Source: Reinekea thalattae
GTDB taxonomy: Bacteria; Pseudomonadota; Gammaproteobacteria; Pseudomonadales; Natronospirillaceae
DNA length: 64,000 bases
Reading direction: 5' to 3'
NCBI RefSeq assembly: GCF_008041945.1
Contig: NZ_VKAD01000001.1
Location: 1,178,001-1,242,000, forward strand
Under the pieces are notes generated by a model. It had not been told where the DNA came from, ran no database searches, and saw only the letters and a list, made by a program, of their open reading frames with translations. Made by a program: the position numbers and the translations under genes. This document shows, in pieces, positions 1 through 64,000 of the stretch (position 1 is its first letter; each line of letters begins with the position of its first letter).

Positions 1-40
1 TATGCTCTTCACTCTCAACGACTTCATTCTTATCAGACAC
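1..40 (-). CDS. 5' end of an unidentified gene, truncated by the window edge
   Basis: A GTG codon at 40-38 opens a frame that stays open to the window edge and reads MSDKNEVVESEEH. An AAGGA motif lies about 7 bases upstream, a good ribosome-binding distance. The fragment is acidic and has no recognisable motif. It would be divergent from the M23 peptidase gene. Only 13 residues are visible, so even the existence of the gene is a guess. Confidence 0.4.
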   Translation of the reverse strand, partial: MSDKNEVVESEEH

Positions 41-391
41 GCTACATTCCTTTTCATTTAAGCAGTAAATACACCCTACATGGGTTATCCAGCACCGAGG
101 CGTTATTAACCTAAACCTCAGTGGAAACCCAATAACCAGAGCTCTTAATAACCCAGAGCCCTTAATAACCTAGAATAATATACAGTGGCTAGTTTAATGT
201 CACATCGCTATTAAAAATGGCGACGGTCTCTCATTTTGAACTCACAACAACATCATCCGGCTTATCCATAGACAAAACCGATTGCCGCATTAGGAACCGA
301 GCATAGGTAGGAATTCTGCTGAAAAACGTGCAAAGCTTTATGGCAAACAGGTAATATCGCTGCTTGTCTTCGATGCTGTTTGAGTGCTCCT
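41..391. other. Intergenic region with short direct repeats
   Basis: About 350 bases between the partial gene at the left edge and the M23 peptidase gene. It holds two and a half copies of a 16-17 base direct repeat (AATAACC-AGAGC-CTT) at 131-146, 147-163 and 164-174. I see no convincing sigma-70 promoter, RNA gene or hairpin. A minus-strand frame that partly covers the stretch is judged spurious. Confidence 0.5.
131..174 (+). repeat. Short tandem direct repeat, about 2.6 copies
   Basis: Unit 1 is at 131-146, unit 2 at 147-163 with one extra C, and a partial third unit is at 164-174. The repeats lie about 220 bases upstream of the M23 peptidase gene. The function is unknown. They could be regulator sites or simple slippage. 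Confidence 0.6.
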
Positions 392-1234
392 ATGAAATTT
401 AGAATAAACACCGCAATGAAACCTATCGCCCAAAGACTACTAATCACCTGCTTAGCTTCGCTCGCGTCGATGGCCTACGCCATGGAACTGCGCGGAGACT
501 TTACCCAAGGCAGCCTGATTCGAGGTAAGGTTGAGCCTGGCACTGCGGTGTTTCTAAATGACACCGCCGTTGCAGTGACTCCGGCAGGAGACTTTGCTAT
601 TGGCTTTGGTCGCGATGCACAACTCAGCCACGATCTCGTTACCAAACAGAGCAACGGTGTTGAGTTGCACCACACTATTGAATTAACCCCGCGCACTTAC
701 AATATTCAACGCATTAACGGTATTGCACCGGAGATCATGCAGCCGAGCGCAGAAAATATCGCCCGCGCACAAAAAGATGCCGTTATGGTCGCAGAAGCCC
801 GCGCTGTAGCTTCAAGCCGAACCGACTTTTTAACTGACTTTATCTGGCCACTAACCGGCCGAATTACCGGCGTTTATGGCAGCCAACGAGTTTACAATGA
901 CCAACCTCGCCGACCGCATTTTGGTATTGATATCGCCGCGCCAACGGGCAGCAATGTCAAAGCCCCAGCCGATGGCGTTGTATCACTTTGGGTGCCTGAC
1001 ATGTTCTTTTCTGGTGGTACAATGGTGATCGATCATGGTTATGGTGTCAGCTCCAGCTTTTTGCATTTAAGCGCGGCGCTGGTCGAGGTGGGCGATGAAG
1101 TCAGCCAAGGCCAAGCGGTAGCAAAGGTCGGCTCAACTGGCCGCTCTACTGGGCCACACTTGGATTGGCGAATCAACTGGTTTGCGGAGCGTTTAGACCC
1201 AGCCACCGTCGTCGGTGATATGCCAAACCACTGA
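392..1234 (+). CDS. Secreted M23 (LytM-type) metallopeptidase
   Basis: Predicted periplasmic zinc peptidase acting on peptidoglycan cross-links. Residues 1-30 form a Sec signal peptide with a likely cleavage after AYA. The middle region (about 35-125) is uncharacterised. The M23 domain occupies roughly residues 155-275. HFGID (His176, Asp180) matches the HxxxD zinc motif, and a third conserved His is in SFLHLS (His225). The usual second HxH motif is read here as GPHLDW (His256), that is HxD, so one zinc ligand may be Asp or the activity may be altered. I chose ATG 392. An upstream TTG at 380 and a downstream ATG at 416 are alternatives. It is monocistronic, and the substrate is inferred from the family only. 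Confidence 0.88.
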   Translation: MKFRINTAMKPIAQRLLITCLASLASMAYAMELRGDFTQGSLIRGKVEPGTAVFLNDTAVAVTPAGDFAIGFGRDAQLSHDLVTKQSNGVELHHTIELTPRTYNIQRINGIAPEIMQPSAENIARAQKDAVMVAEARAVASSRTDFLTDFIWPLTGRITGVYGSQRVYNDQPRRPHFGIDIAAPTGSNVKAPADGVVSLWVPDMFFSGGTMVIDHGYGVSSSFLHLSAALVEVGDEVSQGQAVAKVGSTGRSTGPHLDWRINWFAERLDPATVVGDMPNH

Positions 1235-1294
1235 TCAACATGAGTCCGACAAATCAACATTAAGCCTACAAATCAAGATTAACCCAACACTTCC

Positions 1295-1318
1295 GCATGA
1301 CAGATTAAGTCATGCTTT
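1295..1318 (+). terminator. Possible weak terminator hairpin
   Basis: A 7-bp perfect stem (GCATGAC/GTCATGC, 1295-1301 and 1309-1315) with a 7-base loop, followed by TTT. It lies between the M23 peptidase gene and serC. The T tract is short, so termination is uncertain. Confidence 0.35.
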
Positions 1319-1342
1319 AGCCATTTTTATAGGTGTTTTCCA

Positions 1343-2461
1343 ATGAAGCCTAGCGTTAAACCAAACAACCCTAACTTTTCTTCTGGGCCTTGTAGCAAGC
1401 GTCCGGGGTACGACATTAACCAGCTCGATTTATCTTTATTAGGCCGCTCGCATCGCTCTGACGTTGGCGAAAAAGCGCTACAATTGGCTTGCACTAAAAC
1501 AGCCGAATTGCTCGGTTTACCAGAAGGTTATCGAGTTGGCGTGGTGCCCGCTTCCGATACTGGCGCGATGGAAATGGCAATGTGGAATCTACTGGGTGAG
1601 CGCCCAGTTGACGTGTTCAGTTGGGAGTCGTTCGGTCAAGGCTGGGTGACGGATATCACCAAGCAGCTGAATCTGCGCGACGTTAATATTTTCAGCGCCG
1701 ATTACGGTGAACTGCCGGATATGCAACAAGCCAACCCTGAGCATGATCAGGTGTTTACTTGGAACGGTACAACTTCCGGCGTTAAGCTGCCAGATGCCGA
1801 CTGGATTGCCGACGATCGAGCCGGTTTAACACTTTGCGATGCTACTTCTGCGGTATTTGCTATGCAATTACCGTGGCACAAACTCGATGTAATCACCTTC
1901 TCTTGGCAAAAGGTGCTCGGCGGTGAAGGCGGTCACGGCATGTTGATTTTATCACCTAAAGCTGTTGCCCGACTGGAGTCATTCAGCCCCAGCATTCCGT
2001 TGCCAAAAATATTCCGCTTAACGCAAAACGGAAAACTGATCGAAGGGATCTTCCAAGGCTCGACCATTAACACGCCTTCGATGCTGTGCGTTGCCGACTA
2101 TCTCGACGCGCTGGCTTGGGTAGAACAGCTAGGTGGTGTCAGCAAACTGATCGAAAAATCGCAGGCGAATTTAGCTGTTTTAACCGAATTTGTCGCCGCA
2201 ACGCCGTGGATCGAGTTTTTAGCCAGCGATGCTGCGATTCGCTCAAACACCAGTGTTTGCTTTAAATTAGATTTGGCTGAAGCACAGGTCAAACAGATGA
2301 TTCGTCTACTGGCCGAAGAGCAAGTCGCCTTCGATATTGGCTCCTACAAGGCCGCACCCGCTGGCCTGCGAATATGGGCTGGCGCTACGGTAGAACAGGC
2401 CGACTTAAGCGCTTTACTGCCTTGGCTAGAATGGGCCTATAACACCGTTCGAGAGCAGTAA
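1343..2461 (+). CDS. serC: Phosphoserine aminotransferase, Methanosarcina/alphaproteobacterial type
   Basis: PLP-dependent class-V aminotransferase making phosphoserine from 3-phosphohydroxypyruvate. It should also make 4-phosphohydroxythreonine for pyridoxal phosphate. At 372 residues it carries the N-terminal NPNFSSGPC and RPGYD-type signature and the later GRSHRS motif. The PLP lysine is Lys190 in [13 protein letters not shown]. This pattern belongs to the SerC subfamily I know from alphaproteobacteria and Methanosarcina, not the usual enterobacterial SerC. It sits alone between the M23 peptidase and chemoreceptor genes. PdxB, which supplies the B6 substrate, is encoded at 13.1 kb. The family call is strong and the lineage is from memory. 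Confidence 0.9.
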
Positions 2462-2520
2462 TTAGCCGACAATAGCGACTTTTTGTAGCTTTCTAGCATC
2501 GGCTCAATAACGCCAAACAA

Positions 2521-2543
2521 CAAGCCCTAGCAATTAGGGCTTG
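2521..2543 (+). terminator. Hairpin downstream of serC
   Basis: A perfect 9-bp stem (CAAGCCCTA/TAGGGCTTG, 2521-2529 and 2535-2543) with a 5-base loop. It is followed by CATCCCTTTG, a poor T tract. It probably ends the serC transcript. Confidence 0.5.
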
Positions 2544-2597
2544 CATCCCTTTGTTAATCCATTTACTAATAGACCATTGATAGAATTATTTTTCTAT

Positions 2598-2623
2598 TCA
2601 AGAATATTAAAAGCTGGCTGATA
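2598..2623 (+). promoter_or_regulatory. Sigma-28 (FliA)-like promoter of the chemoreceptor gene
   Basis: TCAAG at 2598-2602, a 14-base gap, then GCTGATA at 2617-2623. This matches the FliA consensus used for motility genes in Pseudomonas-like bacteria (TCAAG, 14 bases, GCCGATA) with one mismatch. It would give a leader of about 75 bases before the chemoreceptor ATG at 2707. Placement ahead of a chemotaxis gene supports the call. Confidence 0.55.
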
Positions 2624-2706
2624 TATAAAAATAAAATATCCAGCAAACACAAATTATTTTCCGACACCCTCAAAACACAAAGAAGTACAATAATAGAGGT
2701 ATTGGT

Positions 2707-4821
2707 ATGAATTTATCGGTTGTAGCACGAATACGGCTAGGGTTTTTTGCCATCATCGCGTTGGTAATTGCAATATCAACCACAGCCTATCTCTCACAAA
2801 CTCAGATGTCATCGAAGCTGGATTTAACAGCTAATAAGCTGACACACCTACTCGACGAAGCCAACAGCGTTTTAGTCGATCTTCAGCTCGCGAATCAGTC
2901 GATGCTGCTGCATGCAAACACTCAATTACCGGCAGACCGAAAGCTGCTCAGAGACAATTACACCGCCGCCAAGGCAGACTATCTCAATGCTGCGGCAGAA
3001 CTCACTGAAGACTTAACAGACTACCCGCAATTGCAGCAGGAGATGATCGACGTCGACAGTGCTGCATCAAAAATGTTTGAGCAGTCAGAAAAGCATCTAG
3101 AACTGCACGATAATCGAATTACTGCGAATGAAAAATCGATTACCGAGCTGAATAACTTTCTCGATGTTTGGTCGTTTTTTGAAGACGACCTGAGCTATAT
3201 CGCAGAAAGCGCTGAGGCAGAAGGGATAAGCAATGTCACTGCCAGTGCAGAAACCGCGTTGAATCATTCCTTAGCTGCCGTTGAGCTGCTAAAAAATACT
3301 CCGACCTTGGTGACATCCGCACAAGCAAAAACCTATGTGGAGCAACTTAGCGAATTACACGGCGCCTTTGTCGATGAGTTGAGTGTCATCATCAGCGCGA
3401 TGCCCGACTACGCCATCGACCTAGAATATTATCGTGATGATTTTAATCGCGCCATCAACGAGCCATTGGGCGCATTCCAACAGAGGTTGGCGTATTTAGA
3501 ATACAACGAACAAAGTATCGTCATCTTCAAAGCGGCAGCAGAGCAAATGGCGCAGATGACCACGGCGCTCAATAATATTGTCGCCGGTGTGCGCGATATT
3601 TCGAATCGAACGTTTCAGCAGTCCAATGCCTCGGTACAAACCTCGTTACTCGTTACGCTGGTTATGGCCGGTATTTCCATTAGCCTAGCCTTGGTTATTG
3701 CTACCTCTGTTGTCGCTTCGATACGAAAACCACTGGCGGATATTGTGCAATCGCTAAAGGCGCTGGCAGATGGCGATTTAACCAAACCGATTAAAAAGAA
3801 ATATGGCTCCGAACTTGGCATGGTTGCTAACTCCATCAATAGCCTGATCGAAAAACTCGGCGCGCTGATTACTCGAGTACAAGAAGCCGCAGCGACCATC
3901 AGCGATGTATCCAGCCAAAACTATGAAATGAGTAACCGCACCAACGCCAGTGTCTCTAAACAGCGCGAACAGGCTGCGTCTGTTGCCGCGGCTGTGACAG
4001 AAATGGAATCGGCGGTGAACGAAGTTGCAACTCACGCCAACGAAGCCAGCACCGAAGTGGCGACCATTACCGATCAGGCAGAATCGAACATGGCGGCGAT
4101 GGCTAAAAATTTAGAATTTGTTAGCCAGCTAAAACATTCGTTAGATGACGCGTCAGATATCATCAAGCAACTGTCTGATCAATCGCTGCACATTGGCGAC
4201 ATTTTAAATGTTATCCAAGAGATTGCAGAACAAACCAATCTACTAGCACTGAACGCCGCCATTGAAGCCGCGCGTGCTGGTGAGCAAGGTCGTGGTTTTG
4301 CTGTTGTGGCCGATGAAGTACGCACCTTGGCTACACGCACTCAGCAGTCGGCGACAGAAATTCGCGAGATGATCGACAGCTTGCAAAGCAAAGCTAAACA
4401 GGCGGTGACTATTGTTGAAAGCAACCAGAGCCATGCCGATCAGTCTTTGAGTCAAACAAAAGAAACCAACGAAACGCTGCAACAGATGCTGCAAGGTTTA
4501 GCCGCCATTAACGACATGAGTCGCTCAATTGCAGCGGCCTCAGAAGAGCAAAGTTCGGTTGCCAAAGAGGTGGCAGAAAGTGTGGTGAATATTTCTGATA
4601 TGACCGAAAACATTGCCGACTCGGCTGAGCGCGCTGCGAGCAATAGCCAGTCGTTAAATCAGTTGTCTAATACGCAATCGGAATTGGTCAGTCAGTTTAT
4701 TGTTAGCTCTCAAGCTTCTGAGCTGCCTCAAACGTCTGAACCGACAGAGGCATTGCAGGCTCGCGGTGATCAAGGTGATCTTGAAACAGAAGATGACCCT
4801 AAACCCGCGCTTGCAAATTAG
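2707..4821 (+). CDS. Methyl-accepting chemotaxis protein
   Basis: Inner-membrane chemoreceptor of 704 residues that signals to CheA/CheW. TM1 is at about residues 8-30. A long, mostly helical periplasmic region of about 275 residues follows, then TM2 at about 312-335 ([19 protein letters not shown]). A HAMP domain starts near 338 ([19 protein letters not shown]). The cytoplasmic signalling hairpin tip is near 507-545 ([20 protein letters not shown], then [15 protein letters not shown]). I see no PAS or Cache motif, so the ligand is unknown. No NWETF-type CheR-docking pentapeptide is present at the C terminus, which is acidic and Pro-rich. The start is supported by AGAGG 7 bases upstream. Confidence 0.95.
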
Positions 4822-4842
4822 TCCGTTGATCATTGCTTAACA

Positions 4843-4871
4843 CTAGCGCCGACTTAAAACAGCGGCGCTAG
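4843..4871. terminator. Bidirectional hairpin between convergent genes
   Basis: A perfect 9-bp GC-rich stem (CTAGCGCCG at 4843-4851, CGGCGCTAG at 4863-4871) with an 11-base loop between the chemoreceptor and MFS genes, which converge. There is no clear T tract on either side, so it may act as a barrier or a weak terminator. Confidence 0.45.
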
Positions 4872-4882
4872 CATTCAGCAAA

Positions 4883-6097
4883 CTAGACCGGAGCCTTAAC
4901 CTCAGCGGCAGGCAAACGAACCGGTCGCTCAGGTACCGGCAATGAAGGGATCAGCTGGCTACTAATCAGCGACAGCAATGCAATGACGGCCCCCAAATAG
5001 AAAACCGCACTAGGCGACACCAACCAAACCAAACCTAACAACACCGGTAATACAACCGCAGCGATGTGATTAATAGTAAAGGAAACACCTGCTGATGAGG
5101 CCATATCTTTTGGATCGGCGATTTTTTGAAAGTAGGTTTTAATGGCAATCGCAAAGGCAAAAAATAAATGGTCGACCACATAAAGTGTTGCCGCAACCCA
5201 GGCTGTTTCCACAACGGCGTAACTGGCAAACACGATGATCAAACCAATGTACTCAATGGTCAGTGCTTTGCGATCACCGACTCGGCCAATCCAAGCGCCA
5301 ATCTTTTTAGCAAACAGCATGTTAAAGAAGTGATTAATTAACAGCAGTAACGCAACTTGACCAGCGCTGTAACCGAACTTTTCAACCATTAAAAAGCCAG
5401 CAAAAACGACAAAGATTTGCCGACGCGCGCCACTTAAAAAAGTCAGCCAATAAAACAGCCAGTAGCGTTTTTTTAGCACCAATTTTTTCTGCTGTATTTC
5501 TCTTGCAGGAAACAGCGGATAGCGCAACGCCATATAGATAACCGCAATCAGCGTTAGCCCACCGAACAGGGCGTAAACATAACGATAATCTAACTGAAAA
5601 TAGTCAATCGACAGCCAAACTCCGCCGAACGAAATGATCGCGGCAATCGCCTTAATAGAAAGCGCCTTACCCATAAATTCTGCCGCATGGTCTTTCGAGA
5701 TCCATTGTAGGGTGAGCGATTGATTGATGGTTTCAAAATAATGAAAGCCAATCGACATAATCACCGTGGTGATATAAAGCCCCAATACCGACGGGAAAAA
5801 GCCAGTAATAAAAACACCAAAACCTAATAGGAAAAGCGATACCACGGCAAAGCGTTGCTCATGGATATACCAAAGTAAAAACACTGCGGTAAAGGCTAAA
5901 AAGCCCGGCACTTCTCGTAAGCTCTGTAAGATACCAATTTCACGGCCAGTAAAGGCGGCCGCTTCAATCGAAAAGTTATTTAACAGTGCCATCCATGTCG
6001 AAAATGCAATCGGCATGGCAAAGGCAACCAACAACAAAAAGTGCTCTCTTAGTTTTTGGTCATTCTGGTGATGGTTTTCTGATTTTTTATCAAACAA
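4883..6097 (-). CDS. MFS-type permease
   Basis: Polytopic inner-membrane protein of about 404 residues, with about 12 hydrophobic segments and the basic central loop typical of the major facilitator superfamily. I cannot name a substrate. The gene directly follows moeB. I favour a TTG start at 6097, because a GGAG motif (in the moeB tail) lies 9 bases upstream and moeB ends only one base before it. A GTG at 6112 and an ATG at 6208 are longer alternatives that would overlap moeB. The tight junction suggests translational coupling and co-expression, but no shared function is evident. Confidence 0.75.
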   Translation of the reverse strand: MFDKKSENHHQNDQKLREHFLLLVAFAMPIAFSTWMALLNNFSIEAAAFTGREIGILQSLREVPGFLAFTAVFLLWYIHEQRFAVVSLFLLGFGVFITGFFPSVLGLYITTVIMSIGFHYFETINQSLTLQWISKDHAAEFMGKALSIKAIAAIISFGGVWLSIDYFQLDYRYVYALFGGLTLIAVIYMALRYPLFPAREIQQKKLVLKKRYWLFYWLTFLSGARRQIFVVFAGFLMVEKFGYSAGQVALLLLINHFFNMLFAKKIGAWIGRVGDRKALTIEYIGLIIVFASYAVVETAWVAATLYVVDHLFFAFAIAIKTYFQKIADPKDMASSAGVSFTINHIAAVVLPVLLGLVWLVSPSAVFYLGAVIALLSLISSQLIPSLPVPERPVRLPAAEVKAPV

Positions 6098-6098
6098 T

Positions 6099-6851
6099 TT
6101 AATGCTCTCCACAGACGCGACAAGAAGCCGATGCTCCGTATTCAAAAGTTTGCCATTGCATCGCCATGGCGTCCCAAACCAGCAACCGCTTAAGCAGCGG
6201 CTGGCCAATATTTAACAACAGTTTAATGGCTTCAACTGCCATCACTGAGCCAATGGTTCCAACCACCGGCCCCAGTACACCGCTTTCGGCGCAAGATAAA
6301 TTTTCTTCTGTATTTGGATAAACGCAGGCTAAGCAAGGGCTTTGTTGCTGGCGAAAATCAAAGCTGGTCACTTGCCCAGAAAAGCCAATCGCCGCACCAG
6401 AAACCAATGGGGTTTTATGCTCCCGGCAATACTGATTTACAACTAAACGGCTGGCGATGTTGTCGGTACCGACAATCACTAAATCGCTCTGCTGCAAAAG
6501 TTGCTCAACATTATCGGCAGTTAAACGAAGCTGGTGCGTTGTTATTTCTATGCCGCTATTAAGCGCCTGTAAATTGCTCTTTGCGGCACTTACTTTGGCC
6601 TGCCCGACTTGCTGTTCGTTAAACAGTACTTGCCGCTGTAAATTGGTTTCATCGACGCTGTCGTCGTCGATAAGTATTAACTGACCAACACCGGCGGCGG
6701 CTAAATACTGTAAAACGGGACTGCCTAAGCCACCGGCACCCACGACCACAACTCGACTCGCAAGCAAGCTCTGCTGGCCTGCAATATCGACATCGTTGAG
6801 TAGAATATTTCGAGCATAACGAAGTAATTGGGTATCGTTTAGGTCGGCCAT
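6099..6851 (-). CDS. moeB: MoeB/ThiF-type adenylyltransferase
   Basis: E1-like enzyme that adenylates the C terminus of a small sulfur-carrier protein (MoaD for molybdopterin, or ThiS for thiamine). The 250 residues contain the ATP loop VVGAGGLGSPV at about 34-44 and the RQVLFN motif near 73. A zinc-binding pair is present, CLAC near 174 and CRVC close to the C terminus. The length and both CxxC pairs fit MoeB. ThiF cannot be excluded because neither moaD nor thiS is nearby. It is the first gene of a two-gene unit with the MFS permease. Confidence 0.85.
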   Translation of the reverse strand: MADLNDTQLLRYARNILLNDVDIAGQQSLLASRVVVVGAGGLGSPVLQYLAAAGVGQLILIDDDSVDETNLQRQVLFNEQQVGQAKVSAAKSNLQALNSGIEITTHQLRLTADNVEQLLQQSDLVIVGTDNIASRLVVNQYCREHKTPLVSGAAIGFSGQVTSFDFRQQQSPCLACVYPNTEENLSCAESGVLGPVVGTIGSVMAVEAIKLLLNIGQPLLKRLLVWDAMAMQWQTFEYGASASCRVCGEH

Positions 6852-6911
6852 AGTATTCTTTTCATATTACAAAAAAACAAACATTAGCATTTTTTAACCG
6901 CTGAACGCTAA

Positions 6912-6956
6912 AAAATAAAAAGCCCAAACGAGGCGATCGTTCGGGCTTTTTATTTT
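6912..6956 (-). terminator. Intrinsic terminator downstream of grxD
   Basis: A stem of AAAAAGCCC (6917-6925) against GGGCTTTTT (6943-6951), extended internally by AACGA/TCGTT around one mismatch, with T-rich flanks on both strands. It separates grxD from moeB. Confidence 0.8.
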
Positions 6957-7014
6957 ACCTAATGGCAATGCTAACAGGACAGCCGTTACACGCTAAAACG
7001 GCGAGCAGAAGCGA

Positions 7015-7338
7015 CTAAGCTTCTTTTGCGGCCTGTTCAACCAACGGCTTTAATTCACCGTTTTCAAACATTTCGGTAATGATATCGCAACCACCAACCA
7101 GCTCACCTTTCACCCACAACTGCGGGAAGGTTGGCCAATTAGCGAATTTAGGTAATTCTGCGCGAATATCCTGATGCTCTAGAATGTCGACATAGGCAAA
7201 ACGCTCGCCACATGACATAAGAGCCTGTACCGCCTTAGCCGAAAAGCCACAACGAGGTTGGTTTGGGTTACCCTTCATATAAAGCAGAATGGTGTTTTCT
7301 GAAATTTGCTGTTGAATATTATCGAGAGTTTCGCTCAT
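7015..7338 (-). CDS. grxD: Monothiol glutaredoxin (Grx4)
   Basis: A 107-residue thioredoxin-fold protein with the CGFS active-site motif (Cys30), preceded by KGNPNQPR and followed by the TFPQLWVKGELVGGCDI glutathione/cluster-binding stretch. By family knowledge, monothiol glutaredoxins bind a [2Fe-2S] cluster with glutathione and pass it to iron-sulfur proteins. NadA and FNR in this window are possible clients. It is monocistronic, divergent from argF, with a strong terminator downstream. The length matches E. coli GrxD closely. Confidence 0.95.
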   Translation of the reverse strand: MSETLDNIQQQISENTILLYMKGNPNQPRCGFSAKAVQALMSCGERFAYVDILEHQDIRAELPKFANWPTFPQLWVKGELVGGCDIITEMFENGELKPLVEQAAKEA

Positions 7339-7485
7339 TTTAATAACCTACTAATTTGGTCAGATATTTAAGCCTATTGTACTGATTTCGCGCTTATCTG
7401 CCAGCACCTGATCAGACTTATTGAAGCCCACTATTAGGCGTGTTAGCCTGTTCGTTTTCCCGCCAAAAAATATGGAGCATCCACT

Positions 7486-8400
7486 ATGGCAGTCCGACAC
7501 TTTCTAACATTAAATGATTTGAGCCCTACTGAAGCTAAGCAAATTATAAAGCGCGCTTCAGAATTACGCCAAATGCATGAAAGCCGGACCGTCTTTGAGC
7601 CCTATAAAGGCCGCGTATTGGCGATGATTTTTGAAAAATCCTCGACCCGTACTCGCGTCTCTTTTGAAGCAGGCATGAACCAATTTGGTGGCAGTGCGAT
7701 CTTTTTATCGCCTAACGACACCCAACTCGGTCGTGGTGAGCCGATCGAAGACACCTCTCGCGTGCTGTCGGAGATGGTCGACATCGTTATGATTCGTACT
7801 TTCGAACACAGTAAAATCGAAAAATTTGCCGAGTACAGCAGTCTGCCAGTCATCAACGCCCTTACCGATGATTATCACCCGTGCCAGCTATTGGCCGATG
7901 TGCAAGCCTATACCGAAGCGCGCGGCGACATTCAGGGTAAAACAGCGGTTTGGATTGGCGATGGCAATAACATGTGCAACAGCTACATCAATGCCGCCAT
8001 GCTGTTTGATTTTAAACTCAACATCGCTTGCCCAGAAGGCTATGAGCCAATGGCTGAATTGCTAGAAAAAGCTGGTGATCGCGTCACCATCTATCGTTCG
8101 GTTGAAGAGGCGACAAAGGGCGCGCATCTTGTCACCACCGATGTTTGGGCCAGCATGGGCCAAGAGGAAGAAGCGAAAAAACGCATGGCCGATTTTGCAG
8201 GCTATCAGGTTTCGCCTGCATTAATGGATACTGCAGACCCAGAAGCGGTATTCCTGCATTGCCTACCGGCTCACCGAGGCGAAGAAATCAGCGAAGACAT
8301 GCTTGATGACCCTCGCTCTATTGTCTTCCCGCAAGCCGGTAATCGTTTGCACGCGCAAAAAGCACTGATGGAATTCTTGTTGACCGAAGCCGGTAAGTAA
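7486..8400 (+). CDS. argF: Ornithine carbamoyltransferase
   Basis: Catalyses carbamoyl phosphate plus ornithine to citrulline in arginine biosynthesis, in the cytoplasm. At 304 residues it shows the carbamoyl-phosphate motif SSTRTR (STRTR at 53-57), the HPCQ motif (131-134) and the ornithine-site [10 protein letters not shown] (from 258). The anabolic ArgF call rests on family and length, and on no catabolic arc genes being nearby. A strong terminator follows, so it is probably transcribed alone. Confidence 0.95.
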
Positions 8401-8454
8401 GCAAACAAAAGACTCAAACGAGAACGACAAACCAGAGGCTCAAAGCCAAAACCT

Positions 8455-8479
8455 AAAAGCCAGCTTTCGCTGGCTTTTT
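8455..8479 (+). terminator. Intrinsic terminator of argF
   Basis: GCCAGC (8459-8464), TTTC loop, GCTGGC (8469-8474) followed by TTTTT, with A residues extending the stem on the 5' side. A classic Rho-independent terminator. Confidence 0.9.
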
Positions 8480-8589
8480 AATAGCGTTAATTTAAAGATC
8501 GCTCAAAAAATAGGCATCGACGGTAGGCATAAAATCTGCTGTGAATCTGCCGAGAGTAATTAGCGATAAGAAGGCAAGCTGGTTACCGA

Positions 8590-10296
8590 TCAGTCCTTTA
8601 ACGCCTCTATTGCCTGATGCTGAGTCATGAAGATCTGCCCACTCAAATTTTCAATTAAATCCGAACCCTGTAGCCTATCTATGACTGGCCCTTTAACTTC
8701 AGATAAATGAAGTTTAATGTCGGCATTCTCTAAACGATCTGCAATTTTCTCTAAGCTTTGTAACGCGCTTGCATCAATCATATTAATGGCACTGCACATA
8801 AGAACTAAATGATCAATTTTGGGGTTTTGTGACACCAGAGTCTGCAATCGTTCTTCTAGTGAGCGAGCATTGGCAAAAAATAAATTCTCATCAATACGGA
8901 CAGTTAAGATACTAGGGTGCGTTTCAACTTCGTAACGATCAACGTTCCGAAAATTTTCAGTACCTGATAGCCGCCCCACTACAGCAATATGTGGATGGCT
9001 GGTATGCCAAAGAAAAAACAATAACGATAAAACTACACCAACAATCAAACCGGCTTGCATTCCCTCAACCAATACTGTGACAAAGGTGATCGCCAATAAA
9101 AAGGCTTCTTTTTTTGAATAACGCCATAAGCTAAGAAAATCTTCAACGCTAATCAACTTTGCCATCGATATAGAAATAATCGACGCCAGTAGCACATTTG
9201 GTAAATAGAAAAACAATGGTGTTAAAAATAATAAGATCAGCAGAATAAATACTGAAGTTACAATACCAACCATGGGCGTTTTTGCACCGCAGTCGGCATT
9301 CAGTACCGAACGAGAAAAACCTCCGGTAACTGGAAAGGCACCAGACAATGCAGAACCGATATTGGCTAAACCCAGACCAATAAGTTCCTGATTGGGATCA
9401 ATATCCTGACGACGTTTTGCGGCAAAAGATTGAGCAACAGACATCGAACCAACAAACCCAATAATGCTGATCAAAAATGCCCCTGGCAGCAAGCCTAATA
9501 TTAATTCGAAACTGATCATTTCAGTTGGAATAGTAGGAATGCTTGTCGGAATATAGCCAATAATATGCACACCCGTTTTATCTAATGAGCCGAGCCAAAC
9601 GACGAGTGTCATCAGGATCACAACAAATACAGCGCCAGACTTGCCCAATAATAAAACCGTTGTTTTTGCACAACCGATACGCTGTAAGAAGGTCGCAAAG
9701 TATCGCCGCATCAACAGCAATAAAGCGAGTGAACAAAGACTTAACCACAGCGTTGGATAGTGTGTATCAGATAGATGAGCAAACAGGCTCATGACTATAG
9801 GGATAAGGGTGTCACCTTGCGCCTGAATACCAAGTAGATGCTTTAACTGCCCCAAAATCACCAATAATGCAGAAGCGCTGATAAAGCCTGAGATAACAGG
9901 ATGACTTAATAAATTGGTTAAAAAACCCAACTTCAAAATACTCAGTATTAACAGACATCCACCAGATAAAAGCGCAAGTAGCATAGCAATTGCTGCGTAT
10001 TGCTCAGTGCCTGAAACCGCGAATGGGGCGACAACTGAAGCAGTCATTAGCGAGGTTAACGCAACTGGGCCTACCGCTAGGGTGCGGCTCGTCCCAAACA
10101 AAGAATACAAAATGGATGGCAAAATACTGGCGTACAGGCCAGTCACGGCTGGCAAGCCTGCCAACATGGCATAGGCTAAACTCTGCGGTATCACCATGAC
10201 AGTAAAAACAAGGCTCGAAATGATATCTTGCTGCAAATCTATTTTTGAATAGCCTTGCAGCCAAGCTGCAGCAGGTAAGAGTTTTGCTAATTTCAT
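8590..10296 (-). CDS. SulP-family anion transporter with STAS domain
   Basis: Inner-membrane transporter or exchanger of 568 residues for sulfate, bicarbonate or a related anion. The N-terminal signature PQSLAYAMLAGLPAVTGLYAS (about 37-57) is diagnostic of SulP. A multi-pass membrane region spans about 20-425, including the GSALSGAFPVTGGFSRSVLN segment near 310-330. A cytoplasmic STAS domain covers about 450-560 (MCSAINMIDASALQSLEKI). No carbonic anhydrase or sulfate-assimilation gene is adjacent, so the substrate is open. Transcribed alone. Confidence 0.92.
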   Translation of the reverse strand: MKLAKLLPAAAWLQGYSKIDLQQDIISSLVFTVMVIPQSLAYAMLAGLPAVTGLYASILPSILYSLFGTSRTLAVGPVALTSLMTASVVAPFAVSGTEQYAAIAMLLALLSGGCLLILSILKLGFLTNLLSHPVISGFISASALLVILGQLKHLLGIQAQGDTLIPIVMSLFAHLSDTHYPTLWLSLCSLALLLLMRRYFATFLQRIGCAKTTVLLLGKSGAVFVVILMTLVVWLGSLDKTGVHIIGYIPTSIPTIPTEMISFELILGLLPGAFLISIIGFVGSMSVAQSFAAKRRQDIDPNQELIGLGLANIGSALSGAFPVTGGFSRSVLNADCGAKTPMVGIVTSVFILLILLFLTPLFFYLPNVLLASIISISMAKLISVEDFLSLWRYSKKEAFLLAITFVTVLVEGMQAGLIVGVVLSLLFFLWHTSHPHIAVVGRLSGTENFRNVDRYEVETHPSILTVRIDENLFFANARSLEERLQTLVSQNPKIDHLVLMCSAINMIDASALQSLEKIADRLENADIKLHLSEVKGPVIDRLQGSDLIENLSGQIFMTQHQAIEALKD

Positions 10297-10431
10297 GATT
10301 TACAGTGCCGTAATGGTGAAATGGAGGCGCACACTAGACTTCTTTTTGATATGCAAAGAAGTTATAAGGTTATTACTAAAAACTCAACCCCGAAGTGCGA
10401 TAACTCCTAACCAGCTAAGTAACAGCTTATT

Positions 10432-11100
10432 TTAAGGCCCAATCGACATGGCTAACACCATACTCAAGGTGGCGTAATCTTCACCGGACTGTTCATGCAA
10501 CTGATTAAAAAACTGCTGGGCTGCTTTTAAATCTCGCTGGCTGGTTGGTTTTTTAGTGACGATGCCTTCATTGACCAATACACGAACCACATCATCGGTG
10601 AGCGTGAAGGTATCTTTGCCGACCATACGCAAAAAACGTGCACCGCCGTCGCCACCTAAATGGCTGCCGTGTTTCTTTAAATAAGCCCACAGGCCGACAA
10701 TATCGTCGCAAGGCCATTGGGTTAAAAAAGCACCAAAGCTGCCATGCTCGGCGGCAACATCGAGCACCATTTGCGCATTGATCGGGATGGTTTTCATCTT
10801 GCCCCAATGACGTATCAGGTCGCTGTTTTGCATCAGCTGTTCAAAACGGTCGTCATCGATAAGCCGACAGGCTTGTGGATTAAACTGCCAAAAAGCCTCT
10901 TCGAAGGCTGGCCATTTGCTATCGACCAGTGAATGCTTCATGCCTGCGCGAAACACCCGCCGACTGATATCACTGAGGTATTGCGCATCGCTAACCGACT
11001 GCAACTGTTCACTAGAGTGTGGTACCGGTAAGCGAGCGCGAATGGCTGCTTCGCTCTGATGATGCGCTAAGGCTTGCTGCCAATAGTCTTCAAACTTCAT
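10432..11100 (-). CDS. DNA-3-methyladenine glycosylase I (Tag)-like protein
   Basis: A 222-residue protein that aligns by eye with the Tag family of base-excision glycosylases removing 3-methyladenine. The shared core is [13 protein letters not shown], then [20 protein letters not shown] and a late [12 protein letters not shown] segment. E. coli Tag has a zinc site built from Cys and His at both termini. I see no equivalent Cys pair here, so this is a zinc-less branch and its substrate may differ. The start codon overlaps the msrB stop as ATGA, so the two are coupled and may both serve damage repair. Confidence 0.75.
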
Positions 11101-11501
11101 TTATCCGATGTATCCAAATTTAATGATGCAGAATTGATGCAATAACGTAAGCCTGTGTGTTGCTCCGGCCCGTCAGGAAAAACATGGCCTAAATGCGCAT
11201 CACACTGGGCGCAAAGCACTTCCACCCGAACCATACCGTGCGAGCGATCTTCACGCTCAACAATGGCAGACTTATCAAGACTGTCATAAAAACTTGGCCA
11301 GCCACAACCGGCATCGTATTTTGTCGACGACTCAAACAGCGGTGCCTCACAACAAATGCAACGGTAAGTACCCTGTGCGGTTTCGTTCCAGTAAACGCCG
11401 GTAAAAGGCCTTTCGGTATGCGCTTTGCGTGTTACCAAAAACTGTTCTTCATCAAGCTGCGCTCGCCATTGGTCATCGGTCTTGGTTACCTTGTCAGTCA
11501 C
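11097..11501 (-). CDS. msrB: Peptide methionine (R)-S-oxide reductase
   Basis: Reduces the R epimer of methionine sulfoxide in oxidised proteins. At 134 residues it has two zinc-binding CxxC pairs (CICCEAP and [12 protein letters not shown]), the GCGWPSF motif, and the catalytic cysteine in RYCINSASL near the C terminus. It is the first gene of a two-gene unit with the Tag-like glycosylase (ATGA overlap). It is divergent from the AlaA-type aminotransferase gene across a 320-base gap. Confidence 0.95.
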
Positions 11502-11824
11502 CGTTCATTACCTCCGTTTGTTATTGCATACTCTGATCGATCTCTGATCTATTTTATCGAGCATGCTCATTAAGCTCACTATACCTAAAGTCACTGCACC
11601 AAACGACAATGCTATAGTGCCAATTTATCATTAGGGTTTGCTCGCATTTGTCGTTAACATTTAAGTCAATTAAACTGACTGACTATAAAACACAAAACTG
11701 GCAACTCTGAGACCAGCGTTAACTTAAGTTAGTTGCAAAACGTTATATGTTTAAACGTGAATCGCTGCAGCTATTTCGTTTATCTAAACTTTTAACTTTT
11801 ATCTAGACTATTAAAGAGCACCCC
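11502..11824. other. Divergent intergenic region between msrB and alaA
   Basis: About 320 bases. The only structure I can point to is a perfect 12-base palindrome, TAACTTAAGTTA, at 11720-11731, set inside a wider inverted repeat (GCAACT at 11701-11706, AGTTGC at 11731-11736). It could be an operator for the aminotransferase gene, whose E. coli counterpart is an Lrp target, but this is speculative. I see no RNA gene or clear promoter pair. Confidence 0.4.
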
Positions 11825-13039
11825 ATGACCGATTTTAAAAAGTCCGACAAATTGGCAAATATTTTTTACGAAATCCGAGGCCCGGTCATGGACGAAGCAG
11901 CCCGTTTAGAAGATGAGGGGCATCGCATCTTAAAGTTAAACATTGGTAACCCAAAACCCTTCGGTTTTGACGCGCCCGATGAAATCATCACCGATGTTAT
12001 TAAAAACTTACCTCACTCTGAGGGTTATTCAGAATCTAAAGGCATTTACTCGGCGCGCAAAGCGGTTATGCAGTACTACCAAAAGCAGCGCGTACACAAT
12101 GTTGATGTCGATGATATTTACTTAGGCAACGGCGCTAGCGAGCTGATTCATTTGGCTTGTACTAGCATGGTCAATACCGGAGATGAGGTGTTAATTCCAT
12201 CGCCGGACTACCCGTTATGGACCGGCGTTGTCACCCTGACTGGCGGCAAGGCGGTGCATTATGTTTGCGACGAACAGTCGGATTGGTTCCCTGACCTTGA
12301 TGACATTCGCAGTAAAATCACGCCGAATACCAAAGCCATGGTGATCATTAACCCCAATAATCCAACCGGTGCGGTTTATTCGAAAGAAGTTTTGCTCGAA
12401 CTGATCGAAATTGCTCGACAAAATAAGCTGATCATCTTGGCTGATGAAATTTATGACAAGATCGTCTTTGATGGTGTTGTTCATCACCCGCTTGCAGCGT
12501 TGTCGACCGACGTATTAACGCTGACCTTTAATGGCCTTTCTAAGGCTTATCGCTTATGTGGCTGGCGCTCTGGTTGGATGATGGTGTCAGGGCCTAAGCA
12601 TCTAGCACAGGATTTAATCCAAGGTTTTAATATGCTCGCCAGCATGCGCCTTTGCCCTAACGTACCGGCGCAATATGCCATTCAAACCTCACTTGGCGGC
12701 TACCAAACCATTAACGACTTGGTGGCACCGCAAGGCCGAATGTACGAGCAGCGTAACCTCGCGGTTAACATTATCAATTCGATCGACGGACTCTCGGTTG
12801 TTAAACCGAAAGGCGCTCTTTACCTGTTTGTTAAAATGGATAAAAAGAAATTTGGCATCAAAGACGATGAACAGATGGCACTCGATTTACTGCGCCAAGA
12901 AAAGATTTTAGTGGTACATGGTCGCGGCTTTAACTACCACGATGTTGATCATTTCCGAATGGTATTCTTACCTTCGCAAGAAACACTAAACGATGCTGCT
13001 GAACGTATGCAGCGTTTCTTTAATAACTATAAACAATAA
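11825..13039 (+). CDS. alaA: Alanine/valine-type aminotransferase (AlaA-like)
   Basis: PLP-dependent class-I aminotransferase, 404 residues. It closely resembles E. coli AlaA (YfbQ), which makes alanine from pyruvate with glutamate as donor. Motifs seen are NIGNPKPFGFDAPDEI near the N terminus, INPNNPTGAVYS, LADEIYDKI, and the PLP lysine in FNGLSKAYRLCGWRSGWM. The substrate is from the family and not provable here. It is transcribed alone toward a strong bidirectional hairpin shared with the convergent pdxB. Confidence 0.88.
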   Translation: MTDFKKSDKLANIFYEIRGPVMDEAARLEDEGHRILKLNIGNPKPFGFDAPDEIITDVIKNLPHSEGYSESKGIYSARKAVMQYYQKQRVHNVDVDDIYLGNGASELIHLACTSMVNTGDEVLIPSPDYPLWTGVVTLTGGKAVHYVCDEQSDWFPDLDDIRSKITPNTKAMVIINPNNPTGAVYSKEVLLELIEIARQNKLIILADEIYDKIVFDGVVHHPLAALSTDVLTLTFNGLSKAYRLCGWRSGWMMVSGPKHLAQDLIQGFNMLASMRLCPNVPAQYAIQTSLGGYQTINDLVAPQGRMYEQRNLAVNIINSIDGLSVVKPKGALYLFVKMDKKKFGIKDDEQMALDLLRQEKILVVHGRGFNYHDVDHFRMVFLPSQETLNDAAERMQRFFNNYKQ

Positions 13040-13062
13040 CAACTATCAGCAATCTTAAACCT

Positions 13063-13096
13063 ATAGGCCGACTTTCAATTACGACAGTCGGCCTAT
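13063..13096. terminator. Bidirectional terminator between alaA and pdxB
   Basis: A perfect 11-bp stem (ATAGGCCGACT at 13063-13073, AGTCGGCCTAT at 13086-13096) with a 12-base loop between convergent genes. T tracts are weak, but stem strength and position fit a shared terminator. Confidence 0.6.
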
Positions 13097-13099
13097 CAG

Positions 13100-14230
13100 T
13101 CAAACACTAAAGCCGAACGGCCGTAATCGTTGTGCTAATTCTGCGGGAGCTTGTTCGATAACGACAGAGGCAATTTCTCGGCGTGTTGGGTAATTTTTAC
13201 GCAAAGCATCGAACGCCTGCGCACTGACCACACCCTGATTCAACGCCTGCTTTAAGGCTTGAGTATCTTCTGCTGGATCATAAACCGCTAACACTAATCG
13301 GCTGATCCAAGTATCGATATCAGCATGCTGATGTTGCAATGCATTGACCACTCCAGCCTTGGGGACGCTTACCTGTTCACTGACAAAGGTCTCACCAAGC
13401 CATTGGTAAAAAGCTTTAGCCAGCATGCGCGTGCCTTCAAACTTACCTTCCAAGCTGTAACCGGCAACGTGCGGTGAGGCTAACGCAACCTGTTGCAGCT
13501 GCTGCTCAGTGACAACCGGCTCTTGCGGCCAAACATCGAGTACCGCATTAAGCTCACCAGAATCTATTTTTTGCGCTAGCGCAGGCCCTTCAATAACCGG
13601 ACCGCGACCGGCATTAATAATCCAACAGCCTGGGCGCAAGAGATTAAGCTGTTGCTGATTAAATAGATGATGAGTGGCGTGATCGCCTTTGGTTGTGTGC
13701 GGCGTGTGCAGACAAACAATATCGCTTTGCTGCAATAGCTCTTGTAATTCCACATGCTCCGGCAGCGAACCCTTCTGGTAGCGGATAGGATCACACAGTA
13801 ACAGCTTGCAACCTAACCGCTGCAAACGCTCGGCGACCTTGCCGCCAACATTGCCAACGCCGACAATGCCAATGGTTTTATGTTGCCAATCCAGTTGACG
13901 GTCTAAATACAACCGGGCAAAAACAGACAGCAGCCAATCGCAAACCGATTGCGCATTACAGCCGGGCGCATGATGGAACTGAATGGATTTTGAATTTAGA
14001 TAAGCAAGGTCGATATGATCCGTACCAATGGTCGCACTGCCAACGAAACGGATCAGGGTATTCTCAAGAAGTGCTTGGTTTACCTGAGTGACGGAGCGCA
14101 CCAACAGAGCGTCGGCTTGGCTTAAATCATCGGCCGTCAGTGAACGACCGGGTTTGCGCACAATGGAACTGGCCACTGGCGCAAACCACTCTTCAACGTT
14201 GGGCATGTTTTCATCGGCGATGATACGCAA
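13100..14230 (-). CDS. pdxB: Erythronate-4-phosphate dehydrogenase
   Basis: NAD-dependent D-2-hydroxyacid dehydrogenase that oxidises 4-phosphoerythronate, the second step of DXP-dependent pyridoxal-5'-phosphate synthesis. The N terminus MRIIADENMP is typical of PdxB. The Rossmann loop is GIVGVGNVGG (about 122-131). Catalytic-region motifs are GSATIGTDHID, INAGRGPVIEG and SPHVAGYSLEGK. A C-terminal dimerisation region follows to residue 376. The gene ends within a shared hairpin with alaA. SerC, needed for the next step, is at 1.3 kb. Confidence 0.95.
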   Translation of the reverse strand: MRIIADENMPNVEEWFAPVASSIVRKPGRSLTADDLSQADALLVRSVTQVNQALLENTLIRFVGSATIGTDHIDLAYLNSKSIQFHHAPGCNAQSVCDWLLSVFARLYLDRQLDWQHKTIGIVGVGNVGGKVAERLQRLGCKLLLCDPIRYQKGSLPEHVELQELLQQSDIVCLHTPHTTKGDHATHHLFNQQQLNLLRPGCWIINAGRGPVIEGPALAQKIDSGELNAVLDVWPQEPVVTEQQLQQVALASPHVAGYSLEGKFEGTRMLAKAFYQWLGETFVSEQVSVPKAGVVNALQHQHADIDTWISRLVLAVYDPAEDTQALKQALNQGVVSAQAFDALRKNYPTRREIASVVIEQAPAELAQRLRPFGFSV

Positions 14231-14241
14231 CGTAGTAAACC

Positions 14242-15813
14242 TTATGCTTTTGGTAGACTCTCAGACTCTTGCTCTGAAGCATCGTCAGCCTTGGCTTCGT
14301 CATCAGCCTGTTCATCGACAAACACTTCAACCGTGATTTCAGGACCTGTTTCGGTTTCATCAACCACAACTTGGGTCACTTGACCAACTGGCTCACCTAA
14401 AACTTCAGCAACAGTTTGAGTTGCCGTTAATTCAGCAATTTGCTCAACTTCACTGGCTGGCTCAGGCTTATTAACAGAATCAGTATCACTAACCGACTCA
14501 GACTCGACACTTACTTCTTCAACCTCAACCACTGGCGCAGCAACGCCATCTTTAAACAGGTGTTCTGGCAACTGTTCTAGGTCGATTTTACGCTTAATGT
14601 ATTCTTCGATTGCTGGGATTTGGAACGAATCATCTTCACAAGCAAAGCTGATCGAAACACCTTTTTTACCAGCACGGCCAGTACGACCAATACGGTGTAC
14701 GTAATCTTCGGCATCTTCAGGCAAGGTAAAGTTAATGACGTGAGAAACACCATCAACATGAATACCACGGCCAGCAACATCGGTTGCTACAAGCACGCTG
14801 AATTTACCTTCTTTAAAGCCATCTAATGTACGCACACGTTTGTTTTGCGGTACATCACCAGAAAGTACTTGGCAGGCAATGCCATCGGCTTTTAGCTTTT
14901 CAGACAGATCACGTACGATATCGCGGCGATTAGCGAAAACCATGACTCGATCAGCGCCCTCTTGTTTTACGATGCGACGTAATACGGCGTATTTTTCATC
15001 TGCTGAAACCAAATAGACGTGCTGTTCAACATCGTCAGAGGTTTTAACTTTAGGTTCAACTTCGACTCTGACCGGATCGTTGGTCCAACGCTCAGTCAAA
15101 TTCAAGATATCTGGTGAGAAAGTTGCCGAGAACAATAATGTCTGGCGGTCTTCAGTACGCGGCGTGGCACGAACAATGGTTTTGATGTCTGGAATAAAGC
15201 CCATGTCTAACATGCGATCGGCTTCGTCGATGACCAACATTTCAACCTGATCTAAGAACACAACTTTGCGGTTCATAAAGTCGATCAATCGACCTGGTGT
15301 TGCCACTAGAATATCGCAACGCTGTTCAGTCAATTGCTTCTGCTGTTTGTCGAAGTCCATACCGCCAACAACAGCAGCAACTTTTAAGCGGCTGTATTTG
15401 GTTAGCGAACGTGCATCTTCTTCAATTTGCAAAGCCAGCTCACGAGTTGGCGCTAAAATCAAAGCGCGAGGCTCACCGGCATACTGCTCTTCTAACTTAT
15501 GTTCGAGCAAATCGGTAATCACGGTGATTAAGAAGGCTGCTGTTTTACCAGTACCTGTTTGAGCTTTACCAATGCAGTCATGACCATCTAATGAATAGGG
15601 TAAGGTCATCGCTTGGATCGGGCTGCAATATTGGTAGCCAACTTCTTGAATAGCACGCATCAGTGCAATCGGTAAAAACAGGTCGTGAAAACGAACCTTG
15701 CCCGCTTCTTCTTTGACTTTGAATTGGGAGATATGCCAACGAGGGCGACGGTAACGCTTATTTTGAGTAGACACTAAGTTATATTTCTCTGCTATGGGTT
15801 GAGCGCGCAGCAT
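14242..15813 (-). CDS. rhlB: DEAD-box RNA helicase, RhlB-like, with acidic C-terminal tail
   Basis: ATP-dependent RNA unwinding enzyme. RhlB works with the RNA degradosome in relatives. The 523 residues carry in order a Q motif ([10 protein letters not shown]), Walker [26 protein letters not shown] (VIDEADRM), SAT (LFSATF), and [10 protein letters not shown] with the helicase C domain. The core resembles RhlB more than RhlE or SrmB. The last roughly 110 residues (from about 415) are strongly acidic, unlike the basic tails of many RhlB proteins. The start is ATG 15813 with AGGG 5 bases upstream. A GTG at 15774 is possible. Confidence 0.85.
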
Positions 15814-15996
15814 TCATACCCTGGTTTAATTGACTACTAGTGTAGACTAGTAAATTAACGGCTCCGGATTTATCGAACATCGGAGCTTAAAGCAGCGGCA
15901 AAACGGACGTTGATCGTCAGGCGTTCTGACCTACTTTAAAAACGCGCAAGATTGTAGCTCATTTTTTAGCTAATCACGACAGCCTAAGGCCAAGAT

Positions 15997-16554
15997 TCAA
16001 CGACTGGGCGCGACAAATTCTATTTTTGCTAAGTCGGTTTGGTAAATTTCGGCCAATTTTTGCTGTAAACGCGCCGTTCGAGCCGATAAACCTGAAGCTC
16101 TCAAGCTGATTGCTTTGTCATAAACACGCATGGCAAATGGCAAGGTGTCGTAATTTGGCAACGATAGATTGTCCGCACTGACGCGAAATGTACGACCGCA
16201 AGCCAAGGCGAGATGCCATTCAATCGCCTGCGGGTAAACCTCAACCTGCTCAAATTGCTGTTGCTGATCAGCATTACGGCCGTCTTCAGCATACCAATAG
16301 CCATAATCCAGTAACTGCCGCCGAGCTTCGCCGGCCACACACCAATGCGCCAACTCGTGCAATGCACTATTAAAGTAGCCGTGAGCGAAATGGATTTCGT
16401 GGTATGGACGCGACGCATCAGCCGGTAAATAAAGCGGCTCGGCATCTGAAGCCACTAAAGCAGTCTGCCAATGTTCTTGCAGCCAAGGGTTTAATTGCTG
16501 CAACAGATGCTCGACACCTGCTTCCCATAAATCGGCTGCCAAAAGATGCTTCAT
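15997..16554 (-). CDS. epmC: Elongation factor P hydroxylase
   Basis: EpmC (YfcM) hydroxylates the beta-lysyl-lysine on EF-P in bacteria that modify EF-P with EpmA/EpmB. The 185-residue protein shows the family core HEIHFAHGYFNSALHELAHWC, followed by YGYWYAEDGR and QFEQVEVYPQAIEWHLALACG. The His and Glu residues of HELAHW probably bind iron. Neither efp nor epmA is in the window. It lies upstream of the rhlB-like gene on the same strand, separated by about 180 bases. Confidence 0.9.
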   Translation of the reverse strand: MKHLLAADLWEAGVEHLLQQLNPWLQEHWQTALVASDAEPLYLPADASRPYHEIHFAHGYFNSALHELAHWCVAGEARRQLLDYGYWYAEDGRNADQQQQFEQVEVYPQAIEWHLALACGRTFRVSADNLSLPNYDTLPFAMRVYDKAISLRASGLSARTARLQQKLAEIYQTDLAKIEFVAPSR

Positions 16555-16749
16555 TAGTTTCTAATTCCCTAACTCTCACTCATTCGTAATGCGCGCCAGT
16601 TTACCAGCTTAAAACCAAAACCGACAAAACAGGCCATTGAGTCATTGGCAGACAATAAAACAGTATCACTTGTAAAACAGAACCGTTTGATCGTTGGTCG
16701 GCGTCTGCTAATATCCGGCCTCTACAGATAACCAAACTGAACCGCACGC

Positions 16750-18147
16750 ATGCAAATAGATGAAAGTCACCAGCCGTTGGCTGGAAAAAACGAATCCCTA
16801 ATTAGCCGAATAAAAAAAGAATGGTCAACGCTTGCTGTTTTAGGCGCGCCTATTCTTATTGGTCAGCTGGCGCAAATTGCCAATGGCGTTATCGATACCC
16901 TTATGGCAGGTCGCGCCAGTGCTGAAGATCTCAGCGGCGTCGCCATTGGCAACAGCCTGTGGGTGCCGCTTTTCTTATTCATGATGGGTTTACTCAATTC
17001 GACTCAACCGATTATTTCTGGCCATCGCGGTGCAAAGCAGTTTGATAAAATCATGCCGGTGACCTGGAATGCCTTCTATATTGCGCTGATTGCCGCAGCG
17101 ATAACGATCGCCCTGCTGACGCATGTTTCGCCAGTGCTAAATGGGCTAGATATGGAAGCCGCCGCAGCTGACATCACAGTGGGTTATCTTAATGCGTTTG
17201 TTTGGGGTGTGCCGGCGGTATTCACTCTAGTGACGCTGCGAGGCCTGACCGATGGTCTTGGCAAAACCAAAATTTTTATGGCCTTTTCAATCTTATCCGC
17301 CTGCATTAACGCGCCGTTAAATTACATTTTCATTTTTGGCAAATTCGGTATGCCCGAGCTTGGCGGTGTTGGTTGTGGCTGGGCGACTGCCATTGCGAAT
17401 TGGGCCAGCCTGCTACTGTTAGTCCTTTACTTGAACCGCGCCAAAGCATTTGAACAGCTTCGTTTGTGGCAACATCGCACACTGCCTAATCGTCAATCGA
17501 TCTTAGAAATTATCCGCCTTGGTATACCGATTGGCTTTACTATTTTTGTTGAAGCGACGATGTTTTCGGTGGTTGCTTTACTTATGGTGCCCTTTGGTTC
17601 TGTGGCTGTTGCAGGCCACCAAATTGCACTTAACGTGACCAGCGTGCTCTTTATGGTGCCGCTCAGTTTAGGCTTTGCACTCACCTTGCGAATCTCTTTT
17701 TTACTCGGTGCTCAACAACCCAAAGAAGCCAAACTCGCTGCTCGTAGCACAGTTTTTTTAGCCGTCGTCATTGCGCTATTTTACTGTGCGCTACTACTAA
17801 CGTTCTCCCGCCAGATTGCTGGACTTTACAGTCACGAGGCTGATGTCATCGCGATGGCAGCAAAACTGATTAGCTTTGCGGCCATGTTCCAAGTGGCCGA
17901 CAGTGTCCAAGTTTCTTCGATCAGCGCATTGCGTGGCTATCGCGACACCAAAATACCGATGTTTATTATGATTTCATCATTCTGGATCGTCGGCATTCCA
18001 TTGGGCTACATCCTTGCCAACACGAACTGGTTATTACCGGCGCAAGGGCCAAAAGGCTTTTGGATTGGTCTGATTTTAGGTTTGTCGCATGCAGCCTGCT
18101 GGTTGTTATTCCGGTTAATCACCAAAAAACATAAGCTTGCTGTTTAA
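16750..18147 (+). CDS. MATE-family multidrug/cation antiporter
   Basis: Inner-membrane Na+ or H+ driven exporter of 465 residues with about 12 transmembrane segments. Typical MATE elements are PILIGQLAQIANGVIDTLMAG in the first helix, SGVAIGNSLWVP in the second, and the repeat-like second half beginning LGIPIGFTIFVEATMFSVVALLM. It resembles NorM. The substrate cannot be read from sequence. It is monocistronic and divergent from epmC. It shares a strong terminator with the convergent tusA. Confidence 0.92.
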   Translation: MQIDESHQPLAGKNESLISRIKKEWSTLAVLGAPILIGQLAQIANGVIDTLMAGRASAEDLSGVAIGNSLWVPLFLFMMGLLNSTQPIISGHRGAKQFDKIMPVTWNAFYIALIAAAITIALLTHVSPVLNGLDMEAAAADITVGYLNAFVWGVPAVFTLVTLRGLTDGLGKTKIFMAFSILSACINAPLNYIFIFGKFGMPELGGVGCGWATAIANWASLLLLVLYLNRAKAFEQLRLWQHRTLPNRQSILEIIRLGIPIGFTIFVEATMFSVVALLMVPFGSVAVAGHQIALNVTSVLFMVPLSLGFALTLRISFLLGAQQPKEAKLAARSTVFLAVVIALFYCALLLTFSRQIAGLYSHEADVIAMAAKLISFAAMFQVADSVQVSSISALRGYRDTKIPMFIMISSFWIVGIPLGYILANTNWLLPAQGPKGFWIGLILGLSHAACWLLFRLITKKHKLAV

Positions 18148-18173
18148 ACTTGCGGTTTAAAAGAGTCGGCAAT

Positions 18174-18205
18174 AAAAAAGGCAGCGATTAACGGCTGCCT
18201 TTTTT
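18174..18205. terminator. Bidirectional terminator overlapping the tusA 3' end
   Basis: A perfect 12-bp stem, AAAAAAGGCAGC (18174-18185) and GCTGCCTTTTTT (18194-18205), with an 8-base loop. T tracts on both strands serve the convergent MATE and tusA genes. The tusA stop codon (18190-18188) lies in the loop, so the last tusA codons (KKGSR) are written by the terminator arm. Confidence 0.9.
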
Positions 18206-18421
18206 AATCCAGTAATGATATTCATCATCCTGCGTTTCGGTTTTGATCAACTGATGCGGTAAAAACTCGCAAAACTTAGCGACATCGCGCTCGGTTGCAG
18301 GGTCAGTCGCTAATAGATGCACAACCTCATCAACCGCCATATTTCGAATGGCTTTATGCAGCATCATAATGGGTTCAGGGCAACGTAAGCCTCGGGTATC
18401 TAATTCGGTATCTGTACTCAT
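18188..18421 (-). CDS. tusA: Sulfur carrier protein TusA
   Basis: A 77-residue sulfurtransferase that accepts persulfide from IscS and relays it toward tRNA 2-thiouridine and other sulfur uses. The hallmark DTRGLRCPEPIMMLHKAI places the active cysteine at Cys14. The start overlaps the rlmM stop as ATGA, so translation is probably coupled. The C-terminal five residues are encoded in the arm of a bidirectional terminator. A second, more divergent TusA-like protein is encoded at 36.6 kb. Confidence 0.93.
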   Translation of the reverse strand: MSTDTELDTRGLRCPEPIMMLHKAIRNMAVDEVVHLLATDPATERDVAKFCEFLPHQLIKTETQDDEYHYWIKKGSR

Positions 18422-19488
18422 CCGTTTTGATTCCTAAGATTCAGGTAGACGGTAATTTCTTCACGATCGTGATATAGATGGCGCGCTTGGAAGATCGCAG
18501 ACGGATGCTGCTCAGCAATCAAATTATCCAACTCTTCTTTAATTTCCTGCCACTGATGCAGGCGCTTTTTCATCGGTAATTTCAAGTTGAAGATTGCCGC
18601 CTTGGCATGCTGTTGGTGCAGCCACTGATACATCAACCGAGCCACTTTAGCTGGCTTTTCAACCATATCGCAGACCAGCCAATCGACTCGCTTTTTAGGC
18701 TTCCAGATAAAGCCATCTTCTTGCACATGATCAACAAGAGCGGTATCCATCAGTTGCGTATCCATCGACCCATTATCGACCGCATGAACGTATATTTTTT
18801 GGTTCACTAACTGCCAAGTCCAACCACCTGGCGCTGCACCTAAATCGACAGCAGTATGATGATCGGCTAATTGTTCACGCCAATCGGAACCTAAAAAATG
18901 AATAAAGGCTTCTTCTAATTTTAATGTACTACGACTGGGCGCACCGGCTGGAAATTTAAGCCGTGCAACACCCATCGGCCAACTGGCTCGACAGTTTGGC
19001 GAATCAACGCCAATAATCACATTGCTAGAGTCACTAAAAAAAAGTCTTAAGGCAGGTAAGTCGGCGCGTTCTTTTTTAGTCAGCAGTCCTTCCCGACGCA
19101 AGGCTTGGCGTAACGGGTTAACAAACTTACTGGCAAAACGAGAGGTTGAATGGAATTCATCGCCTTCTGCATATTCACAGCTAACATTGCCAAAACCGGC
19201 TTTGTTTCGTTTTTCAAGTCGAGCAATGGCAGCAATAATCGGCGTCAACCGATCTTGCGTATCTAATTCCGTTAAGCGCTCAGTTACCGGCCAGCCATCA
19301 CGAGTAAAAACCAACTTAGGTAATAGTGGATAGACTTGCTCCGCCTGCTCGGTTTCAAATAACACAAAACCAGAGTTAGGCTGCAAATTGGCCCAACCAA
19401 ACGCCCCTTTGTGACTGGCGGCGTCGACGACCTCAGCGAGGCATTCTTTTTCAAAGCCAGGGCGGCAATACAATAATAAGGCTGTCAT
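18418..19488 (-). CDS. rlmM: 23S rRNA 2'-O-ribose C2498 methyltransferase
   Basis: SAM-dependent enzyme that methylates the 2'-OH of C2498 in 23S rRNA. The 356 residues comprise an N-terminal THUMP-like RNA-binding region and a C-terminal Rossmann methyltransferase. The SAM motif is VDLGAAPGGWTWQL and the next conserved motif is WLVCDMVEKPAKV. Its ATG follows the yheT TAG stop directly with no gap, and its stop overlaps tusA, so yheT-rlmM-tusA reads as a tight operon on the minus strand. Confidence 0.95.
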   Translation of the reverse strand: MTALLLYCRPGFEKECLAEVVDAASHKGAFGWANLQPNSGFVLFETEQAEQVYPLLPKLVFTRDGWPVTERLTELDTQDRLTPIIAAIARLEKRNKAGFGNVSCEYAEGDEFHSTSRFASKFVNPLRQALRREGLLTKKERADLPALRLFFSDSSNVIIGVDSPNCRASWPMGVARLKFPAGAPSRSTLKLEEAFIHFLGSDWREQLADHHTAVDLGAAPGGWTWQLVNQKIYVHAVDNGSMDTQLMDTALVDHVQEDGFIWKPKKRVDWLVCDMVEKPAKVARLMYQWLHQQHAKAAIFNLKLPMKKRLHQWQEIKEELDNLIAEQHPSAIFQARHLYHDREEITVYLNLRNQNG

Positions 19489-20472
19489 CTAATGGTTTCG
19501 TTGTAGTAAGGATTGGGCAAAAGACAGCGCACGCATCTCTGTCCATAAGGGTTTATTAATACGCCAGCGCGCAAAGCCAACATGACCACCCGACATTGGG
19601 ATTTCTAATTGCAAATGCTTACAACGTTCTAAACAACGGCAATCTTTGCTTTGACGCGATAAGAACGGATCGTTATCTGCATTTACGACCAGGGTTGGTC
19701 GCTGCAACTGACTCAATGCAGGCTTACTGGAACAACGCTGCCAATAGTCCGCCGCGCTGTCAAAACCATGCAACGGTGCGGTGTAACGCTCATCAAACTG
19801 ATGAAAGGTTTGAATTTCATCAAAGCCGGTACTGGAAACTAATTTTGGGAATTGACGCGCCTTGTGTTCAATCTTCACTTTCAGATCTTTTAAAAAGCGC
19901 TTCATATAGATTCGCTGGGCAGGCTTGGCCAGCTCTTCAGCGCAACTGGTTAAATCCAGCGGCACACTAAAACCAACACCACCAACAACTTGGGCAGCTA
20001 AATTAGGGTCGGCCAATGCCAAGAGGGTTTGATTACCGCCCATACTGAAGCCGGCTAAAAATATCTGTTCAGCTTGATGCTGACTGACAACATGCTCGAT
20101 GACGCTGTTTAAGTCATCAACAGTACCGCTGTGATAAAGGCGAGGTAGACGATTCATCGAACCGCCGCAGCTGCGGAAATTCCAGGCTTGAACGCTCCAG
20201 CCAGCCTGATAAAAATATTTAGCCAGCCCCTGTATATAGTGGGCACGACTGGAACCTTCCATGCCATGGCTAACAACCAACCAAGGAGCAGAGCGATCTG
20301 CTTGAGCCAGCGTGTCCAGCGTCAAAAAATCGCCATCCGGTAATTCCAGTTGGCTACGCTGAAAGGGCACGTCGACTCGACGCATCAGGTGAGGGAAAAT
20401 CGTTTGAATATGGCCGTTAGATAGTCCATAGCCTGCGGTATATGCAGGAAAGTCGACGAATGCTTCAGTCAC
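19489..20472 (-). CDS. YheT-family alpha/beta hydrolase
   Basis: Putative cytoplasmic esterase of about 327 residues in the YheT/AB-hydrolase-4 family. The N-terminal NGHIQTIFP signature is characteristic of the family. The nucleophile elbow is AGFSMGGNQTLL and the catalytic His is in MSGGHVGFARW. An Asp in VVNADNDPFL completes the triad. The natural substrate is unknown. I prefer GTG 20472, which has GAGG 7 bases upstream. The ATG at 20508 would add 12 residues. It is the first gene of the yheT-rlmM-tusA unit. Confidence 0.88.
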   Translation of the reverse strand: MTEAFVDFPAYTAGYGLSNGHIQTIFPHLMRRVDVPFQRSQLELPDGDFLTLDTLAQADRSAPWLVVSHGMEGSSRAHYIQGLAKYFYQAGWSVQAWNFRSCGGSMNRLPRLYHSGTVDDLNSVIEHVVSQHQAEQIFLAGFSMGGNQTLLALADPNLAAQVVGGVGFSVPLDLTSCAEELAKPAQRIYMKRFLKDLKVKIEHKARQFPKLVSSTGFDEIQTFHQFDERYTAPLHGFDSAADYWQRCSSKPALSQLQRPTLVVNADNDPFLSRQSKDCRCLERCKHLQLEIPMSGGHVGFARWRINKPLWTEMRALSFAQSLLQRNH

Positions 20473-20557
20473 AAAACCGCCTCTCACTGTAAAAAAAGGC
20501 GGAATCATACTCCTTTGTAGAAAAAATGCACTGGCTCTTTGGTGACTTTTACTAGCC

Positions 20558-20662
20558 TTATCCCATGGCCATCATCAGGCCGTAACCTAACAATAGAATA
20601 AGCGCCAAAATTAAGCCGCCATAGCGGATTTGCTGACAGTAAGGGCAAGGTTTCTTAGCCAT
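20558..20662 (-). CDS. 34-residue single-span membrane protein with CPYC motif
   Basis: A small frame reading MAKKPCPYCQQIRYGG, followed by a hydrophobic helix (about residues 17-33) and ending MAMG. Its ATG overlaps the upstream gene's stop codon as TAATG, the arrangement used for translational coupling. The basic N terminus predicts a cytosolic CPYC, a thioredoxin/glutaredoxin-like or metal-binding Cys pair. I do not recognise the family. The overlap, the orderly topology and the clean stop argue that it is real. Function is unknown. Confidence 0.6.
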   Translation of the reverse strand: MAKKPCPYCQQIRYGGLILALILLLGYGLMMAMG

Positions 20663-21201
20663 TATGACATCACCTTTTTTGGCATATAACGTAGGCTCAA
20701 TGCATCGAAAAAGCCTTCCTTCAATTGCGCAATGTCTTTTTTGACTTCATCCACTAGATGAATCTCTTCGCCGGTCAAGGTCTGCTTTTCGGCATAAATT
20801 TGACGTCTTAAATTGACGATTCTAGCGCCATAAATACGTAATGAACGCTCAAGACGTTTCTCACCCAGCAGCAGCAAGGTGCTTTCAGCTTTGGTTAGCT
20901 CATGGAAAACCTCCGCCAACTCCTCACCGACCTTGGCCAGTTCGTCACGTCGACTGCGCGGCCAGTGCTGACCGTAGCGGGTGAACTCAGTCGCTAACGA
21001 TAGATACTTTTGATAAACATAATGTACGCGCCCAACCTGAGCGGCGACATCTTCAAACAGCTGACGGCGGCGTGTAATTTCGGCTTCTTTGCGGCTGTCT
21101 AATGATTGATAGCGCTTTAAGTAGATAAGAAAACATAACCCACTGACCAACATACCTGTGGCAATTTTGACACCAGCATCGACCATTTCCAGAGTTACCA
21201 T
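20662..21201 (-). CDS. Unrecognised membrane-anchored helical protein
   Basis: About 179 residues. One hydrophobic segment near the N terminus (VKIATGMLVSGLCFLIYL, about 8-25) is followed by a long, charged, helix-forming region with heptad character. I do not recognise a family. Topology suggests a single anchor with a coiled-coil-like cytosolic domain. I chose ATG 21201, which has GAGG 6 bases upstream, over the GTG at 21213. Its TAA stop overlaps the start of the 34-residue CPYC protein, so the two may work together at the membrane. No function can be assigned. Confidence 0.75.
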   Translation of the reverse strand: MVTLEMVDAGVKIATGMLVSGLCFLIYLKRYQSLDSRKEAEITRRRQLFEDVAAQVGRVHYVYQKYLSLATEFTRYGQHWPRSRRDELAKVGEELAEVFHELTKAESTLLLLGEKRLERSLRIYGARIVNLRRQIYAEKQTLTGEEIHLVDEVKKDIAQLKEGFFDALSLRYMPKKVMS

Positions 21202-21344
21202 GGCAAACCTCACAATTTTTTGACGTTATAAACATACTGACAGTAACTCAGCAAAAACAGTGCCTATTTTTAATTGATTTAAAAGCAGCTCATCGCTAAG
21301 CGGCGATTTTCAGAAAAAAGTCAAAAAAAACAAACAATTAGGTA

Positions 21345-21372
21345 TTGACTCTTTAACAACTGACACTACAAT
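21345..21372 (+). promoter_or_regulatory. Sigma-70 promoter of the tRNA-Asn pair
   Basis: TTGACT (21345-21350), a 16-base spacer, then TACAAT (21367-21372) and a GC-rich discriminator (ACGCCCCC) typical of stringently controlled stable-RNA promoters. The tRNA starts 14 bases further on. The same hexamers and spacing recur at the tRNA-Val/Asp array. Confidence 0.85.
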
Positions 21373-21385
21373 ACGCCCCCGTTGT

Positions 21386-21461
21386 TCCTCGATAGCTCAG
21401 TTGGTAGAGCAGTAGACTGTTAATCTATTGGTCGCTGGTTCGAGTCCAGCTCGAGGAGCCA
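21386..21461 (+). tRNA. tRNA-Asn(GTT), copy 1
   Basis: 76 bases with encoded CCA. The anticodon arm reads GACTGTTAATC (anticodon GTT), the T loop GGTTCGAGTCC, and the acceptor ends TCCTCGA/TCGAGGA pair. Identical in sequence to copy 2. Confidence 0.98.
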
Positions 21462-21509
21462 CTTATTTCTTATAGCGTCAATTTAGTTTGGCGGTATAGC
21501 ACCAACTTT

Positions 21510-21585
21510 TCCTCGATAGCTCAGTTGGTAGAGCAGTAGACTGTTAATCTATTGGTCGCTGGTTCGAGTCCAGCTCGAGGAGCCA
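21510..21585 (+). tRNA. tRNA-Asn(GTT), copy 2
   Basis: 76 bases with encoded CCA, identical to copy 1 and separated from it by a 48-base spacer. It is followed within a few bases by a strong terminator, so the two form one transcript. Confidence 0.98.
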
Positions 21586-21589
21586 TTTT

Positions 21590-21621
21590 AAAAAGCGTGC
21601 CCATTTGGCACGCTTTTTTTT
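21590..21621 (+). terminator. Intrinsic terminator of the tRNA-Asn operon
   Basis: AGCGTGCC (21594-21601), a 5-base loop, GGCACGCT (21607-21614) and a run of eight T. A strong Rho-independent terminator. Confidence 0.95.
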
Positions 21622-22125
21622 ATTTCTGCCCTTCTAATTTGTTTCACTTCTAGCACTGCCGCTTCCTAAACAATCCTTACTGCTTAGAAACAGCACCCCT
21701 TACTACTCAGAAACTTTTATTTCTCAGATCGCATTTCTACTACTACTTTAGAAGACGACTGCTTCCAAAACATTAACACTGAAAGCTCTACTCAAAGGCT
21801 GCTGTTCATCGATAGCATTAATTGCAATCCCAACCCATACATTAGGATGATCTAAAATAAATAATTCTTATAATCGGAATCCATAAAATATATAATCCCC
21901 GCCCTAGATGACTTTGGCTATGTTTTAGCCAAAAGATGGAAAACTATTCATCTATTGATCGACATCATCTTTTTAAGTGCAACAACCTACAGAAGTAGGA
22001 TAACAAACCGTTTACTCGGGCCTATATTCGATTCTTTTTTGCGGCCCCGTTCAGTCACTGCTTTTTATAACGATAACAGCGACTGCACAGCAAGACCCTT
22101 TTCTTAACTAAGCCTAGGAGCAACC
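21622..22125. other. Long leader region upstream of cydA
   Basis: About 500 bases without a gene. It contains an FNR-like dyad (21955-21968), a possible -10 element TAGGAT (21996-22001) and a short CCTAC/GTAGG inverted repeat at 21986-21999. An AGGAG ribosome-binding site precedes the cydA ATG by 6 bases. Nothing convincing is seen in 21622-21950. The leader from the likely start of transcription to cydA is about 120 bases. Confidence 0.5.
21955..21968. promoter_or_regulatory. FNR/Anr-like box upstream of the cyd genes
   Basis: TTGAT-CGAC-ATCAT matches the FNR consensus TTGAT-N4-ATCAA at 9 of 10 positions. It is centred about 165 bases before the cydA start and 35-40 bases upstream of a possible TAGGAT -10 element. 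An fnr gene is encoded at 57.06 kb. Whether it activates or represses is not determined. Confidence 0.55.
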
Positions 22126-23694
22126 ATGTCTGATACGCTGCTCGAACTATCACGTTTTCAGTTCGCACTGACTGCCATGTATCACTTCATATTCATTCCA
22201 CTAACGCTTGGCATGACCTTTATGCTAGCCATCATGGAATCTGTTTATGTCATGACCCAAAAACAAATCTATAAAGATATGACCAAGTTTTGGGGCAAAC
22301 TATTCGGTATTAACTTCGCCATTGGTGTCGCCACCGGCCTAACCATGGAATTCCAATTCGGCATGAACTGGTCTTATTACTCACACTATGTGGGTGATAT
22401 TTTCGGTGCGCCTTTGGCGATTGAAGGCCTCATGGCATTCTTCCTTGAGTCCACTATGGTTGGTTTGTTTTTCTTTGGTTGGGATAAGCTCTCCCAAGTG
22501 AAGCACCTTATTGTTACCTGGCTGGTTGCCTTAGGTAGTAACCTTTCTGCGTTGTGGATCTTAATCGCTAACGGTTGGATGCAGCACCCGGTCGGCTCGA
22601 CGTTGAACATTGACACCATGCGTATGGAAATGACCAACTTTGCAGAGGTTATCCTAAACCCTGTTGCTCAGGTTAAGTTTGTTCATACCGTTTCAGCAGG
22701 CTACACCACCGCTGCCGTTTTTGTACTGGCGATCTCTTCTTACTATTTATTGAAAAATAAAAACGTTGCCTTTGCTCGTCGCTCTTTTGCGATTGCAGCA
22801 AGCTTCGGCCTAGCGTCGGTAATTTCTGTGATCGTGCTCGGCGATGAAAGCGGCTACGAATTAGGCGATGTGCAAAAAGTTAAGCTCGCCTCTATCGAAT
22901 CCGAATGGGATACCCATGAGCCACCAACCTCATTCACCGTTGTTGGTATTCCAAACCAAGCAGACGAGCGAACCGATTACGCGGTTAAAATCCCTTGGAT
23001 GATGGGCATTATCGCGACACGTTCTGTGACTGAAGAAGTCACTGGCTTGAAAGACCTAAAAGAACAGCATCGCGAAGCGATCCACAACGGTTTAATAGCC
23101 TACAACTTGCTCGATGAAATGCGCGCAGATACGGCAACAGCCGAACAACAAGCGCTATTTGAAGCCAATGTCGAAGACTTAGGTTACGCCTTCTTACTCG
23201 AACCATTCACTACTGACATGAGCAACCCAAGTGATGAGTCGATTGATCGCGCTGTCGATTACAGCATTCCGAAAGTCGCGCCACTGTTCTGGAGCTTCCG
23301 CATTATGGTTGGCTGTGGCGTCTTAATGCTGGCAATGTTTGCATACGCTTTTTGGATCAGTGCAAGACATCGCATTGCTAAGCCGCGCTGGTTCTTAAAG
23401 GTCGCTCTTTGGTCACTACCGCTGCCTTGGATCGCTTCTGAAGCGGGCTGGTTTGTTGCCGAATATGGCCGTCAACCTTGGGCCATTGCTGAAATTCTAC
23501 CGGTTCATACTGCGGTATCTAATCTGGCAATTTCTGATGTCGTTATTTCGTTGGTTGGCATTACCCTGTTCTATGGCGTTATGTTCTGGGCAGCGATGTA
23601 TCTAATGATTAAATTTGCCAAGAAAGGGCCAGGCGAGCCGTCTGAAACTGACGTTGAAGTCGCCTCACTTGAACTTCCACAGGAGACTCGCTAA
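22126..23694 (+). CDS. cydA: Cytochrome bd ubiquinol oxidase subunit I
   Basis: Quinol-oxidising subunit holding hemes b558, b595 and d in the inner membrane. It reduces O2 to water with high affinity. The 522 residues equal the E. coli length, implying the long quinol-binding Q-loop form. Seen are the N-terminal LSRFQFALTAMYHFIFIPLTLG with the heme-ligand His, the MEFQFGMNWSYYS region, and the GRQPWAIAEILP signature of bd oxidases. AGGAG lies upstream of the ATG. The stop overlaps cydB as TAATG. Confidence 0.97.
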   Translation: MSDTLLELSRFQFALTAMYHFIFIPLTLGMTFMLAIMESVYVMTQKQIYKDMTKFWGKLFGINFAIGVATGLTMEFQFGMNWSYYSHYVGDIFGAPLAIEGLMAFFLESTMVGLFFFGWDKLSQVKHLIVTWLVALGSNLSALWILIANGWMQHPVGSTLNIDTMRMEMTNFAEVILNPVAQVKFVHTVSAGYTTAAVFVLAISSYYLLKNKNVAFARRSFAIAASFGLASVISVIVLGDESGYELGDVQKVKLASIESEWDTHEPPTSFTVVGIPNQADERTDYAVKIPWMMGIIATRSVTEEVTGLKDLKEQHREAIHNGLIAYNLLDEMRADTATAEQQALFEANVEDLGYAFLLEPFTTDMSNPSDESIDRAVDYSIPKVAPLFWSFRIMVGCGVLMLAMFAYAFWISARHRIAKPRWFLKVALWSLPLPWIASEAGWFVAEYGRQPWAIAEILPVHTAVSNLAISDVVISLVGITLFYGVMFWAAMYLMIKFAKKGPGEPSETDVEVASLELPQETR

Positions 23695-24836
23695 TGCTTG
23701 ATTACGACTTACTTCGCCTCATTTGGTGGGCACTGGTTGGTATTCTATTAATTGGTTTTGCCATTACAGATGGCTTCGATCTCGGTGTTGGTGCGTTGCT
23801 GACATTGATCGGCCGTAACGACGACGAGCGCCGTATTATGATTAACACGGTTGGCCCACATTGGGATGGTAATCAGGTTTGGTTTATTACCGCCGGTGGT
23901 GCCATTTTCGCGGCCTTCCCGCTGATTTACGCAACGGCCTTTTCTGGTTTTTATCTTGCTCTTATGCTGACGCTGTTTGCTTTATGGATGCGGCCGCTGG
24001 GTTTTGATTATCGTAGTAAGTTAGAAGATAAAAAATGGCGTACCGCTTGGGACTGGGCAATTTTTGCCAGTGGTTTTGTGCCTATTCTCATTTTCGGTGT
24101 TGCCTTCGGTAATCTACTCGTAGGCGTACCTTACACCTTCGATGAATACAGCAAAGCGACTTACTTAGGCAGCTTCTTTGGCTTGCTTAACCCATTCGCT
24201 ATTCTGGCCGGTTTAATTAGCGTCTCGATGATTTTGATGCACGCTTCGGTTTGGCTGCAGCTTAAAACCGACGAGCTGATTCATCAGCGCGCCACGCAAC
24301 TAGCATCGATTCTTGGTATTGCTACGACGGTTCTGTTTGCTTTGGCAGGTATTTGGATTGCCTTTGGTATCGATGGCTATGCTTACGTCAGCGCAATTGA
24401 TGTAACAGGTCCTTCAAACCCATTGCTGAAAGAAGTCGCCATTGTCGATAAAGGCTGGCTTAGCAACTATGGCCAATATCCATGGATGATCATTGCACCA
24501 GTGCTTGGTTTAGCGTCACCGATTGGGGTTACGCTACTGAGTAAAATAGGCCGTTCTGGCTGGGCTTTTGTGTGCAGCTCTTTAAGCCTAACAGGTATCA
24601 TTTTAACCGCTGGTTTTTCAATGTTCCCGTTCTTGATGCCAAACTCGCACAACCCAAGCTATTCACTCACAGTATGGGATGCTTCCAGTAGTCATTTAAC
24701 ACTGACGGTTATGTTTTATGCCGCCATGGTGTTTGTGCCTATCGTGTTGTCATATACCGCTTGGGGATTCTGGGTCATGCGCGGCAAGATCACCAAAAAA
24801 GACATTGATGGCAGCAGCAGCTACGCCATTTATTAA
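23694..24836 (+). CDS. cydB: Cytochrome bd ubiquinol oxidase subunit II
   Basis: Second integral subunit, 380 residues with about 8-9 membrane spans. It starts MLDYDLLRLIWWALVGILL and has the GFAITDGFDLGVGALL motif and a conserved GPHWDGNQVWFITAGGAIFAA stretch, both diagnostic of CydB. Translationally coupled to cydA (TAATG). It supports heme assembly and proton/oxygen access by family knowledge. Confidence 0.97.
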   Translation: MLDYDLLRLIWWALVGILLIGFAITDGFDLGVGALLTLIGRNDDERRIMINTVGPHWDGNQVWFITAGGAIFAAFPLIYATAFSGFYLALMLTLFALWMRPLGFDYRSKLEDKKWRTAWDWAIFASGFVPILIFGVAFGNLLVGVPYTFDEYSKATYLGSFFGLLNPFAILAGLISVSMILMHASVWLQLKTDELIHQRATQLASILGIATTVLFALAGIWIAFGIDGYAYVSAIDVTGPSNPLLKEVAIVDKGWLSNYGQYPWMIIAPVLGLASPIGVTLLSKIGRSGWAFVCSSLSLTGIILTAGFSMFPFLMPNSHNPSYSLTVWDASSSHLTLTVMFYAAMVFVPIVLSYTAWGFWVMRGKITKKDIDGSSSYAIY

Positions 24837-24860
24837 TCGTTAACGCTTTGGAGTAACAAT

Positions 24861-24980
24861 ATGTGGTACTTTACTTGGATTCTCGGTGTCTTGTTGGCCT
24901 GTAGCTTTGGTATTATCAATGCACTTTGGCTAGAAATGACCGAAAACCTAGACCGTAATGTGGACCAAGACGAGAGCTAA
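24861..24980 (+). CDS. cydX: Cytochrome bd small subunit CydX
   Basis: A 39-residue single-span protein, MWYFTWILGVLLACSFGIIN followed by the conserved ALWLE segment and an acidic tail. CydX stabilises the bd oxidase and its heme d site. GGAG lies about 8 bases upstream of the ATG. It sits 24 bases after cydB and just before cydD, the usual place for this subunit. Confidence 0.95.
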   Translation: MWYFTWILGVLLACSFGIINALWLEMTENLDRNVDQDES

Positions 24981-24983
24981 CAC

Positions 24984-26675
24984 TTGTCAGATGTAATCAA
25001 TAAAAATAAGCCGACGGATGTTCTGTCGGCTTTTTCTTTTTTAAGAAAACCCTTAAGAACGTTCCAGCTTTTGCTCGCCCTTTTTGCCACGTTAGCCGCC
25101 ATGTCACTTTGGTACTGGTTTTATCTAACGGCCTATTGGTTAGAGGACTGGCTCAACAAAGCGGATACGCCCTACCCGTATGGCGCTGCGACGCTCAGCA
25201 TTGGGCTGTTTATTGCTTTTCGCCTATTGCATATACAGACTAAAAAAGTCGCCGGCTTAAAGCTCAACCGCCTGTTTTACCAACAGCTGGTGTCTCAGCT
25301 GAGCGAAAAACGCTGGTCACTGATTCGCAGTAAACCTCAAACCGCTTGGCAAGATGTGCTATTCCGGCATCTACCTGCATTTGAGCAATACTTACTCGAA
25401 TACGAAGTGCAGCGCATGCTGATTGGCATCATCCCATTAATTGTGCTGACCGTGATTACACCGATCAGCTGGTTAGCGGCCTTGACGTTATTTGTCACAC
25501 TGCCATTAATCCCTCTTTTTATGTGGCTGGTCGGCATGGGTGCGGCAAAAATTCACAGCCGACACATTCGTGTTTTGAATCACTTGGGGCAGTTTTTCTA
25601 TGACCGAATTGCGGGTCAGTCGAGCGTGCGTCTGTTCAATCAACAACAGGCGCAATTGGATCGATTTAACCTATCCAGCAATGAATTGAATCGTCGCTTA
25701 GCCGATGTCGTCAAGGTCGCCTTTTTATCATCGTCGACGCTGGATTTCTTCTCCACTGTGGCGATGGCATTGTTGGCGGTGTTTATTGGTTTTAGCTTAC
25801 TCGAAGAAATTACCATTGGCTTTTGGCAAGCTGGCCCAAGTCTGGGCAGTGGTTTATTTATTTTGCTGATAGCCCCGGCATTTTTCGCCGAGCTTAAAAA
25901 TCTTGGCCGCCTTTATCACGTCAAAGCCGAAGCTGTAGCGGGAGCAGAATCGTGGTGGCAAGTACTCACTAGCCCATCAGTTGAAAGTAATCCGTTAACA
26001 CCGAGTCAGAGCCTCGACGAATTTGATTCGTTGGTGATTAAAGCTGCCAGCGTTTCCGGCATTCAACAAAGCGATACAGAAAGCTTACTGCGCTTTAATG
26101 ACCTTTCACTCCACAGCAAAGATAGAGTTTTGCTGACAGGCTCTTCTGGCAGCGGTAAAACGGTGTTGCTCGATGTCATCGCCGGTTTACGGCAGCTCGA
26201 CGCCAGTCTCATAGAGCTAAATGGTCAAAGCCAAAGCAATCTTGTTGCCTTAAGGCCGAAAGTGCTTTATTTAAGCCAAACGCCGGATCTCACCAGCGGT
26301 TCCATCCGTGACAATGTTGGCCTGCAACAGTGCAGTGACGACGATATTGTTCAGGCCATCGAGCAAGTTGGGCTGAGCGATTGGCTGAACGCACAAGCGA
26401 ATGGTTTAGATACACTGCTGGGCGATTTTGCGCCTCTGTCTGGCGGTCAGCGCCAGCGTTTGGCTTTGACCCGCCTAGTGCTATTTAATGCTTCCATTGT
26501 GCTGTTGGACGAACCGTTAGCGCACACCTCTGAAGATGAGCACGCCTCGCTTTTGCAGCTGATGCTGAGATTAACCGAGCACCGAGCTTCTATCTGGATT
26601 TCGCACAAAACCATTGCCGCTGAACACTTTAATCAGACTTGGCACATCAACGCAGGTGAACTAACCCCGCTATGA
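24984..26675 (+). CDS. cydD: Thiol-reductant ABC exporter subunit CydD
   Basis: One half of the heterodimeric CydDC ABC exporter, which moves glutathione/cysteine to the periplasm and is required to assemble cytochrome bd. The 563 residues have a six-helix type-I exporter domain (about 30-320) and an ATPase domain with Walker A LTGSSGSGKT, signature LSGGQRQRLAL and Walker B IVLLDEPLA. The start is TTG 24984, three bases after the cydX stop. The stop overlaps cydC as ATGA. Confidence 0.93.
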   Translation: MSDVINKNKPTDVLSAFSFLRKPLRTFQLLLALFATLAAMSLWYWFYLTAYWLEDWLNKADTPYPYGAATLSIGLFIAFRLLHIQTKKVAGLKLNRLFYQQLVSQLSEKRWSLIRSKPQTAWQDVLFRHLPAFEQYLLEYEVQRMLIGIIPLIVLTVITPISWLAALTLFVTLPLIPLFMWLVGMGAAKIHSRHIRVLNHLGQFFYDRIAGQSSVRLFNQQQAQLDRFNLSSNELNRRLADVVKVAFLSSSTLDFFSTVAMALLAVFIGFSLLEEITIGFWQAGPSLGSGLFILLIAPAFFAELKNLGRLYHVKAEAVAGAESWWQVLTSPSVESNPLTPSQSLDEFDSLVIKAASVSGIQQSDTESLLRFNDLSLHSKDRVLLTGSSGSGKTVLLDVIAGLRQLDASLIELNGQSQSNLVALRPKVLYLSQTPDLTSGSIRDNVGLQQCSDDDIVQAIEQVGLSDWLNAQANGLDTLLGDFAPLSGGQRQRLALTRLVLFNASIVLLDEPLAHTSEDEHASLLQLMLRLTEHRASIWISHKTIAAEHFNQTWHINAGELTPL

Positions 26676-28288
26676 GTTTTCACGTTACTTCCAATCGCTT
26701 TATCAGCTTACTACTGGCGATCACACAACTGGGCAGTGGCATTATTCTATTGGCGTTATCGTCTTGGTTTATTGCCGCTTGCGCCCTTGCAGGACACGCT
26801 GGCGTATTGGCTGGTTTTAATTATGTCATCCCAGCAACGGTGATTCGGTTTTTAGCCGTGGTACGTATTTTTTCGAGTTACTTTGAAAAGTATTTTGGCC
26901 ATATCAGTTTATTAGCTGAACTAACCGATATTCGGCATCGATTGCTGCTGACAACCTTTCAGGGTCAAAGCGATATCAATGCCGCCGATACTGCCGCTAT
27001 TTTGCAAGAAGATTCTGAGCGCGTCGCAGGTCGCTGGTCTGCCATCTACAACCCATTAGCCGGCGCGCTAGCAAGCATTGCTGGCATGAGTTTAATCTTC
27101 GCTATGCTGATCCCTGAGCTACTGTTCAGCTGGGCAATTTTGTTAGCGATTCTCTGCGCTATGACGGCGGTCTTTAGTTATTTAAATCAACGTGCGCACG
27201 GCTCTGTATTGGCCGCCTATGAATTCTATTATCAGCAACAACACCAATGGTTATCCGTCAGTACACTTTGGCATTTACGCCAAGATTGGATAACCGGCGA
27301 AGCAGTTAAAAATGCCGCAGACGCGCTATTTAAGGCAAGACAACGACAACATCAGCTAATGCACATCACAGAAACGCTGATTATAGTCACTGGCTTTAGT
27401 TGGCCATTGTGGATCATTGCTGAACTGTTCGATAGCGTTTCACCAAGCGCGGTTTGGGCCATACCATTGGTGTTATCAGCCTCGGTTCGCGATTGGTTTA
27501 TGCCGATTGTTGGCGCCTTTGATCAACGAACAAAACTGCTGCCTAGCGCACGCAGGGTTTGGCAACATAGCCAACCGGTTGAGCAATCGTTAATAACAGA
27601 GCGCGCTGACATTAACGAAGACACTCATTCATTACAAACCGCTCATTCGTTGCAGCGAGCTAATTCGTTAATACTTAAAGAAGTTCGTTGGCAACGTAAC
27701 CAGATGCAGGGAACAGCAATCAGTTTCGATATAACAAAACCCGGTTGCTACCTAATCTCAGCCAGCTCAGGCACCGGAAAATCCAGCCTATTTAACGCCT
27801 TGTGCGGTGAGCTCAACTTTAGTGGTGAAGCCTGGTTAAACGGTGTATCGCTTGCGCAATTAACACAACAAGAACGCAGCGAGCTAATTTTTTATGCCGA
27901 GCAATTTGCCCATGTCTTCTCCGACACTCTAAGACAAAATTTAACCATGGTTTGTCAGCCGATAACTGAAGTCTCGGCTGACGATTTAAACAACGCATTA
28001 GAATGGGCAGAGTTGGGCCATTGGGCAGGTGATGATCAATTACGTACATGGCTAGGTTCAGAAGGTAAACCTATTTCTGGCGGTGAGAAAAAACGCCTGT
28101 CGTTAGCACGCGCTTACCTCAGTGATCGACCTATTTGGTTATTGGATGAACCCTTCGAAGGTTTAGACAGTCAATTAGCAGAAAAGCTTGCGAGCAAACT
28201 ATCCCAGATCAGCGAAGATAAAATCATTGTCATCGCCTCCCATATTCGACCAGCCTCATTAAAGCTAACGGAACAATTGGCTTTCTAA
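26672..28288 (+). CDS. cydC: Thiol-reductant ABC exporter subunit CydC
   Basis: Partner of CydD, 538 residues, with a six-helix membrane domain (about 10-300) and an ATPase domain. Walker A is SASSGTGKSSL, the signature is ISGGEKKRLSLARAYL and Walker B is IWLLDEPFEGLD. The ATGA overlap with cydD favours 1:1 synthesis. It is the last gene of the five-gene cyd unit and is followed by a strong hairpin terminator. Confidence 0.93.
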   Translation: MSFHVTSNRFISLLLAITQLGSGIILLALSSWFIAACALAGHAGVLAGFNYVIPATVIRFLAVVRIFSSYFEKYFGHISLLAELTDIRHRLLLTTFQGQSDINAADTAAILQEDSERVAGRWSAIYNPLAGALASIAGMSLIFAMLIPELLFSWAILLAILCAMTAVFSYLNQRAHGSVLAAYEFYYQQQHQWLSVSTLWHLRQDWITGEAVKNAADALFKARQRQHQLMHITETLIIVTGFSWPLWIIAELFDSVSPSAVWAIPLVLSASVRDWFMPIVGAFDQRTKLLPSARRVWQHSQPVEQSLITERADINEDTHSLQTAHSLQRANSLILKEVRWQRNQMQGTAISFDITKPGCYLISASSGTGKSSLFNALCGELNFSGEAWLNGVSLAQLTQQERSELIFYAEQFAHVFSDTLRQNLTMVCQPITEVSADDLNNALEWAELGHWAGDDQLRTWLGSEGKPISGGEKKRLSLARAYLSDRPIWLLDEPFEGLDSQLAEKLASKLSQISEDKIIVIASHIRPASLKLTEQLAF

Positions 28289-28323
28289 TCAATTAGCATC
28301 TAAACAAAAAAGCCTTAACAAAA

Positions 28324-28347
28324 AAAAGCCTTCATACGAAGGCTTTT
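28324..28347. terminator. Bidirectional terminator between cydC and the FKBP gene
   Basis: AAAAGCCTTC (28324-28333), loop ATAC, GAAGGCTTTT (28338-28347), with a further upstream A run. It serves both convergent genes. A second hairpin (GCGGTG/CACCGC, 28355-28375) follows. Confidence 0.85.
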
Positions 28348-28435
28348 CATTACAGCGGTGCAAGTAAAACACCGCCGAGCAAACTATTAAATATATTCTA
28401 ATAACTGGCTATTTATTCTAAGAACTGACTAGCAA

Positions 28436-29158
28436 TTAAAGAATATCGAGTAATTCAACTTCAAAAATCAGTGTTGAACCAGCTGGGATCTGAGGACTCA
28501 CCTGATTGTCGCCATAGGCCAAATCAGCAGGAATGAAGAAACGGTACTTATCACCTTTTGCCATCAGCTGTAGGCCTTCAGTCCAACCTGAGATCACACC
28601 GCCTAAAGGAAACTCAATTGCTTCACCACGCTCTATCGAGCTATCGAATACGGTGCCATTAATCAATGTACCATGATAGTGAACGCTAACTGTACTGCTC
28701 TCATCTGGGTACTCAGTACCGCCATTGGCTTCAATAACTTCATACTGTAAGCCAGATTCTGTTGTAATAACGCCTTCTTTTTCAGCGTTTTCAGCTAGAA
28801 AGGCTTCACCCTCTTCTCGCGACTTAGTAATCATCGCATCGCGTTCTGCAGTCTGCGCATCGATTTGTGCTTGCTGTAAGGCAACAATTGCAGCTTGAAT
28901 GTCTTCTTCTGATAACACCATATCTTCTTCAGCTAGTGCGTCTAGTAAACCTTTAACCATCGCATCGCTGCTTAATTCAATACCTTGAGTTTGTGCCAAG
29001 ATGTTTTGACCAAAACCATAGCCAATGCCGTAAGATGCTTTTTGTGCATCGGTTTCTAGTTCGACATTTTCTTGTGAGTTAACCGCCTGTGAACAGCCTG
29101 AAATGGCAATTGCCAGTGTTGTTCCAAGAGCTAAACCTTTGACACCTATAAATCTCAT
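28436..29158 (-). CDS. FKBP-type peptidyl-prolyl isomerase lipoprotein (Mip/FkpA-like)
   Basis: Periplasm-facing proline isomerase and chaperone of 240 residues. It has a signal peptide with lipobox AISGC (Cys22). An N-terminal dimerisation domain (about 35-120) includes the KASYGIGYGFGQNIL motif. The C-terminal FKBP domain has VHYHGTLINGTVFDSS, VISGWTEGLQLM and IPADLAYGD. This domain order is that of Mip/FkpA/FklB. It is transcribed alone toward the cydC terminator. Confidence 0.92.
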   Translation of the reverse strand: MRFIGVKGLALGTTLAIAISGCSQAVNSQENVELETDAQKASYGIGYGFGQNILAQTQGIELSSDAMVKGLLDALAEEDMVLSEEDIQAAIVALQQAQIDAQTAERDAMITKSREEGEAFLAENAEKEGVITTESGLQYEVIEANGGTEYPDESSTVSVHYHGTLINGTVFDSSIERGEAIEFPLGGVISGWTEGLQLMAKGDKYRFFIPADLAYGDNQVSPQIPAGSTLIFEVELLDIL

Positions 29159-29350
29159 TGAATTACCTCAAATCATAGTGGGGGTCATAACGACACCCGA
29201 TCATATTGTATTTGTTAGCTGCACTGGCGAGCGATAGTGGACTTGCAAGTGGCTATCAGCGAAAGAGCCGAGAGTTTATCGAGAACATCCCTACTCGGCT
29301 ATAGCGTTTACCGCTCGCTGACTGATGAATTGATACACAAGTAGCGCTAA

Positions 29351-30796
29351 TTAAGCTTGCGCACCCTGTCGACTGGCCTTTGTTTTCGCCTTCGCTGTGT
29401 TTTTCTTATTTTGTATTTTTCGTTCAAACCAAAGCGGCAAAAAGATGATTAGGTCATAAATTGCCAACAATAAGTTAAACAGCTGCTGCACTAATACTGT
29501 GAGCAACTTTATGATAAAGCCGATAAAGCGTAACAGCTGTACGGCAAAAAAGCCGAGCAACACGCGAGTACTGTCGATCAGCGACTCCATCGGAATGGCG
29601 ATAAACATTAAAATAAACGGCATTAAGAAGACGATCATCATCTGAGCGGCACGTGGAATTAGGCTACCAACGGAGGCACTGCTCGCAGCTGCTAACTCAG
29701 CACCTTCTGAAACCACCGCCGCGGTTGTCGCTGCTGTTTGATGGCGGACGCTGTCATAAAACGCCAAACCACTTTGGGTTAACGCAAATACCACCAACAT
29801 GGAAATGGCCATACCGATCAAGGCACTGCGTTTACGCTCGGTCAATGAACCAAATGCAGGCAACATATGAGTCACATGCAAGGCTTCCATCAAAAAGACA
29901 CCCAGCGCGATCTCTAATAAGACAGTAATCAGGCTACTTAACTGCGCTATAGAAAAACCAGATAGCGGCTCAATAAAGGCGGCGTCAACGGTCATTGGCA
30001 AGGCAATAAACTGGTAGTTCAGGTAAGCACCCGCCAACAAACAGGCTAGGATAATGGCTGATTTCAGAAAGTTGGCAAAGGATGAGACATACAGCATTCG
30101 CGTCGCGGCATCACTACCAGACTGTATCGATTGGTAGCGCTCAAGCGCTTGGTCAATCTCTGCAGCCTTAATGATGAGGTTTTTGAACGATCCACCGACT
30201 CGCTCAATAGTATTATTCAGCTTACGCCAATAAGGCATCATGGCATGCAGCAGCTTATGACGTACCGCAACCGAATTGCGGTAGTTCGCAGCAGCCTTGG
30301 CTTGCTCAGTTTTTAAACCATGACAAAGCTCTTCAACCACTTTTAAAATGGTGGCATTACCCTTTTGCGCTTCTCTTAAATTGGCAATCGCTTCGATCGC
30401 TTCAACCCACTCGGGGCCGTCTGGTGGCACTTCGGCAGACTGGTGATAGTCTTCTTCGATTCGAGTAATCAGCTGTGAAATTTCTTTTTGCACCAACGGA
30501 TAACCGGAGAAGTCATCTTCGACTATCTCTTTAACGCGGTGAAAATGGTGATTAAGCTGGCGTTCTACATGAATACGGCCCTGCTCTCGCAATACCTTAG
30601 TATTGCGTACATCTAACTGAGAGGCACTGTTTAAAAGCGCAAGCCGCTGGGATCGCAATAGCGATACTAAGCTGGCAGCAACAAGGCTGACCAAGCGCCG
30701 AACTGGCTGCCGTGCAAAATATAAAATGGCAATGAATACAACTGCCCATAGCAAGGCTGACTCTACGGGTCTTTCCGGGATAAGGATCCAAGTCAC
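29351..30796 (-). CDS. Unrecognised polytopic membrane protein, 481 residues
   Basis: One N-terminal hydrophobic segment (about 12-30) is followed by a roughly 200-residue soluble, helix-rich, charged region. A cluster of hydrophobic segments (about 240-440) then leads to a basic Lys/Ala-rich tail ending in KAKTKASRQGAQA. I do not recognise the family. The arrangement is compatible with a channel, a transporter accessory or a membrane-organising protein. It is monocistronic, with no informative neighbours. The coding call is firm from length and consistent topology. The function is unknown. Confidence 0.85.
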   Translation of the reverse strand: MTWILIPERPVESALLWAVVFIAILYFARQPVRRLVSLVAASLVSLLRSQRLALLNSASQLDVRNTKVLREQGRIHVERQLNHHFHRVKEIVEDDFSGYPLVQKEISQLITRIEEDYHQSAEVPPDGPEWVEAIEAIANLREAQKGNATILKVVEELCHGLKTEQAKAAANYRNSVAVRHKLLHAMMPYWRKLNNTIERVGGSFKNLIIKAAEIDQALERYQSIQSGSDAATRMLYVSSFANFLKSAIILACLLAGAYLNYQFIALPMTVDAAFIEPLSGFSIAQLSSLITVLLEIALGVFLMEALHVTHMLPAFGSLTERKRSALIGMAISMLVVFALTQSGLAFYDSVRHQTAATTAAVVSEGAELAAASSASVGSLIPRAAQMMIVFLMPFILMFIAIPMESLIDSTRVLLGFFAVQLLRFIGFIIKLLTVLVQQLFNLLLAIYDLIIFLPLWFERKIQNKKNTAKAKTKASRQGAQA

Positions 30797-30930
30797 TGCT
30801 CAATCTCCAGATATTGGTTTTGATAAGCCGCTACTATAGCAACTATTGGCAGCTGACCAATAATGCCAAACGATATTTTCTTTCCTGCTTTGAGGCTAAT
30901 TTACATTCTGACCGCTAAATCGCAGCCACA

Positions 30931-30955
30931 AAAAAGCGCCCATAAAGGACGCTTT
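30931..30955 (-). terminator. Intrinsic terminator of the outer-membrane barrel gene
   Basis: AAAGCG (30933-30938) pairs with CGCTTT (30950-30955), extended by CC/GG around a mismatch. On the minus strand the stem is followed by a run of T. It lies just downstream of the minus-strand barrel gene. Confidence 0.7.
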
Positions 30956-30986
30956 GGTATAAATACGAGCAATCTAAATGAATGAT

Positions 30987-31820
30987 TTAGAAGTGGAAGG
31001 TCGCTCCAGCAAAAATACCTGAAACGCTAACATCGGACTCATAATCAGAAAGATCTTCACCTAGCAGCTCGCCACCAATCTCCATATTAAATGCGCGGTA
31101 GCCGACTTCTAGGCCGAGCTTAGCAATAAGATTGGTTGGTAATGGCGCATACCAAGTTGCTTTCACATTCCAATCACTGACGTTGGTATCACCAATAGGC
31201 AAGCCTGAATATTCACCACTCAACTTGACATCAGCAAACGGAATGTTGGCTTCACCACCGATATACAACATCGGGATAATCAGCGGTACACCACTGATTT
31301 CAAACGGTGCATCAATGCTTTCTGTACCGCCACCACTAACTTCACCTTCAGCGCTAAAACCACCGATCATCGAACGGAAGTTAGCACCGAAATCAATACC
31401 GCCAACCAGTGGCAAAGGAATACGGTAAGACAGTGTTGTATCTAAGTGGGATAAATCTAATTCAGAAGAAACGCTACCATCGAAGTCATAACTTTCACCA
31501 AACACCTCTTCGGTAAACTGAACATCGTTGTAACCTTCTGCCAGCATGCTTTCGTACTTCACTTTAATGTCTGGAATAAACACGATGATCGGAGTAGACA
31601 GCTTCATCCAAGCATAAGCGCCACTGTTACCATCCATATTAAGACCATAAGGCTCAGAGTTACTAGTGCCGGTTAAATCGAACGTATTGCCCATCAATGT
31701 ACTGTCATCGGCCAAGCCATTTGTACCCCAGCCTGCGCCAGCATCGATAGAAAATCCTGGTTTCGCCATAGCTAATGGCATTGCCATTATTAATAAAGGT
31801 GCTGCAAGATATTTGTTCAT
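30987..31820 (-). CDS. Outer-membrane beta-barrel protein (TIGR04219-like)
   Basis: About 277 residues with a Sec signal peptide (cleavage after AMA). The mature part is rich in alternating hydrophobic and polar strands and ends in Phe (ATFHF), the usual barrel-insertion signal. It resembles an uncharacterised family I know as TIGR04219 outer-membrane proteins. Function is unknown. I chose ATG 31820, which has an AGAGG motif about 9 bases upstream. The in-frame ATG at 31826 is too close to it. Confidence 0.82.
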   Translation of the reverse strand: MNKYLAAPLLIMAMPLAMAKPGFSIDAGAGWGTNGLADDSTLMGNTFDLTGTSNSEPYGLNMDGNSGAYAWMKLSTPIIVFIPDIKVKYESMLAEGYNDVQFTEEVFGESYDFDGSVSSELDLSHLDTTLSYRIPLPLVGGIDFGANFRSMIGGFSAEGEVSGGGTESIDAPFEISGVPLIIPMLYIGGEANIPFADVKLSGEYSGLPIGDTNVSDWNVKATWYAPLPTNLIAKLGLEVGYRAFNMEIGGELLGEDLSDYESDVSVSGIFAGATFHF

Positions 31821-31877
31821 GTCCATATTCCTCTGAATTATCAGCTATTACCATAGCATCAAGCTTTGGCTTATGGG

Positions 31878-32594
31878 TTAGAAAGTTACACCAATTCGCT
31901 CGCCCACTTCCATGTACGACTTCACAACTTCACCTAAACCCTGTCGAAAACGATCTTTATCCATTTTTTCCATGGTTTTGGCGTCCCATAAACGGCAACC
32001 ATCCGGCGAAAACTCATCACCGAGTAAGATTTCCCCGTCCACGACACCAAATTCCAGTTTGTAATCGACCAAGATAAGATCACCTTCAGCGAACAGCTGC
32101 TTAAGCACCTCATTAACTTTAAAGGTTAAGGCTTTCATCTGTGCGATTTGCTCTTCATTCGCCCAACCAAAGGTCGTAATGTGATAATCGTTAATCATCG
32201 GGTCGTGCAGTTCATCGTTCTTCAAAAAGAACTCAAATACTGGCGGTGATAACTCTTGCCCTTCGGCAACACCTAAGCGACGCACAAGGCTGCCAGCAGC
32301 ACGGTTACGAACCACACACTCAACCGGCAGCATTTTTAAATTCTGAACCAGCGATTCAGTGTCGGATAAGCGCTCAATGAAATGCGTTTTAACACCAGCA
32401 GCTTTCAGCTTTTCCATAATAAAGGCGTTAAACAAATTATTAACACGGCCCTTATCTTCCAAGGCTTCCATTTTTTCACCATCGAACGCGGAAGTATCAT
32501 TACGAAATTCCATAACCATGCGTGATTTATCTGCAGTGGTGTGGATGGTTTTAGCTTTACCGGCGTAAAGAACCCCAGTTTTTTCCATTATCAA
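31878..32594 (-). CDS. purC: SAICAR synthetase
   Basis: Joins CAIR and aspartate in de novo purine synthesis, cytoplasmic. At 238 residues it begins [15 protein letters not shown], has the ATP-site [17 protein letters not shown], and the LVDYKLEFG and SPDGCRLWD motifs. It is the last gene of a dapA-bamC-MBL-purC run that matches the Pseudomonas order. E. coli has dapA-bamC-purC in the same order. Confidence 0.97.
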
Positions 32595-32627
32595 ACCCTC
32601 GTTTTACTGATGCATGAAACGGCGTCA

Positions 32628-33395
32628 TTAGCCGGTATGCGACAATTGAATCCAATCACAGCCTTCTTGCTGAGATAAAAATTGCACGTCAACGTCGTGA
32701 TTTTTAATCTCGGCTGCCAAGGCCGCCTGAACTAGCTGTTTATCGTTATTTTGTTCACTGATGTGAGACACCAGTACGTGCCTAAGCCGCTCTTTATCAA
32801 CAGTGCTGAGCATTTGCGCCGCCTGCTGATTGCTTAAATGCCCATAATCACCACCCACTCGAACCTTTAAACTCGGCGGATAAGGACCAACTCGAAGCAT
32901 TTCTGGGTCATGGTTACATTCCAGCAGCAGCAGATCGCACTGCTGATACTCTTTAATAACCTGATTAGTAATAAAACCAATATCGGTTAATAGGCCTGCG
33001 CGAATATTCTGATGGCCAATGACAAATTGCGCCGGTTCTGCGCCATCGTGAGGTACCGTGACGGTTTTCACCTCAAAAGGCCCTATCGATAAAACATCAC
33101 CCGCTTTAAAAAGCTTAAGCTTTTCAACTGGCCGCTTAATGGCTCGAGCGGTGCCGTGAGTCACCCACAATGGAATCTTATAACGATTCGCTAACATAGG
33201 CGCACCCTTTAGGTGATCCCCATGTTCATGAGTGATTAAAATCGCACTGAGGCTCTGTGCTGTAACACCTTTGGCGGCTAATCGCTGTTCAATTTCTTTT
33301 AGGCCAAAACCACAGTCAACTAATAGCCGCTCACCCTGAGCTTCAATAACCGTTGCGTTGCCTTTACTACCACTGCCTAATGACGCAAGTTTCAC
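32628..33395 (-). CDS. MBL-fold metallo-hydrolase (YycJ/WalJ-like)
   Basis: Putative zinc-dependent hydrolase or nuclease of 255 residues. The metal motif HEHGDHLKG (HxHxDH) is present, with the N-terminal SGSKGNATVIEA signature of the YycJ branch. Further metal-ligand Asp/His residues occur in LLECNHDP and GHLSNQQA. The start is GTG, overlapping the region just after the bamC stop. It lies between bamC and purC, as in Pseudomonas. The substrate is unknown. Confidence 0.88.
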   Translation of the reverse strand: MKLASLGSGSKGNATVIEAQGERLLVDCGFGLKEIEQRLAAKGVTAQSLSAILITHEHGDHLKGAPMLANRYKIPLWVTHGTARAIKRPVEKLKLFKAGDVLSIGPFEVKTVTVPHDGAEPAQFVIGHQNIRAGLLTDIGFITNQVIKEYQQCDLLLLECNHDPEMLRVGPYPPSLKVRVGGDYGHLSNQQAAQMLSTVDKERLRHVLVSHISEQNNDKQLVQAALAAEIKNHDVDVQFLSQQEGCDWIQLSHTG

Positions 33396-33397
33396 CG

Positions 33398-33973
33398 TTA
33401 CTGAGGTTTCCTAGCGTCGAAATAGCTCAATAGCTGTTGCAATGTTTGCTTAGCTTGAGGCGAAGATGGCACCTCTTCACTCTCGCCTTCAACAAAGACA
33501 AGGGTATCTTGCTCGTGAGGAATTAACACCAAGCTTAGTTCATCACCGGAGGAGCTAAATAGTCGACTGAACCAGTTGCCAGAGCGCTGATCTGGGATCA
33601 ATTCAAAACGGTATTCGCTGCGATTTTTGTCTTTCAGAACAACCGCCATATCAGCAAAGGCAAGGTCGATTAATTCCCATGTAGCGGTTAATGGGCGATT
33701 AAAACTCAGCGACATGTTGCCAATGCTGTCTTCGATCGCCAACACTTCCAGCTTTGCCGGCTGTTGCACAGAATCTTCGGCAACATAGGGCGCATGACGA
33801 GGTATATCAAATTCCGTATAGGTCACCGAAGAAGGGGCATCGCTGGGTATCGGATACCAATCGCTCGGGCTCGTTTTTGTACTGTCGTAATCGACACTGA
33901 TCGCTTTAGAGGCACATGAACTTACCAATACAAGAGCCAGCATCGACGAAACCAAGAGAGCTAAATTTTTCAA
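33398..33973 (-). CDS. bamC: BamC-like outer-membrane lipoprotein, short form
   Basis: Likely accessory lipoprotein of the BAM outer-membrane assembly machine. Signal peptide with lipobox VSSCA (Cys20). It is 191 residues against about 340 in E. coli, so probably one helix-grip domain is missing. The call rests mostly on the dapA-bamC-(MBL)-purC order and on the lipoprotein nature. Sequence similarity is weak by eye. The start is TTG, directly after the dapA stop codon. Confidence 0.75.
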   Translation of the reverse strand: MKNLALLVSSMLALVLVSSCASKAISVDYDSTKTSPSDWYPIPSDAPSSVTYTEFDIPRHAPYVAEDSVQQPAKLEVLAIEDSIGNMSLSFNRPLTATWELIDLAFADMAVVLKDKNRSEYRFELIPDQRSGNWFSRLFSSSGDELSLVLIPHEQDTLVFVEGESEEVPSSPQAKQTLQQLLSYFDARKPQ

Positions 33974-34849
33974 CTAGATAATTCCCGCTTCAATCATCGC
34001 TTGCTTGAGCGGCTCGTGATAACGAGCATCTAAGGTGACTAACGGTAAACGGATGCCATCAGGGATAAGCCCCATCTGATTAAGCGCCCATTTCACCGGA
34101 ATAGGATTGGCCTCTAAAAACAACTTTTTATGCAATGGCATCAGTGAGTCATTCAAGCGTTCAGCTAATTCACGATCACCGTTAAGGGCTGCTTGGCACA
34201 TGCTTGCCATCGCCTTAGGTGAAATATTAGCGGTGACCGAGATATCACCGTGACCACCAGCCAGCATAAATTCTAATGCGGTGGCATCATCGCCACTGTA
34301 CAACGCAAAGCCTTCTGGTGCGTTATCAATTAAATACTTAGCTCGCTCGATATCGCCAGTTGCTTCTTTAATACCGACGATGTTTTTAATCTGCGCTAAA
34401 CGCAACGTGGTTTCAGGCAGTAAATCCACTGCCGTTCGGCCCGGTACGTTATAAAGGATTTGAGGGATATCAACCGACTCAGCAATTTTCTTAAAGTGCT
34501 GATAAAGGCCTTCTTGAGGCGGCTTATTGTAGTACGGCGTGACGATCAAAACGGCATCAGCGCCTACACGCTTAGCGGCTTGGGTTAGATGAATCGCTTC
34601 TGAAGTGGAGTTGCCACCAGTACCGGCAATAACAGGAATGCGTCCAGCTGTTAGATCAACAGCAAACTTGATCGTTTTTTCGTGTTCGGCCATATCCAAT
34701 GTGGCGGACTCGCCTGTTGTGCCGACGATGACAATAGCGGATGTGTCATTCTCAATATGAAACTCAATAAGCTTTTCTAAATCACCCCACGCGATTGAAC
34801 CGTCTGTGTTCATTGGGGTAACAATGGCGACCATGCTGCCAGTAATCAT
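33974..34849 (-). CDS. dapA: 4-hydroxy-tetrahydrodipicolinate synthase
   Basis: Condenses pyruvate with aspartate semialdehyde, the first committed step of lysine and diaminopimelate synthesis. With ATG 34849 it is 291 residues and starts MITGSMVAIVTPM, the canonical N terminus. AGGAGAG lies 8 bases upstream. A TTG or similar start at 34897 would add an atypical extension. Motifs are GTTGESATL, the catalytic Tyr in LYNVPGRTAVDL, and the Schiff-base lysine in GIKEATGD. First gene of dapA-bamC-MBL-purC. Confidence 0.97.
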   Translation of the reverse strand: MITGSMVAIVTPMNTDGSIAWGDLEKLIEFHIENDTSAIVIVGTTGESATLDMAEHEKTIKFAVDLTAGRIPVIAGTGGNSTSEAIHLTQAAKRVGADAVLIVTPYYNKPPQEGLYQHFKKIAESVDIPQILYNVPGRTAVDLLPETTLRLAQIKNIVGIKEATGDIERAKYLIDNAPEGFALYSGDDATALEFMLAGGHGDISVTANISPKAMASMCQAALNGDRELAERLNDSLMPLHKKLFLEANPIPVKWALNQMGLIPDGIRLPLVTLDARYHEPLKQAMIEAGII

Positions 34850-35000
34850 AAGTTCTACTCTCCTAAGCAATGGCGTCAATGGTACTGAGCGCGCCACATC
34901 AGTACAAGTTGATTAGCTGGCAAAACGAAAAATATGAGCCATACTTCAGTAAAGATGTGCAAAAAACAAACAATAACAAAATGAAAAGCGAGGAGCTTGG

Positions 35001-35498
35001 ATGATTCACGTTGGCAGTGCCATACCTGACTTCGTAGCTGCAGCAACAAGCTATAAGAATGTTCGACTCAATACTCTCAAAGGCTATCAGGTGTTGTTGT
35101 ACTTTTACCCGAAAGATAGCTCACCGGCTTGCACCATCGAAAACCAAAATTTTGCTGCTAACTATGCTCAGTTTAAACATCACAACACGCTGGTGTTCGG
35201 CGTTAACCGTGACTCTCTCGAAAGCCACGAACGCTTTAAAGCAGAGCAATCCCTACCCTTTGAATTAATTTCCGACACGGACGGTCAGCTGTGTGAATTA
35301 TTTGGTGTACTGAAGGAGAAGAAGCTGTTCGGAAAGTCCATTCTTAGCCTCAGTCGCTGTACCTTTTTAATCGACGACCAAGGCATATTGGTTCACCAGT
35401 GGCGCGACGTTGATATTAAAAATCACGTCCACGATGTGCTCAGTTTTCTGGATCGACGCGCAAGCCAATCTGATCAAGCAGCTTCATCAACACGTTAA
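35001..35498 (+). CDS. bcp: Peroxiredoxin of the Bcp/PrxQ group
   Basis: Thiol peroxidase of 165 residues reducing hydrogen and organic peroxides. The peroxidatic Cys44 is in YPKDSSPACT. The resolving Cys five residues later, found in E. coli Bcp, is absent. Cys98 (GQLCELFG) could serve instead, as in other PrxQ proteins, and Cys120 is a further candidate. The gene is divergent from dapA as in Pseudomonas, but gcvR, which normally separates them, is missing. GAGG lies upstream of the ATG. Confidence 0.88.
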   Translation: MIHVGSAIPDFVAAATSYKNVRLNTLKGYQVLLYFYPKDSSPACTIENQNFAANYAQFKHHNTLVFGVNRDSLESHERFKAEQSLPFELISDTDGQLCELFGVLKEKKLFGKSILSLSRCTFLIDDQGILVHQWRDVDIKNHVHDVLSFLDRRASQSDQAASSTR

Positions 35499-35525
35499 CT
35501 TAAAGCGCCATCCAGCGAAGCATCA

Positions 35526-36617
35526 TTAGGCTTCGCTGATCGCCTTTTGCTCACCTCGAGGCCAAGCCGTCAACACCGCTTTAACAAGAGTGGCTAACGG
35601 TATCGCGAAGAAGATCCCCCAAACGCCCCAAATACCACCAAAAATTAACACGGCAACGATAATTGCAATGGGGTGCAGATTAACCGCTTCTGAGAACAGC
35701 AATGGCACCAAGACATTACCATCGAGTATTTGAATCACCATATAGGCCAACATCACCCAATACATCTCTTGGCTAAAGCCCCACTGGAAGACACCAATTG
35801 CAAAGACAGGAATCGTCACAACAGTAGCGCCGATGTAAGGGATCAATACCGAAAATCCGACCAAGACGGCAAGTAATGCGGCGTAATTTAAGTCCAAAAA
35901 CAAGAAGGTCACAAAACTTACGCCACCGACTATAAGAATTTCAATAAACTTACCACGGATGTAGTTGGCGATTTGCTGGTTCATTTCTAAAGCGATCTGG
36001 TTCATAAGGCGTCGCTGATTCGGCAACGTCTGCTTAAATTTATTCCACAGATACACTCGGTCTTTCAAGATAAAGAACACCATCAAAGGCACCACGATGG
36101 TGTAAATCAAAATCCCAAGCACACTGGATAAGGTACTTAATGAAAAACTCAATACATTCGGCAACCAATTACGCAGCTGGTTGCTGATCTGATTTAGGTT
36201 AAAGCTGGTGATCCATTGAGCAACCAATTCTTCAGAAATAAAGTCTGGATACTTTTCTGGCAATCCAGCCAATTCCTCTTGGAAAAACCGGAGCATTTGC
36301 GGCACATCACTAACCAAGGCGGTAACCTGCCGGACTAGTGCAGGCACAATGGTCACGACCGATACAAACAGCAGCGCAAAGAAGAACAAAAATACCAACA
36401 CAACAGAAAGCGTGTGCGGTACTTTAAGCGCCTGCAGTCGATCGACTACCGGCGACAGCAAGTAAGAAAACACAACGGCGGCAAACAACGGCGCTAAAAT
36501 AGAGCCAAAGACATAGATCAGAAAAAAGGTTATCAGTATCAATAAGAATAAGATGATCGCTTCTTCATCTGAGAAGTACTTAGCGAGAAAGTCTTTAACG
36601 ACTCTTAAGAATTTCAA
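35526..36617 (-). CDS. perM: AI-2E/PerM-family membrane protein
   Basis: Inner-membrane protein of 363 residues in the AI-2 exporter/PerM family, with about 7-8 hydrophobic spans. Family-like segments include GSILAPLFAAVVFSYLLSPVVD near the N terminus, and VLIPYIGATVVTIPV and QILDGNVLVPLLFSEAVNLHPI toward the C terminus. The transported substrate is unknown. The preceding tusA-like gene ends two bases upstream, so the two are co-transcribed, as in Pseudomonas. Confidence 0.9.
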   Translation of the reverse strand: MKFLRVVKDFLAKYFSDEEAIILFLLILITFFLIYVFGSILAPLFAAVVFSYLLSPVVDRLQALKVPHTLSVVLVFLFFFALLFVSVVTIVPALVRQVTALVSDVPQMLRFFQEELAGLPEKYPDFISEELVAQWITSFNLNQISNQLRNWLPNVLSFSLSTLSSVLGILIYTIVVPLMVFFILKDRVYLWNKFKQTLPNQRRLMNQIALEMNQQIANYIRGKFIEILIVGGVSFVTFLFLDLNYAALLAVLVGFSVLIPYIGATVVTIPVFAIGVFQWGFSQEMYWVMLAYMVIQILDGNVLVPLLFSEAVNLHPIAIIVAVLIFGGIWGVWGIFFAIPLATLVKAVLTAWPRGEQKAISEA

Positions 36618-36619
36618 CC

Positions 36620-36877
36620 TTACTCTCCTTTAATTATGCAAAAGGTATAAACACCGTCTGCGTCACGCTGCTCAACCAGCCGATGCTTGGTTAGTTCGAT
36701 ATAGGCAGGAATATCTTTCTTTGATCCTGCATCCGTCGCTTCCAGCTCAATACAGGTGCCAACCTGACATTGGCTCAATGCCATTTTCAGTTTTAATAAT
36801 GGCATTGGGCATCTCATTGTCTTGGTGTCGATACGCAAGCGCGATTCTTGTTCTGTATGGTTCTGATGAACACTCAT
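36620..36877 (-). CDS. TusA-like sulfurtransferase, paralogue
   Basis: About 85 residues with the TusA motif DTKTMRCPMPLLKLKMAL, where the Cys is the persulfide carrier. It is more divergent than the tusA at 18.2 kb. The position next to perM matches PA1006 of Pseudomonas, which I recall being tied to molybdenum homeostasis and nitrate use. That link is from memory. I chose ATG 36877 over a TTG at 36898. Confidence 0.87.
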   Translation of the reverse strand: MSVHQNHTEQESRLRIDTKTMRCPMPLLKLKMALSQCQVGTCIELEATDAGSKKDIPAYIELTKHRLVEQRDADGVYTFCIIKGE

Positions 36878-36979
36878 ATTACGTACTTTATATGTCAATT
36901 CGTCGAAGGACGAGTATGAGTTAACTGGCTTGTTATTACTGTCCGCAACTATCTGCTCGTAGCCAACAGCTCGACTGCG

Positions 36980-37756
36980 CTACGCGTTTTCGTTTGCAGA
37001 CTTGGCGCGACAATAATCGACAACGTCTCGATACGCAATGGGGCCACCAAACAGATCCAATGCTGAGCCAATGGTGACATCAATTTTGCCACTGCCTGCT
37101 CGGTCAATCGTCTGTAAATCTTGCATCGAGCGGACACCACCAGCGTAAACAATCGGCTTGGTTTTACATTGCGCCAACAACGCAATAAGACGCTCATCGA
37201 TGCCTTGCTGCTTACCTTCAACATCAACCGCATGTACTAAAAATTCAGCACAGTATTCGCCTAAATCCACTAGTGTCTGGGCGTCTACAACCGTATCAGT
37301 AAACACCTGCCAGCGATCCGTAACCACATAGTAGCGGTCGTCCTTTAGTCGGCAGCTTAAATCCAACACTAAGCGCTCTTTACCAATTTCGGCAACCAGT
37401 CGCTCCAGCCGATCATAGTCAATTCGGCCTTGATTAAAGATATAGGAAGTAACGATAACGTGAGAGGCGCCAGCGTCTATCCACTGACGCGCATTATCGG
37501 CGGTAATGCCACCACCAATTTGCATACCCGAAGGCCAAACAGCTAAAGCCTGCTTTGCCGCTTCGTCATTATTAGGGCCTAACTTAATAATATGGCCGCC
37601 AGTTAATTGATCAGTTTGGTACTGCTGAGCATACCAAGCTGACGATTGCGTTGAGACAAAATTGGTCTCCGGTTCAGCACCGTGATCGGACAGTGAACCA
37701 CCGACGATCTGTTTCACTTGGCCGTTATGCAGGTCAATACAGGGTCTGAATTTCAT
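36980..37756 (-). CDS. hisA: HisA isomerase, eukaryotic (HIS6) type
   Basis: Phosphoribosylformimino-AICAR-P isomerase, a histidine biosynthesis step. The 258 residues match the yeast/plant HIS6 pattern almost motif for motif: CIDLHNGQVKQIVGG, HIIKLGPNNDEAA, QIGGGI, VLDLSCR, FLVHAVDVEG, IVYAGG and SALDLFGG. Standard bacterial HisA proteins look different. Catalytic Asp8 and Asp132 are both present, so an active enzyme is likely. It lies alone, not in a his operon, inside an otherwise Pseudomonas-like block between tusA-like and bepA. Likely a horizontal acquisition. Whether it is the organism's only HisA cannot be judged here. Confidence 0.93.
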   Translation of the reverse strand: MKFRPCIDLHNGQVKQIVGGSLSDHGAEPETNFVSTQSSAWYAQQYQTDQLTGGHIIKLGPNNDEAAKQALAVWPSGMQIGGGITADNARQWIDAGASHVIVTSYIFNQGRIDYDRLERLVAEIGKERLVLDLSCRLKDDRYYVVTDRWQVFTDTVVDAQTLVDLGEYCAEFLVHAVDVEGKQQGIDERLIALLAQCKTKPIVYAGGVRSMQDLQTIDRAGSGKIDVTIGSALDLFGGPIAYRDVVDYCRAKSANENA

Positions 37757-37856
37757 AAAAATTTACAACCAAAATAGAGCGTTAAAATGAATATGCTGCT
37801 GTGTTTTTAACTACATCCTTTACACTGGAGCTAATTTTAAGCAATACGCAGACAAC

Positions 37857-39164
37857 ATGCGAAACATTATTCAACTTACATTAGGACTTCTGTGTATCGT
37901 CCTGCTGCAAACAGCTCTAGCCGAGGTCGGTGAAGAGAGTATTGATTGGACAGATGCAAACCAAGAACAGTTTCAAGATTACGCTGTGCGCAGTTTGAAT
38001 CGTCGCGATGCCTTATTGAACGAGTATTGGCCACACTATTGGCTAAACCAACGCTATCTAGAGCTCAACTTAGCCAATAGTCGCCCGCTTTCAGATGTCA
38101 TCGTGGTCAACCTGAAAAGTTCTGCCGTGAATGCCTTTGCCATGCCCGGCAATCTCATTGGTATGCATCAAGGCTTGTGGAACTTTGCCGACAGCGAAGA
38201 TGAATTCTTATCGGTGTTGGCGCATGAAATGTCGCACATTAGTCTGAATCACTTTTCTCGCTTAAGTAATAACCAGACTGAGCAAGGCTGGCTAACCACC
38301 AGCGGTATTCTATTGGCAGTGATCCTATCGCAACAAAACGCCGACCTAGCCAGTGCTACTTTTTTAAGCTCACTGGCGGCCGCGAACCAAAACAGCCTGA
38401 CCTTTTCTCAAGCGATGGAACTAGAAGCGGATCAATTTGGCCACCAGCTATTAGAAAAAAGCCAATACGATGCTCAGGCCGCGCGCAGCTTTTTTCAACG
38501 TCTATCGAGTGAACCTCTCAGCGGTGAAACCTATGAGTTTTTACGAACTCACCCTTACGGCTCAACTCGTGCTTCTCGCTTAAGTAACGAGGCAAGCGAT
38601 CAATCCACTTATGCAGACGATGAAGTAACAGCATTCGATGTGATCAAATTTTTATTTATGGACAGCGCCGCCAACAGCCAACAGGACAACCCTTTTTTAG
38701 ACCGGCAATCGCAGGATCAAACAAACGACCCGAATGTACTGATGGGCTGGCTAGAATATAACTATAGAGAAACTGGCGATCGCGATAACTACATCGAACA
38801 ACTCAGTGGTCTAATCGCAGACTATCGTGGCTTTCTACCGGCCTACTTTCGTCGCCTAGAATTAATGTCGCAGCAGAACACCAATAAGCAACAACAATGT
38901 GCCGCCTATCAAGAGTTTAATCGGCTGATTCGCAACCAAAAGGTCACGCTGGATGTGATTAGGACAATGGCGCAGCTAGCAGAGCGCTGCCAAGCCGAAC
39001 AGCAACCGGAGTGGCATGTGCAGCTTCTTTGGCAAAGCGGTCAAGAACAACAGGCGATTGGCTACTTAAAGCGCATTATCGGGCAAGAGCAAAACACCAA
39101 TCTATTAGCCAGTCGACGCGCTCTATTGGAAACGTTAGAGCAAAGCGCTCAACGTTTTCGTTGA
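37857..39164 (+). CDS. bepA: M48 metalloprotease with TPR region (BepA-like)
   Basis: Periplasmic zinc protease and chaperone that helps LptD and other outer-membrane proteins assemble. A signal peptide is followed by the zinc motif HEMSH (about 122-126) and the third-ligand motif ELEADQFG near 188. The C-terminal half (about 290-435) is helical and TPR-like. BepA is the closest known family. Its last 16 bases overlap the convergent nadA stop region on the other strand. Confidence 0.88.
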
Positions 39165-40213
39165 TTAGAAAAGTTCAACATCCGCTCCAGCGGAATGGTT
39201 GCTCGCGTAATAAGCTCGGGAGCAACAAAGATCTCATTCGCTGGCGAGAGCAATTCATTTTTAATGCGCTCTAAGCTATTCATCGCCATCCAAGGGCAGT
39301 GCGCACAACTACGACACTGAGCACCCTGACCGCCAGTGGGAGCTTCGATAAATAACTTTTCCGGTGAGCGCTGCTGCATCTTATAAAAGATGCCGCGGTC
39401 TGTTGCGACAATAAACTGAGGGTTCGGCAAGGTCTCGGTAGCGTTTAATAGCTGTGTTGTTGAGCCCACGACATCCGCTAGCTCGACCACCGCATCGGGT
39501 GACTCTGGGTGTACCAATACGGCAGCGTCAGGATACATGGCTTTCATTTCACGTAAGCCCTTAGCGCGGAACTCCTCATGCACAATACAGCTACCGTTCC
39601 ACAACAGCATATCGGCACCGGTTTGCTTTTGCACATAGCCGCCTAAATGCTGGTCTGGAGCCCATAGAATTTTCTCACCCTGGCGATCAAGGTAATCGCA
39701 TACATCTAATGCAATGCTCGATGTCACCACCCAATCAGCCCGGGCTTTAACCGCTGCAGAAGTGTTAGCGTACACGACGACGGTACGATCCGGATGGGCA
39801 TCGCAAAACAGGTTAAATTCTTCCACTGGGCAGCCTAAATCTAACGAACAGGTTGCCTCTAACGTTGGCATCAACACCTGCTTTTCTGGGCTTAAAACTT
39901 TAGCGGTTTCGCCCATAAACTTAACCCCAGCAACCAATACCGTACTGGCGTCGGTATCTCTACCGTATCTGGCCATTTCGAGCGAGTCACCAATGAAACC
40001 GCCGGATTTTTCAGCCAATTCCTGCACCAATGGATCACAGTAGTAATGCGCAACCAAGGTTGCATTGCGCTGCTCCAATAACGCGATGATTTCTTCGTGA
40101 TACTGCTCTATCTGTTCACGCGACAAGGGGCTTTCTTGCTCGGCAAGTGGCACCTCAAAATTGATTTGTAAGTCTGCGAGATTAGCTTTAGAAGTCATAA
40201 CGATGGAGTCCAT
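39149..40213 (-). CDS. nadA: Quinolinate synthase
   Basis: Makes quinolinate from iminoaspartate and DHAP in NAD synthesis, using a [4Fe-4S] cluster. About 354 residues. It has HYYCDP near the N terminus and cluster-type cysteines in [19 protein letters not shown] and [10 protein letters not shown]. The start is uncertain: ATG 40213 or 40198, with a TTG at 40243. It sits between the tRNA-Lys pair and bepA, as in the Pseudomonas order, and its 3' end overlaps bepA by 16 bases. Confidence 0.95.
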
Positions 40214-40295
40214 ATGAACGGAAGAATGTACACTGCGGCCCAATTAACTAGGGTCTGGAATTAGCTATTTTACCACTTGGGTTTCGATCTTGCAC

Positions 40296-40323
40296 AAAAA
40301 AAGGAGAGCTAGGCTCTCCTTTT
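40296..40323 (-). terminator. Intrinsic terminator of the tRNA-Lys operon
   Basis: AAAAGGAGAGC (40299-40309), a 3-base loop, GCTCTCCTTTT (40313-40323). On the minus strand the hairpin ends in a run of T. It lies just 3' of tRNA-Lys and upstream of nadA. Confidence 0.88.
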
Positions 40324-40329
40324 GGAATT

Positions 40330-40405
40330 TGGTGGGTCGTGCAGGATTCGAACCTGCGACCAATTGGTTAAAAGCCAACTGCTCTACCAACTGAGCTAAC
40401 GACCC
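40330..40405 (-). tRNA. tRNA-Lys(TTT), promoter-distal copy
   Basis: 76 bases with encoded CCA. The acceptor end is GGGTCGT and the anticodon loop CTTTTAA gives anticodon TTT. Identical to the neighbouring copy. Confidence 0.98.
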
Positions 40406-40433
40406 GATTCGCTTCAGGTCACCATAAAAAGTT

Positions 40434-40509
40434 TGGTGGGTCGTGCAGGATTCGAACCTGCGACCAATTGGTTAAAAGCCAACTGCTCTACCAACTGAGC
40501 TAACGACCC
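40434..40509 (-). tRNA. tRNA-Lys(TTT), promoter-proximal copy
   Basis: 76 bases with encoded CCA, identical to the other copy and 28 bases from it. Near the end of the aspS-to-queC block, the usual neighbourhood of tRNA-Lys in Pseudomonas. Confidence 0.98.
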
Positions 40510-40524
40510 CTGAAGGAGGCGCAT

Positions 40525-40552
40525 ATAATATGGATATTTATTTATGTTGCAA
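40525..40552 (-). promoter_or_regulatory. Sigma-70 promoter of the tRNA-Lys pair
   Basis: On the minus strand TTGCAA (40552-40547), 16 bases, TATTAT (40530-40525), then a GC-rich discriminator. It ends 15 bases before the mature tRNA-Lys 5' end. Confidence 0.7.
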
Positions 40553-40617
40553 CCCCTAATTGAAAAAATAACGCGCCAAGTCGTTGTTTTTTCAACAGAA
40601 AAGCCAACTTGCAGAGC

Positions 40618-41295
40618 TTAACTCGCTGCGTAGCGGGTCGGATCACTAACGGCTAATTCCTCAAAGCCTTTTTTTCGTAGTCGACAGGAGTCACACTCGC
40701 CACAGGCTTCGCCCTGACTGTTAGCCTGATAGCAGGAGACAGTCAGAGAATAATCAACACCCAATGACAAACCTAGCTTTACAGTCTCTGCTTTGGTCAG
40801 ATCGATCAACGGGGTAACAATCTTAATAGGATTGCCCTCAACGCCACGTTTGGTGGCAAGATTAGCCATCGTCTCAAACGCTGCAATATATTCTGGTCGA
40901 CAATCGGGGTAGCCAGAATAATCGACTGCACTGACACCGACAAAGATAGCATCGGCTTCTATGACTTCTGCCCAACCCAACGCGATAGACAAGAAGACAG
41001 TATTACGCGCAGGTACATAAGTCGCAGGAATACCTTCGCTTTCTTGCGTTGGCACATCGATCGAATCATCCGTTAATGCCGAACCACCAATGGTTCTAAG
41101 ATTCATCGGTACAACCTTATGCTCAGCGACAGCTGCCTGCTCTGCGATTTTTTTCGCTGCATCGAGCTCGGCATCATGACGCTGGCCATAATCAAAGCTG
41201 AGCGCATAAACTTGATAGCCGTCATGCTTGGCTTTAGCTAAAACAGTGGACGAATCCAGCCCACCACTTAACAGGACAATTGCTTTTTTGGTCAT
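40618..41295 (-). CDS. queC: 7-cyano-7-deazaguanine synthase
   Basis: ATP-dependent enzyme converting carboxydeazaguanine to preQ0 in the queuosine pathway. The 225 residues begin with the PP-loop [14 protein letters not shown]. The C-terminal zinc ligands are in [17 protein letters not shown]. It follows cpoB directly. The partner gene queE, which in Pseudomonas lies between cpoB and queC, is absent here. Confidence 0.95.
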
Positions 41296-41336
41296 AGTTC
41301 ACCATGGTTAGCCACCGCTAAAGGGTGACAAAAAGA

Positions 41337-42098
41337 TTAATTATTGCTGAGTCGTGCACTGGAAAGCTTAGCGCTTTGGCTACTTGGATACTCTTCAATG
41401 ACTCGCTCAAAATAACTTTTTGCAAGTTCAGCATCGGCCGACTGTTGAGCAATAACGCCTAACTTATAAAGCGAATCTGGCGTTTTACTGTGCTCAGTAT
41501 AGTCATTAACGACGGTTTCAAACGCTGCCGTTGCCGCTGCAGTATTACGCTGAACCAGATGTATTTCTCCGGTCCAATAGATGGCGTTTGCTGTTAGCGG
41601 ATGCTCAGGGTAGTTAGCTGCAAAGGCTTCGAGCTGGGCAATGGCCTGATCGAATTGCTTCTCTTGCATTAACGTTGTTGCTGCAGTGTATTGAGCAAGA
41701 ATTTCATCATCACTGAGCGGCGAAAGTGCTGCCTGCTGTGCCGACTGACTGACGGCTGGCTCAGCCTGTAACGATTGAATACGACCATCGATATCGATGT
41801 AACGTTGCTTTTGTTCTTGCTGCAACATCTCTAATCGATAACTCAGCTCTTCAATTTGGCCGTTTTGCTCTGCAACGGTGCGCTGTAATTGCTGCACCTG
41901 AAACACCAAGCTTTGCATCAATTCAGTGTTATTGGCTACGTTAGGCGCTTGCTGAATAGTTAATGGTGTTGCATTAGCCGATGTTGTTTGATGAACCGCT
42001 TGCGACTCAACAACAGGAACGGCGGCAAATACCGCGGATTGGGCGAATAAAAAAGCGCCGTTAATAATAACGGCGCTTAATAGAGGTTTACTCATCAT
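41337..42098 (-). CDS. cpoB: Cell division coordinator CpoB (YbgF)
   Basis: Periplasmic Tol-Pal accessory protein of 253 residues linking outer-membrane constriction with septal peptidoglycan synthesis. It has a signal peptide (about 1-25), a coiled-coil region with heptads (about 55-110), then TPR repeats (about 130-250) including the YWTGEIHLVQRN and YKLGVIAQQS helices. It is the last gene of the tol-pal run. Confidence 0.93.
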   Translation of the reverse strand: MMSKPLLSAVIINGAFLFAQSAVFAAVPVVESQAVHQTTSANATPLTIQQAPNVANNTELMQSLVFQVQQLQRTVAEQNGQIEELSYRLEMLQQEQKQRYIDIDGRIQSLQAEPAVSQSAQQAALSPLSDDEILAQYTAATTLMQEKQFDQAIAQLEAFAANYPEHPLTANAIYWTGEIHLVQRNTAAATAAFETVVNDYTEHSKTPDSLYKLGVIAQQSADAELAKSYFERVIEEYPSSQSAKLSSARLSNN

Positions 42099-42112
42099 AT
42101 CTGATCAGTCTA

Positions 42113-42616
42113 TTAGTAAACGAACTCTACACGACGGTTTTGAGAGTAAGCTTCTTCAGTGTTACCAGCAGATAGTGGCTTTTCTTCACCGTAGCTTACA
42201 ACGTCAATTTGAGAGGCAGAAACACCTTGAACCTGTAGATAAGCAGCAACCTGCTTAGCACGACGCTCACCAAGTGCTAGGTTGTATTCACGAGTACCGC
42301 GCTCATCAGCGTGACCTTCAAGAACAACAGTTGCACCAGTGGCAGCAATGTGTGCAGCATGTGCATCTAGCATGTCACGGTATTCTTCTTTGATTTCGTA
42401 TTGATCGTAATCGAAGAATACTAAAGTCATTTCTAAGTATTTTGCGTGTGCATCTTCAACCATCTCTTCTGCAGCAGCTTCAGCCGTTGCTTCCGCTTCA
42501 GTTGCAGTTGTTTCAGTTGTAGCAGTCGTGTCTTCACTTTGAGTATTGCCGCCACAAGCAACCAAAATCAATGCAGAAGACAACACAGCAGCAGTTAATA
42601 GTTTGGATTTAGCCAT
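42113..42616 (-). CDS. pal: Peptidoglycan-associated lipoprotein Pal
   Basis: Outer-membrane lipoprotein of 167 residues anchored at Cys21 (lipobox LVAC). After an acidic Glu/Ala/Thr-rich linker (about 25-60), an OmpA-like domain binds peptidoglycan (FFDYDQYEIKEEY and EGHADERGTREYN). It cooperates with TolB and TolA during division. Confidence 0.97.
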   Translation of the reverse strand: MAKSKLLTAAVLSSALILVACGGNTQSEDTTATTETTATEAEATAEAAAEEMVEDAHAKYLEMTLVFFDYDQYEIKEEYRDMLDAHAAHIAATGATVVLEGHADERGTREYNLALGERRAKQVAAYLQVQGVSASQIDVVSYGEEKPLSAGNTEEAYSQNRRVEFVY

Positions 42617-42703
42617 TTTCTGATCCCATATTCAGGTGTTTAGTTAAGTTATAATTTTATACAATATTGCTTAAAGAGTAACCATCTTGAACTGCTTTTG
42701 CGA

Positions 42704-44008
42704 TCAGTTCAAGTACGGAGACCAAGCAGGTTCGATTACGTCACCAAATGTCGATGACATCTGATTCGTTACTTGGCCATCGAGAGAAACCCAAGCCAAT
42801 ATCCCTTTACCATTTCGCTGGGTCGCATACACCAACATTGTGCCGTTAGGCGCTATTGAGGGTGACTCATCTAAATAGGTTTCGGTAAGCACTCGAAGAT
42901 TCTTTGTTGCCAAGTCCATGGATGCTACATGGTAACGCCCCTCATGAACATGGATAAAGACAATATATTTACCATCATAACTGTATTTAGGTCTCATATT
43001 TTGACTCCCCTCGTAAGTCAGCCGTTCAGTCTGGCCTGTAGCAAGGCTATAGCGGTAAATTTGCGGCCGACCACCCTTCTCTGAGGTATAGACAATATGC
43101 TGAGAATCCGGTGCAAAACTAGGCTCAGTATCAATGTAGCTATTGCGTGTTAAACGTCTCGATAAACCAGTTTGAAAATCATACAGATACAATTCTGGAC
43201 TGTTCTGATCACTCGATACATACGCCAAGTAACGGCCATCGGCTGAGAAGGTTGGCGAGCTGGTATAACCTCTATTGTCCGATATCGAGCTAACGCGACC
43301 AGTACTGAGTTCTTGAATGAATATTTTCCAGCGATCACCGACCTTATTAGCAAACGCCAGTTTTTTACCATCGGCAGACCAGGTCGCCGAAATAATCGGC
43401 TCCGATGATTTATAGATGGTTCTGGCTCGTTGCCCGTCAGCATCGGCTATCTGTAAGCGATAGCTGTATTCTTGGCTTGCCGATATCTCTCGAGTAACAA
43501 AGGCAATGCGAGTTGAAAACACACCCTTAACACCGGTAATACGCTCATAGATTAAATCGGATAATGAATGAGCAAAATCACGCAGCTGATAATTACTTAA
43601 TACTTGCGAGACCTTGAATAAACGCTGATTTTTAACCACGTCGAACAAAAATATGTCAGCTTTGATTTGCCCATCTTCGGTCGGCTCCATATGGCCAATA
43701 ACGAGGTATTCTTGGCCTAATAAACGCCAATCTCGGTAAAACACCGATTGTTCGGAACTCGGTTGGCTTAACATACTGGATGGATCTAACGGATCAAACT
43801 GTCCGGTTCGCATCAAATTATTGGTAATTGTTTGATCAACCGACTCATCTAAACGATCACTACCGCTCCAAAAAAACGGCACGATGGCGATTTTAGTTTT
43901 CGCATCGTAACCACGAGTGACCACGATATCTAAGTCGGCCTGCACCAATGACGACAGGCTGGAAAGAATCAACAAAGCTGGCAGTAATAGTGTCCGAATA
44001 GGATTCAT
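42704..44008 (-). CDS. tolB: Tol-Pal translocation protein TolB
   Basis: Periplasmic beta-propeller protein of 434 residues that binds Pal. It has a signal peptide, an N-terminal domain, and about six repeats of the WSADGKKLAF/FSADGRYLAY type with SPELYLYDFQTG strands. It follows tolA closely, with a 2-base gap. Confidence 0.97.
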   Translation of the reverse strand: MNPIRTLLLPALLILSSLSSLVQADLDIVVTRGYDAKTKIAIVPFFWSGSDRLDESVDQTITNNLMRTGQFDPLDPSSMLSQPSSEQSVFYRDWRLLGQEYLVIGHMEPTEDGQIKADIFLFDVVKNQRLFKVSQVLSNYQLRDFAHSLSDLIYERITGVKGVFSTRIAFVTREISASQEYSYRLQIADADGQRARTIYKSSEPIISATWSADGKKLAFANKVGDRWKIFIQELSTGRVSSISDNRGYTSSPTFSADGRYLAYVSSDQNSPELYLYDFQTGLSRRLTRNSYIDTEPSFAPDSQHIVYTSEKGGRPQIYRYSLATGQTERLTYEGSQNMRPKYSYDGKYIVFIHVHEGRYHVASMDLATKNLRVLTETYLDESPSIAPNGTMLVYATQRNGKGILAWVSLDGQVTNQMSSTFGDVIEPAWSPYLN

Positions 44009-44010
44009 GA

Positions 44011-44817
44011 TTACATTAAGTCCTCAGGTTTAAAGGTGATATTCAATCGGCGAAAGCCGCCCTGCTCAAAGGTAATGGAGTCTGCTGGTACGCTGAATCG
44101 ACCGACTTTATCAATTGCACGAAGAATCGAATCATCAAAACGTGCATTGCCGCTGGATTGGGAAATACGCGCGCTTCGCAGCTCACCAGAAGGTAGCAGC
44201 TCAACGATGACTTTGGCTTCCAACGCACTTAGATCAATCAACCCGACTGGCCGAGACCATTTCTCTTCTATTTGTCGGGTGATTTGTGCTCGATAATCTT
44301 CTACCGAGGCATTTATTTCTGCTTGACGAGCACGCTGGGCTTCATTTTCCGCGACTCGCTCATTGATCGCCGCCGTTTCCGCCTGCAAATCACTGAATAG
44401 ATCATCCAAAAGTTCTTCTTCACTGGGCAGTGCTGGAATTTCCGGTTCTGGCTCAGCTTGGGCCACCGGTTCAGCTTGCTTTTGCTCTACTGGCGCTGGC
44501 GTCTCAACCACTGGCGCAGGTTCGGGCTTAGGAGCAACCTCTGGTTTAGGCGTTTCCTTTACCACCGGCTTTGGTTGGGGCGCTGGCTTTGGTTGAGGCT
44601 TTGGTTTTACGGGCGCAGGCGTCGGTTTTTCAACCGTCACCACATTGGCAATAATATGCTCAGGAATCTGAAAGTCGGCAGACTTTGGCTTACTGAAAGA
44701 CCAGCTGCCGATCAATGCCACGGCAACAATAGCATGAATAACAATGGCCCCAATGGCTGGCAATGAATAGTGCGCAACCGGTGACTCATTGACTTCCTCT
44801 TGGGCGTAACTACTCAT
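44011..44817 (-). CDS. tolA: TolA, short form
   Basis: Periplasm-spanning link from the TolQR motor to the outer membrane. One N-terminal span (about 19-40), then a Pro/Lys/Glu-rich stretch (about 60-130), a helical part and the C-terminal TolA/TonB-like domain (ITRQIEEKWSRPVGLIDLSALEAKVIVELLPSGEL). It is 268 residues against about 420 in E. coli, because the long helical arm is short. It overlaps tolR by 8 bases. Confidence 0.93.
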   Translation of the reverse strand: MSSYAQEEVNESPVAHYSLPAIGAIVIHAIVAVALIGSWSFSKPKSADFQIPEHIIANVVTVEKPTPAPVKPKPQPKPAPQPKPVVKETPKPEVAPKPEPAPVVETPAPVEQKQAEPVAQAEPEPEIPALPSEEELLDDLFSDLQAETAAINERVAENEAQRARQAEINASVEDYRAQITRQIEEKWSRPVGLIDLSALEAKVIVELLPSGELRSARISQSSGNARFDDSILRAIDKVGRFSVPADSITFEQGGFRRLNITFKPEDLM

Positions 44818-45235
44818 CGGGCGCCTCAGTGACTAAGCCAACTGACTCAATACCCGCTTGCTGCAAACTCGACATCACCGACATGACTCGGCCATAAACA
44901 ACATTGGTATCGGCTCGTAATAACACCTGTAATGTTGGTTCGGCATCTAAAATACCGGCAACATAGCTGGCAATGGCCGAATTTTCGACCGCCGCAGGCT
45001 CTTCATCGCCGCGCTCGATAAATGCTTGTCCATCGGCTGTGATCGCAATAATTAAATGCTGATTCCGATCGTCAATGTTCAACGGCGTCGAACTCACCTT
45101 CGGCACTTCAACATCAACACCCTGTACCAACATTGGCGCGGTCACCATAAAGATAATCAGCAACACCAACATAACGTCGATATAGGGCACAACGTTCATT
45201 TCTGAGACCGGCTTACGCCTTACTCGAACTTTCAT
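44810..45235 (-). CDS. tolR: Tol motor subunit TolR
   Basis: Small ion-channel subunit, 141 residues, ExbD/TolR family. One membrane span follows EMNVVPYIDVMLVLLIIFMV, with the conserved Asp in YIDVMLVLL. Start overlaps the tolQ stop (ATGA) and its end overlaps tolA by 8 bases, so the genes are coupled. Confidence 0.96.
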   Translation of the reverse strand: MKVRVRRKPVSEMNVVPYIDVMLVLLIIFMVTAPMLVQGVDVEVPKVSSTPLNIDDRNQHLIIAITADGQAFIERGDEEPAAVENSAIASYVAGILDAEPTLQVLLRADTNVVYGRVMSVMSSLQQAGIESVGLVTEAPDE

Positions 45236-45939
45236 TCTTGCTCCTGCTGACGCTGCTGAACTTCTAATGAATGCGCTTGGCGATGCAAGATGGCTGAAAA
45301 CTCTTCGGCAAAGGTTTCCAAGTTATTGAGCATTTTTTCCGATCGGGCAGAGAAACGGTTAAAGGCAACCACGGCTGGAATGGCCGCAAACAAACCCATC
45401 GCCGTTGCAATTAAGGCTTCTGCGATACCGGGCGCAACCGTCGATAAAGACACTTGAGTGACGGTCGCCAAACCCAAAAACGAATGCATAATGCCCCAGA
45501 CGGTACCAAACAAACCGATATAGGGACTGGTAGAACCAACCGTTGCCATAAAGTTTAGGTGTGCATCCAAACGCTCGGCTTCGCGACTTACCGCAACCCG
45601 CATGGCGCGCTGACAGCCCACCATAATGCCTTCGGCGTCGGTCACGTTTTGCTGTCTTAATCGCGTAAACTCTTTAAAGCCAGCACGAAACACCGCTTCT
45701 CCGCCACTGTGCTCTTCTGGGTTAGCATTCACCTGACGATAAAGATGAGCCAGATCGATGCCAGACCAAAAGCGTTCTTCAAAGAGCGCAAACTTGTTAA
45801 ATGAATCGGCGAGAACATTTCGACGTTCAAAAATAAACACCCAAGTTGTGATCGATAAGCCAACCAGCGTCAACATGACTAGCTTTACAAGTAATGAGGC
45901 ATCAACAATCAGTTGCCAATAGGAGAGTTCTTCACCCAC
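45232..45939 (-). CDS. tolQ: Tol motor subunit TolQ
   Basis: Proton-channel subunit of the Tol motor, 235 residues, three membrane spans. Family motifs are GSTSPYIGLFGTVWGIMHSF and APGIAEALIATAMGLFAAIPAVVAFN. GTG start with AAGGA 8 bases upstream. The gene ybgC, usually directly upstream, is missing. Confidence 0.97.
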   Translation of the reverse strand: MGEELSYWQLIVDASLLVKLVMLTLVGLSITTWVFIFERRNVLADSFNKFALFEERFWSGIDLAHLYRQVNANPEEHSGGEAVFRAGFKEFTRLRQQNVTDAEGIMVGCQRAMRVAVSREAERLDAHLNFMATVGSTSPYIGLFGTVWGIMHSFLGLATVTQVSLSTVAPGIAEALIATAMGLFAAIPAVVAFNRFSARSEKMLNNLETFAEEFSAILHRQAHSLEVQQRQQEQE

Positions 45940-46138
45940 TCGAGCATTCCTTAATTCAGTTAATAGTTAATCGATAGTAGAAATCGTTAAACTGTAGGCT
46001 AAATAAATAGAAAACAGAAAGCCAGCTAACAGTGTGACATTGTTAGAACTTTTCGTTGCGCTTTCATTACTGAATGGCTGTGTAACTGGAAACAGCACGC
46101 CTGAGCGGCGCACCATTGAAGGGAAAATAAATATTCGG

Positions 46139-47149
46139 CTAGCTTTCTGGCCGATCAAGCTCAAAGTGCAGATAGGCTAAATCGGTAGCGATTCGCCCTC
46201 TTGGCGTACGAATTAAATAGCCCTGTTGAATCAAGTACGGCTCGACGACATCTTCAAGCGTGTCACGCACTTCACTGAGTGCCGCTGCGATATTTTCAAT
46301 ACCCGCAGGGCCGCCATTGAATTTTTCAATCAAGGCCAATAAAACACGACGATCTAAATGATCGAAACCTGCCTTATCAACATGCAGCATATCCAGCGCA
46401 CTGTCGGCGATGGTTTGAGTGATGTGACCATCCGATTTCACTTCAGCAAAGTCACGTACACGGCGCAATAGTCGGTTAGCAATACGTGGCGTACCGCGTG
46501 AACGCAGCGCTATTTCGTGAGCACCAGCCTGTTCGATTTCAATGCCGAGCTTATCGGCAGAACGTGTCACGATGGTGGTCAAATCGGTTACTGAATAAAA
46601 TTCTAAACGCTCAACAATACCAAACCGATCACGTAGCGGTGAGGTCAATTTACCCGCACGAGTCGTTGCGCCCACTAATGTAAAAGGCGGTAGATCTAGC
46701 TTAATGCTACGTGCAGCAGGACCTTCGCCAATCATAATATCGAGCTGATAGTCTTCCATCGCTGGATAGAGAATTTCTTCAATATGAGGCGACAAACGAT
46801 GAATTTCATCAATGAACAGTACGTCACCCTGCTCTAGATTAGTCAGTAATGCCGCCAAATCGCCTGCCTTTTCTAAAACTGGGCCAGAGGTGGTTTTAAT
46901 ATTCACTTCCATCTCATTGGCGATGATGTTCGCCAATGTAGTTTTACCCAAACCCGGCGGGCCAAAAATTAGCGTGTGATCCAAAGGCTCTTGGCGTTTT
47001 TTAGCCGCACCAATAAAGATATCCATTTTTTCACGAACCGCTGGCTGGCCAATATAGTCCTGCAGCAATGTCGGCCTAATCGCTCGGTCGTGTTGTACTT
47101 CGACTGGCGATTCTGGCACTGGTGTAATAAAGCGATCCGTTTCAATCAT
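46139..47149 (-). CDS. ruvB: Holliday junction branch-migration helicase RuvB
   Basis: AAA+ motor of the RuvAB complex, 336 residues. Walker [12 protein letters not shown], Walker [10 protein letters not shown], sensor GATTRAG and the arginine finger region RDRFG, plus a C-terminal winged-helix DNA-binding domain. It starts 9 bases after the ruvA stop. Confidence 0.98.
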
Positions 47150-47158
47150 GAGATGTCC

Positions 47159-47764
47159 TTACATGCTTTTTAAAGCATTACGAATTATTTCTTCCGAAGT
47201 CATGCCATCTGCGGCAACTTTGGCAATCGCTTTAGCAGCCAAAGCAGGCTTGTAACCGAGCGCAATAAGAGCGCTTTCAGCATCTTGCAGATGATCGACT
47301 CTATCTTCAGCTGGTGTTAAATCACCAAACGGCGACATCAGCATGGCACCGGCACTGCCCAGTGCATTGAGTTTATCTTTCATTTCTACAATGAGACGCT
47401 CGGCTGTTTTTTTACCGACGCCTGGAATTTTAGTCAATGCTGCTGGGTCCTGATCTTGAATCGACTGAACAAAGCGCTGAGTTTCCATACCGCTTAAAAT
47501 AGCCAGCGCCAACTTAGGGCCAACCCCACTGATTTTAACTAGGGTGCGAAACAACATACGTTCGTTTTCAGTCGCAAATCCATATAGGACATGAGCATCT
47601 TCACGTACCGCCAGATGCGTAATCAGAACCACTTTTTCACCCACCTTCGGTAACGCAAAAGCGGTAGACAGCGGCGCTTGAACCTCATAGCCAATGCCAT
47701 TGACATCAATTAATAAGTCAGGCGCTTTATTTTCGAGTAAAACGCCCTGAATGCGACCAATCAT
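47159..47764 (-). CDS. ruvA: Holliday junction-binding protein RuvA
   Basis: Tetrameric junction-recognition protein, 201 residues. It starts MIGRIQGVLLENKAPDLLID, preceded by AAGGAG 6 bases upstream. The longer in-frame extension is not supported. HhH motifs include VKISGVGPKLALAILSG and LTKIPGVGKKTAERLIVEM. The start overlaps the stop of the preceding membrane-protein gene (ATGA). Confidence 0.97.
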   Translation of the reverse strand: MIGRIQGVLLENKAPDLLIDVNGIGYEVQAPLSTAFALPKVGEKVVLITHLAVREDAHVLYGFATENERMLFRTLVKISGVGPKLALAILSGMETQRFVQSIQDQDPAALTKIPGVGKKTAERLIVEMKDKLNALGSAGAMLMSPFGDLTPAEDRVDHLQDAESALIALGYKPALAAKAIAKVAADGMTSEEIIRNALKSM

Positions 47765-48405
47765 GAATTCTCCTTGTCGGATGGTTGGCGATAACTGGTG
47801 GTAAATAAAAATCGTGGTAGCGATAACTGCCAACGAATCGCCGCAAAGCGAATAGCGACAATAATGGCAAAGCCGGTGATAACGCAAATAAACTCAGCGA
47901 CACCAAATAAGAACAACAAATAACTAACCAACGAGCCTATCAATGCTGCAGTTGCATAGACATCGCGGCGAAAAATCAATGGCACTTCATTGGCGAGCAA
48001 ATCTCGGAAAATACCACCAGCAATTCCTGAAGCCATACCCATCATCACAACCACAAGTCCGGGCAGGCCTAAATCAAAAGACGCCTGCGTGCCGCTGACG
48101 GTAAAGGCCGCCAAGCCAATCGCATCGGCATAAAGTAAGGCTTTAAACGGAATAGCAACAAACTTAACAAGAATAAAAGCCAAGGTTGCAGCAATAAGTG
48201 CTGTGTAGGCCAAGGTTAAATCAGCAATCCACGCCAATGGCGAAACATTCAATAACAGATCTCGCAGTGTGCCACCGCCTAGCGCGGTGACAAAGGCCAG
48301 CACCAAGACACCAAATAGGTCGAAGCGCTTACGTGATGCTTCTAACGTGCCTGCAATTGCGAATACAGCAACACCAAACAATTCAATCCAATAGAGACTA
48401 TTCAT
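47761..48405 (-). CDS. TRIC/UPF0126-family membrane protein
   Basis: A 214-residue polytopic protein (about 7 spans) of the family that includes prokaryotic TRIC potassium channels (YadS-like). The signature GGGTLRDLL repeats, with GGIFRDLLANEVPLIF in the second half. It sits between ruvC and ruvA, where Pseudomonas has no gene, and its stop overlaps the ruvA start. The reason for this placement is unknown. Confidence 0.88.
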   Translation of the reverse strand: MNSLYWIELFGVAVFAIAGTLEASRKRFDLFGVLVLAFVTALGGGTLRDLLLNVSPLAWIADLTLAYTALIAATLAFILVKFVAIPFKALLYADAIGLAAFTVSGTQASFDLGLPGLVVVMMGMASGIAGGIFRDLLANEVPLIFRRDVYATAALIGSLVSYLLFLFGVAEFICVITGFAIIVAIRFAAIRWQLSLPRFLFTTSYRQPSDKENS

Positions 48406-48417
48406 TAGGCTAACTCA

Positions 48418-48939
48418 TTAAACCAACCGGCCCCGGCGGGAATGGCTGGCTCCGGCAATGTTAATCAGACCGGTCGCAGTATAGGCGTGACAAGCAGCAA
48501 CGGCTAAGGCATCGGCAGCATCTTCTTGAGGCACACCCGGCAATTTTAATAAGGATTGCACCATGTAACCGACTTGCTCTTTGGTGGCGCCGCCATTACC
48601 AGCTACTGCCTGCTTAACTTTACGGGCAGCGTATTCGTACACCTCTAATTTCGCCTGAGTTCCTGCTATCATAGCTGCACCACGTGCTTGACCAAGTTTA
48701 ATCGCCGCATCTGGGCCTCGGCCCATAAAGACTTCTTCGATCGCCATTTGCTGTGGGCAATACTGGTCGATGATTTCAACCAAGGAACTAAAAATCAAAT
48801 CGAGACGGTGAGCCATTGTTGGCTCTTTATGAACACGAATAACGCCGCTAGCAATATATTCTAGGCGTGAGCCAACCTGGTTAATTAAACCAAAACCGGT
48901 TTTTCGCGAACCTGGATCGACACCAAGAATAATAGCCAA
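48418..48939 (-). CDS. ruvC: Holliday junction resolvase RuvC
   Basis: Endonuclease that cuts Holliday junctions, 173 residues. It starts MAIILGVDPGSRKTGFGLI with catalytic Asp7, has Glu in QMAIEEVFMG and acidic residues near QEDAADALAVAACHA. Same order with yebC upstream as in other gammaproteobacteria. Confidence 0.97.
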   Translation of the reverse strand: MAIILGVDPGSRKTGFGLINQVGSRLEYIASGVIRVHKEPTMAHRLDLIFSSLVEIIDQYCPQQMAIEEVFMGRGPDAAIKLGQARGAAMIAGTQAKLEVYEYAARKVKQAVAGNGGATKEQVGYMVQSLLKLPGVPQEDAADALAVAACHAYTATGLINIAGASHSRRGRLV

Positions 48940-48950
48940 GTAACGTGCGC

Positions 48951-49673
48951 CTATTGGTCAATAAAATTTGCGTTAGTATAGACTGCTTGCACATCGTCTA
49001 AGTCTTCTAACATATCGATAAGACGCTGCACCTTTTCAATCGCTTCACCTTCGATATCCACTTCGGTGCTTGGAATCATAGTCACCTCGCCTTCAGGTTC
49101 ATAACCTGCATTCACCAATGCAGTTTTGACCGTTAGGAAATCTTCTGGAGTTGTTCGTACTTCAAAGCTGCCGTCGTCATTGCTGATAACATCTTCTGCA
49201 CCAGACTCTAACGCCAGATCCATCAACGCATCTTCATCGGCTTTTTCAACAAATAGCTGACCGGCACTGCTGAACAAATAAGCCACCGAACCATCGGTAC
49301 CTAAATTACCGCCAGTTTTAGTAAAGGCGTGGCGAACCTCACTGACGGTACGGTTTTTATTATCTGATAAGCATTTAACGTAAACAGCAACACCTTGGAT
49401 GCCGTAACCTTCATAAGTCATCGCATCAAAGTTTTCACCATCACCGGCGCCGGCGCCGCGAGCAATGGCTTTATCGATGGTGTCGCGTTTCATATTGGCG
49501 CTTAATGCCTTATCGATAACGCTTCTTAAACTGGGATTATCTTCTGGGTTCGGCCCGCCTGATTTGGCGGCAACAACCAGCTCACGAATAATTTTGGTGA
49601 AAATCTTACCGCGCTTTGAATCTTGCGCTGCTTTTCGATGGCGAATATTTGCCCATTTACTATGACCGGCCAT
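48951..49673 (-). CDS. yebC: YebC/PmpR-family regulatory protein
   Basis: DNA-binding or translation-related protein of 240 residues. It starts [31 protein letters not shown], the family hallmark. Recent work links related proteins to relief of ribosome stalling, but here the role is inferred from family only. It is directly upstream of ruvC. Confidence 0.95.
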
Positions 49674-49773
49674 AGCTACCTCTTACCTATCTTACAGATT
49701 AAACAAATCATCTTGATGTAACGGTTCGTTGATTCTTCACCTCGTTACATCACTGCTAACTATTAAAAATTCT

Positions 49774-49848
49774 TTGCTATAAAAATGGCTAAAAACGCTT
49801 TGCTATAAAAACGCTTTTCTATAAAGAGCTACTCGCTATAAAAATAAG
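49774..49848 (-). repeat. Imperfect short repeats between aspS and yebC
   Basis: The motif GCTATAAAAA or a close variant recurs about four times in 75 bases (near 49776, 49802, 49820 and 49835). It lies directly beside the aspS terminator. Function is unknown. Confidence 0.55.
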
Positions 49849-49869
49849 GGAGCCATCAGCTCCCTATTT
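49845..49869 (-). terminator. Intrinsic terminator of aspS
   Basis: AGGGAGC (49847-49853), loop CATCA, GCTCCCT (49859-49865). On the minus strand, the transcript direction of aspS, the stem is followed by a T-rich stretch. Confidence 0.75.
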
Positions 49870-49955
49870 TCAATTTAGACACTTCGCTATGCGATGACCT
49901 ACCTTATAAAACAATCCGTCAAATAAAATAACTCGCCATCGCTTTTGGCTGGTGA

Positions 49956-51743
49956 CTATTTTTTCTCTGCGGTTTCTTTACGAACGCGAATGTTCAACTC
50001 TTTAAGCTGTTCACTGTCGACATGGCCCGGTGCTTCAGTCAATACACAGGCGGCCGTTTGAGTTTTCGGGAACGCAATCACTTCACGAATGGATTCAGAC
50101 TTTGTCATCAACATAACCAGACGATCCAAACCAAAGGCTAAGCCACCATGCGGCGGGCAACCATAACGCAGTGCAGACAATAAGAAACCGAACTTCTCTT
50201 CCTGCTCTTCTTTGCTGATGTTCAATACATCGAAGACAGTGTTCTGCATCGCTTCATCATGAATACGAATCGAGCCACCACCAAGTTCCATACCGTTAAG
50301 CACCATATCGTATGCTTTAGACAAGGCGTTGAGCGGGTTAGCGACCAACTCTTCTGGTGAGCATGAAGGCATGGTGAACGGGTGGTGCAATGCAGTTAAG
50401 TTACCATCACCGGTTTCTTCAAACATTGGGAAATCGACAACCCATAATGGCGCCCACTCTGCAGTATAAAGATCTAGATCTTCACCAATCTTACAACGCA
50501 AGGCACCTAGCGCATCGTTAACGATTTTCGCTTTATCGGCACCGAAGAAGATTAGGTCGCCATCTTTAGCTTCTAAACGCTCAAGCAACGCTTTACGGAC
50601 ATCGACCGGTAAGAATTTAACAATCGGCGATTGCAAACCACAGTCATCGCCATCTTCTAACTTGGTGACATCGTTAACCTTGATGTACGCCAAGCCTTTA
50701 GCGCCGTAGATGCTAACGTACTTGGTGTAATCATCGATCTGCTTACGCGTTAGGCTGTTACCACCCGGTACTTTTAAGGCAGCAACGCGGCCAGCTGCAT
50801 CTTTTGCAGGGCCTGAGAATACTTTAAATTCAACAGATTCCATTAGGTCGTTAACAGACACTAACTCCAATGGGATACGTAAGTCAGGCTTGTCACTGCC
50901 GTATTTTTCCATCGCTTCAGAGAATGGCATACGTTGGAAGTCGCCGAACTCAACATCCAAGACTTCTTTAAACAACGCACGAATCATGGTTTCGGTAATC
51001 GCCATAATGCCGTCTTCATCTAAGAATGACGTTTCGATATCGATCTGAGTAAATTCAGGCTGACGGTCTGCACGCAAATCTTCATCGCGGAAACATTTTG
51101 CGATCTGATAATAGCGATCAAAACCCGACACCATTAACAGCTGTTTGAATAGCTGAGGTGACTGCGGCAGTGCAAAGAACGAGCCCGGATGGGTGCGCGA
51201 TGGTACTAAGTAGTCACGCGCGCCTTCTGGCGTTGCTCGGTTCAAAATCGGGGTTTCAACGTCAATAAAGCCTTGGTCTTCCAACGCACGACGCACACTC
51301 GAAGTAATACGTGAACGCAAAATCAGCTTTTGCTGCATCTCAGGACGACGCAAATCCATGTAGCGATACTTCAAACGAACATCTTCACCAACAGGTGAAT
51401 AATCATCCAACGGGAACGGCGGTGTTAGTGCTTTGTTTAGCACTTTAATTTCACGACCCAGCATTTCGACTTCACCGGTCGACATGTTGGTGTTTACTGT
51501 GCCTTCTGGGCGCGCACGCACAAGGCCGGTAATTTCAACGACATATTCACTACGAACGCGATCGGCAGTTGCAAAGCTTTCTTCAGCGTCCGGGTCAAAT
51601 ACCACCTGCATGATGCCTTCACGATCTCGAACATCTAAAAAAATGACACCACCGTGGTCACGACGACGATGAACCCAACCGCTAATAGTTAATGTCTGGT
51701 CAATGTTTGAGCTATTTATGGCTCCGCAATACAGGCTTCGCAT
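49956..51743 (-). CDS. aspS: Aspartyl-tRNA synthetase
   Basis: Charges tRNA-Asp, 595 residues, bacterial type with a large GAD insertion (about 290-410). It starts [10 protein letters not shown] with the OB-fold anticodon domain (about 1-110). Class II motifs are [28 protein letters not shown] and the final [12 protein letters not shown]. It is the first gene of the aspS-yebC-ruv block. Confidence 0.98.
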
Positions 51744-51874
51744 GGTTTTTCCCGATTCAGATATTTGATTTTCAAAAAAAGGCGGGCATTATACAACGAA
51801 TCAGTTAAGAATTAACCCACTGAAATACAGATGGCCATTATGTTTTTTTCCTCAACGTTAGAATGGATGCAAGA

Positions 51875-52438
51875 ATGATCAAATCAATTACGACCAGCTT
51901 AATCACCGTGTTCATTTCAATCCCATTAGTAATGGCGGATGAAGTGCCACAAGACAAGCGCAGTGGCTTTTACCTAAGCGGTGGCATTGGACTTCATTAC
52001 ATGAATTATGACTTACTTATTAATGATGGCCTATACGCATCAGAAACTAACTACGGTGCTGTAAGCTCTGTCAAAATAGGTGGTTATCTCACACCTCAAT
52101 TCGCCCTTTATTATGTCCGTGATGCCGCTTGGTGGAATGATGAAGATGTTGATTCAACTATGCTAACAGGCTTAGCAGGTATCGGTGGCTCTTACTACTT
52201 CTCACCAAATACGCCTAGTACTTTCTTGGAATTTGGGTTAGGCGTCGGCGACATTCAAAACACTACGTACTCGACAGGGGAGTCCGGTGGTGCAGTGATG
52301 ATTGGCCTAGGAAGAGAAATCACCCCACATATCCAGCTATCTGGTAATATTTTAAGCACCAGCATTGATGACAGTTACTACAGCAATGTAATCTATGAAA
52401 CATCAGCCATTTACGTAAAATTAGAATTCAAATTATAA
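51875..52438 (+). CDS. Putative outer-membrane beta-barrel protein, about 187 residues
   Basis: Signal peptide (about 1-22, cleavage after VMA), then a barrel-like region rich in Gly and aromatic residues (FYLSGGIGLHYMNYDL) with alternating strands to the C terminus. It resembles small OmpX/OmpW-type barrels, but I cannot place it in a family. I chose ATG 51875 over 51863 because it leaves a clean signal peptide. A weak hairpin lies about 15 bases downstream. Confidence 0.75.
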   Translation: MIKSITTSLITVFISIPLVMADEVPQDKRSGFYLSGGIGLHYMNYDLLINDGLYASETNYGAVSSVKIGGYLTPQFALYYVRDAAWWNDEDVDSTMLTGLAGIGGSYYFSPNTPSTFLEFGLGVGDIQNTTYSTGESGGAVMIGLGREITPHIQLSGNILSTSIDDSYYSNVIYETSAIYVKLEFKL

Positions 52439-52556
52439 TCGAACCACTGGCTAAGGCTTTTGTTTTAACCAAATGAAAGCCTTGGCTCATAACTCCACAA
52501 ATTCAAATGACATCGGAGGCCATTCCAACCGGCACAGCTTTCGAATTTTGTAATCA

Positions 52557-53336
52557 TTAACGCAAAGAATAATGCTTAAAAACCGCCTGACGAATTTCCA
52601 TATATGAAATGCCATTGTCTGGAACATACATTTCTCGAAACAGATGACGCCCATCTTTATATTCAAAACTCACATCACAAACCCTATAAGGCGTACCAGG
52701 GACACCATTTTTACTGCGCGGTACGACTGTTTTGCAGCCATCAACAAGGAAATCACCAGTATCAATTCGTGAATAAGCAAACGCTTGACTGCCTTCAAAC
52801 CAAGTAGCAAAAATAATCGTTAGAAGTGTAGGTAGAATTAAACGGGAATTATTAATAATTTGATAAGCATACTTTGAGCTGAGCACTATCATGGTCCCAA
52901 GCAGGTTTACAACGATCAATACAATCAACATGTTAGGGACCGTATGAAATATATAGGTATCATCGTGCACAATCAAAAACATAGGACCTATCGATGTCAT
53001 ATAAACAAAACATGCCCACCACAGCTGACTCTCTGGATCTTCAGCAAAAAATGCCCACAACACTATCGTCGATAAAAGATAAGCCAATGACAGCACCAAA
53101 GGCACAAGAAGGGGGGACATATAAACCAAAATTGCATAATCTTTAGGGACTTGCGATTGAGGCCCAGAGATATAAGCAACGGAAAAAAGATAGACAACGA
53201 TGAAAATTGACAGGCTTTTCTTGAAGTGAGTAACAAGTAAAAACAAAATTGTTTTATTTATAGCTCCAGTGACATAGGAAACTGGCCAAATCATGCCATT
53301 TTTAGGCTGATCGTCATCAACTTCTGCAGAGCTCAT
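52557..53336 (-). CDS. Unrecognised polytopic membrane protein, 259 residues
   Basis: About six hydrophobic segments between residues 28 and 185, then a soluble C-terminal domain of about 70 residues with two Cys residues (DGCKTVV, YRVCDV) and strand-like KDGRHLF. I do not recognise the family. Both flanking genes (a barrel protein and acylphosphatase) are unrelated, so context does not help. Confidence 0.72.
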   Translation of the reverse strand: MSSAEVDDDQPKNGMIWPVSYVTGAINKTILFLLVTHFKKSLSIFIVVYLFSVAYISGPQSQVPKDYAILVYMSPLLVPLVLSLAYLLSTIVLWAFFAEDPESQLWWACFVYMTSIGPMFLIVHDDTYIFHTVPNMLIVLIVVNLLGTMIVLSSKYAYQIINNSRLILPTLLTIIFATWFEGSQAFAYSRIDTGDFLVDGCKTVVPRSKNGVPGTPYRVCDVSFEYKDGRHLFREMYVPDNGISYMEIRQAVFKHYSLR

Positions 53337-53417
53337 TTTATTCCTAAATCATTCGGGATTCTCGGCAATCATACCCTGCGAATGAGAATGCTAAAACCTA
53401 ACGCTGTGCAACAACAC

Positions 53418-53687
53418 TCAACCGGTCATAAAACCCTGTACTTTTGTTGGCTCACACGGCTCAACATCGACCCCCAGTACTTTGGCAAAAACCGGCCCTT
53501 CGTGCAGAGACTCAATCATTTCGCCTATCGCTTCTGTTGAGCCACACATGAACACCTCAACACGGCCATCGGCAAGATTTAATGCATAGCCTTCAATATT
53601 TAACTCGCGCGCACGCTTTTTACAATACAGTCGATATCCCACTCCCTGCACTTTGCCGTATACCCAAGCTTTTACATACTGCCGCAT
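53418..53687 (-). CDS. acyP: Acylphosphatase
   Basis: Hydrolyses acyl phosphates, 89 residues. It has the phosphate-binding loop GKVQGVGYR with the catalytic Arg, and the catalytic Asn in GYALNLADGRVEV. Both residues of the active site are present. Terminal region and length match the family. Confidence 0.95.
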   Translation of the reverse strand: MRQYVKAWVYGKVQGVGYRLYCKKRARELNIEGYALNLADGRVEVFMCGSTEAIGEMIESLHEGPVFAKVLGVDVEPCEPTKVQGFMTG

Positions 53688-53881
53688 AGCACCTCCTTTT
53701 AGCCTTTATTGTTTGCCACACCATGATACTAACTAAGTTCGACACGGCGTTATATTGCACTTTGATAACAAATGAGATGAATTATTCGCTCAATAGTTAA
53801 CCAACTTAGAAACGCCATCGGCATCCACCATAAGTCGGTACTGCAACAACCTTAGCTTAGTCATACAAACAGCCCCCTTAT

Positions 53882-53897
53882 ATTAGAAAAAACTAAT
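53882..53897. promoter_or_regulatory. Operator-like dyad 1
   Basis: ATTAG-AAAAAA-CTAAT, a 5-bp inverted repeat with a 6-base centre, 78 bp (centre to centre) upstream of a second, stronger copy. Regulator unknown. Confidence 0.5.
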
Positions 53898-53959
53898 AAA
53901 ATTAATCTTAGTCAATTAAAATCTAACAAATAGCGTGCACTTCCTGTAAAAACCTATAC

Positions 53960-53975
53960 ATTAGTAAAAACTAAT
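53960..53975. promoter_or_regulatory. Operator-like dyad 2
   Basis: ATTAGT-AAAA-ACTAAT, a perfect 6-bp inverted repeat with a 4-base centre. It begins at the end of a possible -10 element (TATACA, 53955-53960), so a bound repressor would block the transcription start. Confidence 0.6.
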
Positions 53976-53992
53976 ATAAAGGGAGAGCCCTA

Positions 53993-55186
53993 ATGATTCG
54001 CAGAAACCCAAACCTAAATTATCATCCAAGCTATTGGCTCGCCGCGCTAGGTGCTGGCGGCACCGCGGTAAGCTTCTTTATGTATCTGATGTGGATGGTG
54101 CCACACAAAAGCACGCCGATTCCGACCTTTGCAGATTTACAGGCGCAACTCAGTACGGGTGGCATTGTCACTTCGATCAGTATTGCCGCCATTATTGCGA
54201 TTATCGGTTTTTCGATTTTGCATTTAGTCCTACTTGGCTGGAACATTCTTGAAAGCCTTGCTCACAAAAAAGACCTCGATGCTCTTAATAACACCCCAGC
54301 AGAACTGCAAAAAATGGCCATTCCACTGACCTTTGCAATGACGATTAATGTGTTCTTCATTCTTGGAGCTTTATTTGTACCTGGGCTTTGGAACTACGTT
54401 GAGTACCTATTCCCAGGAGCCATCGTTGCATTCGGCATTGTCGCATTTTTCGCAACCCGACAGTTTGGCAACTATATGGCTCACATCATTCATAACGGTG
54501 GCCACAAAAGCCATGAACATAATCATCTATCCGGTTTGATCAGTGTTTTTACCTTTTCAATGGTTGCCGTCGGCTTTGCGGCCTCATCTGCCATGTCTCA
54601 TGTTGGCGCCACCGTTGCCGTAGCAACAACACTAAGCATTGCCTTTGCGGTATTTGCTGTTGTGCTGGCGATCATTGTTTTGACTCACGGCTTAAATGCC
54701 ATGATGGAGCACGGCTTAGCACACCCGGCCTCACCTAGTATCTGGATGCTTATTCCAATCTTGACGCTTTTAGGTATCACCTGGGTACGCTTGTCTCATG
54801 GCCTAACTCACGAATACGGCGTTGAAAGCAGTGCTGGCGATCTATTTTTACCCTTGACGATTTTATTCTCGCTACAGATTGGCGTACTGGCCTTAGGCTA
54901 TAAAGTCATGAAAGCCAATGGCTATTTAAAAGCCTATATTCAAGGAGATCAGGAAAGCCCTGTCAGCTTTGGCTTAATTTGCCCAGGCGTCGCTCTGTTT
55001 GTACTAGGCATGTTTTGGTGGCACATCGGCTGGGTTAAAACGGGGGTTATCGCTCAATTCAGCCCTATTTATTGGCTTGGCATGGCGCTTTTGTTTGTAG
55101 TTCAGCTAATCACCGTGGTCGCGTTGCTTAAGTTATCGAATAAATTACTTCGCCACCCTGCTGATCGGACTCTAGCACACGCTTAG
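53993..55186 (+). CDS. Polytopic membrane protein (possibly TsoY-like)
   Basis: A 397-residue inner-membrane protein with about 10 hydrophobic segments. The N terminus NPNLNYHPSYWLAALGAGG, then SFFMYLMWMVPH, resembles a family I half-remember as TsoY. The name and any link to sulfur or selenium are unverified. His-rich loops (HIIHNGGHKSHEHNHL, about 163-178) could bind metal. Other His occur in HGLNAMMEHGLAHP. Two operator-like dyads upstream suggest a dedicated repressor encoded elsewhere. A C(UUCG)G hairpin follows. The substrate is unknown. Confidence 0.8.
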   Translation: MIRRNPNLNYHPSYWLAALGAGGTAVSFFMYLMWMVPHKSTPIPTFADLQAQLSTGGIVTSISIAAIIAIIGFSILHLVLLGWNILESLAHKKDLDALNNTPAELQKMAIPLTFAMTINVFFILGALFVPGLWNYVEYLFPGAIVAFGIVAFFATRQFGNYMAHIIHNGGHKSHEHNHLSGLISVFTFSMVAVGFAASSAMSHVGATVAVATTLSIAFAVFAVVLAIIVLTHGLNAMMEHGLAHPASPSIWMLIPILTLLGITWVRLSHGLTHEYGVESSAGDLFLPLTILFSLQIGVLALGYKVMKANGYLKAYIQGDQESPVSFGLICPGVALFVLGMFWWHIGWVKTGVIAQFSPIYWLGMALLFVVQLITVVALLKLSNKLLRHPADRTLAHA

Positions 55187-55217
55187 GTTTATTATTTAGT
55201 GACTTAAGCTCATTCTT

Positions 55218-55235
55218 GGGTAGCTTCGGCTACCC
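55218..55235 (+). terminator. UUCG-tetraloop hairpin
   Basis: GGGTAGC (55218-55224), loop TTCG, GCTACCC (55229-55235), a very stable C(UUCG)G hairpin 32 bases after the membrane protein gene. The following bases are not T-rich, so it may be a terminator or an RNA-stabilising hairpin. Confidence 0.5.
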
Positions 55236-55346
55236 ACTCCTCACTTCTAAAAACCAACTTGTGATGCATATCGCGTTGTGGATGTCTTGGTTTATACTGC
55301 CTCCTTGAAACCCATATTTTACAATTACAGCTAAGCGAAGTTATTC

Positions 55347-55943
55347 ATGCACTACATTTTTGGCTACGGCAGCCTCATATGCGGCGATAGTCGTTCCCGA
55401 ACCGGCGTTACAGCTAACGCCTATGCTATAGAAGTAGAGGGCATTGCCCGTCGCTGGTCGGCGTACATTCCTAGCTGGAGTGGCACCGCAGTCAGCGCTC
55501 ACCTAGACCCAAAAAGCCGCTGCAATGGGGTTTATTTTGCCGTCGATGATGAAAACTTGGCATTATTTGATGAGCGTGAATATGGCTATCGGCGTGTTGC
55601 GCTGCCTTGGCAGGCTGTCATGCCGCTGGATCAAACGCCTCTACCCAGAGATGGAACACTTTGGGTTTATGTCGGCAACAGCGTCGACATTCCAAGCCCA
55701 GAAAAACCGATTCTGCAAAGCTATTTAGATGTCATTATAAATGGCTGCTTAGACATTGATGAATCCTTTGCTCGTCGCTTTATTGAACTGACAGGCCAAT
55801 GGGGACATTTGGTCAATGACCGCGATGCACCACTTTATCTACGCCCTCTTGCCCGCAAGAGCAGTACCGCCCGAATCGACGAGCTGCTGAATAAGCAACT
55901 GCCAGCAGGCGTCAGCGATGACTATCAGGGCAAGCCGCTGTAA
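55347..55943 (+). CDS. Gamma-glutamylcyclotransferase-family protein
   Basis: A 198-residue protein beginning MHYIFGYGSLICGDSRSRTG, the substrate-binding FGYGSL signature of the gamma-glutamylcyclotransferase/AIG2 fold. A candidate catalytic Glu is in LALFDEREYGYRRVAL. It may cleave gamma-glutamyl peptides, for instance from glutathione. Transcribed toward ttcA with a small hairpin between them. Confidence 0.85.
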   Translation: MHYIFGYGSLICGDSRSRTGVTANAYAIEVEGIARRWSAYIPSWSGTAVSAHLDPKSRCNGVYFAVDDENLALFDEREYGYRRVALPWQAVMPLDQTPLPRDGTLWVYVGNSVDIPSPEKPILQSYLDVIINGCLDIDESFARRFIELTGQWGHLVNDRDAPLYLRPLARKSSTARIDELLNKQLPAGVSDDYQGKPL

Positions 55944-56020
55944 TTCGGCTAGGCAAGTAAAATCCGTTTACTGAACAGGGTAAGCATGTTAAAAAGCGGC
56001 CCCTATATAAGGTATAGAGC

Positions 56021-56037
56021 AAGCGCTATCGCTTTTT
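56021..56037 (+). terminator. Weak hairpin with T tract
   Basis: AAGCG (56021-56025), loop CTAT, CGCTT (56030-56034) and three more T. A short stem, possibly the terminator of the cyclotransferase gene. Confidence 0.4.
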
Positions 56038-56075
56038 ACTGAACTGACTTTCATTAACTGAACTGGCTTTGATTA
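56038..56075 (+). repeat. Tandem 19-bp direct repeat upstream of ttcA
   Basis: Two adjacent units, 56038-56056 and 56057-56075, differ at two of 19 positions. They end 14 bases before the ttcA ATG. Possibly a binding-site pair or a local duplication. Confidence 0.8.
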
Positions 56076-56089
56076 TCCAAACTAACTTC

Positions 56090-56980
56090 ATGACCGAATT
56101 TAATACCGCTAAAGACAAATTGGAATACAACAAACTGCATAAGCGGTTAAGACGCGAAACAGGCCGAGCCATTGCCGATTTTAATATGATCGAGCAAGGC
56201 GATAAGGTCATGGTTTGCCTATCTGGCGGTAAAGACTCGTTCACCATGCTCGACATCCTGTTGAATTTGCAAAAGAGCGCTCCTGTAGACTTTGAATTGG
56301 TCGCGGTGAACCTAGATCAAAAGCAACCCGGCTTTCCTGAGCATATTTTGCCTGAGTATTTGAAGTCAGTTGGCGTGCCTTTCCATATTTTAGAGCGCGA
56401 CACCTACAGTATCGTGCAAGAAACAGTGCCTGAAGGTAAAACTACCTGTGGTATCTGTTCGCGACTACGGCGCAGTACAATCTACGCGTTTGCAGACCAA
56501 ATAGGCGCAAATAAAGTCGCTCTGGGGCATCATCGTGACGACATTATTGAAACACTGTTTTTGAATATGTTTCATGGCGGTAAGCTCAAGGCGATGCCGC
56601 CTAAGCTACTCAGCGACAGCGGTACGAATGTGCTGATACGTCCTTTGGCTTATTGCAAAGAAAGCGATATCGAGCGCTACGCGCAGATTCGTGACTTCCC
56701 GATTATTCCGTGTAACCTTTGCGGCTCGCAAGAAAACCTGCAACGACAAAATATCAAAGCCATGTGCCGTGATTGGGACAAGCAATTTCCAGGTAGAATT
56801 GATAACATCTTCCGTTCGATGGCCAATATATCGCCTTCGCAATTGGCCGACCAAGAGCTGTATAATTTTAAATCCCTCACCGCCAGCAACATCCCTCTGG
56901 CACCTCAATCGACGGATAGCCCCTACGCTCCGATGAGTACAACCAAGGTCAATACTTGGGAACCAAACATCAGCGAGTAA
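56090..56980 (+). CDS. ttcA: tRNA 2-thiocytidine biosynthesis protein TtcA
   Basis: Iron-sulfur enzyme that thiolates C32 of some tRNAs. The 296 residues have the ATP PP-loop [12 protein letters not shown]. CxxC motifs CGIC and CNLC are the cluster ligands. I start at ATG 56090 ([15 protein letters not shown]), because upstream in-frame codons are poor starts. It lies 82 bases before fnr, a neighbour pairing found in relatives. Confidence 0.95.
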
Positions 56981-56994
56981 AAATGATAATATAA

Positions 56995-57008
56995 GTGAGA
57001 TACATCAA
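56995..57008. promoter_or_regulatory. Imperfect FNR-like box upstream of fnr
   Basis: GTGAG-ATAC-ATCAA matches TTGAT-N4-ATCAA at 8 of 10 positions. It lies at or near the -35 region of a possible promoter for fnr (a TAGTAT -10 at 57020-57025). Confidence 0.4.
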
Positions 57009-57027
57009 TAGATATCTTGTAGTATGA

Positions 57028-57041
57028 TTGATAGATATCAA
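57028..57041. promoter_or_regulatory. Perfect FNR box in the fnr leader
   Basis: TTGAT-AGAT-ATCAA, an exact match to the FNR consensus. It lies 21 bases before the fnr ATG at 57063 and just after a possible TAGTAT -10 element. This suggests autorepression. Confidence 0.8.
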
Positions 57042-57062
57042 GACTTAAATTGGAGTCGTTAT

Positions 57063-57800
57063 ATGGCACTGTCAACCGCCTGCAAGAACTGTAGCCTGCA
57101 CCCTTTATGCCTACCGCTGTCTTTGACCGCTGATGATATGGACCTATTGGATGCCATTATCAAACGGGGCCGGCCGATGCAAAAGGGTGAGCATCTGTTT
57201 TATCAGGGTGATGAGTTTAAGTCGATCTTCGCAGTCCGTACCGGTACGATTAAAACTTACACATTGACCAACGACGGCGAAGAACAGATCACGGGCTTCC
57301 ATTTAGCCAGCGAACTGGTTGGACTCGAAAGCTTCGACATGGTGACCTATCCAGCCTCTGCAAAGGTATTAGAAACAACTAACGTCTGTGAAATTCCTGT
57401 TGATCGATTAGATGACCTTGCAGGCAAAATGCCCGAACTGCGCCGCCAACTCATGCGCCTGATGGGTAAAGAGCTGCGCGAAGAACAGCAAATGATGCTG
57501 TTGCTGAGCAAAAAAAGCGCAGAAGAGCGTATTGCGTCATTCTTAATCAATCTAGCGGCTCGCTTTAAGCATCGCGGTTTTTCAGGCACCTCGTTCCGCC
57601 TTACGATGTCGCGTGCTGACATTGCCAACTATTTAGGCTTGGCAGTCGAAACCGTTAGCCGAGTCTTCACTCGCTTTCAGAAGCAGGGCTTACTGGAGCA
57701 CACTGGCAGCGCTAAAGACATCGTCATTAGTGACTTTGAAGGACTGACGGCTATTGCATCACTCGCCGAATGCGAACGCGTTGAACTGGGCATCGACTAG
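57063..57800 (+). CDS. fnr: Oxygen-sensing regulator FNR/Anr
   Basis: CRP/FNR-family transcription factor, 245 residues, whose [4Fe-4S] cluster senses oxygen. Ligands are Cys7, Cys10 and Cys16 ([10 protein letters not shown]) and Cys109 (TTNVCEIP). The Cys16-Cys109 spacing of 93 equals that of E. coli FNR. The C-terminal HTH has the recognition helix VETVSRV with the E..SR pattern that reads TTGAT. I chose ATG 57063 because GGAG lies 7 bases upstream. The frame also opens at ATG 57024, which would place a perfect FNR box inside the coding region. Confidence 0.97.
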
Positions 57801-57847
57801 CCTTAAATACACATAAGGCAGTACTCTGCACGTCCCTCTCATATAAC

Positions 57848-57881
57848 AAAAAGCCGCACTGTTCAGACGCTGCGGCTTTTT
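57848..57881. terminator. Bidirectional terminator between fnr and nudC
   Basis: AAAAAGCCGCA (57848-57858) and TGCGGCTTTTT (57871-57881), a perfect 11-bp stem with a 12-base loop and T tracts on both strands. Shared by convergent fnr and nudC. Confidence 0.9.
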
Positions 57882-57901
57882 AGTTTTAGATCATTAAGCG
57901 T

Positions 57902-58720
57902 TTATCGACCCGCTTGACGTTCAAGCTGATATTGCCGAATCAGCCAACCTGCAATGGTGGTGGTTGGTGGGTACTTCGGTAGAGAGTGAATATTGAACCA
58001 AGCTGCATCAACGATCTCCTGTACCTCTGGCACGATCTGGCCGGACGCATATTCGGCGGTATAACCCAACATCAACTGATTCGGAAACGGCCAAGCCTGG
58101 CTATTTTGATAACGAATCTGAGCAACTTCAACGCCCAACTCCTCTCGCACTTCACGAATCACCGCCTGCTCTGCAGATTCTCCAGCCTCAATAAAGCCAG
58201 CAACAGCGCCATACATACCGGCTCCTCGATGACGCCGGCCTTGCGCCAACAAAACCTCATCACCACGCGTAATCAGTACGATAACGCAAGGCGAAATACG
58301 CGGATAAAAACGAACACCACAGGGCTCGCAACTGGTCGCTGGTTCACCCACGATACGCTGGGTAGCTTGGCCACACTGACCGCAAAACCGATGTTGATTA
58401 GCCCAATCCAATAAGCTTCTGGCTCTCGCACACAGTGAAAAGGCCGTCTCACTGATGACGGCAATGTCTCGTAAGGTGGCAAGCTGCCCATCAAGCTGCC
58501 CTTGAGTTAAGCTTGCTGTGAAATAACCCTTTCCATCCAACAGCGCGACAAACTCAATAGCATCAAGCTCAACATCAACCAATTGAGAGTAACGCCAAGC
58601 AATATCTTGCCCCGAAACCAGCAACTGAGTGCCCTGCCAAACAATGACTTTACTGTCAGCGCCTAACGCAGGCGCTTGCTTTGGAAAATCGATTTGATGC
58701 TGATCTAATTCATAAAGCAT
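57902..58720 (-). CDS. nudC: NADH pyrophosphatase / RNA NAD-decapping enzyme NudC
   Basis: Nudix hydrolase of 272 residues acting on NADH and on NAD-capped RNA in relatives. The N-terminal domain precedes a zinc ribbon (CGQCGQATQ, CEPCG). The Nudix box runs GFIEAGESAEQAVIREVREE with LGV after it. The Nudix box and the trailing SQAWPFPNQLMLGY (the SQPWPFP motif of NudC) make the call firm. Transcribed toward the fnr terminator. Confidence 0.95.
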   Translation of the reverse strand: MLYELDQHQIDFPKQAPALGADSKVIVWQGTQLLVSGQDIAWRYSQLVDVELDAIEFVALLDGKGYFTASLTQGQLDGQLATLRDIAVISETAFSLCARARSLLDWANQHRFCGQCGQATQRIVGEPATSCEPCGVRFYPRISPCVIVLITRGDEVLLAQGRRHRGAGMYGAVAGFIEAGESAEQAVIREVREELGVEVAQIRYQNSQAWPFPNQLMLGYTAEYASGQIVPEVQEIVDAAWFNIHSLPKYPPTTTIAGWLIRQYQLERQAGR

Positions 58721-58771
58721 GATGAATCACTTACTTATGCTGTGAATGATGTTACTGGCTTAAGGAATCAC

Positions 58772-59635
58772 TTAACCTTCTTCAAGCAGATCTCGATAAA
58801 GAACTTCGTTATCGACCTCTTCAAGGCTGATACGACCCAACGCGCCAGAGCGTAGATCCTTTAAGACAATTTCACTGACCTTATGCCAATCAACCTCACG
58901 ACCTCGAATGCAGGCACGCTGCCGTGCGATCTGTTCCATACAGGCCATTGAGCTATCAGCGAGAGTTTCGATCTTATAACGAGTTTTGAGTGCTTCTGGA
59001 TAACGCTGGGCGAGATAGTCGACCGCGAACAACGCTATATCTTCATATTCGACAGCGGTGTCACGAATCGCACCACTGGCAGCTAACCGATAGCCGCCTA
59101 ATTCGCTTTCAGGCGATGGCCACATAATTCCTGGTGTATCCATCAGGGTAAAGTCGTCTGCAATCTGAATACGCTGTTGGTTACGAGTCACAGCAGGCTC
59201 ATCACCAACCCGCGCGATCTTTTTGCCTGCCAAACCATTGATTAACGTCGACTTGCCAACATTTGGGATGCCGACAACAACACTACGCACAGGCTTTGCT
59301 AAGCCGCCACGGTGCGGCGCTAAATTTCGACAGTAATCTGGAATTTTTGCCAACTGCTTACGATCTTGCATAACAATAGGCACAACATGAATACCCTTTT
59401 CGCTCGATAAAAACTCAACCCAACGTTGAGTCACCTCAGGATCGGCCAAATCCGCTTTACTGAGCAGACGTAGCACCGGCTTATCACGACGCACCTTGGT
59501 TAAAATAGGATTCATACTGGAATGCGGAATCCGCGCATCAAGTACTTCGATAACAACATCGATCTTTGGAATAATATCGCTGATTTGACGGCGAGCTTTC
59601 GCCATATGACCAGGAAACCAATTAATTTTTGCCAT
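58772..59635 (-). CDS. Ribosome biogenesis GTPase, YlqF/RbgA type
   Basis: Circularly permuted GTPase of 287 residues acting in late 50S assembly. The motif order is G4 (SKADLAD) before G1 (GIPNVGKSTLI) and G3 (DTPGIMWP), the permuted arrangement. It starts MAKINWFPGHMAKARRQI, a family hallmark. A C-terminal ANTAR-like helical part follows. Confidence 0.93.
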   Translation of the reverse strand: MAKINWFPGHMAKARRQISDIIPKIDVVIEVLDARIPHSSMNPILTKVRRDKPVLRLLSKADLADPEVTQRWVEFLSSEKGIHVVPIVMQDRKQLAKIPDYCRNLAPHRGGLAKPVRSVVVGIPNVGKSTLINGLAGKKIARVGDEPAVTRNQQRIQIADDFTLMDTPGIMWPSPESELGGYRLAASGAIRDTAVEYEDIALFAVDYLAQRYPEALKTRYKIETLADSSMACMEQIARQRACIRGREVDWHKVSEIVLKDLRSGALGRISLEEVDNEVLYRDLLEEG

Positions 59636-59737
59636 GATTAAAACTACGCTTGAAAAAACAGAATTATAACACCGATTACAAAAGCAACCGAGGTGAGAAA
59701 GGAATAAACAAAATAGGAAGGGAAAAACACATAGAAA

Positions 59738-59814
59738 TGGCGGAACGGACGAGACTCGAACTCGCGACCCCCGGCGTGACAGGCCGGTATTCTAACCAAC
59801 TGAACTACCGCTCC
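59738..59814 (-). tRNA. tRNA-Asp(GTC), copy 1
   Basis: 77 bases with encoded CCA. The anticodon loop CTGTCAC gives anticodon GTC. Identical to the other two copies. It is the promoter-distal end of the array. Confidence 0.98.
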
Positions 59815-59886
59815 ACGGCACAGATTAACGTACTGCTACGTCTCTTTTAATCTTGAGAAAAGATCCCTTTTTAACTTAGAGAAAAG

Positions 59887-59963
59887 TGGCGGAACGGACG
59901 AGACTCGAACTCGCGACCCCCGGCGTGACAGGCCGGTATTCTAACCAACTGAACTACCGCTCC
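59887..59963 (-). tRNA. tRNA-Asp(GTC), copy 2
   Basis: 77 bases, identical to the others. It lies 6 bases 3' of tRNA-Val copy 1. Confidence 0.98.
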
Positions 59964-59969
59964 GCATTA

Positions 59970-60045
59970 TGGTGGGTGTGAACGGGATCGAACCGCTGAC
60001 CCTCGCCTTGTAAGGGCGATGCTCTCCCAGCTGAGCTACACACCC
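59970..60045 (-). tRNA. tRNA-Val(TAC), copy 1
   Basis: 76 bases with CCA. The anticodon loop CTTACAA gives anticodon TAC. It forms a Val-Asp unit with the adjacent tRNA-Asp. Confidence 0.98.
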
Positions 60046-60220
60046 ATAATGCGTTGAATTTTGTACCTTCCGGTAAGCTTGTTCGGCTGCCTGCATCGGC
60101 GCTTTCGCGCTCCAGCTGCACCCGTCCGGGCATAAAAGCTACACACCCATAATGCATCGAATTTCGTACCTTCCGGTAAGAGTTATCGTTTCTCAACGTC
60201 CCTTTATACTTAGGGAAAAG
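60046..60220 (-). repeat. Spacer with duplicated tRNA-Val leader and decayed tRNA-Val 5' fragment
   Basis: Bases 60046-60092 match the leader of tRNA-Val copy 2 (60380-60426). At 60137-60148 the first 12 bases of a tRNA-Val gene (GGGTGTGTAGCT on the minus strand) remain, followed in plus orientation by a further copy of its leader (60149-60180). The rest of that third tRNA-Val is gone. The insert at 60093-60136 holds two short hairpins. Confidence 0.75.
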
Positions 60221-60297
60221 TGGCGGAACGGACGAGACTCGAACTCGCGACCCCCGGCGTGACAGGCCGGTATTCTAACCAACTGAACTACCGCTCC
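60221..60297 (-). tRNA. tRNA-Asp(GTC), copy 3
   Basis: 77 bases, identical to copies 1 and 2. It follows tRNA-Val copy 2 by 6 bases. Confidence 0.98.
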
Positions 60298-60303
60298 GCA
60301 TTA

Positions 60304-60379
60304 TGGTGGGTGTGAACGGGATCGAACCGCTGACCCTCGCCTTGTAAGGGCGATGCTCTCCCAGCTGAGCTACACACCC
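60304..60379 (-). tRNA. tRNA-Val(TAC), copy 2
   Basis: 76 bases with CCA, identical to copy 1. It is the promoter-proximal gene of the array. Confidence 0.98.
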
Positions 60380-60471
60380 ATAATGCAATGAATTTTGTAC
60401 CTTCCGGTAAACTTGTTTGGCTGCCTATTAAACTAACTAAAATAGCTTATGGTTGCCAAAAAGTGACGCGC

Positions 60472-60499
60472 ATTGTATCGATTTTCTCAATGAAGTCAA
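60472..60499 (-). promoter_or_regulatory. Sigma-70 promoter of the tRNA-Val/Asp array
   Basis: On the minus strand TTGACT (60499-60494), 16 bases, TACAAT (60477-60472), then a GC-rich discriminator (GCGCG). The two hexamers and spacing equal those of the tRNA-Asn promoter. The mature tRNA-Val starts about 92 bases downstream. Confidence 0.85.
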
Positions 60500-60527
60500 A
60501 CATTTAGCGAACATCTGATGAAAAAAA

Positions 60528-61805
60528 TCATCTCACTAAGAAGAGCACCATATCAGGCCAAAAGGTAATCAAAAGAACCACCAGCATCAATACCAGCATC
60601 ATCGGAATTGTAGCGGCGTACAACTCTGTCATTGATTTTTTAAACCGATAGCTGGCAATAAACAGATTCATACCGACTGGCGGCGTAAAGTAACCTATTT
60701 GCATATTTGCTACGAAAATAATGCCTAGGTGAACAGGATCAATGCCGTATTCCATCGCTACCGGCAATATGAGCGGCACGATAATAATTAGCGCAGCAAA
60801 GATATCCAACACCGCCCCAAGCAATAACAGGGCGACGTTTAAGCAAAGTAGGAATACCCAGCGTGAATCAATATGCGCCTGAATAAAGTCGAAAACCCGA
60901 GTCGGAATCTGTAGATCTACTAACAGGTTAGTAAAGGCTAAGGCTACCGCCAGAATCAATAAAATACCGCCGACCATCTTCATGGCATCGGCAGCAATAC
61001 GCGGCAAGCTCGATAACTTGATATCCCGATACACAAAGACCTCAATGATCAATACATAAAGCGCCGTAATAGCTGCAATATCGCTAATCACCAACCAACC
61101 ACTGATCAAGCCAAGCGCGATAATCAGCGGTATTCCAAGCTCCCATTTGGACAGCCAGAGCTGTTTTAGCACCTCGCGGATAACAAAGGGTGTCAAAGGC
61201 ACTGGCTGGTGTCGCTGGCTCCATAAGCCATAACCCCATAACGCCAACACCATAATGCCAGCTGGAATTAAACCCGCGACAAATAAGTCTTTAATATCAA
61301 CATCGGCGATATCCATTTGCTGCGCAACAACGCCGTAGAGAATCAACGGTATCGCCGGCGGTAACAGCAAACCTAAACTACCAGAGGTGGTAATTAAGCC
61401 CATCGAAAACTTTTCGCTGTAACCAGCACTCTTTAACGCAGGAACCAATAAAGCGCCTAACGCGACGATGGTAACGCCAGAGCCGCCGGTTAATAACGTA
61501 AAGAACGAACAGGCCAAGAGCGAAATCAAGATCATCCCGCCCGGTAACCAGCCCAACGCTGCTTGCGTCAAATTAACCATTCGATCCGCTGTTTTACTCT
61601 CGCTCAGCAAATAACCCGCAAAGGTAAAAAGAGGTAGAGAGATCAGCAAGGTATTTTCTGTCAGCCGAAATATTTCTATTGGCAATACCATCAGATCAAT
61701 TTGCACCGACCAAAAGCCGTAAGCGGCTCCAGCAAGAATGATAATAAAAAGTGGCGTACCAATTAACGCAACCGCAATAATCAGCGGTACAACAATAGCA
61801 TTCAT
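60528..61805 (-). CDS. dctM: TRAP transporter large membrane subunit (DctM)
   Basis: Large permease of a tripartite ATP-independent transporter, 425 residues with about 12 hydrophobic segments. Typical DctM features are the N-terminal LIIAVALIGTPLFIIILAG, the GGSGVTIVALGALLVPAL segment with GYSEKFSMGLITTSGSLG, and a late YFTPPVGMNLFI motif. Its start overlaps dctQ (ATGA). Substrate unknown. Confidence 0.94.
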   Translation of the reverse strand: MNAIVVPLIIAVALIGTPLFIIILAGAAYGFWSVQIDLMVLPIEIFRLTENTLLISLPLFTFAGYLLSESKTADRMVNLTQAALGWLPGGMILISLLACSFFTLLTGGSGVTIVALGALLVPALKSAGYSEKFSMGLITTSGSLGLLLPPAIPLILYGVVAQQMDIADVDIKDLFVAGLIPAGIMVLALWGYGLWSQRHQPVPLTPFVIREVLKQLWLSKWELGIPLIIALGLISGWLVISDIAAITALYVLIIEVFVYRDIKLSSLPRIAADAMKMVGGILLILAVALAFTNLLVDLQIPTRVFDFIQAHIDSRWVFLLCLNVALLLLGAVLDIFAALIIIVPLILPVAMEYGIDPVHLGIIFVANMQIGYFTPPVGMNLFIASYRFKKSMTELYAATIPMMLVLMLVVLLITFWPDMVLFLVR

Positions 61806-62317
61806 TGAACAGTCCTTTTGTTACCACTTATATTTGTATGAGTCTTTGGATGAGTTAATTTTGTACCACCGACTAACGCATGAGCAAAACGCAGCGCCAT
61901 GACTAAAAAGCCAATCGGCATAATTAATTGGAATGGCCAAGCAGGCAAATTAGAAAAGGTTGTCGTTTGATAAACAAATTCGTCATAAACAAAACGGCTA
62001 GAATGGAAGGCCACTAGAGCGCAGACTAAGGCTGAGAAAAAGTAAGCAATACGCTGCAACGTTTTAAACCAAAGTCGATCTGAATAATGGCGTAGTAAAT
62101 CGATAGAGATATGCTCTCGTTCACGAGTCGCAACCATGGCACCTAAAAGCGCTAACCAAAGCACTAACAGGCGATTAAAGGGATCAATCCAAAAAAGGCT
62201 TATACCGACAAAATTACGCAATAGGATCTGAGTGACGGCAAGCAGAATCATCGCCAACAATACAAAAATTAACAATGCTCGTTCAACGGCAGCCCAATAG
62301 CTAGCAATATAATTCAA
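61802..62317 (-). CDS. dctQ: TRAP transporter small membrane subunit (DctQ)
   Basis: Small subunit of 171 residues with four membrane spans. A basic/acidic loop REREHISIDLL follows the second span, as in DctQ proteins. It lies between dctP and dctM with an ATGA overlap to dctM. Confidence 0.92.
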   Translation of the reverse strand: MNYIASYWAAVERALLIFVLLAMILLAVTQILLRNFVGISLFWIDPFNRLLVLWLALLGAMVATREREHISIDLLRHYSDRLWFKTLQRIAYFFSALVCALVAFHSSRFVYDEFVYQTTTFSNLPAWPFQLIMPIGFLVMALRFAHALVGGTKLTHPKTHTNISGNKRTVQ

Positions 62318-62332
62318 GTTCTAACGTCCTAA

Positions 62333-63319
62333 TTAAGGGTTTCGATAGTCAGTTAATACATCACTTATACGCTGATACAAATCCCGATCGAACTCACCTG
62401 AGGATATCAACTTGTCAGTCGCCTCATCGGCTTCACTTTCGATCGCGTGACGGAAGTCGTCATCAAGACTTACCGTACTAATGCCCAGGCTAGATAATGC
62501 ATCGAAGGCGCGAATATTTTCCGCTCGTGCAAGGTCATTTAAACGTTGACTCAAGGCGGTGAGCTCCTGCTCTACCAGATAAAAATCTGATTCAGACAGG
62601 CTAGCAACGGTACGCTCAGACAATGCAATCACACCGTAAATATACATAAAGGGCGCATCTAACAAATAATCAGCCTGTGTATACCACTGCAACACAATGG
62701 CACCGGTCGGAGGGGCTAAAAACGCATTCAACGCGCCAGTTTGCAAGCCTGTTAAAACATCACCAATACTCAAACTAAAGGGGTTTATTTCAAATGCCTT
62801 GGCTATTTTTTCAGACAGCGGGTCGTTGGCAGGCAGCCACAGCTTTTGCTGCTTTAGCTGCTCCATACCGTGTACTTTATTAGCCGACATCAAGTAAGCA
62901 AAACCGCCCTCGATTAAGCCAAAGGTATGCCAGCCACTATCAATAAAGCCTTGATTTAGCTCGTCATCAAACTGAGCGCGAACTAAATCCACCTCCTCAA
63001 AGCTGCGAAACAACAGCGGCGCATTTAGAACTTGCGCATTCTTATATTCATAAGAGAAGGCAGTGCTGTGGATGAAGGTGCCATTTAATTGCCCAATACG
63101 AATTTTTCGCCGCACCGCTAAAGCGTCACCCATAACGCCACCAGGGTAAAACTTAAAGCTAACTCGCCCTTCTGTCGCTTGTTCAATACGCTCACCGGCC
63201 ATCCGTAACTCAGACAAAATAGCATTGCCGTCCGGATATTCGGTGGCTATTTTAAGCACGGTCGCATTCGCGAACGTTAAGCAACCGCAAAGCGTTAACG
63301 TTATCCAGGCTAGTTTCAT
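62333..63319 (-). CDS. dctP: TRAP substrate-binding protein (DctP-like)
   Basis: Periplasmic binding protein of about 328 residues with a signal peptide. DctP-type motifs are LKIATEYPDGNAILSEL and the FKFYPGGVMGD stretch near residue 60, with SIGDVLTGLQTGALNAF further on. I chose ATG 63319, with AGGG 5 bases upstream, over the TTG at 63334. The ligand is unknown. The adjacent TatT gene suggests the TatT-assisted class, in which the ligand may be hydrophobic. Confidence 0.88.
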   Translation of the reverse strand: MKLAWITLTLCGCLTFANATVLKIATEYPDGNAILSELRMAGERIEQATEGRVSFKFYPGGVMGDALAVRRKIRIGQLNGTFIHSTAFSYEYKNAQVLNAPLLFRSFEEVDLVRAQFDDELNQGFIDSGWHTFGLIEGGFAYLMSANKVHGMEQLKQQKLWLPANDPLSEKIAKAFEINPFSLSIGDVLTGLQTGALNAFLAPPTGAIVLQWYTQADYLLDAPFMYIYGVIALSERTVASLSESDFYLVEQELTALSQRLNDLARAENIRAFDALSSLGISTVSLDDDFRHAIESEADEATDKLISSGEFDRDLYQRISDVLTDYRNP

Positions 63320-63330
63320 AATATCCCTAA

Positions 63331-64000
63331 TCAAAAGTACTCGTTCGATGAGGCAAGCAACTCAGCCGCTTGCTGTTTGGCATAAACATTTTGCAAAGTA
63401 TAGCCTTCTACGTAAGGATCGAGTGTTAAGACTTCTTTTAATAAAGAATCATGCAGTGATTGGTCAAAGATCAGTCGGGCATAGTTTGATGCATAGTAGA
63501 CATAGATAATTAAATTTTGTTCAGCACCAGCTTCTAGAGCACGCTCATAGTAATCTTTAGCTAAATCGGCTTTGCCACCTAGACTTGGCGGCAAGATGCT
63601 ATTCATCACGCCCAGATAAAGCAATGCGGTACCCTTTTCATGGCTTGGATCTATTGCCACAACCTGCTTTAAAACCGTTTCGGCTTGGCCCAGCTGCGCA
63701 ACCACTAACCAATCATCGGAATTCGCTTGAATATAACTAGCCCAGGCAGTTCCGAGCGCATAAAGATAAGGAACATCATCCTCGTCATCCCACTCAGCCA
63801 AGGCCTGATTTAATTCGACACCGTTTAGCTGAGCAATACCACAGGCATTTTTATCGTACAAACAAAAGGCTGTTTTGGCGTGATCTAACGCCTTCTCTGC
63901 TAGTCGCTTTTTCCGCTCTGTATCAGACGCAGGCACAAAAACACCACCGTATGCACCATTTAATGTTGCCGCGGTAAGATGCATTGACTCACTTTTAGGG
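63331..64000 (-). CDS. TRAP-associated TPR protein TatT, 5' truncated by the window edge
   Basis: The frame runs open past the right edge, so the N terminus is missing and M at 63984 is not secure. The visible about 220 residues are helical TPR-like repeats with the motif LALYLGVMNSILPPSLGGKADLAK region (GVMNSILPPSLGGK), which marks the TatT family of periplasmic, TRAP-associated trimers. It overlaps the dctP start region, so the TatT-DctP-DctQ-DctM genes form one unit. Confidence 0.85.
   Translation of the reverse strand, partial: PKSESMHLTAATLNGAYGGVFVPASDTERKKRLAEKALDHAKTAFCLYDKNACGIAQLNGVELNQALAEWDDEDDVPYLYALGTAWASYIQANSDDWLVVAQLGQAETVLKQVVAIDPSHEKGTALLYLGVMNSILPPSLGGKADLAKDYYERALEAGAEQNLIIYVYYASNYARLIFDQSLHDSLLKEVLTLDPYVEGYTLQNVYAKQQAAELLASSNEYF

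Follow-up and report, generated by a model that had tools for sequence, protein, structure and literature searches.

A HIS6-type hisA of probable Kiritimatiellota origin, apparently in place of the native gene, in Reinekea thalattae

The window analysed here, a 64,000-nucleotide stretch (positions 1178001-1242000 of contig NZ_VKAD01000001.1) from the 2.94-Mb Reinekea thalattae genome (98.5 % complete), carries a hisA gene of the HIS6/hisA_euk type, predicted to encode a ProFAR isomerase, and no other HisA turned up in the genome. It was probably acquired by transfer of a single gene from the Kiritimatiellota to the common ancestor of this species and R. marinisedimentorum, followed by clean loss of the native hisA, with the newcomer in working order. 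According to this model, the ancestor would have taken up a lone hisA from a marine, Pontiella-like Kiritimatiellota bacterium, and the gene would have inserted between the divergent tusA and bepA genes. The bacterial-type hisA native to the genome would have been cleanly deleted from a hisB-hisH-hisA-hisF cluster, and the incoming HisA, now the sole one, would feed PRFAR to an unchanged native HisH-HisF pair. The donor was most likely another bacterium, not a eukaryote, and the gain presumably preceded the native loss; the direction of transfer is presumed from the nesting of the proteins.

The hisA open reading frame fills positions 36980-37756 exactly, as the first-pass annotation had noted, lies on the minus strand, and encodes 258 amino acids counted from its ATG. 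It belongs to the PF00977 family, and over residues 2-248 it matches positions 2-253 of the 255 in the TIGR02129 (hisA_euk) profile with 374 bits, against a curated cut-off of 229.3. In contrast, the TIGR00007 profile of bacterial HisA gave 68 bits (67.5), which misses its cut-off of 228.95, in agreement with the earlier placement of bacterial HisA in a separate subfamily. A sequence search of the PDB returned Medicago HISN3 (9fcf, 293 bits) and yeast His6 (2agk, 235 bits) at the top, while the best bacterial HisA reached only 42 bits. Given the two profile scores and the PDB matches, the assignment to the HIS6 subfamily is, as judged from sequence, far beyond chance, and the protein classes as a further member of the already known hisA_euk family. 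Furthermore, all five HIS6 hallmark motifs claimed for it previously were found, namely CIDLHNGQVKQIVGG (residues 6-20), KLGPNNDEAA (58-67), VLDLSCR (130-136), HAVDVEG (175-181), and SALDLFGG (231-238).

Asp8 and Asp132, named earlier as catalytic, also proved to be at the positions given. A structure model of the protein (mean pLDDT 90.5, built with 25 aligned sequences) found its best structural match in Medicago HISN3 (Z 39.5, rmsd 1.6, 254 aligned residues, 54 % identical), with Z scores of 33.3 for yeast His6 (sequence identity 46 %) and 26.5 for Salmonella HisA. Both matched HISN3 entries are substrate-complex structures of D57N mutants with bound ProFAR or PrFAR, and Asp8, aligned to the mutant Asn, is the equivalent of HISN3 Asp57 (chain residue 50 lies on model residue 1). 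Asp132 is invariant in all 71 HIS6-type rows of the alignment, and is a putative counterpart of the second catalytic Asp in bacterial HisA, from which it lies two residues off in both the multiple and the profile alignment. The catalytic and subfamily-invariant residues are intact. ProFAR isomerase catalyses the fourth step of histidine synthesis, and the family of the gene, its sole-copy status, and its pathway context together predict a working enzyme of this kind. The protein is like yeast HIS6 and plant HISN3 (TIGR02129) in its whole-length profile match, fold, first catalytic Asp, and named motifs, but unlike them it is gammaproteobacterial, is accompanied by ordinary unfused HisH and HisF, and is closest in sequence to Kiritimatiellota proteins. 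With the bacterial HisA of its congeners (TIGR00007) it has in common the PF00977 fold family and presumably the reaction, whereas its profile score (68 bits versus the cut-off of 229), its subfamily residues, and the gene and its place are different.

A PF00977 search of the genome recovered hisF strongly (2.4e-88) and the window hisA (8.4e-27), together with five weak and partial matches, three of them flagged over Pfam's low cut-off. No bacterial-type hisA over the TIGR00007 cut-off was found in the assembly: the top match, at 138.8 bits, is the hisF reading frame, which scores 368 bits as TIGR00735, and the sole other match is the window hisA itself. The first-pass annotation had described the gene as standing alone, far from any his operon, and indeed hisB-hisH-hisF and murA-hisG-hisD both lie on one other contig, where hisH and hisF are present, adjacent, and unfused (hisG was located by PF01634, while the names murA, hisD, and hisB were read off the sequence and not from a family search). 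This his cluster lacks hisA between hisH and hisF, the junction consisting of the hisH stop, 35 bases containing AGGAG, and the hisF ATG. Since much of the histidine pathway is present (hisG, hisD, hisB, hisH, and hisF) and no second HisA was found, the window gene presumably fills the HisA step.

The two HisA types exclude each other also beyond this genome. Within Reinekea, five of seven genomes have the HIS6 type, and TIGR00007 is exceeded in exactly the other two. Across the order, 194 genomes were sampled, the R. thalattae genome itself included; 29 carry the HIS6 type and 155 a TIGR00007 match over the cut-off, with neither over the cut-off in 10. None of the 29 has a bacterial-type hisA over the cut-off, and the best TIGR00007 match among them, at 1.7e-42, does not exceed what hisF gives in the genus. 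The hisF loci of 30 genomes were compared, comprising 24 of the 32 known HIS6-type genomes and six hand-picked native-type ones. In all six native-type genomes hisA is flanked by hisH and hisF; in the HIS6-type genomes it was unseen in the hisF stretch in 24 of 24, and hisH adjoins hisF in 20 of these, with gaps of 3-150 bases in 18 and of 432 and 470 bases in G013 and G190. In the remaining four, the compared stretch contains no hisH. A sample of the class contributed 320 other genomes, and none of them had the HIS6 type at 1e-40. No native gene was found anywhere in the genome, its usual place included, and the earlier suggestion that it had been replaced is well supported by the hisH-hisF junction without hisA, the mutual exclusion of the types, and the empty site in relatives described below. 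As a side observation, genus g81 of the order has both states, HIS6 type in G163 and a native hisA flanked by hisH and hisF in G112 and G185.

The surroundings of the gene follow an order conserved in this family, which runs nadA, M48 protease gene, tusA-like gene, and AI-2E transporter gene. In the window, these are nadA (39149-40243, minus strand; TIGR00550, 362 bits), the gene for a BepA-like M48 peptidase (37857-39164, plus strand; PF01435, 98 bits), the tusA-like gene (36620-36898, minus strand; PF01206, 66 bits), and the AI-2E/PerM family transporter gene (35526-36617, minus strand; PF01594, 253 bits), where nadA, the peptidase gene, and the transporter gene are syntenic. Against the BepA model itself the M48 protease scores 118 bits, far under the cut-off of 570. 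The insertion site is edged by the peptidase and tusA-like genes: a gap of 100 bp (37757-37856) separates hisA from the divergent peptidase gene, and one of 81 bp (36899-36979) from the tusA-like gene, which is next on the same strand. Of the genomes compared, only R. thalattae and R. marinisedimentorum have hisA inserted at this site, and its orientation is identical in the two; the protease gene directly adjoins tusA in eight of eight other family loci (five Reinekea and three of one other genus; L190-L192, from three family genomes whose protease matches are weak, lie outside the comparison).

No mobile-element trace was found at this site, only short direct repeats (14-15 bases, two copies each) and a single inverted pair of 14 bases, and the hisA G+C of 0.484 lies among neighbours of 0.43-0.50, so that nothing in its composition marks the gene as foreign. 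A promoter scan returned two matches against 2.1 expected in shuffles, and the promoter-like match overlapping the 100-bp gap is at chance level. Kiritimatiellota hisA genes have their own conserved neighbours in four of the five loci compared (in the fifth, L035, no gene joined any cluster, not even hisA, so that the comparison probably missed this locus). None of these neighbours clustered with genes around R. marinisedimentorum hisA, and none of the window's hisA neighbours was seen in three Pontiellaceae loci. The remaining three HIS6-type Reinekea (G003, G004, and G006) also lack native hisA and have the gene at other loci, in other surroundings; in G003 and G004, a MocR-type regulator-like gene, named from sequence, lies two reading frames downstream of it.

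The protein trees place the window HisA among Kiritimatiellota proteins. The main tree of 77 rows held the window protein, 22 of the 31 further genus and order genomes with the HIS6 type (another three extracted proteins were left out as near relatives of included rows), 46 of the 79 other listed loci, two eukaryotic chains, and six bacterial HisA as outgroup. In this tree, a clade of 13 rows with support 100/99 unites the window protein, that of R. marinisedimentorum DSM 15388 (NZ_SLZR01000008.1), and 11 Kiritimatiellota/Verrucomicrobia rows, two of which are titled just "Verrucomicrobia", while a Victivallales row (L072) falls outside. The same 13-row clade was obtained, again at 100/99, in a 70-row tree without outgroup and yeast, and it grew to 15 rows (98/94) in a 48-row tree to which 24 further, high-scoring genes out of the 79 HIS6-type ones of the Pontiella phylum were added. 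Identity to the 11 clade rows is 61-70 %, and among the relatives listed a Kiritimatiellales MAG is closest, at 70 %. The window gene thus resembles the HIS6-type hisA of the Pontiella group in sequence and clade but not in its gene surroundings. In the 70-row tree, a branch supported at 100/100 sets apart 21 order-type rows, among them the three other HIS6-type Reinekea; these Reinekea and a large part of the order received a different HIS6-type gene by a separate route. The HIS6-type HisA of G190 (L179, genus g11) lies outside the order-type group as well, which suggests a third source within the order; G013 and G168 are absent from the tree.

HisF served as a control for the organisms. In a tree of 39 rows, the window HisF lies inside Reinekea in a five-row set supported at 97/97, its nearest relative being that of R. 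marinisedimentorum (89 %), and Kiritimatiellota HisF stand apart at 100/100; all seven Reinekea HisF group at 61/77, and at 100/100 with one family relative added. The gene tree thus conflicts with the organism, as HisA falls among Kiritimatiellota and HisF among Reinekea. Together with the empty site in relatives, this position bears out the horizontal gain proposed in the first-pass annotation, and the protein did not come out inside bacterial HisA, next to gammaproteobacterial proteins that were inherited vertically. However, the "eukaryotic" framing of that proposal fails, since the protein nests with Kiritimatiellota proteins and not with the two eukaryotic sequences available. Rooting by bacterial HisA failed: the branch joining the two types measures some ten changes per column, and the root came to lie beside the three order-type Reinekea rows. 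Because the outgroup is too distant and only two eukaryotic sequences were included, the trees give no reading of the domain in which HIS6 first arose. The two eukaryotic rows did not group (joint clade p-AU 0.035), which may be an artefact, and the yeast row is long-branched. As all AU tests, here and below, were run after the trees had been seen, their p-values are optimistic.

How many transfers took place is the main point of competition between readings. A single transfer common to both species is likely, and its main rival, which we consider rather unlikely, is that separate Kiritimatiellota genes entered the window lineage and R. marinisedimentorum, by a second insertion into the same gap or a later recombination swap of the resident copy. 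This would account for the fact that every one of the three trees keeps these proteins apart: a starred branch joins R. marinisedimentorum to Pontiella-like rows and leaves out the window protein (97/94, 100/95, and 98/91 in the 77-, 70-, and 48-row trees), and the starred branches force two origins in the group table for the 77- and 48-row trees. On the other hand, a joint clade of the two proteins was not rejected in any of them (p-AU 0.423, 0.131, and 0.294, respectively), and the gap and orientation are identical in both genomes. The proteins alone cannot separate one transfer from two, and it is the shared site that favours one.

Other explanations are far less probable. Of these, the one to which we give the most room, although very little, is that the HisA has changed its substrate or that the strain is a histidine auxotroph with a relic gene, against which stand the intact catalytic and subfamily-invariant residues, the presence of hisG, hisD, hisB, hisH, and hisF, and the lack of any other HisA found in the genome. 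Vertical descent, with the HIS6 type ancestral in the order or genus and the native type a later arrival or kept by differential loss, appears even more improbable. It could draw on the 29 of 194 order genomes with the HIS6 type, on the 21 order-type rows on one side of a 100/100 branch, and on the merely marginal rejection of a clade of all 24 HIS6-type order rows (p-AU 0.048), but the window protein is outside the order-type group, the relatives' native hisA sits inside hisB-H-A-F, and the HIS6 type occurred in none of the 320 other class genomes. For the genus, vertical descent is rejected, as one clade of all five HIS6-type Reinekea has a p-AU of 1.8e-11. The least credible reading is a direct gain from a eukaryote, be it an alga, fungus, or plant: although the nearest solved structures are from plant and yeast, identity to the Kiritimatiellota protein (70 %) exceeds that to Medicago (54 %) and yeast (46 %), and one clade of the window and R. 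marinisedimentorum proteins with yeast and Medicago was rejected (p-AU 2.8e-4, with only these two eukaryotic sequences), so that identity and AU test together dismiss this donor.

The HIS6 type is a widespread bacterial form of HisA, as a contig scan with the window protein gave 564 relatives in 591 pattern hits, and the 80 listed, with 54-70 % identity, come from several phyla (Kiritimatiellota/Verrucomicrobia, Desulfobacterota, Bacillota, Fibrobacterota, Spirochaetes, and a few others). Among those listed, the Bacillota include Lachnospiraceae, Paenibacillus, and Clostridium, and the Fibrobacterota one MAG; Fibrobacter is a known bearer of HIS6-type HisA. Furthermore, 79 of 194 genomes in the phylum of the Pontiella genome (G517) have the type, and these numbers contradict the initial statement that it occurs in only a few bacteria. 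Because TIGR00007 was over its cut-off in none of 18 genomes with listed relatives (11 Kiritimatiellota/Verrucomicrobia and seven others, many of them MAGs), the HIS6 type apparently serves as HisA in these genomes too. Two small Kiritimatiellota/Verrucomicrobia MAGs (G523 and G525; L035 and L037) have HIS6-type HisA and no HisF over the cut-off, perhaps due to their incompleteness.

Our literature search (full text by family names, topic by titles and abstract openings of the top-ranked papers, with subscription papers mostly outside its range) found no paper on HIS6-type HisA in bacteria. A parallel is offered by the HIS7-type HisHF fusions of some delta-proteobacteria, which Fani et al. (2007, PMC1963479) read as a transfer from plants. 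This is another "eukaryotic-type" histidine enzyme in bacteria, but it is a different enzyme, and hisH and hisF of the window genome are unfused. Names of this kind, taken from old models, can mislead, and as the HIS6 type is common in bacteria, earlier readings of such bacterial genes as gifts from plants deserve re-examination.

More broadly, HIS6 could be an old bacterial family, spread by transfer and repeatedly ousting native hisA, from which eukaryotes received theirs, perhaps along with the fused HIS7-type enzyme; we put this forward tentatively, as an idea with somewhat less than even prospects. Reinekea itself unites three HisA states in one genus, the native type and the HIS6 type from two separate sources, and these, with the matching empty sites and a his cluster missing hisA alone, provide a clear-cut setting for the question of why a distant homologue displaces a conserved operon gene. 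It also allows one to ask whether HisH-HisF care which HisA supplies them.

Finally, two "eukaryotic-type" histidine enzymes co-occur in Desulfobacterota: Desulforhopalus singaporensis (G528; L224, 1498-3099) and Desulfopila aestuarii (G527; L225, 1498-3090) have HIS6-type HisA together with a fused HisH-HisF of 530-533 amino acids, and the fused protein of D. aestuarii matches yeast HIS7 (1jvn) over its whole length with 618 bits.
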